Positions 1-64,000 of a stretch of DNA of 64,000 nt are shown one piece after another. The stretch covers positions 45,438 to 109,437 of the forward strand of contig JAFPZD010000107.1 in NCBI GenBank assembly GCA_017417465.1. Direction: 5' to 3'. The translations under genes and the position numbers were made by a program. This DNA comes from Prevotella sp. (GTDB taxonomy: Bacteria > Bacteroidota > Bacteroidia > Bacteroidales > Bacteroidaceae). The first letter of the stretch is position 1. Each line of letters begins with the position of its first letter. The notes beneath the pieces are model-generated. The model did not search any database and was not told where the DNA came from. It saw only the letters and a list, made by a program, of their open reading frames with translations.

Positions 1-858
1 GGCGACCTGCTCGACAAGGTCGTGGAGATGCTGCCCGAGAAGAAAGAGGACGACCTCGAAGAAGGCATCCCCCGCTTTGCCGTCGTGGGCCGTCCAAACG
101 TCGGCAAGTCGAGCCTTATCAACGCCTTCATCGGCGAGGAGCGTCACATCGTCACCGACATTGCCGGCACGACGCGCGACAGCATCTACACCCGCTACGA
201 CAAGTTCGGCTTCGACTTCTACCTGGTCGACACCGCTGGCATCCGCCGTAAGAACAAGGTGACTGAGGACCTGGAGTTCTACTCCGTGATGCGCTCCATC
301 CGAGCCATCGAGAACTCGGACGTCTGCATCCTCATGATCGATGCCACACGCGGCATCGAGGCACAGGACATGAACATCTTCCAGCTCATCCAGAAGAACG
401 ACAAGAGCCTTGTCGTCGTCGTCAACAAGTGGGACCTTGTCGAGGACAAGACACAAAAGGTCATCGACACCTTCGAGGGCGCCATCCGCGAGCGCATGGC
501 ACCATTCCGCGACTTCCCCATCATCTTTGCCTCGGCCATGACCAAGCAGCGCATCTTCCGCGTTCTGGAGACGGCCAAGCAGGTCTACTTGAACCGTAAG
601 GTGAAGATTGGCACGTCGAAGCTCAACGAGGTACTGCTGCCACTCATCGAGGCCACACCGCCCCCATCTATCAAGGGCAAGTACATCAAGATCAAGTACA
701 TTTCGCAGGTGCCCGACACGCAGATTCCAACGTTCATCTTCTACGCAAACCTGCCGCAGTACGTGAAGGAGCCCTACAAACGCTTCCTCGAGAACAAGAT
801 CCGTGAGAACTGGACGCTGACGGGCACACCCATCAACGTGTTTGTCAGACAGAAGTAG
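1..858 (+). CDS. der: Ribosome biogenesis GTPase Der (EngA), 5'-truncated
   Basis: Open from the first base of the window, so the N-terminal G domain lies outside. What remains is the end of the linker, the complete second G domain and the C-terminal KH-like domain. Visible motifs are the P-loop GRPNVGKSS, the DTAG switch II box and NKWD (G4). The tail after about residue 190 has the KH-like pattern [18 protein letters not shown] seen in Der proteins. Der has two tandem GTPase domains and acts in assembly of the 50S ribosomal subunit in the cytoplasm. No full-length start is visible; internal GTG and ATG codons near position 22-30 are not starts. Confidence 0.96.
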
Positions 859-871
859 GAGAAAAAACAAA

Positions 872-964
872 CAACCCACCACCTACCCCTCCCAAAGGGA
901 GAAACCCACCCCCAGACCCTCACAAGGGCAACCCACCCCCTACCCCTCCCCAAGGGAGGGGAGG
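872..964. repeat. Three copies of the CCCACCCCC / CTCCCCAAGGGAGGGG palindromic repeat
   Basis: Three degenerate copies (about 872-900, 902-928, 929-964) of a unit that starts AACCCACCCCC and ends in the palindrome CCCCTCCCCAAGGGAGGGG. The third copy is the best preserved. The same unit occurs as an inverted pair around the DUF559 gene at 58.06 and 58.52 kb, so this is a dispersed family. It fills most of the gap between der and the lipoprotein gene. Confidence 0.85.
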
Positions 965-998
965 TTATATAGAATTGTTCGCTGAGTTGAGACAGAAA

Positions 999-1409
999 AT
1001 GAGTAAGTCAATGGTCAAAAGGATTGCTGCGTTGTCGCTGATCCTTCTCGTCATTGCCTGTTCCCGCCAGACGCCGTTGGAAAAGGCGCAGGAGGGAGCA
1101 CGCGTGGCGGCTGAAGTTTACTATGGGTTCCTGCTGCGAGGCGACTACGATCGTTTCTTGGCCGGCCGTGCTGGCATGGATGGCATCCCCGACTCTTTCC
1201 GTGAGCAGCTCATCGCCACGTATAAACAGTACGCTTCGCAGCAGAAGAAGTTCCGTGGCGGCATAGTGAGCATCCAGGCATCACGTGCCGTCCCTGACTC
1301 CACACTAAACCTCATGCAGGTGTTTCTCCTTATTAACTACCACGATGCCTCTTCCGAAGAGATCGTCGTGCCGATGGTCTTGGAGGGCGACCAGTGGATG
1401 ATGAGGTAG
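999..1409 (+). CDS. Small lipoprotein, DUF4878-like
   Basis: The protein of about 136 residues begins with a lysine-containing hydrophobic signal and a lipobox ending VIAC, so it is probably a lipid-anchored envelope protein. The mature part of about 110 residues (LEKAQEGARVAAEVYYGFLL, then a C-terminal beta-strand ending in GDQWMMR) resembles the small cystatin/NTF2-like DUF4878 lipoproteins common in Bacteroidales. Function is not known. I chose the ATG at 999 (an ATG at 1011 is also possible) over an upstream TTG at 975, because the signal peptide is complete from there. It lies convergent with mlaF. Confidence 0.75.
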   Translation: MSKSMVKRIAALSLILLVIACSRQTPLEKAQEGARVAAEVYYGFLLRGDYDRFLAGRAGMDGIPDSFREQLIATYKQYASQQKKFRGGIVSIQASRAVPDSTLNLMQVFLLINYHDASSEEIVVPMVLEGDQWMMR

Positions 1410-1412
1410 GCA

Positions 1413-1467
1413 CTTCTAACTACCTCTAACTACTTCTAACTACCTCTAACTACTTCTAACTACTTCT
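1413..1467. repeat. Short-word array (CTAACTACTT/CTAACTACCT)
   Basis: About five degenerate copies of a 12-base word, CTTCTAACTACC or CTTCTAACTACT, between the convergent lipoprotein and mlaF genes. The TAG stop of mlaF (read on the minus strand, 1460-1462) lies inside the array, so the array reaches into the reading frame end. Confidence 0.8.
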
Positions 1468-2230
1468 CCTTCACTCCCCTCACTGCCGATCGCATTTCCT
1501 TCAGCAGGTCGCTGGCGAAGATGAAGTCAGTCAGCCTGCTGTTCGTGCTTCCCATGATGTCGGCGGAGACGCCCTGCCACTCTTTCTGCCCTTCGTAGAT
1601 GAAGACGATATTCTCGCCAATGCCCATCACCGAGTTCATGTCGTGGGTGTTGATGATGGTCGTGGTGTTAAACTCGTGGGTGATGCCATGCAGCAGCTCG
1701 TCGATGACGAGCGAGGTCTTCGGGTCGAGGCCAGAGTTAGGCTCGTCGCAGAACAGATACTTAGGGTTCAGGGCGATGGCACGGGCGATGGCCACGCGCT
1801 TCTGCATGCCACCACTGATCTCGCCAGGAAACTTCTGCTCAGCATCCACAAGGTTCACGCGGGCAAGGCAGTCCATGGCACGTCGCTGCCGCTCGCGCAG
1901 GGTCATACTCGAGAACATGTCAAGTGGGAACATGACATTCTCCAGGACGGTGAGCGAATCGAAGAGGGCAGCACTTTGGAAGATCATGCCCATCTCGCGG
2001 CGCATGTGTATCTTCTCCCTTTTCGTCATCCTCACGAAGTCACGCCCATCGTAGAGCACCTGGCCGCTGGTGGGCTCCAGCAGTCCTACGAGGTTCTTCA
2101 TCAGCACAGTTTTACCGCTACCGCTCTGGCCGATAATCAGGTTGGTCTTGCCGTCTTCAAAGACGGTTGAGATGTCTTTCAGGACTTCCTTGTCCTCGAA
2201 CGACTTATACAAGTGTTTTACTTCAATCAT
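1460..2230 (-). CDS. mlaF: ABC transporter ATP-binding protein MlaF
   Basis: ATPase of 256 residues, normal length for the Mkl/MlaF family. The Walker A motif is GQSGSGKT (about residues 34-41), the signature is ISGGMQKRVAIARAI and the Walker B is YLFCDEPNSGLDP. The SGGMQKR signature form is characteristic of MlaF. With the MlaE permease it forms the inner-membrane core of a phospholipid transporter that maintains outer membrane lipid asymmetry. It lies 11 bases downstream of mlaE on the same strand, so they form an operon. The MlaD substrate-binding gene is not in this window. Confidence 0.93.
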   Translation of the reverse strand: MIEVKHLYKSFEDKEVLKDISTVFEDGKTNLIIGQSGSGKTVLMKNLVGLLEPTSGQVLYDGRDFVRMTKREKIHMRREMGMIFQSAALFDSLTVLENVMFPLDMFSSMTLRERQRRAMDCLARVNLVDAEQKFPGEISGGMQKRVAIARAIALNPKYLFCDEPNSGLDPKTSLVIDELLHGITHEFNTTTIINTHDMNSVMGIGENIVFIYEGQKEWQGVSADIMGSTNSRLTDFIFASDLLKEMRSAVRGVKEK

Positions 2231-2241
2231 TTTTCAGTAGT

Positions 2242-2988
2242 TCAGGACAATAGTTGCGTGAGGAACACATCGCTAAACAGGATGAGCACGCTCGACGTCA
2301 CAACGGCATCGGTCGAGGCCTTGCCCACATTGACGCTGCCGCCCTCGACAGTGTAACCGCAGTAGGCAGGGACCGAGCTGATGATGAAAGCGAAGAACTG
2401 GCTCTTGATGATCGACATCCAGAGGAACCAAGGCACAAAGTTATGCTGCAGGCCTGCTGTGAGGTCGTCAGGCGGCATGATGTGGCCAAGGTAAGCGGTA
2501 CCGTAGGCACCAGCAATGCCCATGGCCGACGAGAAGATGACAAGCACGGGCATCAGTGTGAGCATGCCGAGGATCTTGGGCAGGATGAGGTAGCAGGCCG
2601 AGTTCACGCCCATGATGTCAAGAGCGTCGATCTGCTGGGTCACGCGCATCGTACCCAACTCCGAGGCAATGTTCGACCCCACCTTTCCGGCCAGGATCAA
2701 GCACATGATGCTGCTCGAGAACTCCAGCAGCATAATCTCACGGGTGGTGTAGCCCGCCACCCAGCGAGGCATCCACGGCGACTCGATGTTCATCTTCATC
2801 TGGATGCAGATGACGGCGCCGATGAAAAACGAGATGAGCAGCACGATGCCGATGGAGTTGATGCCGAGCTGCGCCATCTCCTTGACGTACTGTTTCCAGA
2901 ACATACGGAAGCGCTCGGGCACCGAGAACGTGCGCCCCATAAGGATGAGATATCGGCCGAAAACGGTCAGCCAGCGGTGTATTAGCAT
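2242..2988 (-). CDS. mlaE: ABC transporter permease MlaE
   Basis: 248 residues with five or so hydrophobic segments. It has the MlaE family signatures GKVGSNIASELGTMRVTQQI and ALDIMGV, and the C-terminal stretch GYTVEGGSVNVGKAST. It is the permease that pairs with MlaF just downstream to move phospholipids between the membranes. It is transcribed divergently from lptB from one half of an inverted promoter pair about 25-30 bases upstream, which gives a very short leader. Confidence 0.94.
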   Translation of the reverse strand: MLIHRWLTVFGRYLILMGRTFSVPERFRMFWKQYVKEMAQLGINSIGIVLLISFFIGAVICIQMKMNIESPWMPRWVAGYTTREIMLLEFSSSIMCLILAGKVGSNIASELGTMRVTQQIDALDIMGVNSACYLILPKILGMLTLMPVLVIFSSAMGIAGAYGTAYLGHIMPPDDLTAGLQHNFVPWFLWMSIIKSQFFAFIISSVPAYCGYTVEGGSVNVGKASTDAVVTSSVLILFSDVFLTQLLS

Positions 2989-3001
2989 TGTCTTAACATG
3001 A

Positions 3002-3056
3002 TTTTGCGTGCAAAGTTACGATTTTTTTTCAAAATGTTGTAACTTTGCACGCAAAA
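3002..3056. promoter_or_regulatory. Perfect inverted-repeat divergent promoter, mlaE / lptB
   Basis: A 17-base arm at 3002-3018 and its exact inverted copy at 3040-3056 flank a T-rich centre. Each arm contains a Bacteroidota -7 box TAACTTTG: 3040-3047 on the plus strand for lptB and 3011-3018 on the minus strand for mlaE. The predicted start of lptB transcription is only about 10 bases before its start codon. A clear -33 box could not be placed for either direction. Confidence 0.8.
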
Positions 3057-3065
3057 ATGTGCATT

Positions 3066-3890
3066 ATGGCAGAAGAATCCATTGTATTGAGGAGCGAAGG
3101 GCTTGTGAAACGTTATGGCAAGCGCACCGTAGTCAACGATGTCACGTTCAACGTGCGCCAGGGCGAGATCGTCGGACTGTTAGGGCCCAACGGTGCTGGC
3201 AAAACCACCTCTTTCTATATGACCACAGGCCTGGTGCTGCCCAACGGAGGCCACATCTACTTAGGCGACCAGGAGGTCACCGACTTCCCTGTCTACAAGC
3301 GTGCACGGGCCGGCATCGGCTATCTGGCGCAGGAAGCCAGCGTCTTCCGTAAGATGTCGGTCGAGGACAACATCCTCAGTGTCCTCGAGATGACGGGCAA
3401 GCCGCGTAACTACCAACTCGAGAAGCTCGAGAGCCTCATCAAGGAGTTCCGTCTGGAGAAAGTCCGTAAGAACCTTGGCGACCGCCTCTCGGGTGGTGAG
3501 CGCCGCCGCTGCGAGATAGCGCGCTGCCTCGCCATCGAGCCGAAGTTCATCATGCTCGACGAGCCGTTTGCTGGCGTCGACCCAATTGCTGTGGAGGACA
3601 TTCAGCAGATCGTCTGGAAGCTGAAGGACCGCAACATCGGCATCCTTATCACCGACCATAATGTGCAGGAGACCCTTTGCATCACCGACCGCGCCTACCT
3701 GCTCTTCGAGGGCCGCATCCTGTTCCACGGCACGCCAGAGGAGCTCGCAGCCAACAAGATAGTACGTGAGAAGTACCTCTCGACATCCTTCGTGCTACGC
3801 AAGAAAGACTTCCAGCTGATGGAGGAGGAGCGGAAACAGCAGGAAGCAGCGGCCGCCGAAGCCGCTGCATCCGTGGAAGAGATCGCCTGA
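3066..3890 (+). CDS. lptB: LPS export ABC transporter ATP-binding protein LptB
   Basis: Cytoplasmic ATPase that powers lipopolysaccharide extraction by LptFG. Walker A is GPNGAGKTT, the signature is [15 protein letters not shown], and Walker B is [12 protein letters not shown]; the last two are typical of LptB. The protein is about 274 residues, some 30-40 longer than E. coli LptB, because of a C-terminal tail rich in Glu, Gln and Ala after the core ending near LRKKDFQ. I chose the ATG at 3066 (MAEESIVL); an ATG at 3057 is possible, while an upstream TTG at 3045 lies inside the -7 box and is excluded. It is divergent from mlaEF, so two lipid-export systems share one control region. Confidence 0.94.
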
Positions 3891-4008
3891 CACGAAGCTT
3901 CTGTCGGCCTTAGCGACCATCAGGCCGCTACGAGAACTCTCCATGAGAGTGCCGCGTAAAAGGGTTGCAAGCCCCCCATTTTTGATATGGATGGCGGCAG
4001 TAAAAGTT

Positions 4009-4092
4009 AAAACTGCGCCAACGTTTGATAAAACTGCGCCTTTGTTTGATAAAACTGCGTCAGTGTTTGATAAAACTGCGCCTTTGTTTGCT
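4009..4092. repeat. Four 21-bp tandem repeats
   Basis: Four copies of AAAACTGCGCCnnnGTTTGAT, exactly 21 bases apart, differing mainly in the three-base centre (AAC, TTT, AGT, TTT). They sit in the gap of about 700 bases after lptB. The rest of 3891-4167 shows no gene; a weak CGGCCT/AGGCCG hairpin near 3905 lacks a T run. Confidence 0.85.
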
Positions 4093-4167
4093 GTTTTTAT
4101 GACTCAGCGAGTATAGTCCGCTGACAGCCTGCGCTGCCATCCCCTGTAACAGCATTTGAATCCAGCC

Positions 4168-4403
4168 AAAAAAAAGTACTCCGACCCTCACGAGCCGGAG
4201 CACCAAAAGCCTATGTTTAACTAAAAATCCTTTTCTCTAAAAGAAATTTTCAGCCCTAAGGCTAAAAATTTGAAAGTTTAAAAGGGAGCTTCACAGCGAC
4301 CTCCTGTTATCCCACAGTTGAAAACTTTCTTTTACCAATAACTAAAAACCTAAAACTATAAATATTACTACTAACCTAAAACAATCTATCTTTTGTCTTT
4401 TGA
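4168..4403 (-). ncRNA. Candidate structured ncRNA with its own promoter and terminator
   Basis: On the minus strand a -7 box TACCTTTG (4409-4416), with TTG 20 bases upstream, predicts a transcript starting near 4403. About 235 bases later a hairpin (4176-4203, stem CTCCG/CGGAG extended by flanking pairs) runs into eight T residues (4168-4175). No open reading frame of any size lies between. The predicted RNA (minus strand) has local stems: GAAAGTTT with AAACTTTC, TTTTAGCC with GGCTGAAAA over a four-base loop, and TTCTTTT with GAAAAGGA. Promoter plus terminator delimiting a non-coding unit is how the Bacteroidales-1 RNA motif is described; 6S RNA is an alternative. Identity is inferred, not shown. 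Confidence 0.6.
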
Positions 4404-4408
4404 CGCTG

Positions 4409-4416
4409 CAAAGGTA
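4409..4416 (-). promoter_or_regulatory. Promoter of the minus-strand ncRNA
   Basis: TACCTTTG on the minus strand matches the Bacteroidota -7 consensus TAnnTTTG. A TTG lies 20 bases upstream, in the usual -33 position. Confidence 0.65.
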
Positions 4417-4554
4417 CGACGATTTTTTCATTCCCGCAAGACTTTGATGGCTTTTTAAGCCGAAAAATGGGGTTTCCTTGACGTAAATCAACCGTTTGTG
4501 TTCGCAAACAGCGATTATTTTGCATTTTTGTGCTCGTAATTCAGTAATTCTTTG

Positions 4555-4562
4555 TACCTTTG
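4555..4562 (+). promoter_or_regulatory. Promoter of the DUF4359-like gene
   Basis: TACCTTTG, a match to the TAnnTTTG -7 consensus, 30 bases before the ATG at 4593. It is divergent from the ncRNA promoter about 140 bases to the left. Confidence 0.6.
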
Positions 4563-4592
4563 TCGGCTGTAATCCAAACCCCAAGAAATGCA

Positions 4593-5147
4593 ATGAAAAA
4601 GTTACTCGTTATTGTAGCCATTCTGCTCGTTGCCGTGCTGATGGTGATGACACGTCCAGAGAAAGATGCCCACAAGGAGGCGATGATGAAGGCCGTGAAG
4701 GAATTTGTAGACGAAGAGGCCGATGAGCGCGGCTTCGGCGACAATGTGCTGACCAGTCTTGGCAAGAACATTGTGAACAAGACCGTCGAGACAGCCCTCA
4801 ACGCCAAACTGAAGATGGACGACTACTACCTCTTTAATACCACGCACGTGCGCCTGAAAGGCAAGGACCAGCTGCTGTCGGTAGGCCTGCTGGGCCAGGT
4901 CATCACCTTCGACAAGAAGATGCTGCGCGAGAAGCTGGAGGAGGCTATGCAGAGCAAGGAGGAGGCCGCCAACGAGAAGGAGGCCGCCAAGCAGAGCGCC
5001 AAGGAGCTGAAGCAGCTTGAGAAAGAGCAGAAGAAACGCGAGAAGGAGCTGGAGAAGGAGCGTAAGCGCCAGGAGAAAGAGGCCCGCAAGGAGCAGAAGC
5101 GCTTAGAGAAAGAGGCCAAGAAGAGAGCCAAGGAATCGAAGGACTAA
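4593..5147 (+). CDS. DUF4359-like membrane-anchored protein with charged coiled-coil tail
   Basis: About 184 residues. It has one N-terminal membrane segment (KKLLVIVAILLVAVLMVMT) followed by a small domain of about 90 residues (RPEKDAH... to ...LLGQVITFDKK) that resembles DUF4359. The last 70 residues are almost only Lys, Glu, Arg, Gln and Ala in heptad-like order (repeated KEQKKREKELEK type), which should form a long charged helix. No enzymatic motif is seen. I use the ATG at 4593; a TTG at 4560 lies within the promoter. Function is unknown. It is 12 bases upstream of a glycosyltransferase and may be cotranscribed with it. Confidence 0.7.
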   Translation: MKKLLVIVAILLVAVLMVMTRPEKDAHKEAMMKAVKEFVDEEADERGFGDNVLTSLGKNIVNKTVETALNAKLKMDDYYLFNTTHVRLKGKDQLLSVGLLGQVITFDKKMLREKLEEAMQSKEEAANEKEAAKQSAKELKQLEKEQKKREKELEKERKRQEKEARKEQKRLEKEAKKRAKESKD

Positions 5148-5159
5148 AAAGCCAACGCC

Positions 5160-6467
5160 ATGAAAGTGCTCATCGTCAACACCAGCGAGACCACCGGCGG
5201 AGCTGCCGTTGCTGCCCGCCGCCTTACCAGTGCCCTCAACAACAATGGCGTGAAGGCCAAGATGCTGGTGCGCGACAAGGCGAGCCACGGCGCTGACGAC
5301 GGCCACCCGCAGACGTTCAACCCCACCACCGTCGAGTGCGGCAACAGGCTGACGGGCCTCTGGCACTTCCTGTGGGAGCGCATCGTCATCTACCTGCACA
5401 TGCACCTGAAGTATGCCCGCGTCTTCCAGGTAGACATTGCCAACAGCGGCTTCGACATCACCCGACTGCCAGAATTCAAGGAGGCCGACGTCGTACACCT
5501 GCACTGGGTGAACCAGGGTATGCTCTCGCTGAAAGGCATCAAGAAGATACTGAAATCGGGAAAGCCCGTCGTCTGGACCATGCACGACCAGTGGCCCTCG
5601 ACCGCCATCTGCCACTATGCCCGCAACTGCCGCCGCTACACGAACCACTGCGGACGCTGCCCACTGCTGCCTGGCAACGGGAGCGACAACGACCTGTCGG
5701 CACGCGTATGGCGCCAGAAGCAACAGTTGCTGCAGACAGGCAGCATCACCTTCGTGACGTGCAGCCGCTGGCTCGAGGGCGAGGCCAAGCGTAGCGCCCT
5801 GCTGCGCAACCAGACGGTCACCAGCATCCCTAATGCCATCGACACACGCACCTTCTGTCCACACGACCGCATGGAGGCCCGCCGCTCGTTAGGACTGCCC
5901 GTGGAGGGGCACGTCATCCTGTTCGTGTCGCAGCGCGTCACCGACGAGCGCAAGGGCATCAGCTACTTCATCGAGGCCCTGCGCCACTTTGCTGAGCAGC
6001 AGCCACAGACGGCCAGCCAGACCACCGTGGCCATCCTTGGCGGCCATGCCGACGAGATTGTAGACCTGCTGCCACTGCCCGCCCATCAGTTAGGCTACGT
6101 CAGCGACGAGCAAACCATTGTCAACGTCTACAGCGCTGCCGACGTCTACGTCACACCGTCGCTCGAGGACAACCTGCCCAACACCATCATGGAGGCCATG
6201 GCCTGCGGCGTGCCCTGCGTGGGCTTCCGCGTTGGCGGCATTCCTGAGATGATCGACCACCAGCGCAACGGCTTCCTGGCCGATCCGCGCGACAGCGAGA
6301 CGCTGGCCAAGGGCATCGGATGGGTGCTCGGCGAGGCCGACCGCGAGGAGCTGCGGCGTGACGCCCTGCGCAAGGTGGCTCACAACTATTCGCAGACGAG
6401 TGTCAGCATGCACTACATAGAAGTCTACCAACAGGCCATCGCCGAGCAGCAATTCAACATCAGATGA
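5160..6467 (+). CDS. Family 4-type glycosyltransferase (GT-B fold)
   Basis: 435 residues. The N-terminal Rossmann half begins MKVLIVNTSETTGGAAVAAR, with the Gly-rich donor/acceptor loop of GT4 enzymes. The C-terminal half has the EX7E-type motif, in the segment SLEDNLPNTIMEAMACG, followed by PCVGFRVGGIPEMI. An unusual cysteine-rich stretch around residues 155-170 (CHYARNC...CGRCPLL) is also found in bacterial GT4 enzymes with an N-terminal cap. It probably adds a sugar from a nucleotide donor to a cell-surface glycan. Its stop overlaps the next glycosyltransferase start by four bases, so the two are translationally coupled. The acceptor cannot be inferred. Confidence 0.88.
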   Translation: MKVLIVNTSETTGGAAVAARRLTSALNNNGVKAKMLVRDKASHGADDGHPQTFNPTTVECGNRLTGLWHFLWERIVIYLHMHLKYARVFQVDIANSGFDITRLPEFKEADVVHLHWVNQGMLSLKGIKKILKSGKPVVWTMHDQWPSTAICHYARNCRRYTNHCGRCPLLPGNGSDNDLSARVWRQKQQLLQTGSITFVTCSRWLEGEAKRSALLRNQTVTSIPNAIDTRTFCPHDRMEARRSLGLPVEGHVILFVSQRVTDERKGISYFIEALRHFAEQQPQTASQTTVAILGGHADEIVDLLPLPAHQLGYVSDEQTIVNVYSAADVYVTPSLEDNLPNTIMEAMACGVPCVGFRVGGIPEMIDHQRNGFLADPRDSETLAKGIGWVLGEADREELRRDALRKVAHNYSQTSVSMHYIEVYQQAIAEQQFNIR

Positions 6468-7282
6468 TACGATTCACGGTTATCACCATCACCTACAATG
6501 CCGAGGGCGTGCTGCAGCGCACACTCGACAGCGTGCTACACCAAACCTATCCTGACGTCGACCACCTCATCATCGACGGGGCATCGACCGATGGCACACT
6601 GCCACTCGCCGAAGCCTACAAAGCGGCATCTGACGCCAACAACGCGCACAAGGTCATCATCGTCTCGGAGCCCGACGACGGCATCTACGACGCCATGAAC
6701 AAGGGGCTTACGCAGGCCTCGGGCGACTACATCGTCTACATGAACGCTGGCGACTACTTCCCCAACGACGACACGCTGGAGCAGGTGGCACACCGCTGCC
6801 ACCTGAACGAGCTGCCCTCGGCAGAGCTGCCAGGCGTGCTCTACGGGCGCACCGACATCGTCGACAACGAGGGTCGCTATCTGCACCCACGCCGTCTGCA
6901 GCCCCCTGCGCGGCTGACATGGCGATCGTTCCGCCATGGCATGCTGGTCTGCCACCAAGCCTTCTATGCCCGCACCGACATTGCCAAGAACCTGCAGTAC
7001 GACCTGCACTATCGCTACTCGGCCGATGTCGACTGGTGCATCCGCGTGATGCGTGAGACGGAGCGTATGGGCCTGCCCCTCTATAATATTAATAAGGTGG
7101 TGGCCAACTACACGGAGGAGGGTACCACCACGCGCCACCACCGCGACTCGCTCCGCGAGCGGTTTACCATCATGCGCCACCACTACGGCCTGCCTGTCAC
7201 GCTGCTGATGCATGCATGGTTCGTGGTGCGCAACACCGCCCAAAAACTTCCATTTCGGCACAAAACGATTGACACCAGATAA
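6464..7282 (+). CDS. Family 2 glycosyltransferase (GT-A fold)
   Basis: 272 residues. It starts with the GT2 signature FTVITITYNAEGVLQRTLDS and has the nucleotide-binding IIDGASTDGT. The metal-binding DXD-like region lies in YMNAGDYF, and the acceptor-side DVDWCIRV segment is near residue 190. It resembles WcaA/WcaE-type colanic acid and O-antigen transferases. It is coupled to the upstream GT4 gene through an ATGA overlap. Nothing else of a polysaccharide locus is present, so the pair may decorate a single glycan. Confidence 0.87.
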   Translation: MIRFTVITITYNAEGVLQRTLDSVLHQTYPDVDHLIIDGASTDGTLPLAEAYKAASDANNAHKVIIVSEPDDGIYDAMNKGLTQASGDYIVYMNAGDYFPNDDTLEQVAHRCHLNELPSAELPGVLYGRTDIVDNEGRYLHPRRLQPPARLTWRSFRHGMLVCHQAFYARTDIAKNLQYDLHYRYSADVDWCIRVMRETERMGLPLYNINKVVANYTEEGTTTRHHRDSLRERFTIMRHHYGLPVTLLMHAWFVVRNTAQKLPFRHKTIDTR

Positions 7283-7342
7283 CAAACTGGCACTTTTTTG
7301 CATTTTTTTGAGACATTTTGTTGGTATTTCAAAGAAAAATTG

Positions 7343-7387
7343 TATCTTTGCGGCCAAATTTGCAGGGACCTCCCTTCAGAGCCCTGC
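7343..7387 (+). promoter_or_regulatory. ilv operon promoter and leader hairpin
   Basis: TATCTTTG (7343-7350) is a -7 box, with TTG 19 bases upstream. The short leader then holds a hairpin, GCAGGG (7362-7367) pairing with CCCTGC (7382-7387), ending about 20 bases before the ilvD ATG. There is no T run, so it is not a terminator; it could affect translation initiation. Confidence 0.55.
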
Positions 7388-7406
7388 CTAACGCATTTTG
7401 ACCACA

Positions 7407-9200
7407 ATGAAAAATACGCTACGTAGCAGCGCCTGCACCGATGGCAGGCGAATGGCAGGTGCCCGCGCGCTGTGGGTGGCCGCAGGCATGAAGCACGAGC
7501 AGTTCGGACGGCCCATCATCGCCGTCGTCAACTCGTTCACGCAGTTCGTGCCAGGCCATACCCATCTGCATGAGATTGGCCAGATCGTCAAACAAGAGAT
7601 AGAACGGATGGGCTGCTATGCCGCCGAATTCAACACCATCGCCATCGACGACGGCATCGCCATGGGCCACGACGGCATGCTCTACTCGCTGCCTTCGCGT
7701 GACATCATTGCCGACTCGGTGGAGTACATGGTCAACGCCCACAAGGCCGACGCCATGATCTGCATCTCGAACTGCGACAAGGTGACGCCTGGCATGCTGA
7801 TGGCGGCCATGCGCCTGAACATCCCTGCCGTGTTCTGCTCAGGAGGACCCATGGAGGCGGGACGCTGGCGTGGCGAGAATGCCGACCTCATCACCGCCAT
7901 GGTGAAAGGCGCCGACCCTGCCGTCAGCGATGCCGACCTGGAGGAGATAGAGCGCTGCGCCTGTCCTGGCTGCGGCTCCTGCAGCGGCATGTTCACGGCC
8001 AACTCGATGAACTCGCTCACGGAGGCCATCGGACTCTCGCTGCCAGGCAACGGCACCATCCTGGCGACCCACACCAACCGCATCGAGCTGTTCAAGCAGG
8101 CCGCACGGCAGATCGTGAAGAATGCCATCGCCTACTACGAAGACGGCGACGAGAGCGTGCTGCCACGCAGCATCGCCACACGCCAGGCGTTCCTCAACGC
8201 CATGAGCCTCGACATCGCCATGGGTGGCTCGACCAATACGATACTGCATCTGCTGGCCATCGCACAGGAGGCCGACGTCGACTTCACGATGAGCGACATC
8301 GACGCCCTGTCGCGCCGCGTGCCATGCCTCTGCAAACTCGCGCCTAACACGCAGAAGTACAGTGTGCAGGAGTGCAACCGTGCTGGTGGCATCCTGGGCA
8401 TTCTGAACGAGCTCAGCAAGGGTGGACTCATCGACGGCTCAGCCAAGCGCGTGGACGGCATGACGCTCAGCGAAGCCATCCAGCGATATGACGTCAACGG
8501 ACTTGAAGACGAGACGGCCATCTACTACAGTGCGCCCGCTGGACGATTCTCAACGGAGATGGGGTCGCAGAACGAATACTACAAGGAGCTCGACCTGGAC
8601 CGCGAGAACGGATGCATCCGCGACATCGCACATGCCTACACCAAGGACGGCGGACTGGCCGTGCTCTTCGGCAACATCGCGCAGGACGGCTGCGTGGTGA
8701 AGACGGCCGGCGTCGACGAGGCGCTGTGGCACTTCGAGGGACCCGCCGTCGTCTTCGACTCCCAGGAGGATGCCTGCGAGGGCATACTCGGTGGACGCGT
8801 GAAGAGCGGCGACTGCGTGGTCATCACCCACGAGGGACCGAAGGGCGGCCCAGGCATGCAGGAGATGCTCTACCCCACCTCTTATATTAAGAGCATGCAC
8901 CTCGGTCGGGCGTGTGCCCTGATCACCGACGGCCGCTTCTCAGGCGGCACCAGCGGCCTCTCCATCGGCCACATCTCGCCCGAGGCTGCCAATGGTGGCA
9001 ACATCGGCAAGATCAAGGATGGCGACATCATCGTCATCGACATCCCGTCGCGCAGCATCAACGTGAAGCTCAGCGACGAGGAGCTCGCCACCCGCCCACA
9101 ACAGCCGTTGCGCCGCAAGCGCACCGTGTCGAAAGCCTTGCGAGCCTATGCCCAAAGTGTGGCGAGTGCCGACAAGGGCGGCGTCAGGCTCATTGAATAA
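7407..9200 (+). CDS. ilvD: Dihydroxy-acid dehydratase
   Basis: Dehydrates dihydroxy-isovalerate and dihydroxy-methylvalerate to the 2-keto acids, the third shared step of valine and isoleucine synthesis. Iron-sulfur ligand motifs are NCDKVTPGM and [17 protein letters not shown]. The C-terminal signature [20 protein letters not shown] is intact. Length is about 597 residues, normal for the long ilvD type. I chose the ATG at 7407 (MKNTLRSS) over a TTG at 7398. It is the first gene of an ilvD-B-N-C operon. Confidence 0.96.
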
Positions 9201-9245
9201 GTAGTGACAACAGACATATACAATAAGGTACCGTTTTTTTAAGGA

Positions 9246-10970
9246 ATGAAAGAGATTGTTTCAGGTAGCGAGGCACTGATGCGCGCATTGAAGAACGAGG
9301 GTGTGACCACCATCTTCGGCTATCCAGGCGGTGCCATCATGCCAGTCTACGACGCCCTCTACGACTACACACAGGGCGAACAGAAGGCGTTCCACCACGT
9401 GCTGGCACGACACGAGCAGGCAGCCACCCACGCCGCACAGGGCTATGCCCGCGTTAGCGGCAAGGTGGGCGTCTGCATTGTCACCAGCGGCCCTGGCGCT
9501 ACGAACACGCTGACGGGCGTCGCTGATGCTATGATGGACTCCACACCGCTGGTGGTCATCGCCGGACAGGTGAACATCGGAGCCCTCGGTACCGACGCCT
9601 TCCAGGAGGTAGACCTCGTAGGCGTAGCACAACCCATCTCCAAATGGAGCTACCAGATACGGCGCCCTGAGGACGTCGCATGGGCCGTCAGCCGGGCCTT
9701 CTACATCGCTCGCAGCGGACGGCCAGGACCCGTCGTACTCGACTTCCCCACCAATGCCCAGAAAGGCACCTGCACATGGGAGGCACAGCACGTCGACTTC
9801 GTGCGCAGCTACGTGCCCTACCCCACCCTCGACCAGCAAGCCGTCAGCCGTGCCGCTGAGCTCATCAACGGCGCCAAGCGCCCTCTGGCCCTCGTCGGCC
9901 AGGGCGTGGAGTTAGGTGGTGCCCAGCAAGAGCTGCTCGCGTTCCTCGAGCGTGCCGACATCCCGTGTGGGCGCACCATGCTCGGCCTGTCGGCAGTGCC
10001 CACCGACCACCGTCTGAACATGGGCATGCTGGGCATGCACGGCCAGTATGCCCTGAGCCAGCTGACGCAGCAGTGCGACGTGCTCATCGCCATCGGCATG
10101 CGCTTCAGCGCCCGTGTCACGGGTCTCATGTCGACCTACGCCACACAGGCAAAAATCATACACCTCGACATTGACAAGAGCGAGATAGACAAGTGTATCA
10201 AGACCGACGTTGCCGTCGTCGCCGACTGCAAGGAGTCGCTGCCCGCCATCACACGGCTGCTCGACAAGGCGCAGCACACAGCGTGGATCAGCGCCTTCAA
10301 GCCCTACCACGACGAGGAAGAGGCAACGGTCATTCAGCCTGCCACGCATCCTACCGACGGGCCACTGCTCATGGGCGAGGTCGTCCGCACCGTGGCCGAG
10401 GCCACCAAGGGCGAGGCCATACTGGTCACTGACGTAGGACAGAACCAGCTGTTCGCATGCCGCTACTTCAGCTTCAGCCACCAACGCTCCATCGTCACCA
10501 GTGGCGGACTGGGCACCATGGGCTTCGGACTGCCCGCTGCCATCGGCGCCACCCTCGGCGCACCCAGCCGCTGCGTCTGCCTCGTCACGGGCGACGGGGG
10601 CTTCCAGATGAGCATCCAGGAGCTGGGCACCATCATGGAGCAGAAGGCGCCCGTGAAGATGATCCTGCTGAACAACAACTACCTGGGAAACGTGCGACAG
10701 TGGCAGGACATGTTCTGGAACCATCGCAGAGCCTTCACACGCATGCTCAACCCTGACTACGAGACCATCGCACAAGCCTACCATATCGACTACGAGCGCG
10801 TCAGCGACCGCGACGCCCTCGCCGACGCCGTCGAGCGCATGCTCACCACCGACGGGCCGTTCCTTTTGGAATGCTGCGTCAAGGAGGACGACAACGTCCT
10901 GCCCATGACCACGCCCTATCGCAACGTTGACGAGATGGCACTGGCCCTGGCACCTGACACAGAGGGCTGA
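9246..10970 (+). CDS. ilvB: Acetolactate synthase, large subunit
   Basis: Thiamine diphosphate enzyme that condenses pyruvate with pyruvate or 2-oxobutyrate. 574 residues. The N-terminal pyrimidine-binding domain has the catalytic glutamate in LARHEQAATHAAQGYAR. The C-terminal diphosphate-binding motif is GDGGFQMSIQELGTI followed by LNNNYLGNVRQWQ. It follows ilvD by 45 bases and precedes ilvN by 32, so all are cotranscribed. Confidence 0.95.
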   Translation: MKEIVSGSEALMRALKNEGVTTIFGYPGGAIMPVYDALYDYTQGEQKAFHHVLARHEQAATHAAQGYARVSGKVGVCIVTSGPGATNTLTGVADAMMDSTPLVVIAGQVNIGALGTDAFQEVDLVGVAQPISKWSYQIRRPEDVAWAVSRAFYIARSGRPGPVVLDFPTNAQKGTCTWEAQHVDFVRSYVPYPTLDQQAVSRAAELINGAKRPLALVGQGVELGGAQQELLAFLERADIPCGRTMLGLSAVPTDHRLNMGMLGMHGQYALSQLTQQCDVLIAIGMRFSARVTGLMSTYATQAKIIHLDIDKSEIDKCIKTDVAVVADCKESLPAITRLLDKAQHTAWISAFKPYHDEEEATVIQPATHPTDGPLLMGEVVRTVAEATKGEAILVTDVGQNQLFACRYFSFSHQRSIVTSGGLGTMGFGLPAAIGATLGAPSRCVCLVTGDGGFQMSIQELGTIMEQKAPVKMILLNNNYLGNVRQWQDMFWNHRRAFTRMLNPDYETIAQAYHIDYERVSDRDALADAVERMLTTDGPFLLECCVKEDDNVLPMTTPYRNVDEMALALAPDTEG

Positions 10971-11002
10971 ACGACAATCACAACCTATCAGACAACAGCA
11001 CA

Positions 11003-11611
11003 ATGGAAGAGAATCAGAATACAAAGGTGGTACGATCATACCCTCAACCCCCTAACCTGGTGAGAACCGACCAGCAGCTCTACACCCTCCTGGTCTACTC
11101 GGAGAACATCGCTGGTATCCTGAACCAGATCACCGCCGTCTTCACGCGACGCCAGGTCAACATCGAGAGCCTCAACGTGTCGGCATCGAGCATTCCGCAC
11201 GTCCATAAGTACACCATCACCGCCTGGAGCGACGAGGAGCAGATCAACATCATCACACGGCAGATCGAGAAGAAGATCGACGTCATCAAGGCCACCTACT
11301 TCACCGACGACCAACTGTTCATACGCGAGACGGGGCTCTACAAGCTGTCTACACAGGCCGTCCTTGACAATCCGGAAATATCGCGGGCCGTGCGTCGACA
11401 CGACGCCAAGATCACTGAGGTCAACGCCACCTACATCATCGTGATGAAAAGCGGCAAGACCGACGACATCCTCAGCCTCTACCACGCCCTCGACAAGTTC
11501 GGCTGCGTGCTGCAGTACACCCGCTCAGGACGCATCGCCGTCACACGCAGCACACAGGAGCAGGTCAGCGACTTCCTTGAACAGCGCGAGAAACTAAACA
11601 TTCAACAATAA
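11003..11611 (+). CDS. ilvN: Acetolactate synthase, small regulatory subunit
   Basis: 202 residues. An N-terminal ACT domain (YTLLVYSENIAGILNQITAV, then FTRRQVNIESLNVS) is followed by the C-terminal small-subunit domain. The ACT domain binds valine and confers feedback inhibition on IlvB. It is slightly longer than the E. coli IlvH subunit, as is usual in Bacteroidales. The gene sits between ilvB and ilvC; in some Bacteroides genomes an acyl-ACP thioesterase gene lies between ilvN and ilvC, and it is absent here. Confidence 0.92.
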   Translation: MEENQNTKVVRSYPQPPNLVRTDQQLYTLLVYSENIAGILNQITAVFTRRQVNIESLNVSASSIPHVHKYTITAWSDEEQINIITRQIEKKIDVIKATYFTDDQLFIRETGLYKLSTQAVLDNPEISRAVRRHDAKITEVNATYIIVMKSGKTDDILSLYHALDKFGCVLQYTRSGRIAVTRSTQEQVSDFLEQREKLNIQQ

Positions 11612-11640
11612 ACAGTCAAAACTAAACACCCAACAAAACT

Positions 11641-12684
11641 ATGGCAGAAATGAATTTTGGCGGTGTCATCGAAACCGTTGTCACCAGCAAGGAGTTCTCA
11701 GTAGAGAAAGCACGTGAAGTACTTAAAGACGAGGTCATCGCCGTCATCGGCTACGGCATCCAAGGCCCCGGACAGGCTTGCAACCTGCGCGACAATGGCT
11801 TTAACGTCATCGTAGGACAGCGCCCTGGCAAGACCTTCGACAAGGCCGTCGCCGACGGATGGGTACCTGGCAAGACGCTCTTCAGCATCGAGGAGGCCGC
11901 CGAGCGTGGCACCATCGTCTGCATGCTGCTCAGCGATGCCGGACAGATACAGGCATGGCCCACGGTGAAGAAGCACCTGACGGCTGGCAAGACCCTTTAC
12001 TACAGCCACGGCTTCGCCATCACCTGGAGCGACCGCACTGGCGTCATCCCTCCAAAGGACGTCGACGTCATCATGGTGGCACCTAAGGGTAGCGGCACGT
12101 CGCTGCGCACTATGTTCCGCGAGGGACGCGGCCTGAACTGCTCGTATGCCGTCTATCAGGACGCCTCAGGCAAAGCAGAGGAGAAGACGCTGGCCTTCGG
12201 CATCGGCATCGGCGCCGGCTACCTGTTCAAGACCACCTTCGAGCGCGAGGCCGTCAGCGACCTTACGGGCGAGCGCGGCTCACTGATGGGCGCCATCCAG
12301 GGCCTGCTGCTGGCTCAGTATGAGGTGCTCCGTGAGCATGGCCACTCGCCCTCAGAGGCCTTCAACGAGACCGTCGAGGAGCTCACCCAAAGCCTTGGCC
12401 CCCTCTTCGCCGCCAAGGGCATGGACTGGATGTACGCCAACTGCTCAACGACGGCACAGCGTGGTGCCCTCGACTGGGCTCCCCGTTTCCACGACGCCAT
12501 CAAGCCCGTCGTCGAAGAGCTCTACGAAGAGGTAAAGAGCGGCCGCGAGGCACAGCTGTCTATCGACTCCAATTCGAAGCCCGACTACCGTGAGGGACTC
12601 GAGCGTGAGCTCGCCGCCATGCGTAACCAGGAGATGTGGCGCACGGCAGAGACGGTCCGCAAGCTGCGTCCTGAGAACAACTAA
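11641..12684 (+). CDS. ilvC: Ketol-acid reductoisomerase
   Basis: 347 residues. Catalyses isomerisation and NADPH-dependent reduction of acetolactate. The Rossmann motif is VIGYGIQGPGQACNLRDNG, which is the divergent GYGIQG form usual in Bacteroidetes. The C-terminal knotted domain carries the acidic metal ligands in DLTGERGSLMGAIQG and ETVEELTQ. The operon ends here. A small AAGAAGG/CCTTCTT hairpin at about 12710-12737 follows, without a T run. Confidence 0.95.
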   Translation: MAEMNFGGVIETVVTSKEFSVEKAREVLKDEVIAVIGYGIQGPGQACNLRDNGFNVIVGQRPGKTFDKAVADGWVPGKTLFSIEEAAERGTIVCMLLSDAGQIQAWPTVKKHLTAGKTLYYSHGFAITWSDRTGVIPPKDVDVIMVAPKGSGTSLRTMFREGRGLNCSYAVYQDASGKAEEKTLAFGIGIGAGYLFKTTFEREAVSDLTGERGSLMGAIQGLLLAQYEVLREHGHSPSEAFNETVEELTQSLGPLFAAKGMDWMYANCSTTAQRGALDWAPRFHDAIKPVVEELYEEVKSGREAQLSIDSNSKPDYREGLERELAAMRNQEMWRTAETVRKLRPENN

Positions 12685-12750
12685 CCATCAGGTTCAACAC
12701 ACTTACAGGAAGAAGGTCATCATCGTGACAGCCTTCTTGGGGTACTTTCA

Positions 12751-14097
12751 TCAGTCGGTTACTGATTGTAGGATCAGGTATGCAAAGGGCGGAAGCTCCA
12801 AGGTGTTTTCGAGTGCCGGCTGTTCGCCGCCCATGACGTTGGTGACCTTCTGGCCCTTCCATGTCTCTGGTATGTCGACCACGACGGGATTGTTCCTCAC
12901 GTTGACAAAGACGAGGAAGCGCTCACCGTCCAGCGACTTCTCAAAGAACAGTGCATCGTCAGTCGCCCAGGCCGTGAGCTGTCCCTTGCGCAGGGCAGGA
13001 TGGCTGTTGTAGAGTGCGATGAGCGCCTGATACTCCTTATAGAGATTTGGATTGGCCGTCCAGTCGACGGGTACATACTTAAAGAAGTTGATGGGATTGG
13101 GATAGCCCACTTCCTGGGAGCCGTAGATGAGTGCGCCACCATGGAGGAATACGGAGGCGACATAAGCGGCCATCGAGCCGCGCTCGTTGGTAAACTCCAC
13201 CACAGGCGTGACCTCGTTGGAGTGGTCGTGGTTGGTGGTGAAGCGCAGTTTCACCTTGCCAGCGGGCAGCTGGGCGTACTCTGCCGAGTCGGCCTTGACG
13301 AGGTCGGAGGCAGGGCGCCCGTCGCGGAAGACGCGGAGGAGTGCATCCTTATAGTCCCAGCCATAGTTCATGTCGAAGCCACCAACGGTGAAGTTGTCCA
13401 CGTTCTTACCCTCGGCCAGCATCACGATGCTGCGAGGCGCAGCAGCCTGTCGCAGCTCGTCGATGGCCTCTTTCCAGAAGTCGGCAGGGACGCCATCGGC
13501 GACATCGCAGCGGAAGCCATCGATGCCTACCTCCACAATCCAGAATTTCATGGCGTCGATCATGGCACGCCGCATGTCACTGTTGTCGTAGTTCAGTTCG
13601 GCCACGTCATACCAGTCAGTGAACGGCGGATGGACCACGGTGTCGGTCTTCTCGTCGTGGGTGTACCAGTCAGGATGTTGGCTGAACCAGGGATGATCCC
13701 ACGCCGTATGGTTAGCCACCCAGTCGAGGATGATGGCCATCTGGTGCTCGTGGCACACCTGTGCCAAGTGCTTAAAATCGTCGATGGTGCCAAACTCAGG
13801 GGCGACGGCACAATAGTCGCTGATGCAATAGGGCGAATTCTTTCCTTTCTCAACACCAATGGGATAGATGGGCATCACCCACATCACATTGACACCTAAC
13901 GCCTGAATGCTGTCGATGCGCTGCGCCACGGCCAGCAGTGACTGCTGGGGTGCGAACACGCGCGGATTCACCTGATACATGGCGATGTCGTCGACGGCAG
14001 GCAGCTTGAATTCAGCCTGTCCGGATGCCTGCTTCTTAGGGTCGCAGGCTGTCAGCATGAGCACAGCGCAGCTGACAAGAATGAGAAGTCTGTTCAT
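12751..14097 (-). CDS. GH13 alpha-amylase-family lipoprotein
   Basis: 448 residues. A lipoprotein signal ends at Cys18 (LMLTAC), so the enzyme is probably tethered to the cell envelope. A GH13 (beta/alpha)8 barrel follows. Conserved region I is DWVANH (about 125-130). The predicted nucleophile is Asp198 in GFRCDVAD, the acid/base Glu229 in MLAEGKN, and the third carboxylate Asp291 in TNHDHSN. A short beta domain closes the protein. It is the last gene of the minus-strand starch locus, 16 bases after the larger amylase. Exact specificity (alpha-amylase, cyclomaltodextrinase or transferase) cannot be told from sequence alone. Confidence 0.88.
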   Translation of the reverse strand: MNRLLILVSCAVLMLTACDPKKQASGQAEFKLPAVDDIAMYQVNPRVFAPQQSLLAVAQRIDSIQALGVNVMWVMPIYPIGVEKGKNSPYCISDYCAVAPEFGTIDDFKHLAQVCHEHQMAIILDWVANHTAWDHPWFSQHPDWYTHDEKTDTVVHPPFTDWYDVAELNYDNSDMRRAMIDAMKFWIVEVGIDGFRCDVADGVPADFWKEAIDELRQAAAPRSIVMLAEGKNVDNFTVGGFDMNYGWDYKDALLRVFRDGRPASDLVKADSAEYAQLPAGKVKLRFTTNHDHSNEVTPVVEFTNERGSMAAYVASVFLHGGALIYGSQEVGYPNPINFFKYVPVDWTANPNLYKEYQALIALYNSHPALRKGQLTAWATDDALFFEKSLDGERFLVFVNVRNNPVVVDIPETWKGQKVTNVMGGEQPALENTLELPPFAYLILQSVTD

Positions 14098-14113
14098 AGT
14101 TTTCGGTTTTTAA

Positions 14114-16147
14114 TTACTTAGGTTCAACCACGCCCTTGAGGCCGTCCTTGTTGTAGTAGCCACCGTTCTGGAAGCTGAAGTCGGCAGTCTGGGGCGCACC
14201 GTTGCTGCTGAAGATGATGCTGGAGGGACGTGTGGTCAGCGTGCCACTGTAGGTCCACTTCCACACGCTGTTGCCATTGCTGGGCGACGTGCCGAGCTTC
14301 TGGCAGGCCTGGCCAGGCCAGTTGCCACCCGTATAGTTCTGCGTGTCCCATGCCCAGCAGTAAATCGTCTCGTTCCACGAGTTGGGTGCCTCGAAGAAGG
14401 CACAGGTCTCGCCCTGAGCCACAGTGCAGAACGACGGGATCTCGACAGGCTTGTCCTTCTCGCTCTCCTTCACGTCGTAGGTGCGGGTGATGACGTCGCC
14501 CACCTGTCCGCCAGCCAGGATGGCGGCCTTCAGCGTCGTCGTGCCAACGGGGATGTCAACCAGTGTGCCAGTAGCCACAGCTGCGCTGGCAGCCGTCGGC
14601 GTCGAGCCATCAGTGGTATAGACCACCTTGGCGCCATCGGTCGTGGTGACGGCCGAGAGCATCACATGCTGTATGCCCTCATACTTGCCCGACGGCAGGT
14701 CGACATAGGCCTTATTCATGGTGGTGGGGAAGTAGTAGGCGTAGTGGTAGCCCTGGGTCACCTTCGTCCACTGCTGCGCATCGATGTTGGACTCGACAGC
14801 CGACAGATCGCCCACGACGGTGAGCAGGCGGTTCTCGTTCTTGGTCGTGGTCACAAACGAATAGTACTTCGTGCCCGTGCGGAAGGGCTGATAGCCGCTC
14901 TCGTTGTTGATGCCAGCCTCCTTACGGGCAGCCACCATCGTCTTGATCTCAGCAGGATAGGTCAGCCAGTGCTTCAGGAACACGCAGGGCGTGCCAGGCA
15001 TAGCCATCAGGAAAGCGTTGGCAGCGAGGGTGTCCTTACGCAGCGGACCGTTCGACGAGCCGTCAGGTCGCACCTCCGTGTCGTGGTTCTCGACGAAGGT
15101 GACGGCATAGCGGCGATACTTGCCCTGCTCGTAGTTATTGCTGACGAGGGGCCAGTTGCCGTCGTTCTGTCCATTCAGGAAGTTCCAGGCCTGCTTGTCG
15201 GTAGCGTTACGCACCACATACTTGAACTGGAAATCGAAGGCGGCACTCTGGATGATGCCGTCGACCTTGGTACCGTCGATCCAGTTGCGGATGGTGTTCG
15301 AGCTGTCCCAGCACTCGCCAACTGAGAATTCTGGCTGCGAGGCGGCATTATACATGCCTGTGTAGCTGGGCGAATAGCCCTTCACCATGTCGTAGCGGAA
15401 GCCAGCATAGCCCAGGTCGTTGCGCAGGAAGTTGAGATAGGCCTTCACGCTGGTCTGCACATTCTCGCTCCTGTGATCAAGGTCGCGCATGCCGTCCCAG
15501 CCTTCGCCCGTGTCGTTGTAGGCCGAGAGCTGGTAGCCGTTCTGCGTAGCCCAGTTCAGGGTGGCACCACCGTCGTCGTTCTTCACGATGTCGGTCGACT
15601 TCATCTCGTAGGTCACGCCTTTGTAGGTCTCCTTGGGGAAGTCCACCCAGTTAGAGACGTTGCGACGGTGGTTGATGACCACGTCGGCGATGGTCTTGAT
15701 GCCCTTGGCCTTGAACGTGCTGATGAGCGAGCGCAGCTGGGCCTCAGTGCCAAACGAGCTGTTGTAGTTGGAGAACCAGTAGAGGTCGTCGTAGCCCATC
15801 GACTTGCCGCCGCAGTTACCACTCTGTGGCAGCCACACCAGGTCGAAGGTGCCAGCCATCTCGTCGGCATGGCTCTCAAGCTCTATCCACTGTGCATCGT
15901 CGAAGCCATCCCAGTAGAACGCCTGCAGCATGACGCCGCCATATTCAGCAGGCCAGCCGACGGTAGGCGACCCTACAGGCTCAGGCTCTGGCTCTGGGTC
16001 AGTCTTCGTGGTGTCAGGGTTTTCGACCGGTTGTGGTTCTGGTTCAGGCTCAACGGGCTTCACTGGGTCGTCGTCGCCACAGGCAGTAAAGCCGAGCATG
16101 ATGCTGGCGACGAGTAACGTGAGGTAGTAATAAGTTCTCGTTTTCAT
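14114..16147 (-). CDS. SusG-like GH13 alpha-amylase lipoprotein with C-terminal starch-binding module
   Basis: 677 residues. Lipobox ends at Cys23 (LGFTAC) and is followed by GDDD, a lipoprotein surface-export-like acidic signal, then a Pro/Glu linker (PEPEPEP, residues 32-57). The GH13 catalytic barrel has predicted nucleophile Asp253 (GFRYDMVKG), acid/base Glu278 (SVGECWD) and Asp356 (FVENHDTE). After about residue 490 there is a beta domain with a chitobiase-like YTTDGSTPT repeat, then a C-terminal CBM26-like starch-binding module (ETIYCWAWDTQNYTGGNWPG). It should cut starch at the cell surface for SusCDEF. It has its own promoter. Confidence 0.9.
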   Translation of the reverse strand: MKTRTYYYLTLLVASIMLGFTACGDDDPVKPVEPEPEPQPVENPDTTKTDPEPEPEPVGSPTVGWPAEYGGVMLQAFYWDGFDDAQWIELESHADEMAGTFDLVWLPQSGNCGGKSMGYDDLYWFSNYNSSFGTEAQLRSLISTFKAKGIKTIADVVINHRRNVSNWVDFPKETYKGVTYEMKSTDIVKNDDGGATLNWATQNGYQLSAYNDTGEGWDGMRDLDHRSENVQTSVKAYLNFLRNDLGYAGFRYDMVKGYSPSYTGMYNAASQPEFSVGECWDSSNTIRNWIDGTKVDGIIQSAAFDFQFKYVVRNATDKQAWNFLNGQNDGNWPLVSNNYEQGKYRRYAVTFVENHDTEVRPDGSSNGPLRKDTLAANAFLMAMPGTPCVFLKHWLTYPAEIKTMVAARKEAGINNESGYQPFRTGTKYYSFVTTTKNENRLLTVVGDLSAVESNIDAQQWTKVTQGYHYAYYFPTTMNKAYVDLPSGKYEGIQHVMLSAVTTTDGAKVVYTTDGSTPTAASAAVATGTLVDIPVGTTTLKAAILAGGQVGDVITRTYDVKESEKDKPVEIPSFCTVAQGETCAFFEAPNSWNETIYCWAWDTQNYTGGNWPGQACQKLGTSPSNGNSVWKWTYSGTLTTRPSSIIFSSNGAPQTADFSFQNGGYYNKDGLKGVVEPK

Positions 16148-16202
16148 TCTTGTAGGTATTTAAGTTATTCGTTCAATTCATCGTAGTGTTAGTTATTGGC
16201 GA

Positions 16203-16210
16203 CAAAGATA
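16203..16210 (-). promoter_or_regulatory. Internal promoter for the two amylase genes
   Basis: TATCTTTG on the minus strand, with TTTG about 20 bases upstream, 56 bases before the amylase start. It suggests the amylases can be transcribed apart from susCDEF. Confidence 0.55.
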
Positions 16211-16330
16211 CGATTTTATTTCCAAACCACAAAGTTTTTGCGACGTTTTCTGCCAAATCGCATGGTGTTTAACAGAGTTTTAGGCGTGCAGGCGTACTAC
16301 AGAACGCCCTCTGCCACCGCCAGCAGCATC

Positions 16331-16378
16331 AAAAAAAACGATTCAAGCGGAGCATGCCTGAACAGCACACCCCGCTTG
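16331..16378 (-). terminator. Terminator after susF-like gene
   Basis: Minus-strand stem CAAGCGG/CCGCTTG (16372-16378 with 16344-16350) followed closely by eight T residues (16331-16338 as A on the plus strand). It separates susCDEF from the amylase genes in the 260-base gap. Confidence 0.65.
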
Positions 16379-16408
16379 GGTTGAATGAATGTTTCGACTC
16401 AGAGAAGA

Positions 16409-17482
16409 TTACTCGACAGTGCAGTAAATCTTGTCAGAGGTCTTACGCGTCGGATAGAGCTTGATGGTGTTGCCCACAACGCCGAGGTTCTTACCATTGG
16501 CCACAAGGTCGCTAATCTTGGCTGATGGCTCTGCATCGTCGTTGCCGCCAAGGTTGATAGCCCAGTCGTTGTTGACGCGGAACTTCCAGCCATTGGCGTT
16601 GACGCCAGCACCCGTTGCCTCATAGCAGAACTCTGCAGGATTCCAGGTCATGACAGCGTCGCCGCCCCAACCATTGAAGTCGCCGATGATGCCCATGCAG
16701 TCGACCTTCGTAGCCGAGATGCTGTTCTTAGCCAGATTGACCTCGAAGTAGTAGACGCCCTCTTCGGCCACCTCGATGTTGTTGTCGCCAGTGACACCCG
16801 TCTTCGTGGTGAACGTGCCAGCGTTGATCTCGTTATCCCAAGAGCCAGATACGCGCTGGAACTTGAAGGCGATGCCCCAACCGTTCGGATCGGCGACATA
16901 GCAGAAGCCGGTATAGTTACCGTCGCCAGCGGGCGATGCCAGTTTCTGGTCAGCAACAGCCCAACCGTCAGTGGCGCCGATAAAGTAGATGAACGGAGCG
17001 AACTTGGGCTTCTGCGGAATGATGGTGAGGCTGGGCACTGCCTGCTCCAGATGAATGGCGGCATTGCCTTCGAGGCCTTTCACAAGCACGTCAGCAGAGA
17101 CGAGTGCAGCAAATGTGCGCTCGACGGCCTCGACGGTGAACATTTCCGTTGTGGCCTTCTGCAGGTCAGCAAGGCTGACATAGCCCTCGCCGTCGGCAGT
17201 AATGTTGTAGTCAGGATAGTTGGCGCCATCGGCAGTGAGTTTCACATTGATGGCATCGACTGAAGCGCCCTCTGGCAGTGAGACGTTCAACAGCTTGACG
17301 GTTTCACCCTCCACATTGTCAAGGGCGATGGCAGCCTGCTGTGCGGCCGACACTGACCACTCTACGGTCTTTGCTGCCACTTCAGCGTTTTGCTGTGGCT
17401 TTGCCCAATCGGTGTAGTCATCGGTGCAGGCAGTAAACAGAGCCAGGGCAGACAGTCCGAAAAATATCTTTTTAAACATCAT
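16409..17482 (-). CDS. SusF/SusE-family outer membrane starch-binding lipoprotein
   Basis: 357 residues. Lipoprotein signal FGLSALALFTAC followed by TDDYTDW. The body has beta-rich repeats; two carry the aromatic starch-contact pattern of SusE/SusF binding domains (IYFIGATDGWA about residue 165, and MGIIGDFNGWGGD about residue 265), each followed by a WKFRVNND or AFKFQRVSG-type strand. It should bind starch at the cell surface without catalysis. It lies 86 bases after susE; the gap contains a short-word array. Confidence 0.85.
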   Translation of the reverse strand: MMFKKIFFGLSALALFTACTDDYTDWAKPQQNAEVAAKTVEWSVSAAQQAAIALDNVEGETVKLLNVSLPEGASVDAINVKLTADGANYPDYNITADGEGYVSLADLQKATTEMFTVEAVERTFAALVSADVLVKGLEGNAAIHLEQAVPSLTIIPQKPKFAPFIYFIGATDGWAVADQKLASPAGDGNYTGFCYVADPNGWGIAFKFQRVSGSWDNEINAGTFTTKTGVTGDNNIEVAEEGVYYFEVNLAKNSISATKVDCMGIIGDFNGWGGDAVMTWNPAEFCYEATGAGVNANGWKFRVNNDWAINLGGNDDAEPSAKISDLVANGKNLGVVGNTIKLYPTRKTSDKIYCTVE

Positions 17483-17483
17483 A

Positions 17484-17525
17484 ATAATTTACGATTTTAC
17501 GATTTACTATTTTACTATTTCTTTT
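17484..17525. repeat. AAATAGTAAATCGTAAAT word array
   Basis: Between the susE and susF-like genes. On the minus strand it reads as degenerate repeats of AAATAGTAAA and AAATCGTAAA. The same words recur at 40.90-40.97 kb and 43.16-43.21 kb. Confidence 0.7.
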
Positions 17526-17568
17526 TTCCTGTGGCCCGCCGCCACGTGGACGGCGGGCTGACAAGGTC

Positions 17569-18747
17569 TTACTTGAGAACTGCGCGCATGCCATCCTGTG
17601 CAGGACGCTCGATGAAGAGCTGGATGGTGTGTGCGCCAGCAGTAGCGGTGAAGTTGCCACCGTCCTGCTCAAGTGCATCGAACGTGCCACCGAAGTTCAC
17701 AGCCCAGTCGTGGTCGCGACGGAACTTCCACTCAGTGTCGGTGTCGAAGTTGACATCAGCAGTCAGACAGTGGTTGTCTGTGTCGTAGGTCATATCCACA
17801 TCATCACCCCAGTTGTTGAATCCACCAATGATTGACCATGTTGTAGCAACGGCATTAATGGTCTTATCAACAATGTTCACAGTGAAGTAGTACATGCCTG
17901 GCTCACCAACGAAGTTGATGTTGCCACCACCACCGTCGCCAAGGTCGATGTTGCCGCTGACATCCTTGAAGCTGCCATTGTTGAACTCAGCCGACCAGTC
18001 GCCGACAGGTGTGAACTTGAACTCGCCATTCATGTAAGCGTAGCCACTGTAGTTCTCGCCATCCTCAGAAACAAGGACAGGACATACGCCGTGGTTCCAG
18101 CCATTGCCGTTGCCAGGAACCCAGAGGTAGCTCTCCTCGGCGGGCTTCTCCATCACGTCGATCCACTTCGACGGAATGAGGATGACCTTCACGACGTTAC
18201 TCTTGGCAAGCATCTGCTGGCTGCCGTCACCCTTCATCCAAAGAGCGACCACGCGCAGATAGGCATCAGTAGCCGTCATGGCAGTTCCAGCGGGCCAGAC
18301 GTAGAGCTTGTTCAGGGCTGAGTTCAGGTCGTCGGCATTCATCTCGGCGCGGCACTCATCGAAGTATGCGTCGAGCGTCGTGTAGTCGTGTCCTGTGGGC
18401 GTCCCTGTAAAGTTACCTTCTGCATCGGTAACCTCGGCCAATGCCGATTCAAACGTCTTGGTGAAGTTGCCGTCCTTTGAGACCTGTACGGCATAGCGCA
18501 TGCCATAGGTGCCAGCAGCACCAAGGGGCGCATTGTCAGTCGTCAGCACTGGCTGCGACCACGTCATTGTCAAGAAATCGGTGGAACCGAGTGCAACGTT
18601 AAGACCTGCGAACTCAGGTGTATTGAGTTTGAACTCAACGTTACCTTTTGTATTGAGCACGGGGTTTGAGTCCCTGTCTTCTTCACAGGCCGTGAAGACA
18701 AGCAGGCCAGCCAGTGCCATCAATGTTGATTTCAATATATTTTTCAT
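17569..18747 (-). CDS. susE: SusE-like outer membrane starch-binding lipoprotein
   Basis: 392 residues. Signal and lipobox end GLLVFTAC, followed by EEDRDSN. The N-terminal SusE domain (about residues 25-130) contains FELNTPEF-like and MRYAVQVSKDGNF strands. Two C-terminal binding domains follow, including YLWVPGNGNGWNHG and WSIIGGFNNWGDDVD. In characterised Sus systems SusE binds starch and helps set the size of oligosaccharides taken up. It lies directly after susD, 19 bases apart. Confidence 0.87.
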   Translation of the reverse strand: MKNILKSTLMALAGLLVFTACEEDRDSNPVLNTKGNVEFKLNTPEFAGLNVALGSTDFLTMTWSQPVLTTDNAPLGAAGTYGMRYAVQVSKDGNFTKTFESALAEVTDAEGNFTGTPTGHDYTTLDAYFDECRAEMNADDLNSALNKLYVWPAGTAMTATDAYLRVVALWMKGDGSQQMLAKSNVVKVILIPSKWIDVMEKPAEESYLWVPGNGNGWNHGVCPVLVSEDGENYSGYAYMNGEFKFTPVGDWSAEFNNGSFKDVSGNIDLGDGGGGNINFVGEPGMYYFTVNIVDKTINAVATTWSIIGGFNNWGDDVDMTYDTDNHCLTADVNFDTDTEWKFRRDHDWAVNFGGTFDALEQDGGNFTATAGAHTIQLFIERPAQDGMRAVLK

Positions 18748-18766
18748 TGTCGATAAGTTTTATGGG

Positions 18767-20308
18767 TTAATAACCAGTGTTCTGAGTGAAACCATTGGCA
18801 GTGATAACGACCGACGGAATGGGGAATACCTTCTTGCCGCCAAACTTACCAAAGCGAATCAGGTCAACACGACGACGGCCTTCGAAGTAGAACTCGCGCG
18901 ACCACTCGTCACAGATATCGTTAAGGCTGTAGGATGCCTTCTTCGCAGCGTGGGCACGGTCTCTCAACTCGTCGATGGCCTGCTTGCCCTCTGCCGTTGT
19001 CGTACCGTTGTTCATGCGAGCCGTAGCTTCTGCATAGGTGAGGTTAGCCTCAGCAGCACGCATGATGAAGAAGTCCATGTCAGCAAACGTAGCCGAATTG
19101 GTGGTTCCATTGTCTGAGCGCCAGTTGCTGAACTTGGTTGTGGCAAAGCCATTCTTGAACACACCAGGATCGGTGTTGTCGTACAGGCGGTCGACACCGT
19201 CGAACAGGGCACGGTCGTCGCCTGTGATGGCTGTCATGTCCCATGCAAACACGTGGTAGGCATCGTCGTTGGTGATGCCGAACTTCTGAAGCAGCGTCGG
19301 ACGGCAGCGGTTGCCACCCCATGCCTGGTCAGTGTTGTTGGTTGCACCTGGATCATAGACATTAGCATGCAGGTCGGCATCGTAGGTTGAGCCAATGAGG
19401 AACAGCGACGAGCACCAGCTCTGCGACATCTTGCCGTCTTGCAGAAGCGGGAAAATACCCTCGTAGGCAGCACCCGTCTCGCCATTGTCGGCCATGAAGA
19501 GCATCTGGTAAGCGCTCCACTGGTTGGCACCACTCTTATGGATCTTGTAGTCAGAGTCCATCACCTTCTTGGCATACTCGGCAGCCTTTGCCCACTGGGC
19601 CGTGCCAGTATAAACCTCAGCGTTGAGGTAGAGGCGAGCCAGCAGCATCCAGGCAGCAGCCTTGTCAACGCGGCCATAGCCCTTGTCGCTCGACTTCTTG
19701 GCTTTGGCGTCGCTCAGGGCGGGCTCCAGGTCGAGCACCTCGTTCAGGATCCACTCGTAAGCTTCCTCACGGCTGATCTGCCTTGGGGTTGCCAACGGCT
19801 CTGTTGCAAAGGGCACTGAGCCCCAGGCGTCCATAATTAAATAATATTGGAACGCGCGCAGGAAGCGAGCCTCTGCCGTCATCGTGGCATCGTGGCCACC
19901 CTTTTCAGCAATATACTGATTGCAGTAGGTGATACCCGTTGTCAGACGTGAGTAGTAGCCGTAGAGCATGGGGTGCTGGTCACCATAGGTGTTGGTGACG
20001 AACTCCGTGATACCAGCATCGCCCCATCCGCAGATAGCCTCGTCGGAAGTCAGCTCGTTCGAGTTCCACATTTGGCGGACAAGTCCGACGGTACCACCAT
20101 CGAAGCCGTCAATATCAACTTCGTTACCACCCTGGTTTCCCTGCATGGCAAAGTTAGCATAGCATTTGTTCAGCAGGCCTTCGGGTGTCGACTCCAAATC
20201 GAGGTTGGGATCAATCGGAGTAACGTCCAAGTCGCCAGTGCACGATGTCATGCCCATGGTAAGAGCAAGAGCAGCAACGGGCAATATAGTCTTTATATAC
20301 TTGTTCAT
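18767..20308 (-). CDS. susD: SusD-family starch-binding lipoprotein
   Basis: 513 residues, usual for SusD. Lipobox at Cys23 (MGMTSC), then the TPR-containing helical domain (ARFLRAFQYYLIMDAWGSVP, the SusD signature) and the ligand-binding part. The C-terminus has the typical DEWSREFYFEGRRRVDLIRFGKF motif. It forms the lid over the SusC transporter and captures starch oligosaccharides. It sits 22 bases after susC. Confidence 0.94.
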   Translation of the reverse strand: MNKYIKTILPVAALALTMGMTSCTGDLDVTPIDPNLDLESTPEGLLNKCYANFAMQGNQGGNEVDIDGFDGGTVGLVRQMWNSNELTSDEAICGWGDAGITEFVTNTYGDQHPMLYGYYSRLTTGITYCNQYIAEKGGHDATMTAEARFLRAFQYYLIMDAWGSVPFATEPLATPRQISREEAYEWILNEVLDLEPALSDAKAKKSSDKGYGRVDKAAAWMLLARLYLNAEVYTGTAQWAKAAEYAKKVMDSDYKIHKSGANQWSAYQMLFMADNGETGAAYEGIFPLLQDGKMSQSWCSSLFLIGSTYDADLHANVYDPGATNNTDQAWGGNRCRPTLLQKFGITNDDAYHVFAWDMTAITGDDRALFDGVDRLYDNTDPGVFKNGFATTKFSNWRSDNGTTNSATFADMDFFIMRAAEANLTYAEATARMNNGTTTAEGKQAIDELRDRAHAAKKASYSLNDICDEWSREFYFEGRRRVDLIRFGKFGGKKVFPIPSVVITANGFTQNTGY

Positions 20309-20330
20309 GATTATTTCTCCTTTCTACTAA

Positions 20331-23300
20331 TTAAAAGTTCAGATTAAGACCGACGATGACTGAGAACGGACGGGGGTACATGTTGTTGTCAAGACCAGAG
20401 TTGACCTCAGGATCGAGACCGTTGTACTTGGTGACGGTCAGCACGTTGTTGGCTGTTGCGTAGACACGTCCGTTGAGTCCCTTATAGTTGGCGCCGCTGA
20501 AGAGCTTGTCGAAGCTGTAACCCAGCGTGATGTTGTCGAGTTTCAGGAAGCTGGCGTTCTTCACGTAGTAGTCGGTCAGCTTGGCCTGCATCTCGTCAGT
20601 CTGGAAGCCCTTCTCGATGGCCTCGCGCATCAGGTTGTCAGTGTAGTTCGACGATCTCCAGATCGAAGCCTTGCTGACATTGCTGAAGCCCTGCTCCACG
20701 CCGTTGTAGACGTAGTTGCCAAAGCTTGCGCGCCACGAGAAGCCGAAGTCCCAGTTCTTGTACTCCAGACGTGAGCTCAGACCCATGAGCAGCGGAGCGG
20801 CAATGCTCTTGTAGAGGTAGCGGTCGGAAGAGGTGATCTTACCATCGCCGTCGCGGTCGACCACCATGTTCTCGATGGGCTTGCCATTCTCGTCGTACAC
20901 CTGCTGGTAGACATAGAAGCTGTTGGCAGGGAATCCCACCTGGTTGGCCATACCGTAGTTACCAGTACCACCACCGATGTTAGGACCAGTCTCCACGGGG
21001 ATACCATCGTTCACGCCCGTCAGGTCGGTAATCTCGTTGTGGTTGTAGGTGATATTGTAGTTCAACGTCCAGAACCAGTCGTTCGAGCGAATGACCTTCC
21101 AGTCGATAGCGAACTCGACACCGACGTTCTTCAGCGAACCGATGTTCTGCCAGCACTTGTTACGGACAGCCGTCATAATGGGAGCGGGAGCGTAGTTCAG
21201 CAGGTCGGTGGTCTTACGATAGTAGCCATCGACTGAGAACGACAGGCGCTGGTCGAGGATTCCGAAGTCGATACCGACGTTGGTGGTCGTGGTGGTCTCC
21301 CACTTCAGCTCAGGTGTGAAGTTGTCAGGACGATAGAGTGAGCCATCGCCAAAGACGGGATAGTAAGAACCGTTGCCCGTGTTCTTCGAGTAAGTAGCAA
21401 TCCAGCAGTAGTCGCCTACGCCTTCCTGCTGACCAGTCTTACCCCAGCCCAGACGCAGCTTAGCGTCTGAGAGCCATGTGGCACCCTTCAGGATCGGCTC
21501 GTTGTTGATGCGCCATGCGAATGCGAAGGCGGGGAACGTCGAGAAGTGGTTCTTGAAGCGCGAGGTACCATCGTGACGGATGGTAGCAGTCAGCATGTAG
21601 CGGTCGAAAGCGGTGTAGTTGGCACGGCCGAAGAACGAGACGAGGTAGTTCTCAGTCTTGTACTCATTGCTGCTGGGCTCGTGGGGCTTGTTGGCATTGG
21701 TGCTGTGGGTCGAGGGATAGTAGCCCGAGCCTTCTGATGTCTGGTGGCGCCAGAAGTGCTGCCACTCGTAACCTGCCATAATGTCGAAGTGCTGTGTCTC
21801 AGCGAAGTCCTTGTAGTACTGTGCGTAGGCACTGAGCGAGAGGTTGCGCTTCACGATCTTGTCCCATCCGCTCCAGCCGTAGTAGATGGAGTTGGCCGAA
21901 TTGCTCGAGACGTCGGTCTCCTGCTTACCCGTCGAGAGGTCGGCACCGCCGATGACGTGGAGTCGCAGGTCCTCGAAGCCATGAATCTTATAGTCAATCT
22001 CAGCCGTTCCGATGAAGGCATAGCTGTTGGCGCGGTCGTCCTTGCTGTTCAGCATGTCGAGCGGGTTCTTGGTGGCCAGATTGTTGTAGGTGTAAGGCCA
22101 GGTGGGGTCGCCCAGCGACGAGCCGTTCGAAACCCACTGGAAGTAGCCGCCGAAGTTCTTCAGCACGGCGTCGGCCGTCGTGCCGTCAGCAGCAAACAGG
22201 TTGGCGTGGTACTTCGAGGTGTAGGCATAGGGATCCTGCGTCGGATCCATGCGCACAGCAGCTCCCACGGCACCACCGTCGGCATAGGTCGAGTGGGCAT
22301 ACATACCCTTACCGTTGAGGTTCATCGTCAGGTGGTCGTCGAGCAGCGAGGGGTTCAGGTTGAGGGCAACCGTCGAACGCTGGAAGTCGGAGGTCTTCAG
22401 CGTACCCTGCTGGTCAGTGAAGCCCACTGAGAGGCGGTAGGGCAGGTTCTTCAGGGCACCGCTGACCGTGACGTTGTGGTCGTGGCTGAGGGCAGTGCGG
22501 AAGATGAGGTCCTGCCAGTCGGTGTTGGCTGTTCCAAGGGCGTCAACAGCGTTGGCGTAGTTGGCATCGCCAGCATAGAGGTTCTTGATGAAACCACGGA
22601 ACTCGTTGCCGTCCATCACGTCCACAGTGCTCTTGTTGAAGCTGGCCGTGAAGCTACCAGCGTAGCTCACCGTAGGCTTCTGGCCCTTGCGACCCTTCTT
22701 CGTGGTGATGATGATGACACCGTTAGAACCACGGCTACCATAGATGGCAGTGGCCGAGGCATCCTTCAGCACGTTGAACGACTCAATATCCTGAGGGTTC
22801 ACCATGGCCAGAAGGTTGGCCAGACCTTTCACGCCGTTGTTGTCCATAGGCATGCCGTCGATCACAATCAGAGGATCGTTGCTACCTGACAGTGACGAGC
22901 CACCACGGATACGAATCTGGGCACCACCACCAGGCGTACCGTCGTTTGAGTTGACGGCCACACCAGCGATCTTACCCTGCATCATGTCCTGGGGATTCAC
23001 CACGACACCCTTGTTCTTGGTGTCAGGCTTCAGGGCCGTCACCGAACCGGTCAAGTCGCTCTTCTTTGCCACACCGTAACCGATGACCACCACCTCGTTA
23101 AGAAGGGCGGAATCGTCCTGCAGCGTGACAACAACACTGGGAGCAGCGGCGACAGTTGCGGGCTGATAGCCCATGTAAGTCACTGTCAGCTGTGCTCCCT
23201 GATTTGCCTGAATGGTGAAATTACCATCGAAGTCGCTGATGGCGCCTCCCTGGGCACCTGCTACCTTGACGGTTGCGCCGATGATGGGTTCACCAGTGGC

Positions 23301-23417
23301 ATCTTTCACATGGCCTTTCACAGTAATCTGCTGTGCAAAGGCTCCTACCGAGAGGAAGAGACCCAATAGCAGGGCGAGCGTCCTCAGCGGTAATTGAATG
23401 TTTACCTGCTTCATCAT
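20331..23417 (-). CDS. susC: SusC-family TonB-dependent outer membrane transporter
   Basis: 1028 residues. Signal peptide ends GAFAQQ. A carboxypeptidase-regulatory-like domain (about residues 30-105, ITVKGHVKDATGEPIIGATV) precedes the plug domain with the SusC signature LNEVVVIGYGVAKKSDLTGSV. The 22-strand barrel ends in FSVIVGLNLNF with the C-terminal Phe required for BAM assembly. With SusD it imports malto-oligosaccharides using TonB. First gene of the locus; its promoter lies about 75 bases upstream on the minus strand. Confidence 0.95.
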   Translation of the reverse strand: MMKQVNIQLPLRTLALLLGLFLSVGAFAQQITVKGHVKDATGEPIIGATVKVAGAQGGAISDFDGNFTIQANQGAQLTVTYMGYQPATVAAAPSVVVTLQDDSALLNEVVVIGYGVAKKSDLTGSVTALKPDTKNKGVVVNPQDMMQGKIAGVAVNSNDGTPGGGAQIRIRGGSSLSGSNDPLIVIDGMPMDNNGVKGLANLLAMVNPQDIESFNVLKDASATAIYGSRGSNGVIIITTKKGRKGQKPTVSYAGSFTASFNKSTVDVMDGNEFRGFIKNLYAGDANYANAVDALGTANTDWQDLIFRTALSHDHNVTVSGALKNLPYRLSVGFTDQQGTLKTSDFQRSTVALNLNPSLLDDHLTMNLNGKGMYAHSTYADGGAVGAAVRMDPTQDPYAYTSKYHANLFAADGTTADAVLKNFGGYFQWVSNGSSLGDPTWPYTYNNLATKNPLDMLNSKDDRANSYAFIGTAEIDYKIHGFEDLRLHVIGGADLSTGKQETDVSSNSANSIYYGWSGWDKIVKRNLSLSAYAQYYKDFAETQHFDIMAGYEWQHFWRHQTSEGSGYYPSTHSTNANKPHEPSSNEYKTENYLVSFFGRANYTAFDRYMLTATIRHDGTSRFKNHFSTFPAFAFAWRINNEPILKGATWLSDAKLRLGWGKTGQQEGVGDYCWIATYSKNTGNGSYYPVFGDGSLYRPDNFTPELKWETTTTTNVGIDFGILDQRLSFSVDGYYRKTTDLLNYAPAPIMTAVRNKCWQNIGSLKNVGVEFAIDWKVIRSNDWFWTLNYNITYNHNEITDLTGVNDGIPVETGPNIGGGTGNYGMANQVGFPANSFYVYQQVYDENGKPIENMVVDRDGDGKITSSDRYLYKSIAAPLLMGLSSRLEYKNWDFGFSWRASFGNYVYNGVEQGFSNVSKASIWRSSNYTDNLMREAIEKGFQTDEMQAKLTDYYVKNASFLKLDNITLGYSFDKLFSGANYKGLNGRVYATANNVLTVTKYNGLDPEVNSGLDNNMYPRPFSVIVGLNLNF

Positions 23418-23492
23418 TACATTTAGTTAGAGTTAATTATTGTTAGTATTTGAACTTGTTTTGTCTTTAGGCTGTTATGGCCATTTCATGTG

Positions 23493-23632
23493 CAAAATTA
23501 AATGTTTCCCGCGTTCTTCACTATTTTTTTACACTATTTTCGTTATATACTCTTGTGCAAACGTTTGCATTCTTTCTTGTACACAAAACAAAAGTTAATG
23601 TTCACGCACGCACGGACAATTATTTAATTTTG
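23493..23632. promoter_or_regulatory. Divergent susC / lacI-type promoters with central LacI-family operator
   Basis: Minus-strand -7 box TAATTTTG (23493-23500) for susC and plus-strand -7 box TAATTTTG (23625-23632) for the regulator. Exactly midway lies the perfect 14-base palindrome TGCAAACGTTTGCA (23556-23569), which has the central CG and form of LacI/PurR-type operators. Its centre is 62 bases from each -7 box, a position suited to activation or looping rather than simple blockage. Confidence 0.75.
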
Positions 23633-23654
23633 CACAAAAGTAGTTAAGACGCCT

Positions 23655-24680
23655 ATGAACGAGAACACTCAACTCACGATGAAGGACATCGCCCGCGAAC
23701 TGGGTATTTCGGTGGCTACTGTCTCAAGGGCACTGAAGGATTCGCCACGCATCTCGGCCGAGCAGCGCAAGCGCATCCAAGACTATGCCCGCGCTCACAA
23801 CTTCACGCCAAACCTCATTGCCGAGTCGCTGCGCCACTCCAAGGTGCAGCCTATGAAGGTCATCGGCGTCATCGTGCCTGAACTGGTCCACTACTACTTC
23901 GCCTCGATCCTCAAAGGCATCGAGGAGGAGGCCGAGGCCCACGGCTACCGTGTGATGGTGGGACAGAGTGGCGAGCAGTACGAGCGCGAGGTGAAGCTCT
24001 GCCGCTCGTTCTACGAGAACAAGGTCTGCGGCATCATCGTCTCACAAGCCAAGGACACGCTGCAGTACGACCACTTCAAGCAGCTCATCGCCTCAGGCGT
24101 GCCACTGGTGTTCTACGACCGCATCTGCACAGGCGTCAACGCCAGCCGCGTCGTCGTCGACGACTACATGGGCGCCTTCAACGCCGTGACCTACCTCATC
24201 AACACTGGGTGCAGGCACATCGCCTTCTACGGACTGCCCATGCACCTTGAGATTGCCAAGAACCGCTTCAACGGCTATAAGGACGCGCTGCTGAAGCACG
24301 GCCTACGCTACGACGAGCGTCTGGTGCGCATCTGCGACAACCGCGACGATGCTGAGGTCATCACGCCTGAGCTGTTCAACGACGAGCCATACCCTGATGC
24401 GTTCTTCGCCGTCAACGACGACACGGCCATCGGCATCCTCTACACTGTCAAGCGCATGGGTCTCCGCGTGCCTGACGACATCTCCATCTGCGGATTCACC
24501 AACGGCGAGCGTGCCATCGCCTGCGACCCCATGCTCACCACCGTCGAGCAGCGCGGCCTGCGCGTCGGCGAGGAGGCCGCCAACATCCTCATCAGCCAAG
24601 TCGAGGGCACACTGCCCCACGACCGCATCGAGCGCCGCATCGTGCGCACACGGCTCATCATCCGCGGAACGACGCGGTGA
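23655..24680 (+). CDS. LacI-family transcriptional regulator of the starch locus
   Basis: 341 residues. N-terminal LacI helix-turn-helix (MKDIARELGISVATVSRALK, about residues 10-29) and hinge helix, then a periplasmic-binding-protein-like sensor domain. The DNA contact sequence (VATVSRAL) fits recognition of a palindrome with central CG, as found in the promoter gap. It is divergent from susC and upstream of an MFS sugar transporter, so it probably controls both according to a sugar effector, most likely maltose or an oligosaccharide. The start ATG is 23 bases after the -7 box. Confidence 0.9.
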   Translation: MNENTQLTMKDIARELGISVATVSRALKDSPRISAEQRKRIQDYARAHNFTPNLIAESLRHSKVQPMKVIGVIVPELVHYYFASILKGIEEEAEAHGYRVMVGQSGEQYEREVKLCRSFYENKVCGIIVSQAKDTLQYDHFKQLIASGVPLVFYDRICTGVNASRVVVDDYMGAFNAVTYLINTGCRHIAFYGLPMHLEIAKNRFNGYKDALLKHGLRYDERLVRICDNRDDAEVITPELFNDEPYPDAFFAVNDDTAIGILYTVKRMGLRVPDDISICGFTNGERAIACDPMLTTVEQRGLRVGEEAANILISQVEGTLPHDRIERRIVRTRLIIRGTTR

Positions 24681-24683
24681 TTG

Positions 24684-24951
24684 GCATCGGTTGGGTTGGG
24701 GGGCATTGGTTTGACACGGTTTTGACACGGTTGAGTGGTGGGAAGCATCGGTTTGACACGGTTTTGACACGGTTGGGTTGGGAGGAGCATCGGTTTGACA
24801 CGGTTTTAACACGGTTGGGTGTTGGGAGAAGCATCGGTTTAACACGGTTTTAACACGGTTGAGTGGTGGGAAGCATCGGTTTGACACGGTTTTGACACGG
24901 TTGGGTGTTGGGAGGAGCATCGGTTTGACACGGTTTGACACGGTTTGGCGG
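24684..24951. repeat. Left array of GCATCGGTTTGACACGGTT words (inverted relative to the right array)
   Basis: Starting right after the regulator stop, about seven degenerate copies of a unit of roughly 40 bases: GCATCGGTTTGACACGG then TTTTGACACGGTT then a G/T-rich joint. The complementary words form a second array on the other side of the GxxExxY gene. No variable spacers are present, so it is not a CRISPR array. It makes up most of a 334-base gap; the remaining AT-rich part (24952-25014) just precedes the next gene. Confidence 0.9.
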
Positions 24952-25014
24952 TGTAAGAAGGAATAAAATAATAAAATAGAACAATATATATAAGAAAGGA
25001 ATACTTTAGTTGTT

Positions 25015-25407
25015 ATGCTTTTATATCAGGAATTGTCTGACAAGGTTCTAAGAGCCTACAACAACGTGCAGAATGCATTAGGTAAAGGACTTGCTGAAAA
25101 AGTCTATGAGAATGCACTTTGCATAGAATTCGACCAGATGGGGCTGTCGTATGAGAGACAGAAGCCTTTGCAGGTCGAATACAAAGGTCATATCGTAGGA
25201 AACTACGTGGCTGATTTCATGATAGAAGGAAAAATCATTATCGAGCTAAAAGCTGCCGTTTCAATCACCCCTGAACATATTGCACAAACCCTTAACTATA
25301 TCAATCTGACTCATTGCAAAGTAGGCTATATTCTAAATTTCACTCAACAGACAGGCCCTGGTTATAAACGTCTTCTTGGCTTAGCCGCAAGATGTGAAGA
25401 CCAATAG
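25015..25407 (+). CDS. GxxExxY protein, PD-(D/E)XK nuclease-like
   Basis: 130 residues. The family-naming motif is GLAEKVY (Gly25, Glu28, Tyr31). A PD-(D/E)XK-like core follows: ADF (Asp67), then IIELKA (Glu77, Lys79), and a C-terminal strand-helix ending FTQQTGPGYKRLL. These residues are the expected metal-binding and catalytic set, although activity of GxxExxY proteins has not, to my knowledge, been shown. It is markedly more AT-rich than its neighbours. It lies between the LacI-type regulator and the MFS transporter, flanked by inverted arrays of one repeat family, which suggests insertion into a formerly continuous regulator-transporter pair. Confidence 0.85.
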   Translation: MLLYQELSDKVLRAYNNVQNALGKGLAEKVYENALCIEFDQMGLSYERQKPLQVEYKGHIVGNYVADFMIEGKIIIELKAAVSITPEHIAQTLNYINLTHCKVGYILNFTQQTGPGYKRLLGLAARCEDQ

Positions 25408-25410
25408 CAC

Positions 25411-25615
25411 CCCAAACCGTGTCAAACCATATAAACCGTGTCAAACCGTGTTAAACCGATGCCACACCAAACCGTGTCAAACCGTGTTAAACCGATGCCA
25501 CAACCAACCGTGTCAAACCGTGTTAAACCGATGCCACAACCAACCGTGTCAAACCGTGTTAAAACGATGCCACAACCAAACCGATGCCACAACCAAACCG
25601 ATGCCACAAACTAAC
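25411..25615. repeat. Right array of AACCGTGT / AACCGATGCCACA words
   Basis: About six copies of a 36-37-base unit, AACCGTGTCAAACCGTGTT then AAACCGATGCCACA, shortening to a 16-18-base unit at the end. It is the reverse complement of the left array family at 24684-24951 and stops about 15 bases before the MFS start codon. Confidence 0.9.
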
Positions 25616-25631
25616 CCCAAAATAACCGAAT

Positions 25632-26942
25632 ATGAAAACAAAACCGAATTTGTCTTTCTGGAAGCTCTGGAACCTGAGCTTCGGATTTTTCGGAGTGCAG
25701 ATCGCCTATGCACTCCAGAGTGCTAACATCTCGCGTATATTCCGCACGCTTGGAGCCGACCCCCACGACCTGAGCTTCTTCTGGATCCTGCCGCCCCTTA
25801 TGGGCATGCTCGTGCAGCCCATCGTCGGCACCCTCAGCGACAAGACGTGGATGCGCTTCGGCCGTCGCATTCCCTACCTCTTCATCGGAGCCGCCGTTGC
25901 CGTCGCCGTCATGTGCCTGCTGCCCAATGCCGGCTCGCTGGGGCTGGCCACCGTTGGCGCCGTGCTCCTCGTGGGCACCATCCTGCTGATGCTCCTCGAC
26001 ACGAGCATCAACATGGCCATGCAGCCCTTCAAGATGCTCGTCGGCGACATGGTCAACGAGGAGCAGAAGGCCAAGGCCTACAGCATCCAGTCGTTCCTCT
26101 GCAATGCAGGCAGCGTCGTGGGCTTCGCCTTCCCCTTCTTCTTCGCAGCCATCGGCCTGAGCAACATCGCCCCTGAGGGCATCGTCCCTGACACCGTCAT
26201 CTGGTCGTTCTACATCGGCGCCGCCATCCTCATCCTCTGCGTCATCTACACCGTCATGAAGGTCAAGGAGTGGCCGCCGAAGGAGTACGAGGAGTACAAC
26301 GGCGTGGCCGAGGAGACGAAGGACTCAGGCAGCGCTAACTGGTTCGTGCTGCTGAAGAACGCCCCTGCCACCTTCTGGCGCGTCGGCCTCGTGCAGTTCT
26401 TCTGCTGGTCAGCATTCCTCTACATGTGGACCTACGTCGTCGACGCCGTGTCGCTCACCGTTTGGAACACCGACGAGCCCACCAGCGAGGCCTACCAGGT
26501 CGCTGGCAACTGGACGGGCATCCTCTACGCCATCCAGGCCATGGCCTCCGTATGCTGGGCCCTCGTGCTGCCACGCTTCAGCAACACCAAGGTGGCCTAT
26601 GCCGTCAGCCTGCTCATTGGTGGTGTGGGCTTCGCCCTCGTCCCCTACTGCGGCGGTCAGTATCTGCAGATCATCCCCTTCGTGCTCATCGGCTGTGCAT
26701 GGGCAGCCATGCTCGCCATGCCTTTCACCTTCGTCACCAACGCCCTGCAGGGCTACGGCCATATGGGAGCCTACCTCGGCCTGTTCAACTGCACCATCTG
26801 CCTGCCCCAGATCGTCGCCGCCCTCTGTGGTGGTCTCATCATGCGTGCCATCGGTGGTACTCAGGCCACGATGATGATTGTCGCCGGCCTGCTGCTCATC
26901 GTTGGTGCCTGCTGCGTCTTCGGCATCAAGGGACGGCGATAG
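25632..26942 (+). CDS. MFS sugar (probably maltose/malto-oligosaccharide) transporter
   Basis: 436 residues with about 12 hydrophobic segments. It has the GPH/SLC45-like signatures GMLVQPIVGTLSDKTWMRFG(RR) at the 2-3 loop and MQPFKMLVGDMVNEEQK. This family carries disaccharides or oligosaccharides across the inner membrane with a proton. In Bacteroidales, close relatives are found in starch loci, and its position next to susCDEF and a LacI regulator supports transport of maltose or maltodextrin from periplasm to cytoplasm. Substrate is inferred from context only. Confidence 0.85.
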   Translation: MKTKPNLSFWKLWNLSFGFFGVQIAYALQSANISRIFRTLGADPHDLSFFWILPPLMGMLVQPIVGTLSDKTWMRFGRRIPYLFIGAAVAVAVMCLLPNAGSLGLATVGAVLLVGTILLMLLDTSINMAMQPFKMLVGDMVNEEQKAKAYSIQSFLCNAGSVVGFAFPFFFAAIGLSNIAPEGIVPDTVIWSFYIGAAILILCVIYTVMKVKEWPPKEYEEYNGVAEETKDSGSANWFVLLKNAPATFWRVGLVQFFCWSAFLYMWTYVVDAVSLTVWNTDEPTSEAYQVAGNWTGILYAIQAMASVCWALVLPRFSNTKVAYAVSLLIGGVGFALVPYCGGQYLQIIPFVLIGCAWAAMLAMPFTFVTNALQGYGHMGAYLGLFNCTICLPQIVAALCGGLIMRAIGGTQATMMIVAGLLLIVGACCVFGIKGRR

Positions 26943-27026
26943 GAGTCAGTCCCCTGACCACTTGAAAAAGGGTTTTCCCTACCAAACAATAGGGGATTCC
27001 CATTTGGCGCATTCAGAAATAATGCG

Positions 27027-27034
27027 TACCTTTG
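27027..27034 (+). promoter_or_regulatory. Promoter of glycine-zipper lipoprotein gene
   Basis: TACCTTTG with TTTG 20 bases upstream (27003-27006), a full match to the Bacteroidota -33/-7 consensus. About 41 bases before the ATG. Confidence 0.7.
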
Positions 27035-27074
27035 CCGCCGTAAACCGACAACAAACAAAAAAACCAAGAGCGAT

Positions 27075-27872
27075 ATGAAGAAGCTATTCGTACTGATGAT
27101 GGGCGCACTGCTCACACTGAGCAGCTGCGGCAGTTATAACGAGGCAACGGGCGCCTACGCAGGTGCTAACATCGGCAGCGTGGTAGGCTCGGCCATCGGC
27201 GGCATCACGGGCGGACGCAGCGGCTATCACTGGGGCACGCTCATAGGCACTGTGGGCGGTGCAGTGGCAGGTGCTGCAGCAGGCTCGGCCATCGACAAGG
27301 CTCAGGAGCAAAAATACGAGGAGCGGGCTGCTCAGCTCGAGCGCCGCCGCTACGAGAGCCAGCGCTACGAGGGCCAGCGTTACGAGGGCCAGCGCGCCAA
27401 CAGCCGTCGCCACTCGGGCTATTTCGACAACAGCGACCAGCAGGGCTATGCCGACGACCGCATCGAGTTCGACAACTCCACTCAGGGCTACCCTGACGAC
27501 AACGGCTACTATGCCGCTGCACAGCCACAGCTCGAGATTCGCAATGCCGTGCTCGTCGAAGGTGTCAACGACCAGGTGCTGCGTGCTGGCGAGGAGTGCC
27601 AAGTGATCTTCGAGATACGTAACCTCAGCGACCAGGCAGTCCGCGACGTGCAGCCCTTCGTCGAGGAGGTCACAGGCAACCGCCACATCCACATCTCCAG
27701 CAACCTTGCCATCAGTAGCATTGGTCCGCGTGAGGGTGTGCGCTACAAAGCCACCGTCAAGGCCGACCCACGTCTGAAGAACGGCGAAGCCGTCATCTGC
27801 ATCGGCCTCGCACAGGGTTCAGACGGAGCCACGCAGGTGCAGCAGTTCCAGCTGCGCACCTCACGCCGCTGA
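27075..27872 (+). CDS. Glycine-zipper lipoprotein
   Basis: 265 residues. Lipobox LLTLSSC (Cys18). Residues 28-75 are a glycine zipper (GANIGSVVGSAIGGITGG and GTLIGTVGGAVAGAAAGSAI) that may insert in or associate with a membrane. A charged stretch with repeated RYEGQ words (about 92-108) and a Tyr/Asp-rich linker follow. The last 110 residues (LEIRNAVLVEGVNDQVLRAG to the end) look like an immunoglobulin-like domain related to CARDB/BatD-type modules. Function is not known; an envelope structural or stress role is a guess. A strong terminator follows. Confidence 0.78.
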   Translation: MKKLFVLMMGALLTLSSCGSYNEATGAYAGANIGSVVGSAIGGITGGRSGYHWGTLIGTVGGAVAGAAAGSAIDKAQEQKYEERAAQLERRRYESQRYEGQRYEGQRANSRRHSGYFDNSDQQGYADDRIEFDNSTQGYPDDNGYYAAAQPQLEIRNAVLVEGVNDQVLRAGEECQVIFEIRNLSDQAVRDVQPFVEEVTGNRHIHISSNLAISSIGPREGVRYKATVKADPRLKNGEAVICIGLAQGSDGATQVQQFQLRTSRR

Positions 27873-27902
27873 CAGCGCATAGAACTGAACCACAGTTGAT
27901 AG

Positions 27903-27943
27903 AAAAGGGGCTTCGAAGCACACAAGCTTCGAAGCCCCTTTTT
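27903..27943. terminator. Strong bidirectional terminator
   Basis: A perfect 17-base-pair stem (27903-27919 with 27926-27942, AAAAGGGGCTTCGAAGC and complement) with a six-base loop. The A run on the left and T run on the right make it work in both directions, for the lipoprotein gene and the convergent AraC-type gene. Confidence 0.92.
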
Positions 27944-27944
27944 C

Positions 27945-28017
27945 TTTACTCCTTTACCTCCTTTACTCCTCTACTCCTTTACTCCTCAACTACCCAACTC
28001 CTCAACTCCTCTCCTCC
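27945..28017. repeat. CTTTACTCCT / CTCAACTCCT word array
   Basis: About seven degenerate copies of a ten-base word (CTTTACTCCT, CTCTACTCCT, CTCAACTCCT) directly against the stop codon of the convergent AraC-type gene. Confidence 0.75.
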
Positions 28018-28018
28018 C

Positions 28019-29788
28019 CTACATCGCCTTTGCCATCTTCTGGTACTGCGAGGGCGTGAGGCCTGTAATCTTCTTGAAAGTACGTGTGAAGTGGCTGCGC
28101 GACTTGTAGCCAAGACCCTCGGCGATGGTCTCGTTGGTGAGCTGTCCGTAGGTATCAAAGTCGGTAAGACGCTTGCAGGCCTCGCGGACGCGGTACTCAT
28201 TGAGCAGGGTGTTGAAGTTCTTGCTCATGCCCTCGTTGATGGCCTGTGAGACGTAGCGGTCGTGAATGCCGATGGCCTTTGCCAGGCGCTCGACGGTGAG
28301 GTCTGGCTGACAGATGAAGTCGACGTCGTCGAGCTGCTGGTAGACTTTCTCGACGATGGTCGACTGCTCAACGGGGAGCTGGGCGCAGGGGGCAGTTTCG
28401 TCGGACGCCTCCTCAGCATCGAGGGACTGTGGGCAGAGTGGGTCGACGGCAGGTGCTGCAGAGGTAGTCTGAAGGCCGTCGATGGTCTGCTGCATAGCGG
28501 CGATTTTTTCGATGAAACCGTCGATTTTCTTCTTATTGGCGGCACGTTGCTCCTTCTCGAAGTCGGCCTGATGAACCAGTTCGTCGTTCTTCCTGTAGAG
28601 CTCTTTGTTGCTCTCCCAAAGGCGTCGGTTCTGAATGATGGTGACGATGAAGAAGAGTGCGACGACGAGGAGCGCCAGGCAGCTGATGGCTGCTATGATG
28701 GTGCGCGAGTTCTTCTGCTGGTTAAGCTCGATGACCTGCTTCTCGTACTTGTCGACCTCGTCGAAGAACTCGATGTTCTTGATTTTCTCCAGTTCCTCAG
28801 CCGTGTTGACAGAGTCCTTCAGGTTCAGCAGGTCGTACTTGACCTTGCGTGCCGCCTCAGCGTCGCCAGCACGCTGGCAGCAGGTTATCTGGAGGTTGTA
28901 GACGTACATCAGCATGTAGGTATCCTCGTTGCGGCGAGTCTCTTCCTCGACCGCCTTGAGGTAGTGCAGTGCCTGGTCGTAATCGTTGAGTGCCATGTAG
29001 CACTTGGCGACATAGAGCGGCGCATTGTAGCTGACTGAGAACGACGACTGGGCAGAGTCTTCCGAGTCGATGCCACTAAAGATGCGGATGGCCTCTTGGT
29101 AGTGGCCCTTGGAGGCGGCGATGGTGCCGTCGGCAATGCGGACGGTGTAGTCGTAGCGTACGTCGTGAGGGATGCTGTCGGCTGAGCGGTAGCGCTCAAT
29201 CCGCGGCTGCAGGAAGGTGAGGCTGTCGACCTTCCAGCTGAGGAAGATGATGTTCTGCAGGGCATTCGACAGCGACTCCCAGTTCTTCTGCTCGAGGCTG
29301 ACGTCGAAGGCCTGCGTCAGGTACTTGCGGGCGTTCTGGTAGTCATTAAAAAAGAGGTATATGCCCGCGATATTATTATAGGTCTGATGAATGGGCTCAT
29401 CGGCCACCTGCATGGCCTTCTTGTAGTAGGAGAAGGCTGTGGAGTAGCTGGAGCGCAGCTGTGAGATGCCTCCGGCATTGTTCAGGGCGTAGGCGCAGAT
29501 GCGCTTTTCGTCGCTGTTCATTTTGGGCGAGTAGCGGTTGCCGACGATTGAGAAGCAGACCATCGCCTCGTCCAGCTTCTGCTGTTCGAGGAAGGTGCGC
29601 CCCAGTTTGTAGAGCTCCTCAGACGGCGTATCCCTGTACTGCCGATAGAGGTTTTGCATCTCCTCGTGCTGCTGGGCGGCACGCATGCTGAGGGCCGATA
29701 TAAGCAGGAGAAGGGCTAAAAAGGCGCTTTTTCGTGCCCATTCGGGAATAGGCACATTTTTGATATGATGAGACAACGATTTTTCCAT
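28019..29788 (-). CDS. TPR-sensor, membrane-spanning AraC-family regulator
   Basis: About 589 residues. The N-terminal signal/membrane segment (FLALLLLISALSM) is followed by tetratricopeptide-like repeats (about residues 45-330), which should lie in the periplasm. A membrane helix (IIAAISCLALLVVALFFIVT, near residue 375) and a coiled coil follow. A C-terminal AraC/XylS DNA-binding domain (VERLAKAIGIHDRYVSQAIN and GYKSRSHFTRTFKKITGLTP) should face the cytoplasm. I use the ATG at 29788 because the in-frame TTG at 29812 lies inside the promoter. It is divergent from two T9SS-type cargo genes, which it may control. Confidence 0.85.
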   Translation of the reverse strand: MEKSLSHHIKNVPIPEWARKSAFLALLLLISALSMRAAQQHEEMQNLYRQYRDTPSEELYKLGRTFLEQQKLDEAMVCFSIVGNRYSPKMNSDEKRICAYALNNAGGISQLRSSYSTAFSYYKKAMQVADEPIHQTYNNIAGIYLFFNDYQNARKYLTQAFDVSLEQKNWESLSNALQNIIFLSWKVDSLTFLQPRIERYRSADSIPHDVRYDYTVRIADGTIAASKGHYQEAIRIFSGIDSEDSAQSSFSVSYNAPLYVAKCYMALNDYDQALHYLKAVEEETRRNEDTYMLMYVYNLQITCCQRAGDAEAARKVKYDLLNLKDSVNTAEELEKIKNIEFFDEVDKYEKQVIELNQQKNSRTIIAAISCLALLVVALFFIVTIIQNRRLWESNKELYRKNDELVHQADFEKEQRAANKKKIDGFIEKIAAMQQTIDGLQTTSAAPAVDPLCPQSLDAEEASDETAPCAQLPVEQSTIVEKVYQQLDDVDFICQPDLTVERLAKAIGIHDRYVSQAINEGMSKNFNTLLNEYRVREACKRLTDFDTYGQLTNETIAEGLGYKSRSHFTRTFKKITGLTPSQYQKMAKAM

Positions 29789-29798
29789 GAAAGATTCG

Positions 29799-29817
29799 TA
29801 AATTTGCGGCAAAATTA
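29799..29817. promoter_or_regulatory. Overlapping divergent -7 boxes, AraC-type regulator / surface protein operon
   Basis: Plus-strand TAAATTTG (29799-29806) and minus-strand TAATTTTG (29810-29817) are only three bases apart. The two promoters therefore overlap and their transcripts would start within each other's upstream sequence, so only one could be occupied at a time. Confidence 0.6.
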
Positions 29818-29873
29818 CAAAAAAGGAACTAAATAACCACTTTATCTTTTAATTTTAACTAAACTTAATTGTT

Positions 29874-32800
29874 ATGAGAAAGAAAATGTTACTGCTTGTC
29901 ATGGCACTCCTTTCGCTCTCGGCCGTTCAGGCCCAGCAGCCGGTAGGCCAGAAGCCCATTGAGGCTGACCCGACTAACCTGAACCCTGTGAACTCTCAGA
30001 TGGTTCTCGAGAACTTTGCGCGTGAGCAGGCTGCCAAGTCGTTAACGACCATGCCTTTTCACAAATTCAACGCCCCCAAGTTCCCCATGCGTAAAGCTGC
30101 TGGGGCTGTGGAGTACTATGTAGCAGCCCAGAGCCATTCCGTGGACGGCACTTTCGTGTACGAAGGCGGCGACTTCCAGCTTTGGAGCATCGACGTGACC
30201 ATCGATGGCACGAACGTCACGTTTGATCGTCTGTTCAACGTCGAGTTCTTTTCACCCGACTATAACCCCTACGTCGACGTGTCAGTAACGGGCGTCTACG
30301 ATGCCGAAGCCAAGACGGTGACCATCGACGCCCCCTCTGGCGCCAGCGGCACGGTTGTGGCTACAGGCAACGGCTCGTTCCTCACGGTCCTTAGTGGCGA
30401 CGTGACCGAGAAAGGTCAGCTGAGTTCTGACGGCAAACTGGTGTTCGACGTGCTGACCGACGACAAGGGCAACATCACACGCATGACGGCTCGCAAGGCC
30501 ATCGTCCTTCCCACCTACTACGGCTCGTACAGCTACGGCAACAACGCCGTCTATCGCCAGTTCATCATCAACCTGCCTGGCGACGAGGCCTACCTGCTGG
30601 CTACCAAGACAAGCGTCGACTTTGGCGAGACCTTCGTTGGCGAGGACGTCAACGGCCAGATGGAGCTGCTGAACTTAGGTGGTGCCACGGCCAGCTACGT
30701 GGTCGACGTGGAATGTGAACCCGAGGGTTACATCGTCGTCAAAACACCTACAGGCGAGATTGCGCCTGGAGAGATGAAGGCCATCGCCTTCACGCTGAAG
30801 GGCATCGCCCTGAACGACGACGTGGAAGGCATCGGCAGCATTGCCTACGAGGGTGTCGCCACAGAAGGCGCCTTCGATGTGGTGCTCCACGGAAAGGTAG
30901 TTTCAGCTCCCGACTTCGCGTCTGTCGTCAAGAACGGCGAATTCACGTTCAAGACCAACATCGACGCTCCCTGGAACGTCGTGACCGACGGCGAAGGCGT
31001 GACATGGGCCAAGTCAGGCGCTACGGGCCGCAAAGCCATCAGCGACCTGTATGTGAACTTCACGGTGCCTGAGGGCCAGATTGGCACGCTGACGTGGACT
31101 GGCCAGTACAAGAGCAACCCCGCCTTCCGCTATGCATTCTACAATCTGGCTGGCTGGTTCATCGACACGGACGGCCTGGCTGACGTTGTCCTGCAGAACG
31201 AGGGTGAAGCCAACGGCGAGAAGGAGTTCGGCCCTGGCAAGCACTTCGTCCGCTTCCAGCAGCAGTCGCAGTACGCCTCGCCCTACGAGGACGACGGTCT
31301 CTACATCCGCGACCTGAACTTAGACCTGATGCAGCCTGAGGCCGACGTGGCCGAGGTGACGACACCCGTGGTGAACTTCGGATTCTTCATTCTCGAGGAG
31401 GGTGGTGGCGTCGACGGCGACCAGACCATCGTCATCCAGAACCGTGGTTCCAACAAGCTGGTGCTGAAGAGCATTACCTGCGACAACGATGAGTTTATGG
31501 CTGATACCAGCGAGGTGGAAGAGGCCGGCACGCTGGAAGACCTCGTCATCCCCGTCTTCTTCTCGACGACAACGGCTGGCACCAAGACCGCCACATTCAC
31601 CGCGGAGACCTCGGCAGGCACGTTCACCGTGGAGGCCAAGGCTAATGTGTACAACCAGCCCGACTTCTCGCAGATCGTGGTAGAGGGCGCCGAGTACATC
31701 ACCTTCACAATCAACCCTGAAAGCCCCTACATCGTTGAGAACGGCGTGGCCTACAACGTCGACTGTGAGAAGGAGGACCTCGTGGCATCTTCGATGGATT
31801 GGTACGCCGTAGGTACCGACCTGACCCTCAACATCGACATTCCAGAGGGCAAGATTGGCTACCTCTCCTGGGAGGCCACCGTATGGGGCAACCCCGTTGA
31901 CAACGAGACCTACAGCCACATCTACGGCGACTACGCACAAATCTTTGTCGACCACGGTAACACCTCAGCTCAGATGCAGGCCTTTGCCGACGATATCGAA
32001 AATGGCGGCGACGCCAGCTCACGCCTGTTCAGCAACGATGAGTTCTGGGCAAGCTTCCTGACCAACAAGCCTGGCACACACAAATTCACCTTCCGCTACT
32101 ACCACAATGGCGATGGCGAGACCTTCGGCCGAAACCGCATTGAGATCAGTAACATCCGCCTGCACGTGGTCGACTTCCAGGAGTACGGAGCCGAGCTTCT
32201 GACCGAGGGACCTGTTGTGTTTGAGCCCACCTACGTAGGCTTCAACCGCTTCACGACGGTCAACGCAACACTGAAGAACACTGGCAGCCAGCCGCTGAAG
32301 GTGACGGGCTTTGAGGCAGAGGGCGAGAATTCACCGTTCGTGTCGATGCTTCCCACCTACGAGGCTTCGTTCAACAATACCCTGGACGTCACGCTGGTGT
32401 TCTATCCTGGCGTTAAGCTCGATGCTAACGGCAACGTCGAATCCGTGGACGAGACCGTCGGCCTGTACGACACCTGGTTCACTGACAAGGTGACCATCAA
32501 GACCACGGCTGGCGACTTCTCGCTCGATGTCAGGGGCATGGCAAAGGGCTCTGAGGGCATTCTGCTCATCGGCGACTTTGAGGACGACGCCTTCGGATGG
32601 GACCGCTTCGACCAAGACGGTGACCAAAGATATTGGGATCTGGGCACCAGCTTCTGGTGGTACGAGCGGCCGGAATACTGCCACAGCGGCGTTCAGTGCA
32701 TCGCTTCTGCCTCGAGTGACTCAGGACAAGCCCTGACACCCGACAACTGGGTCGTATCGCCCAGCTTCACAGTGCCCGAGGGTGGCGCCATGCTGACATG

Positions 32801-33242
32801 GTGGGCTGGCTCGCTGCACAACTCGCTCTGCGCTGAGCACTACAGCGTCTACATCGAGGAGGACTTCAGCGACCCGTCGAAGTTCAACGGTATGACGCCC
32901 GTCTTCTCAGAGACGCTCGAAGTCGATCCCGATGCTGAGTACCACGAGCACCAGCTCGACCTCTCCGACTATGTGGGCAAGACCGTCAGGGTGGCCTTCC
33001 GTCACCACGACTGCACCAATCAGTATCTGTTGAGAATCGACGATGTGTTCGTCTACACCATGGACAAGTGGGACGATATCGCCACCAGCATCAACGGCAT
33101 GCCGACAAGCAACGACATCGTCAGCCGCCAGTACTTCAACGCTGCCGGCCAGCGCGTCAACCGTCCTGCTAACGGCGTCAACATCGTTCGTCAGACGATG
33201 AAGGACGGCTCGGTGAAGTCCGTGAAGATGATGAATAAGTAA
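29874..33242 (+). CDS. Large surface protein with choice-of-anchor J domain and T9SS sorting tail
   Basis: 1122 residues. Signal peptide (LLLVMALLSLSAVQAQ). Multiple beta-sandwich domains follow, each ending in ASPEFSQ-type linkers such as YNQPDFSQIVVEG and KVVSAPDFASVVKNGE. A choice-of-anchor J (cleaved adhesin) domain lies near residues 900-1060 (GDFEDDAFGWDRFDQDGDQR, and LTPDNWVVSPSFTVPEGG). The C-terminus has a Prevotella-type T9SS signal, SRQYFNAAGQRVNRPANG followed by VNIVRQTMKDG. It should be exported by the type IX system and stay on the cell surface. Ligand unknown. It is followed 14 bases later by an Omp28-type gene, so they form an operon. Confidence 0.82.
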   Translation: MRKKMLLLVMALLSLSAVQAQQPVGQKPIEADPTNLNPVNSQMVLENFAREQAAKSLTTMPFHKFNAPKFPMRKAAGAVEYYVAAQSHSVDGTFVYEGGDFQLWSIDVTIDGTNVTFDRLFNVEFFSPDYNPYVDVSVTGVYDAEAKTVTIDAPSGASGTVVATGNGSFLTVLSGDVTEKGQLSSDGKLVFDVLTDDKGNITRMTARKAIVLPTYYGSYSYGNNAVYRQFIINLPGDEAYLLATKTSVDFGETFVGEDVNGQMELLNLGGATASYVVDVECEPEGYIVVKTPTGEIAPGEMKAIAFTLKGIALNDDVEGIGSIAYEGVATEGAFDVVLHGKVVSAPDFASVVKNGEFTFKTNIDAPWNVVTDGEGVTWAKSGATGRKAISDLYVNFTVPEGQIGTLTWTGQYKSNPAFRYAFYNLAGWFIDTDGLADVVLQNEGEANGEKEFGPGKHFVRFQQQSQYASPYEDDGLYIRDLNLDLMQPEADVAEVTTPVVNFGFFILEEGGGVDGDQTIVIQNRGSNKLVLKSITCDNDEFMADTSEVEEAGTLEDLVIPVFFSTTTAGTKTATFTAETSAGTFTVEAKANVYNQPDFSQIVVEGAEYITFTINPESPYIVENGVAYNVDCEKEDLVASSMDWYAVGTDLTLNIDIPEGKIGYLSWEATVWGNPVDNETYSHIYGDYAQIFVDHGNTSAQMQAFADDIENGGDASSRLFSNDEFWASFLTNKPGTHKFTFRYYHNGDGETFGRNRIEISNIRLHVVDFQEYGAELLTEGPVVFEPTYVGFNRFTTVNATLKNTGSQPLKVTGFEAEGENSPFVSMLPTYEASFNNTLDVTLVFYPGVKLDANGNVESVDETVGLYDTWFTDKVTIKTTAGDFSLDVRGMAKGSEGILLIGDFEDDAFGWDRFDQDGDQRYWDLGTSFWWYERPEYCHSGVQCIASASSDSGQALTPDNWVVSPSFTVPEGGAMLTWWAGSLHNSLCAEHYSVYIEEDFSDPSKFNGMTPVFSETLEVDPDAEYHEHQLDLSDYVGKTVRVAFRHHDCTNQYLLRIDDVFVYTMDKWDDIATSINGMPTSNDIVSRQYFNAAGQRVNRPANGVNIVRQTMKDGSVKSVKMMNK

Positions 33243-33256
33243 CAAGTCTAATCCGT

Positions 33257-35053
33257 ATGAGAAAAGCACTAACAGTTCTGATCGCATTGCTCGCCATCTG
33301 CATGGCGGGCAATGCCCAGAATAATGCCCTGACCGTGGGCTACTGCGACGGACAGATGCAGACATCCACCAATCAGGCATTCGGCACGAAGGAGAAGAAC
33401 ACGTGGGTCAGCGGAGCTATCTACCTGCCCGCTGGCGACGTGAAGACCTACGCTGGCAGCAGCATCGACTCCATCCGCGTGGGACTGGCTCAGAAGCTGG
33501 GCATCAGCGAAATGAAGGTGTGGGTGCGCGAGACCCTCGACGGTGAGAACCTCGTCGAGGCCAGCATCGAGAAGGCCAGCATCCTGAAGGGCTGGAACGT
33601 CATCAAGTTCGACACACCCTACACCATCCCTGCCGACAACACGACGGGGCTCTACATTGGCTACTCCACTTATCAGACTTCGTCGAACTACGGCATGTCA
33701 GTGCTCGACAATCCACAGCAGAATGCACTGTGGGTGCAGCTGGGCTCTGATGCAGAGTGGGTCGACCGCTCGGCTGAGGGCACGCTCTGCTTAGAGGCCA
33801 TGATCAGCGGCGACCAGCTGCCACTGCACAATCTGCGCCTGATGTCGCTGACGGCACCTGAGGTCTATATCATCAAGGGTGGAACGATGACCGTCACAGG
33901 CATTGTGAAGAACGTCGCCCTGCAGACCATCACGGGCTTCGACGTGGAGACACGCTTCGACTGCACCGACAAGGTCTACCAGTCGCACGTCGACCTCACG
34001 CTCGCCCATCTCGAGGAGAGCGAGTTCAGCTACGTCATCGAGCCTGCCATCTACCAGACGGGCGAGGGCACCATCACGGTCACCATCACCACGCTCAACG
34101 AGGGTGATGACGAAAACATCGACGACAACACGCAGAGCCGCACCTTCGACATTGCGTCCGAGGACTTCACGCGCCGCGTGCTGCTCGAGGAGTTCACCAC
34201 TGAGCCGTGCCAGTACTGCCCACGCGTGGCTGCCATTGTGCACAACATCTTTGAGGACGCGCATTACAAGGAGAACGTCGTGGCCGTCTGTCACCACACG
34301 GGCTTCGACAGCGACTGGCTCACCATCCCAAGCGACAAAGACCTCTTGTGGTACTTCAACGATGAGGAGAATGGATCCTATGCACCTGCCATCATGCTCG
34401 ACCGATGGACGACCGACCCGCAAGGCTATACGCCCCTGTTCAACCCCAGCTCAGAGAACGAGCTGAAACTGGCCATCGACTACTGTCTGCGCCAACCCGC
34501 ATTCGTGTCAGTGAACCTTCAGGCTAAGCTCGACAAGGAGGCTGGCATGGTCAACGTCCTCGTACAAGGCAGCCGTTCGAAGGAGAACATCACCGTCAAT
34601 CCGGCACGCATCACCGTGTGGCTCGTCGAGGACAATATCGCGGCCCACAACCAGGTGAATGGTGGCAACAACTTTGTGCACCAGCACGTCGGACGCGCCA
34701 TCAACAAGTCGTGGGGCGACGTCATCGAGTGGAACGCCGACGGCAGCTATACCTATGCGTGCCAGTTCCGTGTGCGCAACGAGTACAATCAGGAAAACCT
34801 CGTCGTCGCTGCCATGATCTTCGACTACGATGAAGCTGACGTCACCAAGAACATCGTTGCCAACGCCAACCAGGCAGCCGTCACTGAGGGCGAGATTCAG
34901 ACTGGCATCGAGACAATCGACCCATCCACGACCAACACCGAACACTCGATATACCTCTACGACCTGCAGGGTCGGCGCATCAGTGGCGAGAAGAGTGGAC
35001 TCTCCATCGTCCGCCGTGCCGACGGCAAGATGGTCAAGCGCGTCATACGCTGA
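33257..35053 (+). CDS. Omp28-related surface protein with thioredoxin-like domain and T9SS sorting tail
   Basis: 598 residues. Signal peptide ends GNAQ. Residues about 25-180 are a jellyroll-like domain. An Omp28-type thioredoxin-like domain follows (RRVLLEEFTTEPCQYCP, with a CxxC-like pair Cys-Gln-Tyr-Cys), then a beta domain. The C-terminus IYLYDLQGRRISGEKSG followed by LSIVRRADGK matches the type A T9SS sorting signal. It is in an operon with the preceding adhesin-like gene. The CxxC suggests a redox or metal role, but Omp28 proteins in this order have no confirmed enzymatic activity. Confidence 0.82.
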   Translation: MRKALTVLIALLAICMAGNAQNNALTVGYCDGQMQTSTNQAFGTKEKNTWVSGAIYLPAGDVKTYAGSSIDSIRVGLAQKLGISEMKVWVRETLDGENLVEASIEKASILKGWNVIKFDTPYTIPADNTTGLYIGYSTYQTSSNYGMSVLDNPQQNALWVQLGSDAEWVDRSAEGTLCLEAMISGDQLPLHNLRLMSLTAPEVYIIKGGTMTVTGIVKNVALQTITGFDVETRFDCTDKVYQSHVDLTLAHLEESEFSYVIEPAIYQTGEGTITVTITTLNEGDDENIDDNTQSRTFDIASEDFTRRVLLEEFTTEPCQYCPRVAAIVHNIFEDAHYKENVVAVCHHTGFDSDWLTIPSDKDLLWYFNDEENGSYAPAIMLDRWTTDPQGYTPLFNPSSENELKLAIDYCLRQPAFVSVNLQAKLDKEAGMVNVLVQGSRSKENITVNPARITVWLVEDNIAAHNQVNGGNNFVHQHVGRAINKSWGDVIEWNADGSYTYACQFRVRNEYNQENLVVAAMIFDYDEADVTKNIVANANQAAVTEGEIQTGIETIDPSTTNTEHSIYLYDLQGRRISGEKSGLSIVRRADGKMVKRVIR

Positions 35054-35110
35054 GCCGACCATAAGAGGACAAGCGTATCATCCGTAAAGACGACGTGCAT
35101 CCATGAGCAA

Positions 35111-35142
35111 GATGGACTTCCAGCTGGGAGTCCATCTTTTTT
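35111..35142 (+). terminator. Terminator after the surface protein operon
   Basis: Perfect eight-base-pair stem GATGGACT/AGTCCATC with a ten-base loop, followed by six T residues. Confidence 0.88.
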
Positions 35143-35444
35143 GGGAGTAATATATCTGGCATATTACTTCTATAAGCAGCAACCTCACAACCATTCACTT
35201 TCACCCGTAACCGTCTCATTGCAAGCCTGTTCTGGTGAAGGGTTCCTTTAGCCCAAACAAATTATAAAGCTACTTTTACAGCAGTAGAATATAAACGCTA
35301 TTCCATTGATTCTACTGGTGTAAAAGGAATGCTTTACATGGATTTGGGGTTAAATGTTGTCCCTATCATTATTTGTTGTCTTAATTGTTTATGTTGTCTT
35401 CAGACGTTGTTGCTTGTAAAATTTTAGTCACAGAGTGAATCTAC

Positions 35445-35544
35445 AATTCCCGAGATTCACAGTCTAATTCCCGAGATTCATAGTCTAATTCCCGAGATTC
35501 ACAGTTTAATTCCCGAGATTCATAGTTTAACTCCCGAGATTCAA
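35445..35544. repeat. Five 22-bp tandem repeats (CCCGAGATTCA)
   Basis: Five copies of TAATTCCCGAGATTCACAGT, 22 bases apart. The joint alternates CACAG/CATAG and drifts from TCTA to TTTA along the array. This lies in the 909-base gap between the Omp28-type gene and rlpA. No gene is seen in the gap; 35143-35444 is AT-rich and holds nothing recognisable. Confidence 0.88.
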
Positions 35545-35576
35545 AATGCAAGTTGGGTGGCATATCGACGAAGACA

Positions 35577-35750
35577 ATATACGGTTTTCATGTCGTAAGT
35601 ATACGGTTTTCATGTCGTAAGTATGCCGTTTACATGTCGTAAGTATGCCGTTTACATGTCGTAAGTATGCCATTTACATGTCGTAAGTATGCCATTTACA
35701 AGTCGTAAGTATGCCATTTACAAGTCGTAAACCTATGACTTACGTATTAG
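35577..35750. repeat. Seven 22-bp tandem repeats (TGTCGTAAGTATGCC)
   Basis: Seven copies of a 22-base unit, ATGTCGTAAGTATGCCGTTT and variants. The variable part changes stepwise from ACGGTTTTCAT to GCCGTTTACAT to GCCATTTACAT to GCCATTTACAA. It lies 30 bases after a second, unrelated array of the same period. From 35751 to 35962 there is nothing recognisable. Confidence 0.88.
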
Positions 35751-35962
35751 AGACAAGTGCTCAAAGGCAGAAGACCCAAAACAAACCCTTCACCGTATTC
35801 ACCTAATACACAGACACATACATTAAAAGTGAAGGATTGAATCATCTCACCTAAAATACTTTATACTACAGTAGATGCTTAGCATCTTGAGCCAACTGCA
35901 ATGTCGTTACCTCTTTTTAGCCTCATCGGTCGATAGAAGCGGCCATCGTGAGAATGTGCTGA

Positions 35963-36439
35963 TTAGGGCTTCAGCTCAGGCCATGGGAAGACGGGAACGT
36001 CGATCTCGTCGAACAGCGAGGGCAGCTCGAGGGTGTCGGGCAGCTCACGCATGGGGATGTGAACCTCTTCGACGGGATGATGGTCGACACGCTCGACAAC
36101 GACAGGGGCGACGCCCTGAGCAAGAATGCCCAGGTCGCGAGCGGCTCCCCACGAGAGGTCGATGATGCGGCCACGGACAAAGGGGCCACGGTCGTTGACA
36201 CGCACAATGACTGAACGCCCGTTGCCCTCATAGGTGACCTTCAGCAAGGTGCCAAAAGGATAGGTACGATGAGCACAGGTCATGCTGTCGTGATGCAGAC
36301 GGTCGCCATTGGCGGTACGACGCCCTGTGGCTCGCTTAGAATAATAAGTGGCTTTACCACGCTGCGTCTGGGCGGGCAGCGTGATAAAGCCTACTAATGT
36401 CACCAGTGTGAATAAAAATATCTTTTGTCTATAATTCAT
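35963..36439 (-). CDS. rlpA: RlpA-like septal ring protein (double-psi beta-barrel)
   Basis: 158 residues. Signal sequence (MNYRQKIFLFTLVTLVGFITLPA), then a double-psi beta-barrel domain with the RlpA motifs GKATYYSKRATGRRTANGDR, AHRTYPFG and VNDRGPF. The catalytic Asp is in VNDRGP. It has no SPOR domain, unlike E. coli RlpA, and no lipobox, so it is a minimal version. RlpA enzymes cleave peptidoglycan strands lacking stem peptides. It lies about 30 bases after gdhA but probably belongs to an independent unit. Confidence 0.87.
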   Translation of the reverse strand: MNYRQKIFLFTLVTLVGFITLPAQTQRGKATYYSKRATGRRTANGDRLHHDSMTCAHRTYPFGTLLKVTYEGNGRSVIVRVNDRGPFVRGRIIDLSWGAARDLGILAQGVAPVVVERVDHHPVEEVHIPMRELPDTLELPSLFDEIDVPVFPWPELKP

Positions 36440-36469
36440 TCACTGCTGTTACGATGGAGGGAAGGGGGG

Positions 36470-37807
36470 TTACACGATTCCCTGTGCCATCATGGCGTGT
36501 GCAACCTTCATGAAGCCGGCGACGTTGGCACCCTTCACGTAGTTGATGTAGCCATTCTCCTTGCCGTACTTGACGCACTGCTCGTGGATGCCTGCCATGA
36601 TCTGGTGGAGCTTCTGGTCGACCTCCTCAGCGGTCCATGACATACGCATGGAGTTCTGGGTCATCTCCAGGCCGCTGGTAGCGACACCACCGGCGTTGAC
36701 AGCCTTGCCAGGAGCGAAGAGCTGGTTGGCGGCAATGAACTTGTTGACAGCCTCGGCTGTGCAGCCCATGTTCGATACCTCAGCGACGCACAGCGGCTTC
36801 TGGGCCAGGATCTTGTCGGCATCGTCGCCGTTGAGCTCGTTCTGCGTGGCGCAGGGCAGATAGATGTCGGCCTTCTGCTCCCACGGCTTGCGACCAGCAT
36901 AGAAGGTGGCGCCTGGGAACTCGTCGGCATAGGGCGAGCAGATGTCGTTACCGCTAGCACGGAGCTCGAGCATGTACTCGATCTTCTCAGCGTTCAGGCC
37001 GGCAGGATCGTAGATGTAGCCGTCAGGTCCACTGATGGTGATGACCTTGGCACCCAGCTCGGTAGCCTTCTTGGCAGCGCCCCAAGCGACATTGCCGAAG
37101 CCTGAGAGGGCGACGGTCTTGCCCTTGATGTCGAGGTTGTGGGTCTTCAGCATGTGGTCGACGAAGTAGAGTGCGCCAAAGCCGGTAGCCTCTGGACGCA
37201 GGATGGAGCCTCCCCACTCCAGGCCCTTGCCAGTGAGGGTAGCGCCGTGGAACTGCGAGGTGAGCTTCTTGTACATGCCAAAGAGGTAGCCGATCTCACG
37301 GCCGCCCACGCCGATGTCGCCAGCGGGCACGTCCATGTCGGGACCAATCACCTTATAGAGTTCAGTCATGAAGGCCTGGCAGAAGCGCATGATCTCAGCG
37401 TCGCTCTTTCCACGTGGTGCGAAGTCTGAGCCACCCTTGCCACCGCCCATAGGCAGCGTGGTGAGGGCATTCTTGAATGTCTGCTCGAAGCCGAGGAACT
37501 TCAGGATTGAGAGGTTTACAGAGGGGTGGAAGCGCAGACCGCCCTTGTAGGGGCCAATGGCGCTGTTGAACTGCACGCGGTAGCCGATGTTTACCTGCAC
37601 CTCGCCTTTGTCGTCGACCCAGGGCACACGGAATGTGGTGATGCGCTCAGGCTCTACGATACGCTCTACGATCTTGGCTTTCTCGAACTCAGGGTGCTGG
37701 TTGTACACGTCCTTGATTGACTCGAGTACCTCGCGAACAGCCTGCAGGAACTCTAACTCGCCTGGATGCTTCTGCTCCAGGTGTTGCATGATTTTCTCAA
37801 CTTCCAT
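36470..37807 (-). CDS. gdhA: NADP-specific glutamate dehydrogenase
   Basis: 445 residues, the usual length of the hexameric bacterial enzyme. The catalytic lysine region is LPMGGGKGGSDF, the dinucleotide-binding motif is LSGFGNVAWGAAKKATELG and the substrate-binding segment is near GGLRFHPSVN. It assimilates ammonia into glutamate, a main nitrogen route in Bacteroidales. The start ATG is preceded by a minus-strand -7 box TACTTTTG at 37856-37863. Confidence 0.96.
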   Translation of the reverse strand: MEVEKIMQHLEQKHPGELEFLQAVREVLESIKDVYNQHPEFEKAKIVERIVEPERITTFRVPWVDDKGEVQVNIGYRVQFNSAIGPYKGGLRFHPSVNLSILKFLGFEQTFKNALTTLPMGGGKGGSDFAPRGKSDAEIMRFCQAFMTELYKVIGPDMDVPAGDIGVGGREIGYLFGMYKKLTSQFHGATLTGKGLEWGGSILRPEATGFGALYFVDHMLKTHNLDIKGKTVALSGFGNVAWGAAKKATELGAKVITISGPDGYIYDPAGLNAEKIEYMLELRASGNDICSPYADEFPGATFYAGRKPWEQKADIYLPCATQNELNGDDADKILAQKPLCVAEVSNMGCTAEAVNKFIAANQLFAPGKAVNAGGVATSGLEMTQNSMRMSWTAEEVDQKLHQIMAGIHEQCVKYGKENGYINYVKGANVAGFMKVAHAMMAQGIV

Positions 37808-37855
37808 AGAATTATGTTTTTAAAGTTATCAAAAAGTTAATTACTTAATGCGCCA

Positions 37856-37863
37856 CAAAAGTA
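37856..37863 (-). promoter_or_regulatory. gdhA promoter
   Basis: TACTTTTG on the minus strand, 49 bases before the gdhA start. Confidence 0.5.
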
Positions 37864-37974
37864 GGCATTATTTCTTGAACGGCCAAATAAAAACTGGAAA
37901 ATCTTTCCTTTTTGACGTTTATTAGCAAACGACGGGAGGCGCGTGGTGGCTTTTGTGGAGAGATGGTTGAAGGG

Positions 37975-39000
37975 CTACAGGCCGAGGCGGTCGAAATAGG
38001 TGATAAGGTCGTCCCACGACTTGAAGGTGTCAGAGCCGAATTCCAGTCGTGTGGCCAGCGTGTCGGCCGTGCTGAGTGCCTCGACGAGGTAGTCGCCATA
38101 GAGCAGGTGTCGCTGATTGGTGAAGATGGTGTGCCCCCATGCAGGAACGTTGACATATTGCTGTAGCCATGCTGTTGTCGTGGCATAGAGTGAGGGCTGA
38201 GCGGTCAGTGCTGGTGCCACGAAGAAGAGCTGGTAGCGGGCAATGAGCTGGCGCACGGCTTTCTGTGCCGAGCTGGCGGGAGGCGTGTCGAGGTGCATGG
38301 GGCCGCCGTGGTTCAGCAGCGTCTCTATACCTATATATATTATAGGACGGTCGCGATGCTCCTGTCGGTCGTCCACCCAGCGTATGACGGGCAGCACGGA
38401 GTGCATGAACGAGTGGTCGTCCATGCGGTGCTCGCCATGGAAGCTGATGGCGTTGGGGTAATGCTGGTGGAAAAGGTCGAACGTGTCGACAAGCGTATCG
38501 GCATCGCCAAAGAGGCCATAGACGCGACGGCGCTCGTCGGCGGCCGCTGGCGAGGGCTGGCCATCGGCAGTGGTGAGTCCTGAGAAGCGTCGCTCGGACA
38601 CGGTGCGATAGGCTTTGACCAAGGCTTTGTCGACATAGAAAGTCTGCTGGCCGTCCTGCCGAGGGTTCTGAAAAGTCTGCGTGCCCGTCAAGCCGTGGGC
38701 CGCCATGGTGTCGGCGATGCAGAGCGCAGGGTTGGTCAGAATGCGGTCGTAGCCATACAGCTGTTCAGCATACATGCCCCCCATCGATGTGCCAAGGATG
38801 ATGTCAGGATGGACATCGGCACACACCTGGTGCAGCAGGGCGATGGCTTCTTCAGGATGGACAGGCAGGTCGGGGGCAATGACATTGGCATTGGGAAAGG
38901 CGTTGCGCAGACGCTTGACAGTGCCCGACTGTCCGCTGGAGGCGAAGCCGTGGACATAGAGCAGGGTCTTGCCGTTGAGAAGATCAGGGAATTGTTCCAT
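37975..39000 (-). CDS. YqiA-like hydrolase fused to a degenerate 5'-nucleotidase-like (NT5C/HAD) domain
   Basis: 341 residues with two parts. The first 210 residues are a YqiA/YcfP-type alpha/beta hydrolase: LLYVHGFASSGQSG oxyanion strand, nucleophile Ser72 in GTSMGG, acid Asp166 in FGDADTLVD and His196 in MDDHSF. Residues about 218-341 resemble the deoxy-5'-nucleotidase (NT5C) HAD domain: IIYIGIETLLNHGG where a DxDGVL motif would be, then RYQLFFVAPAL, WLQQYV, and GDYLVEAL near the GDYLIDDR motif. Its end matches the FGSDTFKSWDD tail. The catalytic Asp residues of the DxD motif and the DDR are absent, so this half is probably inactive. It follows gdhA in the opposite order with a 167-base gap. 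Confidence 0.75.
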   Translation of the reverse strand: MEQFPDLLNGKTLLYVHGFASSGQSGTVKRLRNAFPNANVIAPDLPVHPEEAIALLHQVCADVHPDIILGTSMGGMYAEQLYGYDRILTNPALCIADTMAAHGLTGTQTFQNPRQDGQQTFYVDKALVKAYRTVSERRFSGLTTADGQPSPAAADERRRVYGLFGDADTLVDTFDLFHQHYPNAISFHGEHRMDDHSFMHSVLPVIRWVDDRQEHRDRPIIYIGIETLLNHGGPMHLDTPPASSAQKAVRQLIARYQLFFVAPALTAQPSLYATTTAWLQQYVNVPAWGHTIFTNQRHLLYGDYLVEALSTADTLATRLEFGSDTFKSWDDLITYFDRLGL

Positions 39001-39040
39001 GTGAATATGATTTTATTAAACTCTCCCACCCTTTTCTTTT

Positions 39041-39203
39041 TAACAACGAATGAAGACGAATATCACGAATTGTACGAATTATAACTGATGCCACAAATTC
39101 TCGCCACAAGCAGCGATGGCCTGTGCGCAGCAAATTCGTGTCATTCGAAAAACTTGTTTTCATTCGTGCCATTCGTGAAATTCGTCTAATTCGTTGTTTA
39201 AGA
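39041..39203. repeat. Inverted ATTCGT-word element, empty
   Basis: A left arm of about 40 bases (39041-39080, TAACAACGAATGAAGACGAA...) and a right arm (39160-39203) that reads as its imperfect reverse complement, separated by about 80 bases. Both consist of ACGAAT/ATTCGT words. No gene lies between. It occupies most of the gap between the hydrolase and the PagL-like gene. Confidence 0.8.
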
Positions 39204-39245
39204 GGTCTTAGGAGTGGTAAACTTGAGTAGTTTTATTTGTGTGAA

Positions 39246-40550
39246 TTACTTAAATCGGTAGCCGAGGAGCAGCTGTGCGCAGTCGGCCTTCGCAAAGCGG
39301 TGGGCCTTGATGTTATAGCCTACGAAGAGGCGGTCGCGGGTGAAGGGGAAGGCATAGCGCAGGCCGATGTTCTGGAAGAATCGTCCGTCCTCAGTGCGTC
39401 CCAAGAATCCCGTCTGCTTGTGCAGGTAGACGCCAGCTCCCACGGCGAGCGAGAAGTGGTGGTAGTAGAGCTCGTGGCGCAGGCTGAGGCCAAGGATGTG
39501 AGGCGAATAGCGCTCGTCGTGGCGCCCCAGCTTCTGGTCAAGGTCGCGATGGCTATAGACGTAGTCGGCGTAGGTGTAGTCGATGGCCACGCCACTGGCA
39601 TGCATGCGATGATAGCGATACATGGGGGCCACCATCGTGGCAAAAAAGCCGTAGAGGGGGCAGTGGTTGGCGTGGTAGACATTGAAATGGTCGAGCAGCG
39701 ACTTCATGCCGAAGGCCGCCGTTACTTCCACGAAGGGTCCTTTCTTGATTTCGGGAATTTCCGGATATTCTGGGTTTTCCGGATAATCTGGATTTTCCGG
39801 ATTAATCGGATTATCCGGCTTGCTCTTCCCTCCAAAGTCATACTGCACGGTCAGCGACGGTCCGATGGTGTTCACGCCCAGGTTGGGGCGTTTCAGCGAG
39901 CCATTGCTGAAATGCTTGAAGTCGACACCCAGCACGGTGCTCCACGTTGGTGACAGCCGATAGCGGGCATAGAAGCCGATATTGACAAAGATAGACAGCG
40001 GTGCGCCTATCAGCTCATTGTCGATGTTCGTATGGGCATCGAAGGGGTGCGGACAGTAGCCCACGCCATTCTGCAGGTCAACGCCGAGGTTCCATCGCTG
40101 GCGCCTGACCACATCGTACTGCACACCGCCATAGAGCGCCCAGAGGCTGCCAATACGCGACTCGTAAGGCGTAGTGCCCTTGTGCATGTGGATATGGCTG
40201 AAGTCGCCGTAGAGAAGACCAGCCTGCAGCGTTGGGCGGTTCAGCCCCTTTTCGTAAGGGTCGTTGTCGGCAGCGTCGGCCTGCCATTTCGCCCGCAGCT
40301 CGTACATGCTCGTGCCATAGCTATGGAGGATGGCTCCTGCATACGGCCCCTTCGGAATCAGATAGCTCATGTTGGCAATGGCACCCAGCGACCAGTGCCC
40401 GTGATGCTGGGCTGGCGAGGCAGCATCGGCGACCGTGTCGGCGTCGGCCACCAAGCCAGAATCGACGTCGTTGGCAAAACTCTGCATAACTGTTAGTAGC
40501 ATCAGCATTGCCAGTGTGCCATGCAGAAAGTATCTATTTATGCTTCTCAT
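39246..40550 (-). CDS. PagL-like (lipid A 3-O-deacylase family) outer membrane protein
   Basis: About 434 residues from the ATG at 40550; an upstream TTG at 40577 lies in the promoter and is excluded. Signal peptide LAMLMLLTVMQSFA. A large beta-barrel domain follows, with VDFKHFSNGSLKRPNLGVN, which matches the His-Ser motif of PagL deacylases (HFSNx5NxG). A tandem linker (PENPDYPENPEYPEIPEI) at about residues 255-275 splits the protein; a second barrel-like part (PFVEVTAAFGMKSLLDHF to the C-terminal LLLGYRFK) follows. PagL removes a fatty acid from lipid A. The two-part arrangement is about 2-3 times the length of PagL, so the catalytic role is inferred. Confidence 0.75.
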   Translation of the reverse strand: MRSINRYFLHGTLAMLMLLTVMQSFANDVDSGLVADADTVADAASPAQHHGHWSLGAIANMSYLIPKGPYAGAILHSYGTSMYELRAKWQADAADNDPYEKGLNRPTLQAGLLYGDFSHIHMHKGTTPYESRIGSLWALYGGVQYDVVRRQRWNLGVDLQNGVGYCPHPFDAHTNIDNELIGAPLSIFVNIGFYARYRLSPTWSTVLGVDFKHFSNGSLKRPNLGVNTIGPSLTVQYDFGGKSKPDNPINPENPDYPENPEYPEIPEIKKGPFVEVTAAFGMKSLLDHFNVYHANHCPLYGFFATMVAPMYRYHRMHASGVAIDYTYADYVYSHRDLDQKLGRHDERYSPHILGLSLRHELYYHHFSLAVGAGVYLHKQTGFLGRTEDGRFFQNIGLRYAFPFTRDRLFVGYNIKAHRFAKADCAQLLLGYRFK

Positions 40551-40574
40551 CGTGAGTCTTTCAAAAACGTGTTG

Positions 40575-40582
40575 CAAAGGTA
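40575..40582 (-). promoter_or_regulatory. Promoter of PagL-like gene
   Basis: Minus-strand TACCTTTG, about 25 bases before the ATG at 40550; it overlaps an in-frame TTG and so decides the start. Confidence 0.6.
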
Positions 40583-40707
40583 CGCATTATTTTTCAAAAC
40601 AGGGCATAAAATGACGAAAAGTTACAAAAACGCTTGATTTATATCAATTTATTACCGATTCACCGCCTTTTCTACACAAAAAGTTTGCAAATGTTAGAAA
40701 AAGGCTG

Positions 40708-40715
40708 TACCTTTG
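40708..40715 (+). promoter_or_regulatory. Promoter of the small RNA
   Basis: TACCTTTG with TTTG at 40684-40687, spaced 20 bases: a full -33/-7 match. Confidence 0.75.
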
Positions 40716-40720
40716 CAGCG

Positions 40721-40783
40721 TGTTTTTCATAGTATTAGATTTAAGGTTAACAAAGGTTGGGTCACGGCGGTGACCCTTTTTTT
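40721..40783 (+). ncRNA. Candidate small RNA, about 63 bases, with terminator
   Basis: Starts about six bases after a full -33/-7 promoter and ends in a terminator: perfect stem GGGTCAC (40759-40765) with GTGACCC (40770-40776), four-base loop, seven T residues. The body ATAGTATTAGATTTAAGG then TTAACAAAGG is a sequence type I recall from other Bacteroidales leaders, though I cannot name the family. There is no open frame. It could be a small RNA or a truncated leader of aqpZ, whose own promoter lies 100 bases downstream. Confidence 0.65.
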
Positions 40784-40878
40784 GTGTCTTTAGCCCTGAA
40801 AACAGCCCCAAAAGAGTAAAAAAAGCACTCTTTAAGAAAAAAAATCGGTAAAAGTGTCTTCGTTTCAAGAAAAAGTTG

Positions 40879-40972
40879 TACTTTTGTTCGCTGAAAGCAA
40901 ATAATAAATAAATAGTAAATACAATCTAATCGTAAATAAATCGTAAATCGTAAATTGTCAAATAGTAAATTA
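40879..40972 (+). promoter_or_regulatory. aqpZ promoter and AAATAGTAAATCGT word array
   Basis: TACTTTTG (40879-40886) is the likely -7 box of aqpZ. The leader (40899-40972) is a degenerate array of AAATAGTAAAT and AATCGTAAAT words ending 27 bases before the ATG. Confidence 0.6.
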
Positions 40973-40998
40973 CATTAACCCTTTAAACTAAACGTATT

Positions 40999-41676
40999 AT
41001 GAAGAAGTATTTAGCAGAAGCAGTGGGCACGATGGTGCTCGTGTTGATGGGTTGCGGCGTTGCCGTCAGCCTGGGTTGTGACCCTGTAAACAACATTCCT
41101 GCCGTGGTAGGCACGGCCCTGGCCTTTGGACTGTCGGTCGTTGCCATGGCCTACACCATTGGCGGCATCAGTGGCTGCCACATCAACCCAGCCATTACGC
41201 TTGGCTGCTGGCTGACTGGCCGTATGAACAGTAAGGACGCCATCGGCTACATCTGCGGCCAGGTGGTAGGCGCTTTCATTGGCTCAGCCCTGCTGGCCCT
41301 GCTCGTCAGCAACGTCGACGGCATGGAAGGCACAGGTGCCAACGACCTGCAAGCTGGCGTGACCATGATTGGTGGCCTGCTGGCCGAGATCATCTTTACC
41401 TGCGTGTTCGTACTCGTCGTTCTTGGTGCAACGTCGAAGACCAATGGTGCCACGAACAACTTCGCCGGCCTGGCCATCGGTCTTAGCCTGGTGCTCGTCC
41501 ATCTGGTCTGCATCCGCTACACTGGCACGTCGGTGAACCCCGCCCGCTCGCTCGCTCCTGCCGTGTTCCAGGGTGGCACTGCCCTGACAAACCTCTGGAT
41601 CTTCATCGTTGGTCCGTTCGTTGGTGCTGCCTGCGCAGCCGGCATCTGGAAAATGATTCATCCGGAGAAGAAGTAA
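40999..41676 (+). CDS. aqpZ: Aquaporin Z (water channel)
   Basis: 225 residues with six membrane helices. Both NPA boxes are present: GCHINPAITLGCW (about residue 66) and GTSVNPARSLAPA (about residue 184). The Arg of the selectivity filter follows the second NPA. It passes water across the inner membrane. Small aromatic/arginine filter residues fit the water-only type. It is monocistronic, with its own promoter and a strong terminator. Confidence 0.94.
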   Translation: MKKYLAEAVGTMVLVLMGCGVAVSLGCDPVNNIPAVVGTALAFGLSVVAMAYTIGGISGCHINPAITLGCWLTGRMNSKDAIGYICGQVVGAFIGSALLALLVSNVDGMEGTGANDLQAGVTMIGGLLAEIIFTCVFVLVVLGATSKTNGATNNFAGLAIGLSLVLVHLVCIRYTGTSVNPARSLAPAVFQGGTALTNLWIFIVGPFVGAACAAGIWKMIHPEKK

Positions 41677-41703
41677 TCTCGCGTCTTTTTTTAACACATT
41701 GAG

Positions 41704-41744
41704 AGTTGTCGGTTAAGTTGTACTAATAACCGACAACTTTTTTT
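41704..41744 (+). terminator. aqpZ terminator
   Basis: Perfect 12-base-pair stem AGTTGTCGGTTA with TAACCGACAACT, an 11-base loop and seven T residues. Confidence 0.93.
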
Positions 41745-41775
41745 GTGCAATTTCTTTCTTTTCGCAATTTTTGAT

Positions 41776-41783
41776 TACCTTTG
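41776..41783 (+). promoter_or_regulatory. Promoter of the TolC-MacAB operon
   Basis: TACCTTTG, 32 bases before the ATG at 41815. Confidence 0.6.
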
Positions 41784-41814
41784 CAGGCTGTTACTAATAA
41801 TAAATAAGGTGTAC

Positions 41815-43155
41815 ATGAAGAAACTAATCATCTTACTGACGGCTGTTTGCGCCACCCATGCAGCAACAGCCCAGAAACAGTGGACACTGGAAGACTGCAT
41901 TAGCTACGCGCTGCAGAACAACATCACCCTCCAGAAAGCAAAGCTCCAACAGTTGTCGGCCGCCGAGGACCTGAAAGGTTCGCAAGCCGCCCTGCTGCCA
42001 TCGATGTCGGCAGGCAGCAATCAGAGCATCGGCTATAGCCCGTGGAAGGATGCCGGCATTGCCACTGTCACCAACGGCCAGGTGAACTCGAAGGTAAACA
42101 AGAGCTACTACAATGGCTCCTACTCGGTCAATGCCCAGTGGACCGTCTGGAATGGCAACCGCAACCATAATAACATAAAGGTCAACGCGTTAGCCGAGCA
42201 ACAGGCAGAGTTGACCGCTGCTGAGACGGCCAACTCCATACAGGAGCGCATCGCCCAGCTCTACGTACAATGCCTCTACCTGAACGAGGCCATCAAGGTA
42301 AGCCAGTCGAGCCTCGAGACCAGCCGCAAAAACGAGGAACGCGGCCAGCAGATGGTCGAAGTGGGCAAAATGTCGAAAGCCGACCTCTCGCAGCTCACGG
42401 CCCAGCGTGCCACCGACGAATACAACGTTGTGGAGGCGCAGAGTCAGTTGGCCAACTATAAGCTTCAGCTGAAGCAACAACTCGAACTGACCGATGGCGA
42501 GGCATTCGACATCGCCGTGCCGCCAACCACCGATGAGCAGGCCCTCGCCGATATTCCTGCCCTGCAGGACGTCTATGAGCAGGCCCTGCTTGGCCGCCCA
42601 GAGATCGAGAGCTCACGGCTTGCCATCGAGAGCAGCAAGCTCAACCTGTCGATTGCCAAGGCGGGAAGACTGCCGACGATCAACTTGTCAGGAGGCTTCG
42701 GCACCAGCACCAACTCACTGTCGTCGAACAGCTGGGGCACGCAGATGAAGACCAACTTCGACATGTCAGGCGGCCTGTCACTTAGCATCCCCATCTTCGA
42801 CCAGCGACAGACGAAGACGGCTGTCAGCAAAGCGCGCATCCAGCAGCAGCAAGCCCTGCTCGACCTTCAGGACAAGCAGAAACAGCTCTATCAGACCATC
42901 GAGGGCTATTGGCTCGACGCACATACCAACCAGCAGAAGTTCCGTGCTGCCCAGCTGTCGGTGGATAGCGAGCAGCAGAGCTACGACCTGCTCTCAGAGC
43001 AATTCCGCTTAGGTCTGAAGAACATCGTAGAACTGATGACTGGCAAGGACAAACTGCTGCAAGCACAGCAGAACCGTCTGCAGTCGAAATACATGACCAT
43101 CCTGAACCGCCAGCTGCTGCTATTCTACAAAGGCTCAGTCGTCACCAAAGAGTGA
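41815..43155 (+). CDS. TolC-family outer membrane efflux protein
   Basis: About 446 residues from the ATG at 41815 (MKKLIILLTAVCA). Signal peptide ends AATAQ. Two outer-membrane-efflux (OEP) repeats of coiled-coil helices and strands follow: LEDCISYALQNNITLQKAKLQ at the first and DIPALQDVYEQALLGRPEIE at the second. It forms a trimeric channel across the outer membrane, and is the exit duct for the MacA-MacB pump encoded next. The upstream in-frame ATG at 41743 lies before the promoter and is not used. A short-word array fills the gap to macA. Confidence 0.92.
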   Translation: MKKLIILLTAVCATHAATAQKQWTLEDCISYALQNNITLQKAKLQQLSAAEDLKGSQAALLPSMSAGSNQSIGYSPWKDAGIATVTNGQVNSKVNKSYYNGSYSVNAQWTVWNGNRNHNNIKVNALAEQQAELTAAETANSIQERIAQLYVQCLYLNEAIKVSQSSLETSRKNEERGQQMVEVGKMSKADLSQLTAQRATDEYNVVEAQSQLANYKLQLKQQLELTDGEAFDIAVPPTTDEQALADIPALQDVYEQALLGRPEIESSRLAIESSKLNLSIAKAGRLPTINLSGGFGTSTNSLSSNSWGTQMKTNFDMSGGLSLSIPIFDQRQTKTAVSKARIQQQQALLDLQDKQKQLYQTIEGYWLDAHTNQQKFRAAQLSVDSEQQSYDLLSEQFRLGLKNIVELMTGKDKLLQAQQNRLQSKYMTILNRQLLLFYKGSVVTKE

Positions 43156-43157
43156 AA

Positions 43158-43210
43158 TAATAAATCGTGAAATAGTAAATAGTGAAATAGTCAAATAGTA
43201 AATCGTCAAA
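43158..43210. repeat. AAATAGTAAATCGT word array before macA
   Basis: Five degenerate copies of AAATAGTnAAAT and AAATCGTnAAAT words between the TolC-family gene and macA, ending directly at the macA ATG. Confidence 0.7.
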
Positions 43211-43211
43211 T

Positions 43212-44411
43212 ATGAAAGGGTTGTTAAATAAAAAGTTGTTGGCCTGCCTGGTAGGAATTATAGCTTGTGTGGCCGTGGTCGCCTTCATCGTGTCAGGCGG
43301 CAAGAAGAAAGAAACCGTTTCATTTCAAACGGCACGTGTTGAACGTGGGAATATCCAGAACAGTATCACCGCTACGGGCACCATCGAGCCAGTGACCAGC
43401 GTCACCGTTGGTACGCAGGTGTCAGGTATCGTGTCGCGACTCTATGTCGACTACAATTCTGTCGTGAAGAAGGGGCAGGTCATCGCTGAGCTCGACCGCA
43501 CCAACCTCATCAGCGAGCTCAACGCCCAAAAGGCCAGTCTCTCGACGGCACAGAGCCAGCTGAACTACCAAGAGGCCAATCACAACAGATACAAGACCCT
43601 CTACGAGAAGGGACTGGTCAGCGCCGATGAGTACGAGAATGCACGCCTCACCTGGCAGCAAGCCAAAAACCAGGTAGCCACAGCCCGTGAGAGCGTGCAG
43701 CGCGCCCAGACGAACCTAGGCTATGCCACCATCACCAGCCCCATCGACGGTGTCGTGCTCTACAAGGCTGTGGAGGAGGGTCAGACCGTCGCTGCCTCGT
43801 TCAACACCCCTGAGCTGTTTACCATTGCCAAAGACCTCACCGACATGCGCGTCATAGCCGATATCGACGAAGCCGACATTGGTGGCGTGAAGGAGGGACA
43901 GCGTGTGTCGTTCACCGTCGACGCATTCCCTGACGACCATTTTGAGGGGCGTGTGACGCAGGTGCGCCAACAGGCCACCACTGAGAGTAACGTCGTGACC
44001 TACGAGGTGGTTATCTCAGCCCCCAACAACGACCTGAAGCTGAAGCCAGGCCTGACGGCTAACGTCACCATCTTCACACTTGAGAAGAACGACGTGTTGA
44101 CAGTGCCAGCAAAGGCCCTGCGCTTCATGCCCGTCGAGGCCATCCTCGACAAGGGTCAGACCATCGCCGACGTGGAAGCTCCACAGAAAGTATGGACACT
44201 GGAAGGCAACACCTTCAAGGCTTACGCCGTGGAGACAGGCACCACCAACGGTCTGATGACTGAGATCGTCAGCGGCATTGCCGAAGGCACTGAGGTGCTC
44301 ACCGACTTCGAGATCAGCGGTGGCGATATGCCTCAGAACGAGCAGGCTGGCAACCCATTCATGCCAAGGCCAAGAGGAAACAGGAACCAGCAAAATCAAC
44401 AGAAGAAGTAA
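43212..44411 (+). CDS. MacA-like periplasmic adaptor protein
   Basis: 399 residues. A single N-terminal membrane anchor (ACLVGIIACVAVVAFIVSGG) precedes a membrane-fusion fold. The biotinyl-lipoyl-like half motifs are TATGTIEPVTSVTVGTQVSG and ITSPIDGVVLYKAVEEGQTV. A coiled-coil hairpin lies between them and a beta-barrel after. It bridges MacB to the TolC-type channel. Its stop overlaps the ATPase start by one base. Confidence 0.92.
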   Translation: MKGLLNKKLLACLVGIIACVAVVAFIVSGGKKKETVSFQTARVERGNIQNSITATGTIEPVTSVTVGTQVSGIVSRLYVDYNSVVKKGQVIAELDRTNLISELNAQKASLSTAQSQLNYQEANHNRYKTLYEKGLVSADEYENARLTWQQAKNQVATARESVQRAQTNLGYATITSPIDGVVLYKAVEEGQTVAASFNTPELFTIAKDLTDMRVIADIDEADIGGVKEGQRVSFTVDAFPDDHFEGRVTQVRQQATTESNVVTYEVVISAPNNDLKLKPGLTANVTIFTLEKNDVLTVPAKALRFMPVEAILDKGQTIADVEAPQKVWTLEGNTFKAYAVETGTTNGLMTEIVSGIAEGTEVLTDFEISGGDMPQNEQAGNPFMPRPRGNRNQQNQQKK

Positions 44412-45163
44412 TGGACAACCGCAAAGTCATCATTGAACTACAAAACGTAAAGCGCTACTTCCAAGTGGGCTCAGAGACGGTGAAGGCTCTGCGTGGCGTC
44501 TCGTTCAAGATCTACGAGGGCGAGTTTGTCACCATCATGGGTACGTCAGGCTCAGGGAAGTCAACATTGCTCAACCAGTTGGGATGCCTTGACACCCCCA
44601 CCAGTGGCGAGTACTACCTCGACGGCATCTCCGTGCGAACCATGTCGAAGACGCAGCGTGCCCACCTACGCAATCGCAAGATCGGCTTTGTATTCCAGAA
44701 CTACAACCTGCTGCCAAAGACCACTGCCGTGGAAAATGTCGAACTGCCGCTGATGTACAATTCGGCAGTGTCGGCCAGCGAGCGCCGCGAACGAGCTATC
44801 AAGGCCCTGCAGGCAGTGGGACTGGGCGACCGTCTGGAGCACAAGTCGAACCAGATGTCGGGTGGACAGATGCAGCGTGTGGCCATCGCCCGTGCCCTGG
44901 TCAACGACCCCGCCGTGCTGTTGGCCGACGAGGCTACGGGTAACCTCGACACGCGCACGTCGTTTGAGGTGCTGGTGCTTTTCCAGGAGCTGTTCCGTCA
45001 GGGCCACACCATCATCTTCGTCACTCACAACCCTGAGATTGCCGAATACAGCAGCCGTACCATCACCCTGCGCGATGGTAAGATTCGCGAAGACATTCCA
45101 AACGCGAACATTAAGTCGGCGGCCGAAGCACTGGCCGCCCTGCCCAAGCCACAAGACGACTAA
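44411..45163 (+). CDS. MacB-type ABC transporter ATP-binding protein
   Basis: 250 residues. Walker [10 protein letters not shown], signature [15 protein letters not shown], Walker [13 protein letters not shown]: all typical of the LolD/MacB class. In E. coli MacB this domain is fused to the membrane domain, but here it is a separate protein, the usual Bacteroidales arrangement. It drives the MacA-permease pump. Confidence 0.93.
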
Positions 45164-45181
45164 TTGGATTAGAGAATTGAG

Positions 45182-45249
45182 AATTGAGGTTTGAGATTTG
45201 TAAGTAATCTCAAGTCTACCTCAAAAACTCGAATCTCAAACCTCAAATT
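45182..45249. repeat. Inverted AATTGAGGTTTGAGATT element in the macB operon
   Basis: A 17-base left arm (45182-45198) and an 18-base right arm (45232-45249) that is its reverse complement apart from one inserted T. They are separated by a 33-base loop and sit in the 93-base gap between ATPase and permease genes. The left end is made of GAATTGAG words. It may form a hairpin in the mRNA. Confidence 0.8.
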
Positions 45250-45256
45250 AAGAAAA

Positions 45257-46477
45257 ATGAACATACTAAACCTTTTCAAAGTAAGTCTTCGCGCGATCGC
45301 CAGCAACAAGATGCGCTCGTTCCTTTCCATGCTGGGCATCATCATCGGCGTGGCCGCCGTCATCATCATGATGGCCATCGGCCAGGGATCGAAGGAGAGC
45401 ATCCGCAAAGAGCTTTCGACCATGGGCACCAACCTGCTCACCATCCGCCCTGGTGCCGACATGCGTGGTGGCGTGCGCCAAGACCCATCGGCCATGCAGA
45501 CGCTGAAGATGGCCGACTATGAGCGTATTCTCCGTGAGAAGAAGTTTGTGACGAAGGTGTCGCCAGAGGTCACAGCCAGCGGACAGGTCATCTATGGCAA
45601 CAACAACACGACCACAACGGTGTATGGCGAGTCGACCGACTACCTCGACATCAAGCTGTGGACCATCGAGGAGGGCGACTGCTTCACGGACGAGGATATC
45701 AAGAAAGCAGCAAAGAAAGCCGTCGTCGGCAAGACCATCGTCAACGAACTCTTTGGCGACAATGTCGACCCCATCGGCAAGACCATCCGTTTCAAGTCCA
45801 TCCCCATGACCATCGTCGGCGTGCTGAAGTCGAAGGGCTACAACAACTGGGGCATGGACCAAGACAACGTCATCATCGCCCCCTACACAACAGTGATGAA
45901 GCGCATCGCTGCGCAAACATGGTTCTCAAGCATCAACTGCTCGGCCATCACTGAGGAGCTCAGCGATGCGGCCATTGAAGAGCTGACACAGATACTGCGC
46001 GACAACCATAAGCTGAAAGGCGAGGCTGTCGACGATTTCACCATCCGCTCACAGGCTGAGATCATGGAGACCATGTCGAGCACGATGGACACGGTGACCA
46101 TCATCCTCGTCGTAGCCGCCGCTTTCTCGCTACTCGTTGCTGGCATCGGCATCATGAACATCATGCTTGTCTCAGTCACTGAGCGCACCAAGGAGATTGG
46201 TTTGCGCATGTCGGTAGGCGCCACAGGCCCTGTCATCTCCCTGCAGTTCCTCATCGAGTCGGTGCTCATATCGCTGACGGGCGGACTGATAGGCGTGCTG
46301 GTGGGCTGTAGCATCAGCGAGTTTATCGTGCCAAAGTTTGGCATGCCTTCGAGTGTTCCTGCCTGGAGCATCTACGTATCATTCCTCGTTTGTGTCTTTA
46401 TCGGCATTCTCTTCGGCTACATCCCTGCTCAGAAAGCCGCCAACATGGACCCCATCGAGGCCATCCGTCACGAATAA
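45257..46477 (+). CDS. MacB-type ABC transporter permease
   Basis: About 406 residues from the ATG at 45257. An N-terminal membrane helix (RSFLSMLGIIIGVAAVIIMM) precedes a large periplasmic MacB-PCD domain (about residues 50-270). Three C-terminal helices follow in the FtsX-like domain, with the motif EIGLRMSVGAT and a final IPAQKAANMDPIEAIRHE. It transports the pump substrate; which one (drug, peptide, siderophore or polysaccharide precursor) cannot be told. An upstream in-frame start at 45191 lies in the repeat and is rejected. Confidence 0.93.
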   Translation: MNILNLFKVSLRAIASNKMRSFLSMLGIIIGVAAVIIMMAIGQGSKESIRKELSTMGTNLLTIRPGADMRGGVRQDPSAMQTLKMADYERILREKKFVTKVSPEVTASGQVIYGNNNTTTTVYGESTDYLDIKLWTIEEGDCFTDEDIKKAAKKAVVGKTIVNELFGDNVDPIGKTIRFKSIPMTIVGVLKSKGYNNWGMDQDNVIIAPYTTVMKRIAAQTWFSSINCSAITEELSDAAIEELTQILRDNHKLKGEAVDDFTIRSQAEIMETMSSTMDTVTIILVVAAAFSLLVAGIGIMNIMLVSVTERTKEIGLRMSVGATGPVISLQFLIESVLISLTGGLIGVLVGCSISEFIVPKFGMPSSVPAWSIYVSFLVCVFIGILFGYIPAQKAANMDPIEAIRHE

Positions 46478-46498
46478 CCCACAACAAAAAAACAAACT

Positions 46499-49400
46499 AT
46501 GAGACCCGTCTATTTTTTAAAACTTTCCGTGCTCATCGCAATGGTCTGCGTGTCGCTGACAGCATCGGCCATTGGCGGCGATGGCGTTTACTTTGTTCAA
46601 GACTTCGAGGATGCCTCGCAATATCCCGAGACCAGGTCAGACGAAGCCCAAAGCTTCATCGTCGAAGGCCAGGGCGAGTGGATCTATTGCAATGCCTTCC
46701 AGTCGACTAACAGCAGCTACAACGAGAACGGTTCAACGATGAACCTGCGCATGTACAAGAATGGCAGCTACGTCGTCACCCCCGTGCTTAGCAATGGCGT
46801 GCAAAAGGTCACATTCTACATCGGGCGTGCTTCCGTGAAGGCTTATACCAGCACTGACGAAGGCGCCACATGGACCGAGGCAGCCATTACCACCGTTGGC
46901 AAAACGTGTACCGTCGTCGTCAACAGCAACACGGTAAACCGCATCAAGCTGGCCAACGACAGTTCGAAGGATGCCGATATCGACAACATCACTGTCTACG
47001 CCATGACCTACGAAACGCCAGTGGTGCTACAGACTGGCGACGCCACTGACATCACCACCTCGTCGGCCACGCTCAGCGGCTCCATCACCAAGCAGGAGGC
47101 AGAGATAACAGAAGTTGGCTTCGTATGGAGCACCATGAACCGCGAGCCCACACTCAGCGACAACGTCGTGCCTGCCAATCTTCAGGCTGTTTTCAGTGCC
47201 CAGTTAGAAGGTCTCCGCGAGGGTAGCATTGTCTATTACCGTGCCTACGCCCGTTATGCAGACACACAGGCCTACGGAAACGTGATGTCGTTCAAGACTG
47301 CCATCGACGACAAGGGGCAGACCGTCAATGCCGATGGCACCTATTTCGTACAGGACTTCGAGGATCGGAGTACCTATCCAGCAAACAGCAGTGCCGTTGA
47401 TTCCGAATACTACGTCGCAGGTCAGGGCACATGGATTTACACCAAAGCCGGCATCTCGACCAACTCGAGCTATACCAATGGTTCGACAGCCAACCTGCGT
47501 ATGCCGAAGAACGGTAGCTACGTCATCACGCCAGTGCTGCTCTATGGCGTGAAACGCGTAACCTGGGTGCAGACACGAAAGGAAGTCACGGCCTACACGT
47601 CTTCCGACGGAGGCGCCACATGGACGCCTGCCGCAATCAAAAGCGACAACACACTCAGAATCATCGATGTGAACAGCCTCAACGTGAACCGCATCAAACT
47701 GGCCAATGATACTGGCAGCGATGCCGACATCGACGATCTCACCGTCTATGCCCAGGCCTACGGCACGCCCGCCGTGGTTGCTACTGGCGACGTCGCCGAC
47801 ATCACGAAGAACTCGGCCGTGCTCAGTGGTACCATCGTCGACACTGGCGACCAGCCCATCCAGGAGAGCGGTTTCCTCTGGAGCACTGTCAACACCACCC
47901 CCACCCTCGCCGACAACAGCGTACAGACTGAGGATCCTGCCGACATGCAGATTTCGGCCTACGTCAGCGGCCTGAAGGCCAGCCAGACGGTTTACTATCG
48001 TGCCTACGCTCTCTCGAATGCTGGCTACGCCTACGGCGACGTGCGCTCGTTCATGACTGCTGAGGCCACCATGCCCGTGGTGCAGACCAGCGAGGTGACG
48101 AAGAGCGGCTCGCGCTACAAGGTCGGCGGCGTAGTCACTGACGATGGCGGACTAGACCTCGAAGAGGTGGGCATTGTCTATGGCACTACGCCAGGTTCCA
48201 CGACATCACAAGTCAAACTGGAGCCAAAAGCCAAATTCTCCACAACCCTCACGTTGCAAGATAACACCACTTATTATATACGCGCGTATGCCACAACAGC
48301 CATCGGCACTGCCTACGGTGAGGAGTTAAGCTTCAAGACCGACGAGGTGGAAGAGCGTCCTGACCAGATTCTCGGCGACGAGATATGGTGCTCGCCCGAC
48401 GGCGACGACACGACCGCCAACGGCTCAAAGGAGAAGCCATTCTTCGACCTGCAAAAAGCCATCAACATCGCCCAGCCTGGCGACCGCATCTGGATGAAGG
48501 CGGGCACGTATGTCTACAACAAGCGCATCAACATCGACGACCACAACGGCACTGCTGAACGCCCCATCCAGGTGTTCGCCCATGGCGGCCGCGCCGTGCT
48601 CGATTTCTCAGGCATGCCCTATCACAAGCATTCCGACAACCCCTATCAGGGCGTGCGCCTGACCAGCAGCTACTGGCACTTCTACAAGATTGACATCACC
48701 AACGCCTCTGACAACGGCATGCTCATCGAACGTAACAAGCCCACTAACGGCTCGGTCAGCGACATCATTGCCCGCACGCAGGACGGCCACGACAACATCA
48801 TCGAGCAGTGCAACTTCTATCGCAATGGCGACACGGGCCTGCAGATGAAGAACCTTGGTGCATACAACTACGTTATCAACTGCGACTCCTACGAGAACGT
48901 CGACGAGAACGACGGCGACGCAGACGGCTTCGCACCCAAGATCAGCGTTGGCGACGGCAACTACCTCTTCGGCTGTCGAGCCTGGAACAACAGCGACGAC
49001 GGCTACGACGTGTTCTTCAAGAAGGATGGCGGTTTCGAGGACAACAAGACCATCATCATGGAGTACTGCCTGGCCTACGAGAATGGTATTGTCAACGGCA
49101 AAGCTACCAGTGGCAACGGCAATGGCTTCAAGATGGGCTCCAACCAAGGACGGATGAACGTCGTCATGAACCGTTGCCTCGCCGTGCGCAACCTTAACAA
49201 GGGCTTCGACCAGAACCACAACTCGGGCGACATCATCCTGAACAACTGCACTGGCATCGGACAGACTGACATCGGTGGCAAGTCGTATAGCTACCGCATC
49301 TACGAGGATCTCGCCACAGGCAGCATCTGCGAGCTGCGCAACTGCGTGGCCATCAACGACCGTCTCTCCACCGACCAGAGCGAGAGCGATGGCGGCAAGC

Positions 49401-50035
49401 GTGGTAAGTGGGGGCGTTTCGAGGTGACAGTGGCCAGCGCTGAGCAGGCCAACGACTGGAAGGCCGCACCTGAGAACTTCCTCGCCATGGACCAGCCCGA
49501 ACAGCTCATCAGTGAACGCCAAGAGGACGGCACCCTGCCAGAGATTGACTATGCACACATCGACCTGGCCAAGGGTCAGAAGCTCATCGATGCTGGTGTG
49601 ATGATTGCTGCCAACGCTGACAAGTATGCTGCGGCAGGGCTTGTCATTCCTGCCATCGAATATGCTGGCCAAGCCCCTGACCTCGGAGCCTATGAGACCG
49701 ACTTCGTGCTCGCCGACGCCACCATGCCCGTGGAGCCTACCGTGCTGTCAGACAGCGGCCAGGAAGCAACGGCTATCGGCTTGACTGATCGCGACAACCA
49801 CGAATCGTCACTCACCATCCGCACCACCCACGATGGCCTCTACATCGTAGCTGTAAAGGGTGCTACGGCTTCTGATGTCTACACCGTCACGGCTTACACC
49901 ACCGACGGCCGTCGCATCGGACAGCGCACGTTCCGTGCGGCCACCGTTGTTAGTCTGCCAAGGGTTCATGGCAGCGTTGTCTTCCACGTCACTGGCCCCC
50001 AGCTCAATGCCTCACGCCAACTCGTGGTGCGTTAA
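46499..50035 (+). CDS. PL9-type pectate lyase, multidomain, with T9SS-like tail
   Basis: 1178 residues. Signal peptide, then two repeated beta-sandwich modules, each starting GVYFVQDFEDASQY or GTYFVQDFEDRSTY and ending in an Ig-like segment (about residues 20-270 and 275-520). A further Ig-like domain follows. Residues about 630-1060 form a right-handed parallel beta-helix with PL9-type sequence: FDLQKAINIAQPGDRIWMKAGT, then YDVFFKKDGGFED, GNGFKMGSNQGR and GFDQNHNSGDI. PL9 enzymes split polygalacturonan by beta-elimination, using Asp/Lys. The C-terminal VTAYTTDGRRIGQRTFRA looks like a T9SS signal. It follows the efflux operon but is not obviously linked in function. Confidence 0.8.
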   Translation: MRPVYFLKLSVLIAMVCVSLTASAIGGDGVYFVQDFEDASQYPETRSDEAQSFIVEGQGEWIYCNAFQSTNSSYNENGSTMNLRMYKNGSYVVTPVLSNGVQKVTFYIGRASVKAYTSTDEGATWTEAAITTVGKTCTVVVNSNTVNRIKLANDSSKDADIDNITVYAMTYETPVVLQTGDATDITTSSATLSGSITKQEAEITEVGFVWSTMNREPTLSDNVVPANLQAVFSAQLEGLREGSIVYYRAYARYADTQAYGNVMSFKTAIDDKGQTVNADGTYFVQDFEDRSTYPANSSAVDSEYYVAGQGTWIYTKAGISTNSSYTNGSTANLRMPKNGSYVITPVLLYGVKRVTWVQTRKEVTAYTSSDGGATWTPAAIKSDNTLRIIDVNSLNVNRIKLANDTGSDADIDDLTVYAQAYGTPAVVATGDVADITKNSAVLSGTIVDTGDQPIQESGFLWSTVNTTPTLADNSVQTEDPADMQISAYVSGLKASQTVYYRAYALSNAGYAYGDVRSFMTAEATMPVVQTSEVTKSGSRYKVGGVVTDDGGLDLEEVGIVYGTTPGSTTSQVKLEPKAKFSTTLTLQDNTTYYIRAYATTAIGTAYGEELSFKTDEVEERPDQILGDEIWCSPDGDDTTANGSKEKPFFDLQKAINIAQPGDRIWMKAGTYVYNKRINIDDHNGTAERPIQVFAHGGRAVLDFSGMPYHKHSDNPYQGVRLTSSYWHFYKIDITNASDNGMLIERNKPTNGSVSDIIARTQDGHDNIIEQCNFYRNGDTGLQMKNLGAYNYVINCDSYENVDENDGDADGFAPKISVGDGNYLFGCRAWNNSDDGYDVFFKKDGGFEDNKTIIMEYCLAYENGIVNGKATSGNGNGFKMGSNQGRMNVVMNRCLAVRNLNKGFDQNHNSGDIILNNCTGIGQTDIGGKSYSYRIYEDLATGSICELRNCVAINDRLSTDQSESDGGKRGKWGRFEVTVASAEQANDWKAAPENFLAMDQPEQLISERQEDGTLPEIDYAHIDLAKGQKLIDAGVMIAANADKYAAAGLVIPAIEYAGQAPDLGAYETDFVLADATMPVEPTVLSDSGQEATAIGLTDRDNHESSLTIRTTHDGLYIVAVKGATASDVYTVTAYTTDGRRIGQRTFRAATVVSLPRVHGSVVFHVTGPQLNASRQLVVR

Positions 50036-50045
50036 GGTGCTGTAA

Positions 50046-50083
50046 GTGGGGACTTCATCCTATCGTGCCATCGTCGTCCCCAC
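50046..50083. other. Hairpin after the pectate lyase gene
   Basis: Eight-base-pair perfect stem GTGGGGAC/GTCCCCAC with a 22-base loop and no T run. It may be an RNA 3'-end structure rather than a rho-independent terminator. The rest of the 148-base gap shows no clear promoter. Confidence 0.4.
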
Positions 50084-50182
50084 GTGGAGTTTGGTAAAAG
50101 CTTCACCGTGAGGGCGACGATGTCTCTTGTGATATAATTAGTGGTCGTGGAAAATAATTAGGGCAGCCGTGCGTTATTATAT

Positions 50183-53100
50183 ATGATTATGCGCATAAGA
50201 ATCTTAGCAGCCATGCTCCTGCTGATACGCCTTGTATCAGCGCAGGAGTTGTCTGACCTGACCTCTCGAGCGTTCGTTAACCTGACCGCCGAGGAAGTCA
50301 GGATTGACTCCGTACTGCCCACGTTCAGCTATGCCTTCCCGCTGTCAGGGTCTTATGCAGACTCTGTCTACACCGTTTCCATCGACTACCCTGAGTTCAT
50401 CGACATGTCGCCCACCGACATCAGCCGCATGCAGTGCATCATCGGCGAAGCGCCGTCGTTGCCACAACTGCCCACCATCAGCCAGACAGTTGGCGTGTCA
50501 CGGCGCCAGGCATCGCTCTTGGTATCGTTCACGCCTCTGGTGCAGCGCGACGGCAAGTACCAAAAGCTTGTCAGTTTCAAGCTGACGCTCACGGCCCATC
50601 CGTCAACCAACAGTGTTCAACCTGCGACATTCAACGTTCAACGTTTACCAGCGAAGCGCGCCGGCAATGGCTCTGACAGTCTCTATGCTGAGCACTCAGT
50701 GCTGGCCTCTGGCACATGGGCAAAGATTAGCGTTCCGTCGAGTGGCGTCTACCAGCTGACCGAAGCCCTGGCACGCCAGTGTGGTTTCAGCAGCCTCTCG
50801 CGAGTGAAGATCTACGGTTATGGTGGAGCCTTGCAGCCTGAGCGTCTTAACACCGAATATCTTGCACTGACCGATGACCTGCAGGAGGTGCCTACCTGCA
50901 CCATCGGCGGGCGTCGCTTGTTCTATGGCGTAGGGCCCGTCAGTTGGGAGAGTGCCACTGCTACGACGCGTGTGCGCAATCCCTACTCTAACTATGGTTA
51001 CTATTTCCTGACCGAGAGCGATGGTGAGCCACTGACGACCGACAGTGCCACGTTCGTGGGGTCTTTCTACCCCTCTGTAGCCGACTACCACGCCCTCCAC
51101 GAAGTCGATGACTATGCCTGGTACCATAGCGGCCGCAACCTCTATGAGAGCACGCCCATCAGCGCCGACCAGCCACGCACTTACAAGCTGGCGGGCAACG
51201 ATGGCGGAGGGCGGCTCAGCGTCTACCTGACGTGCGATGGTCCCTGCGAGGTAAGCGTCACACTGAACGACTCGATTCTGGGAACCATCTCTAACTCACT
51301 GACACCAAGTAAGTACACCTCAGCCATACAGCGCCAGCAGACCTACACTGTCGACAGCCTGGTGCATGCCAACAATCAGATTCAGCTGCGACAGGCCTCC
51401 GGCTCAGCCAATGTGCGTCTCGACTACATACAGCTGACCCTCAACGAGCCACAGCCGCTGCCCGACCTGCGCTCTGCATCGCTGCCCACCCCACAGTTTG
51501 TCTACCGCATCACCAACCAGGACCACCATGCCGATGGCCCTGCCGACATGGTGATCATCATTCCCACCACACAGCACTTCGTAGCACAGGCAGAGCGACT
51601 CAAGCAGCTCCACGAATCGATGGACTCGCTGCGCGTAAGAATCGTTCCCGCCGATGAGCTGTTCAACGAGTTTGCCAGTGGCACCCCAGACGCCAATGCC
51701 TACCGTCGCTATCTGAAGATGCTTTACGACCGTGCCACGACTGAGGCCGACATGCCCCGCTATCTGCTGCTCTTCGGCGACGGTGCCTGGGACAACCGCA
51801 TGGCCAGCGCCGACTGGGTTGGCCTGTCGCCCGACGACTTCCTGCTCTGCTTCGAGAGCGAGAACTCGTTCAGTGCCACCGAGAGCTACGTCTGCGACGA
51901 CTTCTTCTGCATGCTCGACGAGGGCGAGGGCGTCAGCTTGACACGCAGCGACATGACCGACGTTGGTGTAGGCCGTCTCCCAGCACGTACGCTCGCCGAG
52001 GCCCAAGTGATGGTCGACAAAATTGTAAGTTACCGCAAGAATGAGAATGGTGGCGACTGGCAAAACGTTATCTGCTTCATGGGCGACGACGGCAACGACG
52101 GCGAGGGTAACATCCACATGCTCGAAGCCGACACCGTGGCCAACTACATCGTGGCTCGCAACCACCCTGATTTCAATATCAAGAAGGTCTATTGGGACGC
52201 CTACGAACGTGTCCACAGCACCACTGGCGCCCGTTTCCCAGATGCCGAGCGGCTCATCAAACAACAGATGTTCAATGGCGCACTGATCATGGACTACTGT
52301 GGCCATGGTGCCGCCTACAGCATCAGTCATGAGAAGGTGCTGCTGATTGACGACTTTGCCACGCCCACCTCGCTGCGCCTGCCATTGTGGGTAACGGCCT
52401 CATGCGACATCATGCCCTTCGACTCCAACGAGAGCAATATCGGCGAGACCGCCATGCTCAACACGAAGGGTGGTGCCATTGCCTTCTTTGGTACCACACG
52501 TACCGTCTACACTGGTGCCAACATGAACATGAACGGCGCCTTTATAAAGTATGTCCTCGGCTCTACCGATGGCCGCCCCAACACGCTGGGCGATGCCGTC
52601 CGCCTGGCTAAGAACGAACTGCGCCGTAACAACAAGGAGGAGCTGCTCGACCAGAGAAATGGCGACACGCAGCCTGTCAACAAGTTGCACTACTCGCTCC
52701 TTGGCGACCCCGCCCTGCGCCTTGCCAAACCTACCAGCCACATTGTCATCGACAGCATTAACGGTGTGTCGCCTGCCGACAAGCGGGTGACCTTAGGGGC
52801 TGGACAACTGGTCACCGTAAACGGCCATGTGGCCAACGCCGACAACTTCGACGGCGTCGTGGCACTGACAGTGAAGGGTGAGGAGTCGACCATCGTCTGC
52901 CGTAACAGCTATGCCAACTCCGGCGCTGAAGAGCCCTTTACCTTCCGCGACCGTCCCTCGACCTTCTTCAATGGTCAGGACAGTCTACGTAACGGGCATT
53001 TCTCGATGTCGTTTGTGCTACCTCGCGACATCACCTACAGGGGCGGCAAAGGCCTCATGACACTTTATGCCCTCAACAACAGCCGGACGACAGCTGCCAA

Positions 53101-53806
53101 CGGCTCGACCACCAACTTTACGATGGGCAGCGGCGACAACCTTGCCAACGACGGTGTGGGACCCTCTATCTACTGTTGGCTCAACAGCAGCAACTTTGTC
53201 AATGGCGGCAATGTCAACGCCACGCCCTACTTCTTCGCTGAGCTCAGCGATAACGACGGCATTAACGCCGCAGGCAGCTCTGTGGGCCACAACCTCGAAC
53301 TGTGTGTCGACGGACAGCTGACAACGACCTACGACCTGAACGACTATTTCCAGTTCGAATTCGGCGACTACCGCAGTGGCTCCGTGGGCTACAGCCTTCC
53401 TGAGCTGACCGAAGGTCCCCACACTCTGACCTTCCGTGCATGGGACGTGCTCAACAACTCGTCGCTGGCCGAGCTGAAGTTCAACGTCGTCAGAGGACTG
53501 TCGCCACAGTGCTTCGACGTCACCTGCACACGTAACCCTGCCACCACTGCCACCACCTTCATCGTCACCCACGACCGTACGGGCTCAACGATGGACGTCG
53601 TACTTGACATCTTCGACATGTCAGGACGTCAACTATGGCAGCATGCCGAGACGGGCGTCGCTACTGACAACACCTATTCTATCGACTGGGACCTCACGGT
53701 CGACAGTGGCAGCCGCCTGCACACAGGTGTCTACCTCTATCGCGTACGTATCACCACCGACGGCGCCACACAGGCGTCGCCCGCAAAGAAACTGATTGTT
53801 CTATAA
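50183..53806 (+). CDS. porU: Type IX secretion sortase PorU (C25 peptidase), full length
   Basis: 1207 residues. Signal peptide, a pro-domain of about 170 residues, then a C25 (gingipain-like) catalytic domain. His708 is in YCGHGAA and the catalytic Cys741 in VTASCDIMP, 33 residues apart. The C-terminus carries a T9SS type A tail (IFDMSGRQLWQ then TGVYLYRVRI). PorU removes the C-terminal signal of cargo and joins the cargo to A-LPS at the cell surface, in complex with PorV. It is followed 17 bases later by a second PorU-like gene and then porV. Confidence 0.9.
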   Translation: MIMRIRILAAMLLLIRLVSAQELSDLTSRAFVNLTAEEVRIDSVLPTFSYAFPLSGSYADSVYTVSIDYPEFIDMSPTDISRMQCIIGEAPSLPQLPTISQTVGVSRRQASLLVSFTPLVQRDGKYQKLVSFKLTLTAHPSTNSVQPATFNVQRLPAKRAGNGSDSLYAEHSVLASGTWAKISVPSSGVYQLTEALARQCGFSSLSRVKIYGYGGALQPERLNTEYLALTDDLQEVPTCTIGGRRLFYGVGPVSWESATATTRVRNPYSNYGYYFLTESDGEPLTTDSATFVGSFYPSVADYHALHEVDDYAWYHSGRNLYESTPISADQPRTYKLAGNDGGGRLSVYLTCDGPCEVSVTLNDSILGTISNSLTPSKYTSAIQRQQTYTVDSLVHANNQIQLRQASGSANVRLDYIQLTLNEPQPLPDLRSASLPTPQFVYRITNQDHHADGPADMVIIIPTTQHFVAQAERLKQLHESMDSLRVRIVPADELFNEFASGTPDANAYRRYLKMLYDRATTEADMPRYLLLFGDGAWDNRMASADWVGLSPDDFLLCFESENSFSATESYVCDDFFCMLDEGEGVSLTRSDMTDVGVGRLPARTLAEAQVMVDKIVSYRKNENGGDWQNVICFMGDDGNDGEGNIHMLEADTVANYIVARNHPDFNIKKVYWDAYERVHSTTGARFPDAERLIKQQMFNGALIMDYCGHGAAYSISHEKVLLIDDFATPTSLRLPLWVTASCDIMPFDSNESNIGETAMLNTKGGAIAFFGTTRTVYTGANMNMNGAFIKYVLGSTDGRPNTLGDAVRLAKNELRRNNKEELLDQRNGDTQPVNKLHYSLLGDPALRLAKPTSHIVIDSINGVSPADKRVTLGAGQLVTVNGHVANADNFDGVVALTVKGEESTIVCRNSYANSGAEEPFTFRDRPSTFFNGQDSLRNGHFSMSFVLPRDITYRGGKGLMTLYALNNSRTTAANGSTTNFTMGSGDNLANDGVGPSIYCWLNSSNFVNGGNVNATPYFFAELSDNDGINAAGSSVGHNLELCVDGQLTTTYDLNDYFQFEFGDYRSGSVGYSLPELTEGPHTLTFRAWDVLNNSSLAELKFNVVRGLSPQCFDVTCTRNPATTATTFIVTHDRTGSTMDVVLDIFDMSGRQLWQHAETGVATDNTYSIDWDLTVDSGSRLHTGVYLYRVRITTDGATQASPAKKLIVL

Positions 53807-53823
53807 AAAGCAAGACAACGCCA

Positions 53824-56800
53824 ATGAAGCTACATCGACTATTGACCGCCTTGTCATTCATCCTGCTCAGCAGCGCCGTCATGGCGCAGCAGCGTTATGC
53901 CGAGCACTCCAAGTTAGCAACGGGCCGCTGGGCGAAAATCCGCGTGGCACAGACAGGCCCCTGCATGATTACCAACGACCTACTGCAGCAGGCGGGGTTC
54001 ACTGACCCCTCGCGGGTACGCATCTATGGCTATGGTGGCGCCCTGCAGCCTGAAAAGCTAGACGCTGCCTACCTTAGGCAGACCGACGATCTGCCCGAGG
54101 TACGCTTCATAGCTGTCGATGGCGGCCTGCTGTTCCATGCCGTGGGACCCGTGAACTACGAGACGCCCTCGTCGACAGCGCGCATACGCAACCCCTACTC
54201 CGACTTTGGCTACTACTTCCTGACAGAGACCGAGGCCGAGACAGAAAGTTCCTCAGAGGACATGTCGGCCAGCGAGTTCCTCAGACTTGCTTACCCCCAC
54301 CCCAACGACTACCACGCCCTCTACGAGGTCGACGACTATGCCTGGTACTCTGGTGGTCGCAACCTCTTCGACAAGCGGCTCTTCGGCAGTGGCTCGTCGC
54401 GCAGCTACACGCTTCAGCCCCCGTCGGCCGACTGCACCCTTTCGGTGGTGATGACCTATAACGACAACTTCGAAGCGCAGGTACTGGTCAACGGTAAAGC
54501 GGTCGGCACCATGAAGGTCAACAAGGATAAGAGTTCCAACAAGAGTGAGCCCAACGGCCATCCCTTCCCTGACGAATATGCGAAAGCCGTCACTGATACG
54601 TGGCAGTTCTACGTTGAGACGCTGACCGAGGAGACTGAGGTCACCATCACCCAGCTCTCGGGTGGCGACATCCGTCTGGACTACCTCTCACTGGTCGGCC
54701 AGGCACGTCCGTGCCACGAACCTACCGACACGTTCCAGAAAGCTGAACTGGTAGGCCCTGTGGACAATCAGGACCACCATGGCGACGAGCCCACCGACAT
54801 GGTCATACTCATCCCCTCGTCACGCCATCTGCTCGCCGAGGCTGAACGCCTCAAGCAGCTCCATGAGGAGCACGACGGCCTGCGTGTGCGCATCGTTCCT
54901 GCCAACGAGCTCTACAACGAGTTCTCAAGCGGCACACCCGATGCCAACGCCTACCGCCGCTATCTGAAGATGCTCTACGACCGTGCCACAACCGATGCCG
55001 ACAAGCCCCGCTTCCTGTTGCTCTTCGGCGATGGTGCCTGGGACAACCGTCTGCTGTTATCCGACTGGGTGGGGCTGTCTACCGACGACCTGCTGCTTTG
55101 CTTCGAGAGCGAGAACTCGTTCAGCATGACAAAGAGCTACGTCGCCGACGACTTCTTCACCATGCTCGACGATGATGAGGGAACCAGCCTGCTCACCAGC
55201 GACACACGCGACCTCGCCGTGGGACGCCTGCCAGCCCGTACCGCCGACGAAGCCAGCATCATGGTCGACAAGATTATCAGCTACTACAAGAACGAGTATG
55301 CCGGTGCTTGGCAGAACGTCATCTGCTTCATGGGCGACGACGGCAACAAGAACATGCACATGGAGGGGGCCGAGCAGGTGGCACAGATCATTGCGAAACA
55401 GTGCCCATCGCTCTCTCAGAAGAAGATTCACTGGGATGCCTACCAGCGCACAGCCTCATCGACAGGCCACGCCTATCCTGACGTGTCACGTCTTATTCGT
55501 CAGCAGATGGACGAGGGCGCACTGGTGATGAACTACACTGGCCACGGCGGATTAAAGAACCTGTCACACGAGTCGGCCGTCCTGCTCCCTGACTTCGAAC
55601 GGCCAACGTCGCTACGCCTGCCTTTCTGGTTCACGGCTTCCTGCGACATTCTACCATTCGACGGGCATGAGGCGAACATCGGCGAATCGGCCATGCTCAA
55701 CCCTAACGGCGGCGCTATCGCCTTCTATGGCACCACCCGCACCGTCTATGCTGACTACAACCTGCCCATGAACAGGGCATTCACACGACGGCTACTCGCA
55801 ATCGGTGAAGACGGGCTGCCACCCACCATCGGCGAAGCCGTCTACATGGCAAAGAACGAGCTGCTCAAGAGCACTGAGAAAAAGGACCTTACTGAGAACA
55901 AGCTGCACTACACCCTTTTAGGCGACCCCGCCCTGCGCCTGGCCATGCCTCTGGAGACAGCCACCATCGACCAGATTAACGGTTCGCCACTCGCTGGAGA
56001 CCAGCAGCTACAAGTGGTCGCTGGCCGCACCGTCACCGTCCGCGGCTCCATCCCTGACCATGCCGACTTCAACGGTGCCGCCACCATCACTGTCCTCGAT
56101 GCCGAAGAGACCATCGTCTGCCGCATCAACAACACCACGACGGGCGACAAGCCTTCAAGCGCCTTCGAGTACAACGACCGCACGTCTACCCTTTTCCACG
56201 GCAGCGGACCTGTTGTTAACGGCGAATACCTCATCAACTTCTGCGTACCCCTCGACAATCGCTATGCCGAGACGCCCTGCCGCATCTACGTCTATGCCAT
56301 CAGCGACGACAAGACGACGACAGCCAGTGGCGTCGCCGATGCCTTCACCGTCATCAGTGAGCAGATGCTGGGCGACAATCCGCAAGGGCCCGACATCAGC
56401 TGCGCTGTCAACAACGACGGTGGCCGCGTGGTGTTCCATGCCGAGGTCTACGACGACGACGGTCTCAATGTCTCAGGCTGCGGTATAGGCCACGACATGG
56501 AGCTTATCATCGACGGTTTGGTAACACAGACCTACAACCTTAACAACGCTTTCGAGTTCGACTTCGGCGACTATCGACGCGGACAGGTCACCTACACACT
56601 GCCTTCCATCAGCGCAGGAGAGCACACACTGCTGTTCCGTGCCTGGGACGTGCTTAACCACTCGTCGGTCGTCGAGATGTCCTTCACTGCGTCGAGCTAT
56701 GCGCCGACAGCCATCGCCACCGTACGCAACGCCTCGAACCACGCCCCTGCTGAGATGTTCGACCTTGCTGGTCGCAAGCTGCTGACGGCTCCTTCCAGTG

Positions 56801-56862
56801 GCATCATCATCAGTCGCGATGCCAACGGCACCGTCAAGAAAAAGATGGTCGGCGGGCAATAA
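53824..56862 (+). CDS. Second PorU-like C25 peptidase, without the pro-domain
   Basis: 1012 residues. Signal peptide ends VMAQQ, and the body starts directly at YAEHSKLATGRWAKI, which aligns with residue about 170 of the upstream PorU; so the N-terminal pro-domain is missing. Catalytic His574 (YTGHGGL) and Cys607 (FTASCDILP) are conserved with the same spacing. There is an acidic insert (ETESSSEDMSA) and a Ser/Lys insert not in the first copy. The C-terminal tail (EMFDLAGRKLLT) is a shorter T9SS-like signal. The strong similarity shows a tandem duplication followed by divergence. Its role, as an alternative sortase or as cargo, is open. Confidence 0.85.
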   Translation: MKLHRLLTALSFILLSSAVMAQQRYAEHSKLATGRWAKIRVAQTGPCMITNDLLQQAGFTDPSRVRIYGYGGALQPEKLDAAYLRQTDDLPEVRFIAVDGGLLFHAVGPVNYETPSSTARIRNPYSDFGYYFLTETEAETESSSEDMSASEFLRLAYPHPNDYHALYEVDDYAWYSGGRNLFDKRLFGSGSSRSYTLQPPSADCTLSVVMTYNDNFEAQVLVNGKAVGTMKVNKDKSSNKSEPNGHPFPDEYAKAVTDTWQFYVETLTEETEVTITQLSGGDIRLDYLSLVGQARPCHEPTDTFQKAELVGPVDNQDHHGDEPTDMVILIPSSRHLLAEAERLKQLHEEHDGLRVRIVPANELYNEFSSGTPDANAYRRYLKMLYDRATTDADKPRFLLLFGDGAWDNRLLLSDWVGLSTDDLLLCFESENSFSMTKSYVADDFFTMLDDDEGTSLLTSDTRDLAVGRLPARTADEASIMVDKIISYYKNEYAGAWQNVICFMGDDGNKNMHMEGAEQVAQIIAKQCPSLSQKKIHWDAYQRTASSTGHAYPDVSRLIRQQMDEGALVMNYTGHGGLKNLSHESAVLLPDFERPTSLRLPFWFTASCDILPFDGHEANIGESAMLNPNGGAIAFYGTTRTVYADYNLPMNRAFTRRLLAIGEDGLPPTIGEAVYMAKNELLKSTEKKDLTENKLHYTLLGDPALRLAMPLETATIDQINGSPLAGDQQLQVVAGRTVTVRGSIPDHADFNGAATITVLDAEETIVCRINNTTTGDKPSSAFEYNDRTSTLFHGSGPVVNGEYLINFCVPLDNRYAETPCRIYVYAISDDKTTTASGVADAFTVISEQMLGDNPQGPDISCAVNNDGGRVVFHAEVYDDDGLNVSGCGIGHDMELIIDGLVTQTYNLNNAFEFDFGDYRRGQVTYTLPSISAGEHTLLFRAWDVLNHSSVVEMSFTASSYAPTAIATVRNASNHAPAEMFDLAGRKLLTAPSSGIIISRDANGTVKKKMVGGQ

Positions 56863-56892
56863 TTCCCGAACTGCTAACGTTTATATACAACG

Positions 56893-58062
56893 ATGAACAA
56901 CAATAAGAGACTACTCACCGTCGCCGCCAGCTGCCTCGCAGCCATTGCCGCTACCTACGCCGACGACGACAAGCTGACAACATTCAACCCCGTGGAGCAT
57001 GCCGTCATCTCACAGACGATTGCTCCCGATGCCCGCTCGGCAGGTATGGGCGATGTGGGCGCAGCCACCGACCCTGACGTCAACTCGCAGGCTTGGAACC
57101 TGGCAAAGTACCCCTTCTGCATCAGCCGCGCTGGCGTGGCACTCAACTACACCCCGTGGCTCCGCCAGCTGGTGAACGACATCGACCTGGCCTATCTCGC
57201 AGGCTACTACCGCATCGGTGAGCGTGGTGCGCTCAGCGGCTCGCTGCGCTACTTCTCGCTCGGCGAAGTCTACACCAGTGATGCCTACGACATGACGGTT
57301 CGCCCCTATGAGATGTCGCTCGATGCAGCCTACTCGATGATGCTCAGCGAGACGTTCTCGTTCGGCGTTGGCCTGCGCTGGATTTACAGCGACCTGCGCT
57401 ACGACTATAGCGAGGACTCCAAACCAGCCTCTGCCTTCGCAGCCGACATTGCCATGTACTACAACAACTACGTGATGATGGGCAACCGCGAGTGCCAGTT
57501 AGGTCTGGGTGCCGTCCTTTCGAACATGGGTAGTAAGATCTCCTATTATGGCGACGAGGAGAGCCAGTTCATTCCTGCCAACCTGCGTCTGGGTGCCTCG
57601 CTGATGATTCCTGTCGACGAGTACAACCGCTTCAGCATCTCGGCCGATGCCAACAAGCTGTTGGTGCCCACCGTGCCTTTGCAGGAGGTCGACGAGACGA
57701 ATAGCGACTATCAGGACCGTGTGCGTAAAGAGTACAGTGATATCGGCTCCATCAACGGCATGTTCAAGAGCTTCAGCGATGCCCCCGGTGGTTTCAAGGA
57801 GGAGCTCGAGGAGGTACAGTGGAGCGTCGGTGCCGAATATGTCTACCACGACCAGTTCTCACTGCGTGCCGGCTATCACCATGAGTCAGAGTCAAAAGGT
57901 AACCGCAAGTACTTCACCGTTGGTGGCGGCTTCCGCATGAGTGTCTTCTCGCTCGATGTGGGCTATGTCATCTCCACTGCCCAAAGCAACCCACTCGACC
58001 AGACGCTGCGCTTCACCCTGTCGTTCGACATGGATGGCATCAAGGATCTGTTCCGTAAGTAA
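56893..58062 (+). CDS. porV: Type IX secretion outer membrane protein PorV
   Basis: 389 residues. Signal peptide (SCLAAIAATYA), then a FadL/OMPP1-like beta-barrel with the PorV/LptO family signature VISQTIAPDARSAGMGDVG and AATDPDVNSQAWNLAKYPF. C-terminal strand ends in FTLSFDMDGIKDLFRK. PorV collects cargo from the secretion channel and presents it to PorU. It follows the porU pair by about 30 bases. Its TAA stop is the first three bases of the left inverted repeat of the DUF559 element. Confidence 0.93.
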   Translation: MNNNKRLLTVAASCLAAIAATYADDDKLTTFNPVEHAVISQTIAPDARSAGMGDVGAATDPDVNSQAWNLAKYPFCISRAGVALNYTPWLRQLVNDIDLAYLAGYYRIGERGALSGSLRYFSLGEVYTSDAYDMTVRPYEMSLDAAYSMMLSETFSFGVGLRWIYSDLRYDYSEDSKPASAFAADIAMYYNNYVMMGNRECQLGLGAVLSNMGSKISYYGDEESQFIPANLRLGASLMIPVDEYNRFSISADANKLLVPTVPLQEVDETNSDYQDRVRKEYSDIGSINGMFKSFSDAPGGFKEELEEVQWSVGAEYVYHDQFSLRAGYHHESESKGNRKYFTVGGGFRMSVFSLDVGYVISTAQSNPLDQTLRFTLSFDMDGIKDLFRK

Positions 58063-58559
58063 CCCACCCCCTTCCCCTCCCCAAGGGAGGGGAGTTTGAT
58101 TAGAAAAGAGCAATGAAATATAAATTTGAAACAACTGACGCTTCGACTTACCAGCTATTGTTGGATAAGGCACGAGAGATGAGGAATCATCCCACCGAGG
58201 CAGAAAGCGCATTGTGGAATTATCTTTCTGGTGATAAGATGGGGGTGCACTTTCGTCGGCAACATCCCGTCTTTGGCTATATTCCCGACTTTATCGCCTT
58301 GAAGGAACAACTTATTATTGAAATAGACGGCGGCTATCATTTTGAGGGGGAGCAACCAGACGTTGATGCCCAACGCACTCAATGGCTCAATAAAGCTGGG
58401 TATCTCGTCTTACGTTTTACCAATGAAGAGGTGCTATGCGATATTGACAATGTGCTTGAACAAATCGCAGATACTTTGAACTCTATCCACATCCAACCAA
58501 CTTCCGCCTCCAAGACTAACCAAGCTCCCCTCCCTTGGGGAGGGGCTGGGGGTGGGTTA
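58060..58559. mobile_element. DUF559 element bounded by 38-bp inverted repeats
   Basis: The left repeat (58060-58097, from TAACCCACCCCC to AGGGGAGTTT) and the right repeat (58522-58559) are reverse complements with three mismatches over 38 bases. Each contains the palindrome CTCCCCTTGGGGAGGGG type. Between them lies one DUF559 reading frame. The same unit occurs without a gene at 872-964, and a fragment (GGGGGTGGGTTA) after dinB at 60186-60199. The left end overlaps the porV stop and the right end runs into codon about 2-3 of ispF. No target-site duplication is clear. Confidence 0.75.
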
Positions 58560-59048
58560 CGAGTTGGATTCGGATTCGACGTGCATCAGTTGGTTCCTGA
58601 CCGCGAGCTGTGGATAGGGGGCATCAAGATTGAGCACACCTTAGGACTCCTCGGCCACAGCGATGCCGATGTGCTCATCCATGCCATCTGCGATGCTCTG
58701 CTCGGAGCCGCCAACATGCGCGATATTGGCTATCACTTTCCCGACACCTCCGACGAGACGCTCGGCATGGACAGCAAGATTATTCTGCGTAAGAGCATTG
58801 AACTGATTGCTACGAAAGGCTATCGGCTGGGGAATATCGATGCAACCATCTGTGCCGAACGGCCCAAGATGAATCCACACATCCCTGAGATGCAACGCGT
58901 CATGGCCGATGTCATCGGCTGCGACCCCGATCAGATTTCCATCAAAGCCACTACCACAGAGCGGCTGGGCTTCACTGGTCGGCAGGAGGGCATTGCTGCC
59001 TACGCCACAGTCTTATTAGAGAAGCAGGACACTCCCAACAACTCCTAA
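58113..59048 (+). CDS. ispF: DUF559 nuclease-like domain fused in frame to IspF (2-C-methyl-D-erythritol 2,4-cyclodiphosphate synthase)
   Basis: 311 residues in one frame. Residues 1-125 are DUF559, a Vsr-like PD-(D/E)XK family: AESALWNYL, IPDF (Asp59), IIEIDGGYH (Glu70, Asp72). Residues 126-149 are the translated repeat (APLPWGGAGGG). IspF starts at Arg150: RVGFGFDVHQL (metal ligands Asp156 and His158), then GHSDADVLIHA and ATTTERLGFTGRQEGIAAYA. IspF forms the cyclodiphosphate in the non-mevalonate isoprenoid pathway. No ATG, GTG or TTG lies in frame between the linker and Arg150 (nearest upstream TTG is at 58476), so IspF has lost its own start. Processing or internal initiation is unknown. 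Confidence 0.85.
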   Translation: MKYKFETTDASTYQLLLDKAREMRNHPTEAESALWNYLSGDKMGVHFRRQHPVFGYIPDFIALKEQLIIEIDGGYHFEGEQPDVDAQRTQWLNKAGYLVLRFTNEEVLCDIDNVLEQIADTLNSIHIQPTSASKTNQAPLPWGGAGGGLRVGFGFDVHQLVPDRELWIGGIKIEHTLGLLGHSDADVLIHAICDALLGAANMRDIGYHFPDTSDETLGMDSKIILRKSIELIATKGYRLGNIDATICAERPKMNPHIPEMQRVMADVIGCDPDQISIKATTTERLGFTGRQEGIAAYATVLLEKQDTPNNS

Positions 59049-59060
59049 CTCCTAACTCCC

Positions 59061-60164
59061 TTGCGTCGCATCATTCACGTCGACATGGATCAGTTCTTTG
59101 CGGCCGTGGAACAGCGCGACCATCCAGAACTGTGCGGACTCCCCATTGCGGTAGGAAATGATGCGCCACGTGGTGTTGTCTCAACGGCGAGCTACGAGGC
59201 CCGCAAGTTCGGTGTTCATTCGGCACAGTCCATCGTGACTGCCAAGCGTCTCTGCCCCAGCCTGATCATTGTCGAGCCACACTTCCATCGCTATAAGGAG
59301 GTGTCAGGGCAGATCCGCCAGATATTCCAAGACTACACCGACCTCATCGAACCGCTCTCCCTCGACGAAGCTTTCCTTGATGTCACTGACAACAAGCGGG
59401 GATACACCCTCGGCGTCGACTGCGCCAAGGAGATCAAGCAGCGCATCAAGACCGAGACTGGCCTCACAGCCTCTGCTGGTGTCAGCTACTGCAAGTTCCT
59501 AGCGAAGATTGCCTCCGACTACCGCAAGCCCGACGGGCTCTGTGTCATACACCCTGAACGGGCACTCGACTTCATTGGTCAGCTGCGTGTGGAGCGCATC
59601 TGGGGCGTCGGCGAGAAGACAGCACAGCACATGCACCGCATGGGCATCTTCACAGGTGCCGACCTGCGGCGCGTATCACTCAACCACCTGACGGAAGAGT
59701 TTGGCAAGATGGGGCGTGTGTTCTACGACTTCGCGCGGGGTGTAGACGACCGTCCCGTTGTCTCTGAGTGGGAACGCAAGTCCGTGAGCTGCGAACAGAC
59801 CTTTGCCACTGACATCTACAAGCCAGCACAGGTGACCATCGAGCTCTACAACACCGTCCTCGAGCTGGAGCGGCGTATCGCCAAGAGCCAGTTTGAAGGG
59901 CGCACGCTGACACTCAAGGTTAAGTTCAGCGACTTCACGCAAATCACCCGCAGCCTTACTCAGCCGGACATTCTGAGCACTAAGGTCCAGATTCTTCCCC
60001 TCGCCAAACAGCTTCTTGCCCAGGTCACCATCGACCGTGCGCACCCCATCCGCCTCCTTGGCCTTGGCGTCTCAGGGCATCCGCGCTCTACTGTTCTTCA
60101 GGATTTCCCTCTTCCCGAAACGCCCCGCTACACCCAGCTCGAACTCCAGTTCCTGCCGTGGTAA
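59061..60164 (+). CDS. dinB: DNA polymerase IV
   Basis: 367 residues. Translesion Y-family polymerase. Catalytic carboxylates are in HVDMDQFFAAVEQRD and SLDEAFLDVT. The little-finger domain lies at the C-terminus (FTQITRSLTQ region); the extreme C-terminus RYTQLELQFLPW may include the beta-clamp motif. The start is TTG at 59061; starting later at the ATG at 59085 would lose the conserved RRIIHVDMD strand. The start codon sits at the end of an AACTCCTAACTCCT word run. It is 12 bases after the ispF stop, so cotranscribed with it. Confidence 0.93.
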   Translation: MRRIIHVDMDQFFAAVEQRDHPELCGLPIAVGNDAPRGVVSTASYEARKFGVHSAQSIVTAKRLCPSLIIVEPHFHRYKEVSGQIRQIFQDYTDLIEPLSLDEAFLDVTDNKRGYTLGVDCAKEIKQRIKTETGLTASAGVSYCKFLAKIASDYRKPDGLCVIHPERALDFIGQLRVERIWGVGEKTAQHMHRMGIFTGADLRRVSLNHLTEEFGKMGRVFYDFARGVDDRPVVSEWERKSVSCEQTFATDIYKPAQVTIELYNTVLELERRIAKSQFEGRTLTLKVKFSDFTQITRSLTQPDILSTKVQILPLAKQLLAQVTIDRAHPIRLLGLGVSGHPRSTVLQDFPLPETPRYTQLELQFLPW

Positions 60165-60291
60165 AGCGTTCGAGATGCTTGGATGTGCGGGGGTGGGTTA
60201 CTTACGTTTAGGTTTGAGGTGTTTGGAGGGTGAGAACGACGAATTGCAACAAAAAAAGCATGAAATGCTTGGCTGATTGGCATTTTTTATG

Positions 60292-60299
60292 TAATTTTG
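60292..60299 (+). promoter_or_regulatory. Promoter of the AAA/DUF4143 gene
   Basis: TAATTTTG, a -7 box, 33 bases before the ATG at 60325. Confidence 0.55.
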
Positions 60300-60324
60300 C
60301 AGTCGAACTTCAAATTTGCATAAA

Positions 60325-61494
60325 ATGGAAGGAAACTATATAGACAGAGACATTACAAGCGTGGTGCTGGAAGCGGCCGACTATTTTCCTGTAGTGTGCA
60401 TTACAGGACCGAGACAATCGGGCAAGACAACCCTCATCCGTCATCTCTTTCCCAATTATGTCAGGTATTCTTTGGAAAATCTTGACGTAAGGAACTATGC
60501 AAAGAACGATCCTGTGTCATTCCTGAATCAGACAGAGGACGGCATGGTGCTCGACGAAGTACACCGTGTGCCAGAACTGCTGTCTTACATCCAAGGTATA
60601 GTGGACGACCATCCTCACCGCAGATTTATCTTGAGCGGTAGTTCCAATTTTATGCTCATACGCAGTGTCTCGCAGTCACTTGCGGGCCGTGTGGGGCTAT
60701 TCGACCTGCTACCGATGTCGTTAAGTGAAACAGTTGGGCTTACTGAAGCAAAAAGCCTCAACGAATTACTTTTCGAAGGTCTCTACCCTGCCATCTGTGC
60801 CAAGAAAAATGTTGCGCACCTCTACTATCCAGCTTACGTGAGAACCTATCTCGATCGGGATGTGCGTGAGCTTATTAACGTGAAAGACCTCCTACAGTTC
60901 AACACCTTCTTGAGGCTATGTGCCGGCAGGATAGGTAGCCTTTTCAACGCTTCTGAGCTGGCGGCAGAGGTTGGTGTTTCCCCACATACCATCATGGCAT
61001 GGCTGTCGGTGCTTGAGGCATCCTATGTCGTGACCCTGCTCCGTCCCTATTCAGCCAATACTACTAAACGGTTAGTGAAGACACCAAAACTCTATTTCTG
61101 CGACACAGGACTTGCGTGCTACTTGCTAGGCATAGAGAGTCCTGAGCAGCTGGCACGCGACAAAATGCGCGGACACCTTTTTGAAAACCTTATCGTAATG
61201 GAAGCTCTGAAATGGCAGTTCAATCGTGGAAAACTTGCCAGCCTCTATTTCTATCGCGACTCTAACAAGAACGAGATCGACTTACTGATGGGCGAAAGTG
61301 GTAAGATGAATGGTATTGAAATAAAATCGTCCATGACCTACCATACCGATTTCTCTAAACAGCTCAGTCAAATGGACACCCTCATCGACACCCCAATAGG
61401 CAAGCGAGCTGTTGTATATGCTGGGGAGTTAGAGAACAAAACGGCCAGTGTGATGTTACTCAACTATAAGCACTTTGATTATCTGCTTGGTTGA
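60325..61494 (+). CDS. AAA_14 / DUF4143 ATP-binding protein
   Basis: About 389 residues. N-terminal P-loop domain: ITGPRQSGKTTLIRHLFPN (Walker A), VLDEVHRVPELLSYIQ (Walker B), and FILSGSSNFMLIRSVSQSLAGR. The C-terminal DUF4143 domain ends ALKWQFNRGKLASLYFYRD, then NEIDLLMGESGKMNGIEIKSS, which resembles a PD-(D/E)XK-like fold. These are common, often several per genome, in Bacteroidales; the function is not established. The gene is lower in GC than its left-hand neighbours, like the rest of the region to the right. Confidence 0.88.
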   Translation: MEGNYIDRDITSVVLEAADYFPVVCITGPRQSGKTTLIRHLFPNYVRYSLENLDVRNYAKNDPVSFLNQTEDGMVLDEVHRVPELLSYIQGIVDDHPHRRFILSGSSNFMLIRSVSQSLAGRVGLFDLLPMSLSETVGLTEAKSLNELLFEGLYPAICAKKNVAHLYYPAYVRTYLDRDVRELINVKDLLQFNTFLRLCAGRIGSLFNASELAAEVGVSPHTIMAWLSVLEASYVVTLLRPYSANTTKRLVKTPKLYFCDTGLACYLLGIESPEQLARDKMRGHLFENLIVMEALKWQFNRGKLASLYFYRDSNKNEIDLLMGESGKMNGIEIKSSMTYHTDFSKQLSQMDTLIDTPIGKRAVVYAGELENKTASVMLLNYKHFDYLLG

Positions 61495-61502
61495 TTACCT
61501 AA

Positions 61503-61646
61503 CTACAGGAACGAATGGGCTAAGCGAAAGCAGATTCCCAGCACGAGGCCGTTGCACTCACCATTCCAGTCCATGACCACGACCTTCTGCGTGAACTCGT
61601 AAAAAGGTTCGGCTGGGCATGCGTGTTTTAGCCTATCGCAAGCCAT
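61503..61646 (-). pseudogene. Possible C-terminal remnant of an unidentified gene
   Basis: On the minus strand a 47-codon frame reads MACDRLKHACPAEPFYEFTQ then KVVVMDWNGECNGLVLG and ends ICFRLAHSFL. It has a coding-like composition but no promoter or family match I recognise. It could be a remnant or chance. The 651-base gap 61495-62145 also holds a hairpin, a second remnant and a repeat. Confidence 0.3.
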
Positions 61647-61654
61647 GCACTCGT

Positions 61655-61697
61655 AAGGAAAGTGGGAGTTTTCCGTAAGCAAACTCCCACTTTCCTT
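61655..61697. repeat. 17-bp-stem inverted repeat
   Basis: Perfect inverted repeat AAGGAAAGTGGGAGTTT (61655-61671) with its complement (61681-61697) and a nine-base loop. It is followed by a degenerate CTGTAAGCTCCAACTTTG and GTCGGGGCTTTC stretch. No T run, so not a terminator. Confidence 0.8.
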
Positions 61698-61744
61698 CCT
61701 GTAAGCTCCAACTTTGCTGCTTTCAAAGTCGGGGCTTTCTTTCT

Positions 61745-61897
61745 AACAACAATTTAGTTAGCTATACCTGCCATGATATTTTCTATATTATTAAAAACGA
61801 ATTGGAGCCATTGAAGAAAGCCATCGCCTACTTCAAGGGACAGTTGTTCAGAAAGGAAGCAGAAACTTCATCTACTGATGACATATCCATTGAATAA
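61745..61897 (+). pseudogene. 5'-truncated gene remnant
   Basis: An open frame without a start codon ends TAA at 61895-61897. Its last part reads ELEPLKKAIAYFKGQLFRKE, then AETSSTDDISIE, which has coding-like composition. The product is not recognised. It is directly followed by the left copy of the direct repeat that flanks the MNT/HEPN pair. Confidence 0.35.
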
Positions 61898-61902
61898 TGT
61901 TT

Positions 61903-61977
61903 AAACCCAAAAACCAAGGACACATGACGTAGAACAAAACGACTAGAACGTAAGACATATTGAGATAGAGTGTTTAC
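61903..61977. repeat. Direct repeat A, left of the MNT/HEPN pair
   Basis: About 75 bases, related to copy B at 62816-62887. The last 24 bases, GACATATTGAGATAGAGTGT and TTAC, are identical in both; the rest matches with small gaps. It begins six bases after the stop of the preceding remnant. Confidence 0.85.
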
Positions 61978-62065
61978 GCTTATGGCTTTAGTTCGATAAC
62001 AACCACCATTTTGTGGTTTTCTCAAAATAATCTCCGAATCGCTTGGCGGTTCGGATTTTCTTTTG

Positions 62066-62073
62066 TAACTTTG
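62066..62073 (+). promoter_or_regulatory. Promoter of the MNT/HEPN pair
   Basis: TAACTTTG, a -7 box, 73 bases before the antitoxin start; a TTGG-type -33 candidate is about 20 bases upstream. Confidence 0.55.
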
Positions 62074-62145
62074 CACCCGACAAAGGCGTTTAACGGACAC
62101 ATAGTTTGAAGCGATACAGACATATTCATAAACGAAAGGAAGGTT

Positions 62146-62442
62146 ATGCCAGACAGAGCACAGACTATTGAAACACTAAAATCCACCCAAGAGTATCTTA
62201 ATGAGCACTTCGGGGTAAATTCGATGCTCCTTTTCGGTTCTTTTGCAAGAAACGAGCAAAAGGAGGATAGCGACGTGGATGTTTTTGTCGATACTCAGAC
62301 CCCAAACCCATTCTTGTTGATGGAGGCCAGAGACTATCTTTCAACAATTGTTAATCGTCCTGTTGACATCATACGCAATCACAAGAATCTCAATCCACGG
62401 CTAAGGAGAAGAATAGAAAAAGATGGAATCACTGTCTTCTGA
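62146..62442 (+). CDS. MNT-type nucleotidyltransferase antitoxin
   Basis: 98 residues. Minimal nucleotidyltransferase domain with GSFARNEQKEDSDVDVFVD, that is GS at 31-32 and the paired acidic residues Asp43 and Asp45. In characterised MntA/HepT systems this protein attaches AMP to a tyrosine of the HEPN toxin and so inactivates it. It overlaps the HEPN gene by 20 bases, which points to translational coupling. The pair is AT-rich compared with the chromosome around it. Confidence 0.93.
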   Translation: MPDRAQTIETLKSTQEYLNEHFGVNSMLLFGSFARNEQKEDSDVDVFVDTQTPNPFLLMEARDYLSTIVNRPVDIIRNHKNLNPRLRRRIEKDGITVF

Positions 62443-62824
62443 GAATAGAGACTTGGCCCTTGACATTCTGTGTGACATTCAGTCGGCCATAGAGAAACTA
62501 CAGGAGCGAACCAAGAATATCCACAGTGTTGACGATTTCCTCGGTTCTTCTGAAGGCATGATATTGTTAGATGCCACCTGCATGTTGCTGATTGCTATAG
62601 GAGAAAGCCTCAAGAATCTAGACAAAATCACCAACGGAGAGTTACTTCCCACATACCCATCTGTTCCCTGGAAACAAGTAAAGGGTCTTAGAGACATCAT
62701 CTCCCATCACTACTTCGATGTTGATGCAGACCAGATCCTATGGATAGTGACTAACGAAATCGCCCCATTGCATAAGGCTATCGACCATTTCATAGATGAG
62801 TTGAATGATCATGTCAAACCCTAA
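62423..62824 (+). CDS. HEPN (DUF86/HepT-like) ribonuclease toxin
   Basis: 133 residues, all-alpha HEPN fold. The active-site motif RDIISHHY (Arg90, His95, Tyr97) matches RX4HXY, the form with the tyrosine that MntA modifies. It is expected to be a metal-independent RNase that blocks growth when freed. It is the second gene of the pair and ends directly before direct repeat B. Confidence 0.93.
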   Translation: MESLSSENRDLALDILCDIQSAIEKLQERTKNIHSVDDFLGSSEGMILLDATCMLLIAIGESLKNLDKITNGELLPTYPSVPWKQVKGLRDIISHHYFDVDADQILWIVTNEIAPLHKAIDHFIDELNDHVKP

Positions 62825-62887
62825 AAACAAAAACGATGATGTAGAAAAGAACTGAGAACGTAAAGACATATTGAGATAGAGTGTTTA
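62816..62887. repeat. Direct repeat B, right of the MNT/HEPN pair
   Basis: Second copy of the repeat at 61903-61977, in the same orientation, overlapping the last few codons of the HEPN gene. Confidence 0.85.
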
Positions 62888-62963
62888 CTCTTACTAGCTG
62901 AAGGACTCAGAAATCGCCAATTTGAAAGTCCTAACTAATCGTTAAATGTAAGATGTGAATACT

Positions 62964-63058
62964 CGCACCTGTATAGGTGTGGGTTATTCCATTTGTGCGA
63001 TTAGTAGGTGTTTGGCGATACCTTGGGACCTTGCAAACGGAGACGGCTTGCACCTATA
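62964..63058 (+). other. Structured leader before the leucine-rich repeat gene
   Basis: Contains the hairpin CACCTGTATAGGTG (62966-62979), then GTAGGTG (63005-63011) that can pair with CACCTAT (63052-63058), with GCAA/TTGC inside. It is the main content of the 288-base gap before the LRR gene. A riboswitch or RNA leader is only a guess; no clear -7 box was found nearby. Confidence 0.4.
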
Positions 63059-63112
63059 CTTTTTGTGTCCACGCTAATTGATAACATGTCTAATCAAAAA
63101 CCAAATAACTAT

Positions 63113-63922
63113 ATGAAACGTCAAAAACTAACATTTTTAATCACTATACTCATTAGTATGGTTGGGGCAAAAGCATTTTCCTATGATGCCCAAATAGATG
63201 GTATTTATTACAATTTTTCGGGAACGGAGGCAACAGTAACTTATTACGACTTTTATGCCAGTGGTAACAAAAATGCATATACTGGAAACGTGGTTATCCC
63301 CGAATCTGTTACCTATGACAAAAAAAGTTATAATGTGACGAGTATTGGGCAAAGGGCATTCCAAAACTGTACTAATTTGAATTCTGTGACCATTCCTTCG
63401 AGTGTTACAAGTATATATCGGGACAATCCTTTTCAAAGTTGTACAAGTTTGACATCAATAGTTGTTGAGGAAGGAAACTGCAAATATGATTCCAGAAACA
63501 ACTGTAATGCTATTATTGAGTCAGCGACTAATTCATTGATTGCTGGATGTATGAATACAATTATCCCAAGTAGCGTGACGAGTATAGGTCAGTATGCTTT
63601 CTATGGTAGCGGATTGACTTCTATGACTATTCCTTCAAGTGTAGCGAGTATAGACGAATACTCTTTTGGAGACAATAAGTCTTTACACTCCCTGACTATT
63701 GGCAATGGGGTTACGAGCATAGGAAAAGGAGCTTTTTCTGGATGCAGTGGATTAACATCATTGACCATTGGCTGTGGAGTGACGAACATAGGCGACTTTG
63801 CCTTCAATGGCTGTAGCGGTCTAACCACTCTGACCATCCCCAATAGTGTAACTTCTATAGGGGAATATAACCAAGAAATCAAGGGTGTGACGAACGTGGA
63901 GATTATTCCCGTAAGTGCCTGA
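63113..63922 (+). CDS. BspA-like leucine-rich repeat protein
   Basis: About 269 residues from the ATG at 63113 (MKRQKLTFLITILISMV). Signal peptide, a short N-terminal domain (YDAQIDGIYYNFSGTEATVT, then YEKKSYNVTSIG), then about six LRR_5 repeats of 23 residues with SLTSLTIGNGVTSIGKGAF form. The last repeat breaks off after VTSIGEY into NQEIKGVTNVEIIPVSA and a stop. BspA-type repeat proteins are adhesins or secreted surface proteins. It lacks a T9SS tail, so it may be truncated. The in-frame start at 63008 includes the leader hairpin region and is rejected. It is AT-rich compared with most of the window. Confidence 0.85.
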   Translation: MKRQKLTFLITILISMVGAKAFSYDAQIDGIYYNFSGTEATVTYYDFYASGNKNAYTGNVVIPESVTYDKKSYNVTSIGQRAFQNCTNLNSVTIPSSVTSIYRDNPFQSCTSLTSIVVEEGNCKYDSRNNCNAIIESATNSLIAGCMNTIIPSSVTSIGQYAFYGSGLTSMTIPSSVASIDEYSFGDNKSLHSLTIGNGVTSIGKGAFSGCSGLTSLTIGCGVTNIGDFAFNGCSGLTTLTIPNSVTSIGEYNQEIKGVTNVEIIPVSA

Positions 63923-64000
63923 AAGACTGCTGATTTTATGTATTCCATGTTTCGATGGGCAGGAATGCATATTGTGAAATATGACCATCGTTCCGTTACC

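What the first reader, a model, noticed from the sequence alone, without database searches (positions are those of the whole stretch)
24684..25615. GxxExxY nuclease-like gene enclosed by inverted arrays of one repeat family
Left array words GCATCGGTTTGACACGGTT and right array words AACCGTGTCAAACCGATGC are reverse complements. The AT-rich GxxExxY gene sits between them, splitting a regulator gene from its MFS transporter. The gene has the full PD-(D/E)XK residue set (Asp67, Glu77, Lys79). This is the same layout as the DUF559 element but with an unrelated repeat and a different nuclease-like family.
Basis: partly seen in the sequence, partly recalled or inferred. Interest (0 to 1): 0.85.

Follow-up and report, generated by a model that had tools for sequence, protein, structure and literature searches.

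The report
Nuclease gene with inverted repeat ends
A small nuclease-like gene sits between mirror-image blocks of short repeats, and the same layout surrounds most relatives of this gene that were examined, in many bacterial phyla, which points to an undescribed kind of minimal self-spreading DNA element.

Summary
In detail: a GxxExxY gene (25015-25407; PDDEXK_3, D67/E77/K79) lies between a 42-44-nt-period array (24688-24953) and an inverted 36-nt-period array (25413-25613), in a LacI-MFS junction that lacks such a gene in 26 of 30 loci read. It is not a local oddity. Upstream and downstream flanks match as inverted repeats for 154 of 201 GxxExxY genes, in Bacteroidota and at least eight other phyla, against 4 of 93 control ORFs. 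The basic end is about three tandem 8-10-bp iterons (core CRCNRA); the window's arrays are expanded copies. Gene-less forward-loop-reverse units are dispersed (28 pairs, 0 reverse-forward, 6 same-direction), although the window's own repeat is dispersed mainly as one-direction arrays. Array sequence follows protein similarity. D, E-x-K is intact in 206 of 209 proteins; an RNA-stem signature is absent. Best reading: a compact chromosomal element whose PD-(D/E)XK nuclease acts on its iteron ends, like REPIN/RAYT in layout but with an unrelated enzyme. Binding, cutting and movement are inferred. Four-helix-bundle (22 of 24) and DUF559 (14 of 26) genes share the layout.

The parts
23655..24680 (+). 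LacI-family regulator gene, left neighbour (host gene, not part of the element)
   Evidence: ORF; PF00356/PF13377
24688..24953 (+). Left iteron array: about six units of 42-44 nt, each about three 10-11-bp iterons (CATCGGTTTG ACACGGTTTTG ACACGGTT) plus a spacer
25015..25407 (+). GxxExxY protein, PDDEXK_3 nuclease-like (130 aa; G25 E28 Y31, D67, E77-x-K79, Q91xxxY95)
25413..25613 (-). Right iteron array: four 36-nt units plus 17-nt tail units, reverse complement of the left array
25632..26942 (+). MFS transporter gene, right neighbour (host gene); in 26 of 30 loci read it follows the LacI gene after 8-258 nt without a GxxExxY or four-helix-bundle gene

Best explanation
This is an iteron-ended nuclease element: one GxxExxY PD-(D/E)XK gene between inverted ends, each end being about three tandem 8-10-bp sites for the protein. 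The nuclease recognises its own iterons at both ends, cuts or nicks there, and repair or replication then copies iteron-bounded units to new places. Gene-less units with the same ends are copied in trans. It persists mostly by descent at operon junctions, transcribed with the host operon, and jumps occasionally. In the window the ends have expanded into arrays of about six and four to five units. Shown by sequence: the inverted ends, their generality, the dispersed gene-less units, repeat-protein matching, purifying selection on an intact active site, and empty sites. Inferred: binding, cutting, pairing of ends, copying, and any effect on the host.
For: (1) Inverted flank match (score >=15): genus 76/93, GTDB loci from many phyla 57/79, other Bacteroidota 21/29; control ORFs in the same named loci 4/93. 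Own pairs score median 22.4, mismatched locus pairs 9.6. (2) Clean triples on both sides in 76 of 208 genes, periods 8 (43), 9 (31), 10 (2); polarity next to the gene forward-gene-reverse 65, opposite 4, unclear 7. Two of the four opposites (L024, L038) prove to be the normal outer ends with a complete gene-less unit nested on each side of the gene; the paralogous locus L025 (flanks 87-93% identical, same genome as L038) lacks those two segments. (3) Array similarity follows protein similarity: r=0.396 over 732 pairs of 39 loci, 0 of 2000 permutations as high. (4) Gene-less units: among 149 listed hits, neighbours within 250 nt are forward-reverse 28, reverse-forward 0, same direction 6. In the single-contig genome G045 six gene-less units, and a seventh with one imperfect end, have the ends of its gene-bearing unit. 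(5) Window repeat: 83 hits in the own genome and 76 in G034, both with the cognate gene; 8 of the other 148 genomes have 1-4 hits. (6) Genomes with the gene carry CRCRGA triples more often: 43/65 against 10/35, p=0.0004. (7) D, E/D-x-K intact in 206/209 rows; dN/dS 0.04-0.15 in six pairs, three of them not independent. (8) Junctions without a gene: 26/30 LacI-MFS, 27/29 mutA-mutB. (9) 51 upstream-neighbour clusters among 93 genus genes.
Against: No movement has been observed, and no target-site duplication was found. Residents of three of four tested recurrent sites each form one lineage, so much of the distribution is descent rather than jumping. In the own genome the window's repeat (83 hits, 36 clusters) is mostly in one-direction tandem arrays: of 44 neighbour pairs within 250 nt, 42 are same-direction, 1 forward-reverse, 1 reverse-forward. 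Four other carriers of the cognate gene have few or no hits of that repeat (G092 4, G141 1, G140 0, G032 0); three of the four have inverted repeats of their own, G032 shows none. Plasmids hold few (7 and 8 of 72,556 records for two queries) and phages none (0 of 50,697 for both). No known transposase domain. 22 of 65 genomes with the gene lack the scanned triple and 10 of 35 without it have it. 47 of 201 genes fall below the score cut.
Confidence: 0.55

Rival explanations
1. Homing-type nuclease: GxxExxY cuts the empty operon junction or a gene-less iteron unit and is copied in by recombination with a filled allele. The repeats supply homology and are not ends of a transposing unit.
For: Three of four tested recurrent sites hold one lineage each, with many alleles lacking the gene. 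The window protein's only Pfam hit is a nuclease-type domain.
Against: Gene-less iteron units are dispersed and uniform, which homing of the gene alone does not explain. There are 51 upstream contexts among 93 genus genes. Repeats at one site differ between species while left and right still match. Gene-less units are nested beside the gene at L038 and absent at the paralogous L025.
Confidence: 0.2
2. The gene is a host-adopted chromosomal nuclease (repair, recombination or defence). The iterons are its operators or binding sites, and the repeats spread by some other route such as slippage and recombination.
For: Purifying selection, rarity on plasmids and absence from the phage collection, gene in the direction of both neighbours in 145 of 177 cases, one-direction arrays of the window repeat in the own genome.
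Against: Patchy presence (130 of 200 genus genomes), junctions without the gene, varied neighbours, and inverted ends on both sides of the gene, which autoregulation does not need.
Confidence: 0.15
3. RNA-level element: the inverted ends form a stem in the operon transcript, as in 23S rRNA intervening sequences, and are kept for RNA processing.
For: Orientation bias; the four-helix-bundle family, known from 23S intervening sequences, shares the layout.
Against: Left/right mismatches show no excess of G-U-compatible changes: 68 against 71, and 218 against 249, p=0.165. Units are tandem and each is conserved on its own, with only a small register effect (0.847 against 0.818). No Rfam match at E<=0.1 in window 24600-25700.
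Confidence: 0.05
4. Sampling artefact: Prevotella intergenic DNA is full of short repeats and the gene merely happens to lie among them.
For: The window and relatives hold other gene-less arrays.
Against: Control ORFs in the same loci score >=15 in 4 of 93 against 154 of 201. Own left/right pairs far exceed mismatched pairs. The pattern holds in other phyla.
Confidence: 0.02

Closest known systems
REP/REPIN sequences with REP-associated tyrosine transposases (RAYTs) (PMC3116915, abstract and outline seen)
   Same: A gene flanked by inverted copies of a short repeat; gene-less inverted doublets with a short spacer dispersed between genes; repeat family tied to protein type.
   Different: The enzyme is a PD-(D/E)XK nuclease, not a tyrosine (HUH) transposase. 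Each end is a tandem of about three directional 8-10-bp iterons, not a palindromic REP.
GxxExxY / PDDEXK_3 family (TIGR04256, PF13366)
   Same: Full-length match; conserved residues.
   Different: Two searches of the held library found no function or flanking repeats for it (listings and one passage seen).
Cas4/RecB-like PD-(D/E)XK nucleases; T7 endonuclease I
   Same: D, E-x-K and Q-xxx-Y pattern (likeness to Cas4/RecB recalled); weak profile similarity (E 0.26-0.96, not significant). One paper's pipeline reported a GxxExxY domain where another tool called cas4 (PMC8934634, passage seen).
   Different: About 130 aa and no other domain; no CRISPR link seen here, though none was searched for.
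MITEs and insertion sequences
   Same: Terminal inverted repeats; short gene-less derivatives; junctions without the element.
   Different: No known transposase; no target-site duplication seen; ends are iterated.
23S rRNA intervening sequences with S23 four-helix-bundle protein
   Same: Small unit with a single small ORF and flanking inverted repeats (recalled; PMC4990558 seen in a listing only). The four-helix-bundle family shares the array layout here.
   Different: Not in rRNA; different protein; no RNA-stem signature.
DUF559 (PF04480) genes with inverted repeats in the same genus
   Same: Small gene between inverted repeats; one lies in this window (about 58062-58558).
   Different: CCCCTCCC/GGGAGGGG repeats, weaker association (14 of 26).

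Membership tests
GxxExxY / PDDEXK_3 | Profile match above the curated cut-off over the full domain | tested here: met
   TIGR04256 127.3 bits (cut-off 35), PF13366 128.4 bits (22)
PD-(D/E)XK nucleases | Acidic residue plus E-x-K in the fold core | tested here: met
   D67, E77, K79; intact in 206 of 209 rows, some of them duplicates
PD-(D/E)XK nucleases | Metal-dependent DNA cleavage | not testable with these tools
   needs a bench assay
PD-(D/E)XK nucleases | Fold | not tested
   Structure prediction was busy at all 13 attempts; PDB profile search gave nothing significant
REPIN/RAYT system | HUH/Y1 transposase encoded next to the repeats | tested here: not met
   the window protein's only Pfam hit is PF13366
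REPIN/RAYT system | Inverted doublets of the repeat dispersed in the genome | tested here: met
   28 forward-reverse, 0 reverse-forward pairs within 250 nt for the CRCRGA triple in genus genomes, and G045 units; but the window's own repeat in its own genome is mostly in one-direction arrays
REPIN/RAYT system | Each repeat is itself a palindrome | tested here: not met
   iterons are directional, core CRCNRA
Insertion sequence / MITE | Known transposase chemistry (DDE, HUH, serine, tyrosine) | tested here: not met
Insertion sequence / MITE | Terminal inverted repeats | tested here: met
Insertion sequence / MITE | Target-site duplication | tested here: inconclusive
   none seen by eye in filled/empty junctions or G045 flanks; no close strain pair at hand
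Homing endonuclease element | Sits in an intron, intein or within a conserved gene | tested here: not met
   the LacI-MFS and mutA-mutB copies lie between genes; 177 of 208 genes have neighbours found on both sides
Homing endonuclease element | Cuts the empty allele | not testable with these tools
   needs a bench assay
23S rRNA intervening sequence | Located in pre-23S rRNA, excised from RNA | tested here: not met
   protein-gene junction; no Rfam hit in 24600-25700; no wobble bias

The most novel reading that the evidence does not exclude
Several unrelated small protein families that databases list without clear function (GxxExxY PD-(D/E)XK, S23-like four-helix bundle, DUF559) are each the protein of an undescribed class of minimal bacterial element. 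Each recognises its own inverted, mostly iterated ends, lives in operon junctions, and spreads gene-less units through the genome. This would explain many of the short intergenic repeats (such as CTCTGTGTCTCTGTG) that surround these genes across bacterial phyla.
Probability: 0.45. Interest if true: 0.92.

Novelty: categorically new. Interest (0 to 1): 0.85.

Why it matters
It gives a concrete, testable role to a protein family found in 130 of 200 genomes of this genus and 74 of 148 of the phylum, for which the searches of the held literature found no function. It names a likely maker of a common class of short intergenic repeats. Protein and repeat similarity go together across natural elements, so specificity could be read and tested directly, and a PD-(D/E)XK nuclease as the sole enzyme of a spreading element would be a new mechanism.

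Tried and rejected
RNA-stem explanation: rejected as main reading, since no wobble asymmetry and no Rfam hit. Chance or generally repeat-rich genome: rejected by controls. Exact insertion ends from filled/empty pairs: tried at mutA-mutB and LacI-MFS; the empty gaps are too short and the species too distant to see a target duplication. Unit period against protein type: r=0.093, p=0.054, not significant. mutB against GxxExxY identity at the shared site: rho 0.40, does not separate descent from transfer. PDB profile search: nothing significant. Plasmid and phage collections for strain-level polymorphism: few records and none; two plasmid loci looked at, not useful. Decayed gene inside the own-genome pairs L387 and L389: no GxxExxY-like ORF recognised by eye in the ORF lists. 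First reading of L025/L038, that the gene moved alone and met repeats of opposite polarity: rejected after alignment; the loci are paralogous and L038 holds two nested gene-less units.

Limits: genus loci L001-L095 are high-scoring HMM hits, not a random draw (35 given chosen by me from the listing). The 30 LacI-MFS and 30 mutB loci are the best matches of their searches. One search left out 7 of 208 genes with flanks under 200 nt. The logos chose the rotation by the motif and are biased towards it. One search kept 76 of 208 genes; 132 failed the strict period or identity cut. The Mantel test left out the mutA-mutB loci and the 11 loci of opposite or unclear polarity, among them the window's own (L003). 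One search counts weak gene matches (G008, G024) as gene present. One search used the 150 places listed of the 462 hits, less one overlapping hit. Neighbour clusters and directions rest on simple ORF calls.

Full report
What is there. The window gene at 25015-25407 encodes a 130-aa GxxExxY protein. It lies between a left array (24688-24953) and an inverted right array (25413-25613) of the same repeat; the 19-nt core is seen 10 times in the window (up to 2 mismatches) and never in 100 shuffles. Each 42-44-nt left unit is about three 10-11-bp iterons (CATCGGTTTG, ACACGGTTTTG, ACACGGTT) plus a spacer. The gene has G+C 0.41 against 0.61 for its neighbours.

The layout is general. The own genome has six GxxExxY genes; 130 of 200 genus genomes and 74 of 148 phylum genomes have at least one match. 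I scored the best local match between the 250 nt upstream and the reverse complement of the 250 nt downstream. Among 95 genus genes, 63 exceed the 99th percentile of 475 mismatched-locus pairs (median 22.4 against 9.6), and 31 of 95 exceed it in direct orientation. With a common cut of 15, the counts are genus 76 of 93, named GTDB loci 57 of 79 and other Bacteroidota 21 of 29, together 154 of 201, against 4 of 93 control ORFs in the same named loci. At a cut of 20 the counts are 58, 44 and 8 against 1. Loci over the cut come from Bacteroidota, Cyanobacteria, Planctomycetes, Verrucomicrobia, Lentisphaera, Gammaproteobacteria, Acidobacteria, Chloroflexi, Hydrogenedentota and Ignavibacteria (record titles, scores). 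Typical ends read ACCACAGAGACACAGAGGCACAGAG ... CTCTGTGCCTCTGTGTCTCTGTGGT.

The elementary end. Shuffle-tested triples were found upstream in 57 of 96 genes, downstream in 63 and on both sides in 46, with about 5% expected per side. A stricter pairing kept 76 of 208 genes, with periods 8 (43), 9 (31) and 10 (2). The cores are CRCNRAG for 8-mers and CRCNGA for 9-mers; the rotation was chosen by the motif, so these logos are biased. Polarity next to the gene is forward-gene-reverse in 65, reverse-gene-forward in 4 and unclear in 7. Left and right units agree slightly better in register than in random order (0.847 against 0.818, highest of 2000 shuffles 0.835).

Repeat and protein belong together. 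With mutA-mutB loci and loci of other polarity removed, array similarity follows protein similarity (39 loci, 732 pairs, r=0.396; highest of 2000 permutations 0.293). Shared descent of gene and ends would also give this, so it shows one unit and does not prove recognition. The window's own repeat, with up to 3 mismatches, is found in 10 of 150 genus genomes: 83 hits in the own genome, 76 in G034, 1 to 4 in eight others; the reversed-pattern control gave 2 hits in all. The window protein's relatives at 66-78% identity are in G141, G034, G092, G032 and G140, all beside the same MFS gene. Their repeats range from one triple on each side (G092) through 4+3 units (G034) to other units (G141, G140) and none seen (G032); accordingly the window's repeat has 4, 1, 0 and 0 hits in G092, G141, G140 and G032. 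So the long arrays of the window are one state of a fast-changing end. G136 has a 35%-identical GxxExxY gene about 140 nt before its MFS match; I did not read that junction or put the gene in the tree.

Gene-less units. CRCRGANNNCRCRGANNNCRCRGA has 462 hits in 100 genus genomes against 14 for the reversed pattern, and is present in 43 of 65 genomes with the gene against 10 of 35 without (Fisher p=0.0004). Among 149 listed hits, neighbours within 250 nt are forward-reverse 28 times, reverse-forward never, same direction 6 times. In the single-contig genome G045 six such units (loops of about 20-50 nt), and a seventh with one imperfect end, have the ends of the unit that carries one of its GxxExxY genes; an eighth pair has other units. 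Against this, the window's repeat in the own genome (83 hits, 26 contigs, 36 clusters) is mostly in one-direction tandem arrays: of 44 neighbour pairs within 250 nt, 35 and 7 are same-direction, 1 forward-reverse, 1 reverse-forward.

Nested units. G138 holds two paralogous loci, L025 and L038, with 99.5-99.7% identical genes and partly similar flanks (87-93% in the longer matched pieces). L025 is forward-gene-reverse. L038 has the same outer ends, but between each outer end and the gene lies an extra segment that completes a gene-less forward-loop-reverse unit; L024 in another genome is like L038. Two of the four polarity exceptions are thus nested units, and iteron edges are where the loci differ.

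Sites and inheritance. Of 30 LacI-MFS junctions read, 3 hold GxxExxY (own, G034, G141), 1 a four-helix-bundle gene, and 26 neither. Of 29 resolved mutA-mutB junctions (methylmalonyl-CoA mutase on both sides, Pfam in L141), 27 are empty, 1 holds GxxExxY and 1 a four-helix-bundle gene. In the genus set there are 51 upstream-neighbour clusters among 93 genes and 52 downstream among 89. The gene runs with both neighbours in 145 of 177 cases and against both in 5; 31 of 208 genes could not be judged. The quick tree (213 rows, 208 different, 130 columns, many forks unresolved) puts residents of the korA-korB, LacI-MFS and mutA-mutB sites each in one lineage against the other site groups (support 90, 99, 76), while a fourth neighbour group needs two changes; rows outside the groups may lie inside these lineages. 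The name korA-korB is recalled; Pfam gives POR_N and TPP_enzyme_C for the two sides in L068. Descent with loss is therefore common, and jumps are the minority.

The protein. D67, E77-x-K79 and Q91xxxY95 are conserved; D, E/D-x-K are intact in 206 of 209 rows. Six pairs, three of them from one trio, give dN/dS 0.04-0.15. PDB profile hits (T7 endonuclease I, Cas4 and others) have E 0.26-0.96 and are leads only. No structure could be predicted (13 busy replies).

Mechanism. An intact, selected nuclease site, matched iteron ends, gene-less units with the same ends and junctions without the gene together favour an element whose nuclease acts on its ends and copies iteron-bounded units, like REPIN/RAYT in layout but not in enzyme. 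An RNA stem is disfavoured: wobble-compatible against incompatible changes 68 to 71 and 218 to 249. Homing into empty alleles is the strongest rival. With two protein queries, plasmids gave 7 and 8 of 72,556 records and phages 0 of 50,697, so it is not mainly vehicle-borne; more distant family members would be missed by these queries.

Parallels. In the same genus, inverted flanks reach the cut of 15 in 22 of 24 four-helix-bundle (PF05635) loci and in 14 of 26 DUF559 loci that had full flanks, of 30 fetched each. Several four-helix-bundle units look like AGGAGTTNN. Three unrelated families thus share one layout.

Literature. Eight answered full-text searches of the held open-access library found no description: GxxExxY (2 papers; a passage of PMC8934634 read, PMC12085832 seen in listings only), DUF559 with repeats (one unrelated paper), combined terms (none), six repeat strings (one unrelated paper), S23/intervening sequence (listing), REPIN/RAYT (listing; PMC3116915 abstract and outline read), family accessions (listing). 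Papers outside that library and preprints were not searchable.

The polarity puzzle was re-examined and explained, which removes a point against; the one-direction arrays in the own genome add one.

Noticed in passing
window about 58062-58558 (ORF 58113-59048): DUF559 domain between inverted ACCCACCCCC..CCCCTCCC / GGGAGGGG..GGGTGGGTT repeats, in one open frame with a YgbB-family (ispF) domain.
   Followed up: partly
window 873-958: Gene-less array of CCCACCCCCTACCCCTCCC units, like those beside DUF559 genes in this genus.
   Followed up: no
window 4008-4090, 35445-35543, 35584-35730, 39749-39818: Further tandem arrays (21-, 21-, 22- and 9/18-nt units) without a recognised partner gene.
   Followed up: no
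window 40909-40971 and 43146-43217: TAAATCGTAAATAGT-type arrays just before two genes; similar units flank a four-helix-bundle gene at the mutA-mutB junction of another genome (L141).
   Followed up: partly
L345-L374: Four-helix-bundle (PF05635) genes: 22 of 24 scored have inverted flanks, often iterated (AGGAGTTNN and similar), a higher share than for GxxExxY.
   Followed up: partly
L100, L141: Four-helix-bundle genes (PF05635) sit in the same LacI-MFS and mutA-mutB junctions that hold GxxExxY genes in other species: different families share target junctions.
   Followed up: partly
L025, L038 (G138), L024 (G098): Paralogous loci that differ by two nested gene-less iteron units beside the GxxExxY gene, a presence/absence difference at iteron edges.
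   Followed up: yes
L027 (G086): Two GxxExxY copies in tandem, 99.5% identical, separated by a 90-nt spacer.
   Followed up: no
L104 (LacI-MFS junction): Gene-less inverted pair of a long TTATGCCCCCTAAGTTAGGGGGCTGGGGGTC repeat around a short loop, resembling repeats beside a DUF559 gene (L318).
   Followed up: no
G136:C217:4090-4419: A GxxExxY gene of another subfamily (35% identical to the window's) lies just before the MFS match in that genome; the junction was not read.
   Followed up: no

What the first reader, a model, noticed from the sequence alone, without database searches (positions are those of the whole stretch)
24684..25615. GxxExxY nuclease-like gene enclosed by inverted arrays of one repeat family
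Left array words GCATCGGTTTGACACGGTT and right array words AACCGTGTCAAACCGATGC are reverse complements. The AT-rich GxxExxY gene sits between them, splitting a regulator gene from its MFS transporter. The gene has the full PD-(D/E)XK residue set (Asp67, Glu77, Lys79). This is the same layout as the DUF559 element but with an unrelated repeat and a different nuclease-like family.
Basis: partly seen in the sequence, partly recalled or inferred. Interest (0 to 1): 0.85.

Follow-up and report, generated by a model that had tools for sequence, protein, structure and literature searches.

The report
Nuclease gene inside its own repeats
A small DNA-cutting-enzyme-like gene sits between mirror-image arrays of a short repeat, gene-less copies of which are scattered through the same genome, and the same layout surrounds most of the relatives examined from many bacterial phyla, so it looks like an undescribed kind of self-spreading repeat system.

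Summary
A GxxExxY gene (PF13366/TIGR04256, complete PD-(D/E)XK residues) at 25015-25407 lies between inverted arrays of one ~10-bp-phased unit (CACGGTT), between a LacI-type regulator and an MFS gene. Of 193 usable GxxExxY loci (205 given; genus, phylum, named genomes of many phyla), 136 have inverted flanks above a score that 13 of 1453 control positions pass; 156 have that or a heptamer motif on both sides, 37 neither. The repeat word differs between loci but tracks the protein. Gene-less copies are dispersed. In 65 genus genomes CACGGTT pairs number 9-102 only in the four whose junction gene has CACGGTT arms, 0-2 in the other 61; one of the four has none outside its element. The LacI-MFS junction is empty in most relatives examined, or holds another GxxExxY or a four-helix-bundle gene with other arrays. 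Best reading: an enzyme-plus-cognate-hairpin system that works like a REPtron (RAYT plus REPINs) but with a Cas4/RecB-type PD-(D/E)XK nuclease. Movement and cleavage are inferred, not shown. DUF559 and four-helix (23S IVS-type) genes show the same enclosure.

The parts
24688..24953 (+). left arm: tandem array, unit ~42 nt; each unit holds GCATCGGTTTGACACGGTTTTGACACGGTT, i.e. three ~10-bp-phased CACGGTT-like heptamers
   Evidence: TRF and repeat search; heptamer positions
25015..25407 (+). GxxExxY protein, 130 aa, PD-(D/E)XK nuclease family PF13366 / TIGR04256
25413..25609 (-). right arm: inverted copy of the same unit (36-nt unit AAACCGTGTCAAACCGTGTTAAACCGATGCCACAAC, then 17-nt AAACCGATGCCACAACC)
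23655..24680 (+). LacI-type regulator upstream (host gene, junction partner)
   Evidence: PF13377/PF00356
25632..26942 (+). MFS transporter downstream (host gene, junction partner)
   Evidence: PF07690/PF13347
58164..58478 (+). DUF559 core of a second, parallel element in the window; inverted arms (CCCACCCCC..CCCTCCCCAAGGGAGGGGAG) at about 58059-58103 and 58516-58560

Best explanation
The unit from about 24684 to 25615 is the enzyme-bearing copy of a dispersed hairpin-repeat family. The GxxExxY protein is a small PD-(D/E)XK DNA nuclease of the Cas4/RecB/lambda-exonuclease type that recognises its own phased heptamer array (here CACGGTT), probably when the two inverted arms pair as a hairpin or cruciform. 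By cutting there it lets the array-bounded segment be copied or inserted elsewhere, with the gene or, more often, without it. Gene-less hairpins with the same unit are then its non-autonomous copies, as REPINs are to a RAYT transposase. Shown here: the anatomy; generality across phyla; word-to-enzyme matching; dispersed gene-less copies; conserved catalytic residues; presence and absence of the element at one junction. Inferred: recognition of the array by the protein, cleavage, and movement.
For: Enclosure is general: 136 of 193 loci score above 14 against 13 of 1453 control positions, and 0 of 70 genes with intergenic space on both sides in the named loci do. The word tracks the protein at different sites: overlap >=0.3 in 0.438 of 16 genus pairs at 70-80 % identity and 2 of 2 above 80 %, against 0.006 of 651 below 30 % and 0.011 of 1287 at 30-40 %; 0 of 500 shuffles reached the observed mean. 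Cognate matching: CACGGTT pairs 102, 83, 12 and 9 in the four genomes whose junction gene has CACGGTT arms, 0-2 in the other 61; of 94 genus loci collected only L001 and L157 have such arms, L306 has one copy. CACAGAG pairs occur in 39 of 148 phylum genomes and 37 of these 39 carry GxxExxY, against 74 of 148 overall (Fisher p 1e-11). Gene-less hairpins: ~85-bp family in G000; in G531 two gene-less hairpins share their ends TAACGACAACT..AGTTGTCGTTA with the gene-bearing copy. The arm core is conserved as sequence: heptamer identity between arms 736/797, spacer 118/196 (43 loci). Active-site residues are invariant; dN is 0.09-0.23 between junction orthologues while dS could not be computed in 14 of 15 pairs, read here as saturation. 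With one query, 8 of 72,556 plasmid and 0 of 50,697 phage records match, so it is mainly chromosomal, as RAYTs are.
Against: No movement was seen and no target-site duplication was found; the closest relative at the junction is only 82 % identical, so no clean empty-site comparison was possible. 37 of 193 loci show neither signal. Some armed genes have no gene-less copies: G318 has none outside its own element, and in ~380-398-kb samples of G288, G028 and G023 four of eight words have none, three have one place and the G288 word only its own element. Word tracking is weaker in the named set (overlap >=0.3 in 0.200 of 10 pairs at 70-80 % and 0 of 2 above 80 %). The phylum-wide association is not corrected for relatedness; the reversed control pattern also rings in 7 of 148 genomes. 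A different mobiliser elsewhere in the genome was not searched for.
Confidence: 0.55

Rival explanations
1. RNA-level element of the intervening-sequence (IVS) type: the arms pair in the transcript, RNase III or the encoded enzyme trims the stem, and the insertion is tolerated in an operon. The protein acts on, or is expressed from, the excised stem-loop.
For: IVS of Coxiella has an ORF in the loop of 28-bp terminal inverted repeats, tandem heptameric repeats in front of the ORF, and is cut by RNase III (PMC4990558 passages). Its protein family (TIGR02436) shows the same arrayed enclosure here, 27 of 30 loci, and one occupies the same LacI-MFS junction. Three gene-less hairpins folded as RNA give z -8.2 to -9.6, though any inverted repeat would.
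Against: Spacers between heptamers match much less well than the cores, which points to recognition by sequence rather than to pairing alone. In the window the two arms have units of different length (42 and 36 nt), so they pair only in part. The enzyme's best structural matches are mostly DNA nucleases.
Confidence: 0.2
2. Passenger reading: the phased arrays arise and spread by replication slippage, recombination or an unrelated transposase, and GxxExxY genes merely tend to sit in such repeat-rich intergenic places.
For: Phased arrays without any gene are seen by eye in intergenic regions of the genus, including at the same junction. The two arms carry tandem units of different length, so they amplified independently.
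Against: The word tracks the protein at different sites, and CACGGTT arrays abound only where the cognate-armed gene is present. Other genes with intergenic space on both sides are not enclosed, 0 of 70. The arms are inverted and near the gene on both sides, median 27.5 and 20 bp.
Confidence: 0.12
3. The protein is a sequence-specific DNA-binding factor or host-beneficial nuclease (chromosome organisation, repair, control of its own expression), and the dispersed arrays are its binding sites rather than its offspring.
For: Core heptamers are conserved more than spacers; the protein is conserved while synonymous sites are not; mainly chromosomal.
Against: A regulon does not readily explain gene-less hairpins sharing their ends with the gene-bearing copy, nor the turnover of words between species and of elements at one junction.
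Confidence: 0.1

Closest known systems
REPtron: RAYT (TnpA-REP, Y1 HUH transposase) with cognate REP/REPIN hairpins
   Same: Single enzyme gene next to its own repeat type; several enzyme-repeat pairs per genome; gene-less inverted-repeat hairpins dispersed in intergenic space; co-evolution of enzyme and repeat (PMC3116915 passages; PMC8266576 abstract and outline).
   Different: The enzyme is a PD-(D/E)XK nuclease, not an HUH tyrosine transposase. Arms are arrays of ~10-bp-phased heptamers, often tandemly amplified, not single short palindromes.
23S rRNA intervening sequence (IVS) with S23p four-helix-bundle ORF
   Same: One small ORF in the loop of terminal inverted repeats; heptameric repeats next to the ORF (PMC4990558 passages).
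   Different: Different protein family; here between two protein-coding genes, not in rRNA; RNA processing unknown.
MITE / insertion sequence
   Same: Inverted ends, gene-bearing and gene-less copies.
   Different: No known transposase in the element; no target-site duplication found; ends are arrays. BrickBuilt of Porphyromonas gingivalis (PMC4596501 passages) is a Bacteroidales MITE with 23-nt tandem repeats and ends like IS5-family elements; no GxxExxY was mentioned in the passages seen.
DUF559 element in the same window
   Same: Small nuclease-like gene between inverted copies of its own dispersed word; 22 of 27 usable genus loci above score 14 (28 of 33 fetched were given, five partial matches left out).
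   Different: Unrelated word (palindromic CCCTCCC..GGGAGGG) and separate Pfam family.
Cas4 / RecB / lambda-exonuclease-type nucleases
   Same: Fold and active site: D, ExK and QxxxY (that QxxxY marks this group is recalled).
   Different: 130 aa, stand-alone, enclosed by arrays. Whether it holds an iron-sulphur cluster as Cas4 does was not examined.

Membership tests
GxxExxY / PDDEXK_3 (TIGR04256, PF13366) | HMM score over curated cut-off | tested here: met
   127 and 128 bits against cut-offs 35 and 22
GxxExxY / PDDEXK_3 (TIGR04256, PF13366) | GxxExxY motif and PD-(D/E)XK residues | tested here: met
   invariant in 28 and 89 sequences
REPtron (RAYT/REPIN) | Y1 HUH transposase | tested here: not met
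   only PF13366 over cut-off in the protein
REPtron (RAYT/REPIN) | enzyme gene flanked by its own repeat | tested here: met
REPtron (RAYT/REPIN) | dispersed gene-less hairpins of the cognate repeat | tested here: met
   not for every word
REPtron (RAYT/REPIN) | processing of cognate single-stranded repeat in vitro | not testable with these tools
   needs protein
23S IVS | insertion in 23S rRNA gene | tested here: not met
   between lacI-type and MFS genes
23S IVS | S23p four-helix-bundle ORF | tested here: not met
   ORF is PF13366
23S IVS | RNase III excision | not testable with these tools
   needs RNA
MITE / IS | terminal inverted repeats | tested here: met
MITE / IS | target-site duplication at an empty-site comparison | tested here: inconclusive
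   nearest relatives 82 % identical; junctions not alignable base by base
Known defence or phage families | PADLOC or PHROGs match | tested here: not met
   0 families at E 0.01 in each

The most novel reading that the evidence does not exclude
A guild of unrelated small single-gene families (GxxExxY PD-(D/E)XK nucleases, DUF559/Vsr-like proteins, and the S23/IVS four-helix proteins) each own a private, fast-diversifying population of inverted phased-repeat hairpins. They form a general class of minimal selfish elements in bacteria, of which the 23S rRNA IVS is only the subset that landed in rRNA. Enzyme specificity and repeat word co-evolve on the time scale of species.
Probability: 0.35. Interest if true: 0.95.

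Novelty: new variant of a known kind. Interest (0 to 1): 0.85.

Why it matters
GxxExxY is a common annotation in this phylum (74 of 148 genomes here), yet I found the name in only 2 papers of the open-access library, neither about its function in the passages seen. The layout gives it a testable role. If right, it explains where many dispersed CACAGAG-type and related intergenic hairpins come from, adds a second enzyme fold to repeat dissemination besides HUH transposases, and supplies many naturally matched enzyme-word pairs with which to learn how a 130-residue nuclease reads a phased heptamer.

Tried and rejected
Chance repeats: rejected by controls. Direct instead of inverted flanks: direct scores above 16 occur in 26 of 91 genus, 8 of 30 phylum and 16 of 72 named loci; in the four such loci printed (L016, L018, L020, L041) they are arrays or hairpin stretches repeated on both sides of the gene. 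Known RNA family: no Rfam match reached its gathering score; the thirteen rows at E up to 0.1 are twelve of microRNA families and one sRNA. Defence and phage families: none. Phage or plasmid carriage: 0 of 50,697 phage and 8 of 72,556 plasmid records with one query; one confirmed viral contig from a narrow pattern, not examined.

Neutral control family PF00313 failed because the genus almost lacks it; gene-like ORF controls were used instead. The 28 genus-locus genes are not a clean control: three of the five above 14 are GxxExxY genes. In one search the start-codon rule put some arms inside the predicted gene, so named loci are undercounted there; searches use match edges. In one search only loci scoring above 14 were used, and shared sites were screened by outer-flank alignment only for pairs above 50 % identity within the genus or 70 % overall.

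dN/dS could not be computed for 14 of 15 GxxExxY pairs. GxxExxY synonymous divergence looked larger than that of the adjacent lacI-type gene in the one computable pair (3.06 against 0.44); with 126 codons I do not build on it. The word matrix on ~380-398-kb pieces was positive for GACAACT in G531 (11 hits in 5 places, one of them the element itself; none in three other genomes). Of eight other words looked for in their own genomes, four had no place, three had one (one of these words, C[AG]TAAAT, also rings 1-2 times in each other genome, and CACAGATT twice in G531) and the G288 word had only its own element.

Literature: GxxExxY 2 papers, PDDEXK_3 0, PF13366/TIGR04256/three repeat words 1 unrelated, listing only; DUF559 14 papers listed, titles and abstract starts seen, none visibly on repeats. 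Searches gave the IVS paper and MITE papers, none visibly on GxxExxY; PMC4679880 (TAACTGA heptamers, Beggiatoaceae) was seen in the listing only.

Full report

IT IS GENERAL. The window's genome has six GxxExxY genes. The five others also have inverted repeats around them, each with a different word: L002 has arrays on both sides; L003 has a large array on one side and a single copy on the other; L004 (26 nt, 92 %), L005 (29 nt, 79 %) and L006 (38 nt, 87 %) have short single pairs, and L006 falls below the cut. In the named set 52 of 73 loci with enough flank exceed the 99th percentile of 1276 control positions in inverted alignment, and 17 of 73 do so in direct alignment. With uniform edges, 193 of 205 loci were usable: 136 score above 14 (73 of 91 genus, 16 of 30 phylum, 47 of 72 named), 67 have at least two C[AG]CN[AG]AG heptamers on both sides facing the gene, 156 have either, 37 neither; 13 of 1453 control positions score above 14 and 1 has the motif. 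None of 70 other genes with at least 80 bp of intergenic space on both sides in the named loci scores above 14. CACAGAG occurs in 45 % of 155 flanks of named loci read towards the gene, against 0.9 % of 2986 control flanks, and flank self-similarity stands out most at 10 bp. Loci of the genus are not independent: some sit at the same site in several species.

THE WORD IS PRIVATE BUT FOLLOWS THE ENZYME. Within one genus the words range from CACGGTT, AACGGAC and CACAGAG to CGTAAAT, GACATAAAG, GAGAATT and ACATAATAACA. At one orthologous site, four species (L026, L029, L033, L034) carry at least three words (ACGGATT, AAAGATT, CACGAATT-like) with inverted scores of 19-23.5, although L034 falls below the cut. 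For genus pairs at different sites, word overlap rises with protein identity; for pairs at 45 % identity or more the mean overlap is 0.108 (290 pairs) against 0.056 for shuffled arms, reached by 0 of 500 shuffles; the trend is weaker among named loci. Between the two arms of one locus the heptamer cores agree in 736 of 797 aligned positions and the spacers in 118 of 196 (43 loci). This favours recognition by sequence over pairing alone, although the alignment itself favours matches.

GENE-LESS COPIES. In the window's genome the paired word CACGGTT occurs 102 times against 1 for the reversed control pattern. By my count of the 100 hits listed, these lie in 35 places more than 1 kb apart, one of them the window element and at least one (L188) apparently coding sequence. 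L206 and L207 share the outer GCATCGGTT, and L198 is an inward inverted pair with no gene between. A second, ~85-bp hairpin family with CACAGAG-type arms is dispersed in the same genome; it shares GCTGCGCA next to its CTCCGTG-type arm with the array beside another GxxExxY gene of that genome, L003. In G531, of four gene-less GACAACT places in 398 kb, two are hairpins with the same ends as the gene-bearing element, one is a hairpin with other ends and one a single arm. In 65 genomes of the genus, CACGGTT pairs number 102 in G000, 83 in G034, 12 in G318 and 9 in G239, the four whose junction gene has CACGGTT arms, and 0-2 in the other 61, including G288 (orthologue with another word) and G032 (orthologue with decayed arms). 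Among the 94 genus loci collected, only L001 (G000) and L157 (G034) have CACGGTT arms; L306 has one copy. G318, G239, G288, G531 and G362 were added because of their junctions. Counted from the listing, hits outside the own element are 92, 76, 0 and 7 for G000, G034, G318 and G239, so one of the four has no dispersed copies. Across 148 phylum genomes CACAGAG pairs occur in 39, of which 37 have GxxExxY; GxxExxY is in 74 of 148; the reversed pattern rings in 7 (Fisher p 1e-11; not corrected for relatedness). Not all words have dispersed copies.

ONE JUNCTION, MANY TENANTS. Loci were fetched for 30 of 50 genus genomes with the MFS gene: 3 hold GxxExxY beside it, 26 do not (12-261 bp between the genes) and one is cut by a contig end. 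The three fall in one six-member group of the MFS tree (support 90/76) without being sisters, so one gain with losses or several gains are both possible. In a second set of 30 loci, the best matches among 398 genomes (five of these genomes are also in the first set), five hold the orthologue, one of them (L343) with single-unit arms; L331 holds a different GxxExxY (33 % identity, word GACAACT), L329 a truncated GxxExxY, L338 a four-helix-bundle gene with TAATGCAT-type arrays, and L325, L334 and L337, by eye, phased arrays alone.

HOW IT MOST LIKELY WORKS. I read the gene and arms as the enzyme-bearing member of a dispersed hairpin family, maintained and spread by a nuclease that reads its cognate phased heptamers. 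The logic is that of REPtrons, in which a RAYT acts on cognate REP/REPIN hairpins (PMC3116915 passages; PMC8266576 abstract and outline), but with an unrelated enzyme fold. Arm pairing would present the array as a hairpin; the exact cut and the route of insertion are open. The chief rival is an RNA-level element like the 23S IVS, whose ORF also sits behind heptameric repeats inside terminal inverted repeats (PMC4990558 passages). Two further gene families show the same enclosure in this genus: four-helix TIGR02436, 27 of 30 loci, and DUF559, 22 of 27 usable of 28 given (33 fetched, five partial matches left out). The layout may therefore define a guild rather than one family.

NOVELTY. In the open-access library GxxExxY appears in two papers; the passages seen are a gene table and a remark on annotation. 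Searches for the Pfam name and accession, the NCBIfam accession and three repeat words found nothing relevant. Subscription papers and preprints were not searched. I file it as a new variant of a known kind: it works like a REPtron but fails that family's defining enzyme test.

Noticed in passing
window 58059-58560: DUF559 gene between inverted copies of CCCACCCCC..CCCTCCCCAAGGGAGGGGAG; 22 of 27 usable genus DUF559 loci have inverted flanks above 14; a similar word stands at window 872-958.
   Followed up: partly
L354-L383 (TIGR02436 loci of the genus) and L338:2868-3296: Four-helix-bundle (23S IVS-type) genes lie between inverted short-period arrays in 27 of 30 genus loci; one occupies the LacI-MFS junction.
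   Followed up: partly
L257, L258 (G133:C1:160000-161600 and 214900-216300): CTCTGTG..CACAGAG hairpins stand on both sides of genes that do not look like GxxExxY, so each gene is bracketed by inward arms.
   Followed up: no
L207:1440-2100 (G000:C103): CACGGTT arms facing outward around a ~400-bp segment that is itself an inverted repeat, perhaps another nested element.
   Followed up: no
window 4008-4090, 35445-35543, 35584-35730, 39749-39818, 43146-43217: Further short tandem arrays with periods from 8 to 42 bp, not examined.
   Followed up: no
L325, L334, L337, L167, L179, L181 (LacI-MFS junctions without a gene): Gene-less short-period arrays with other words (CCTAGGAAAA, CCGAAATA, ACTATAG and the like) fill the same junction in relatives, seen by eye.
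   Followed up: no
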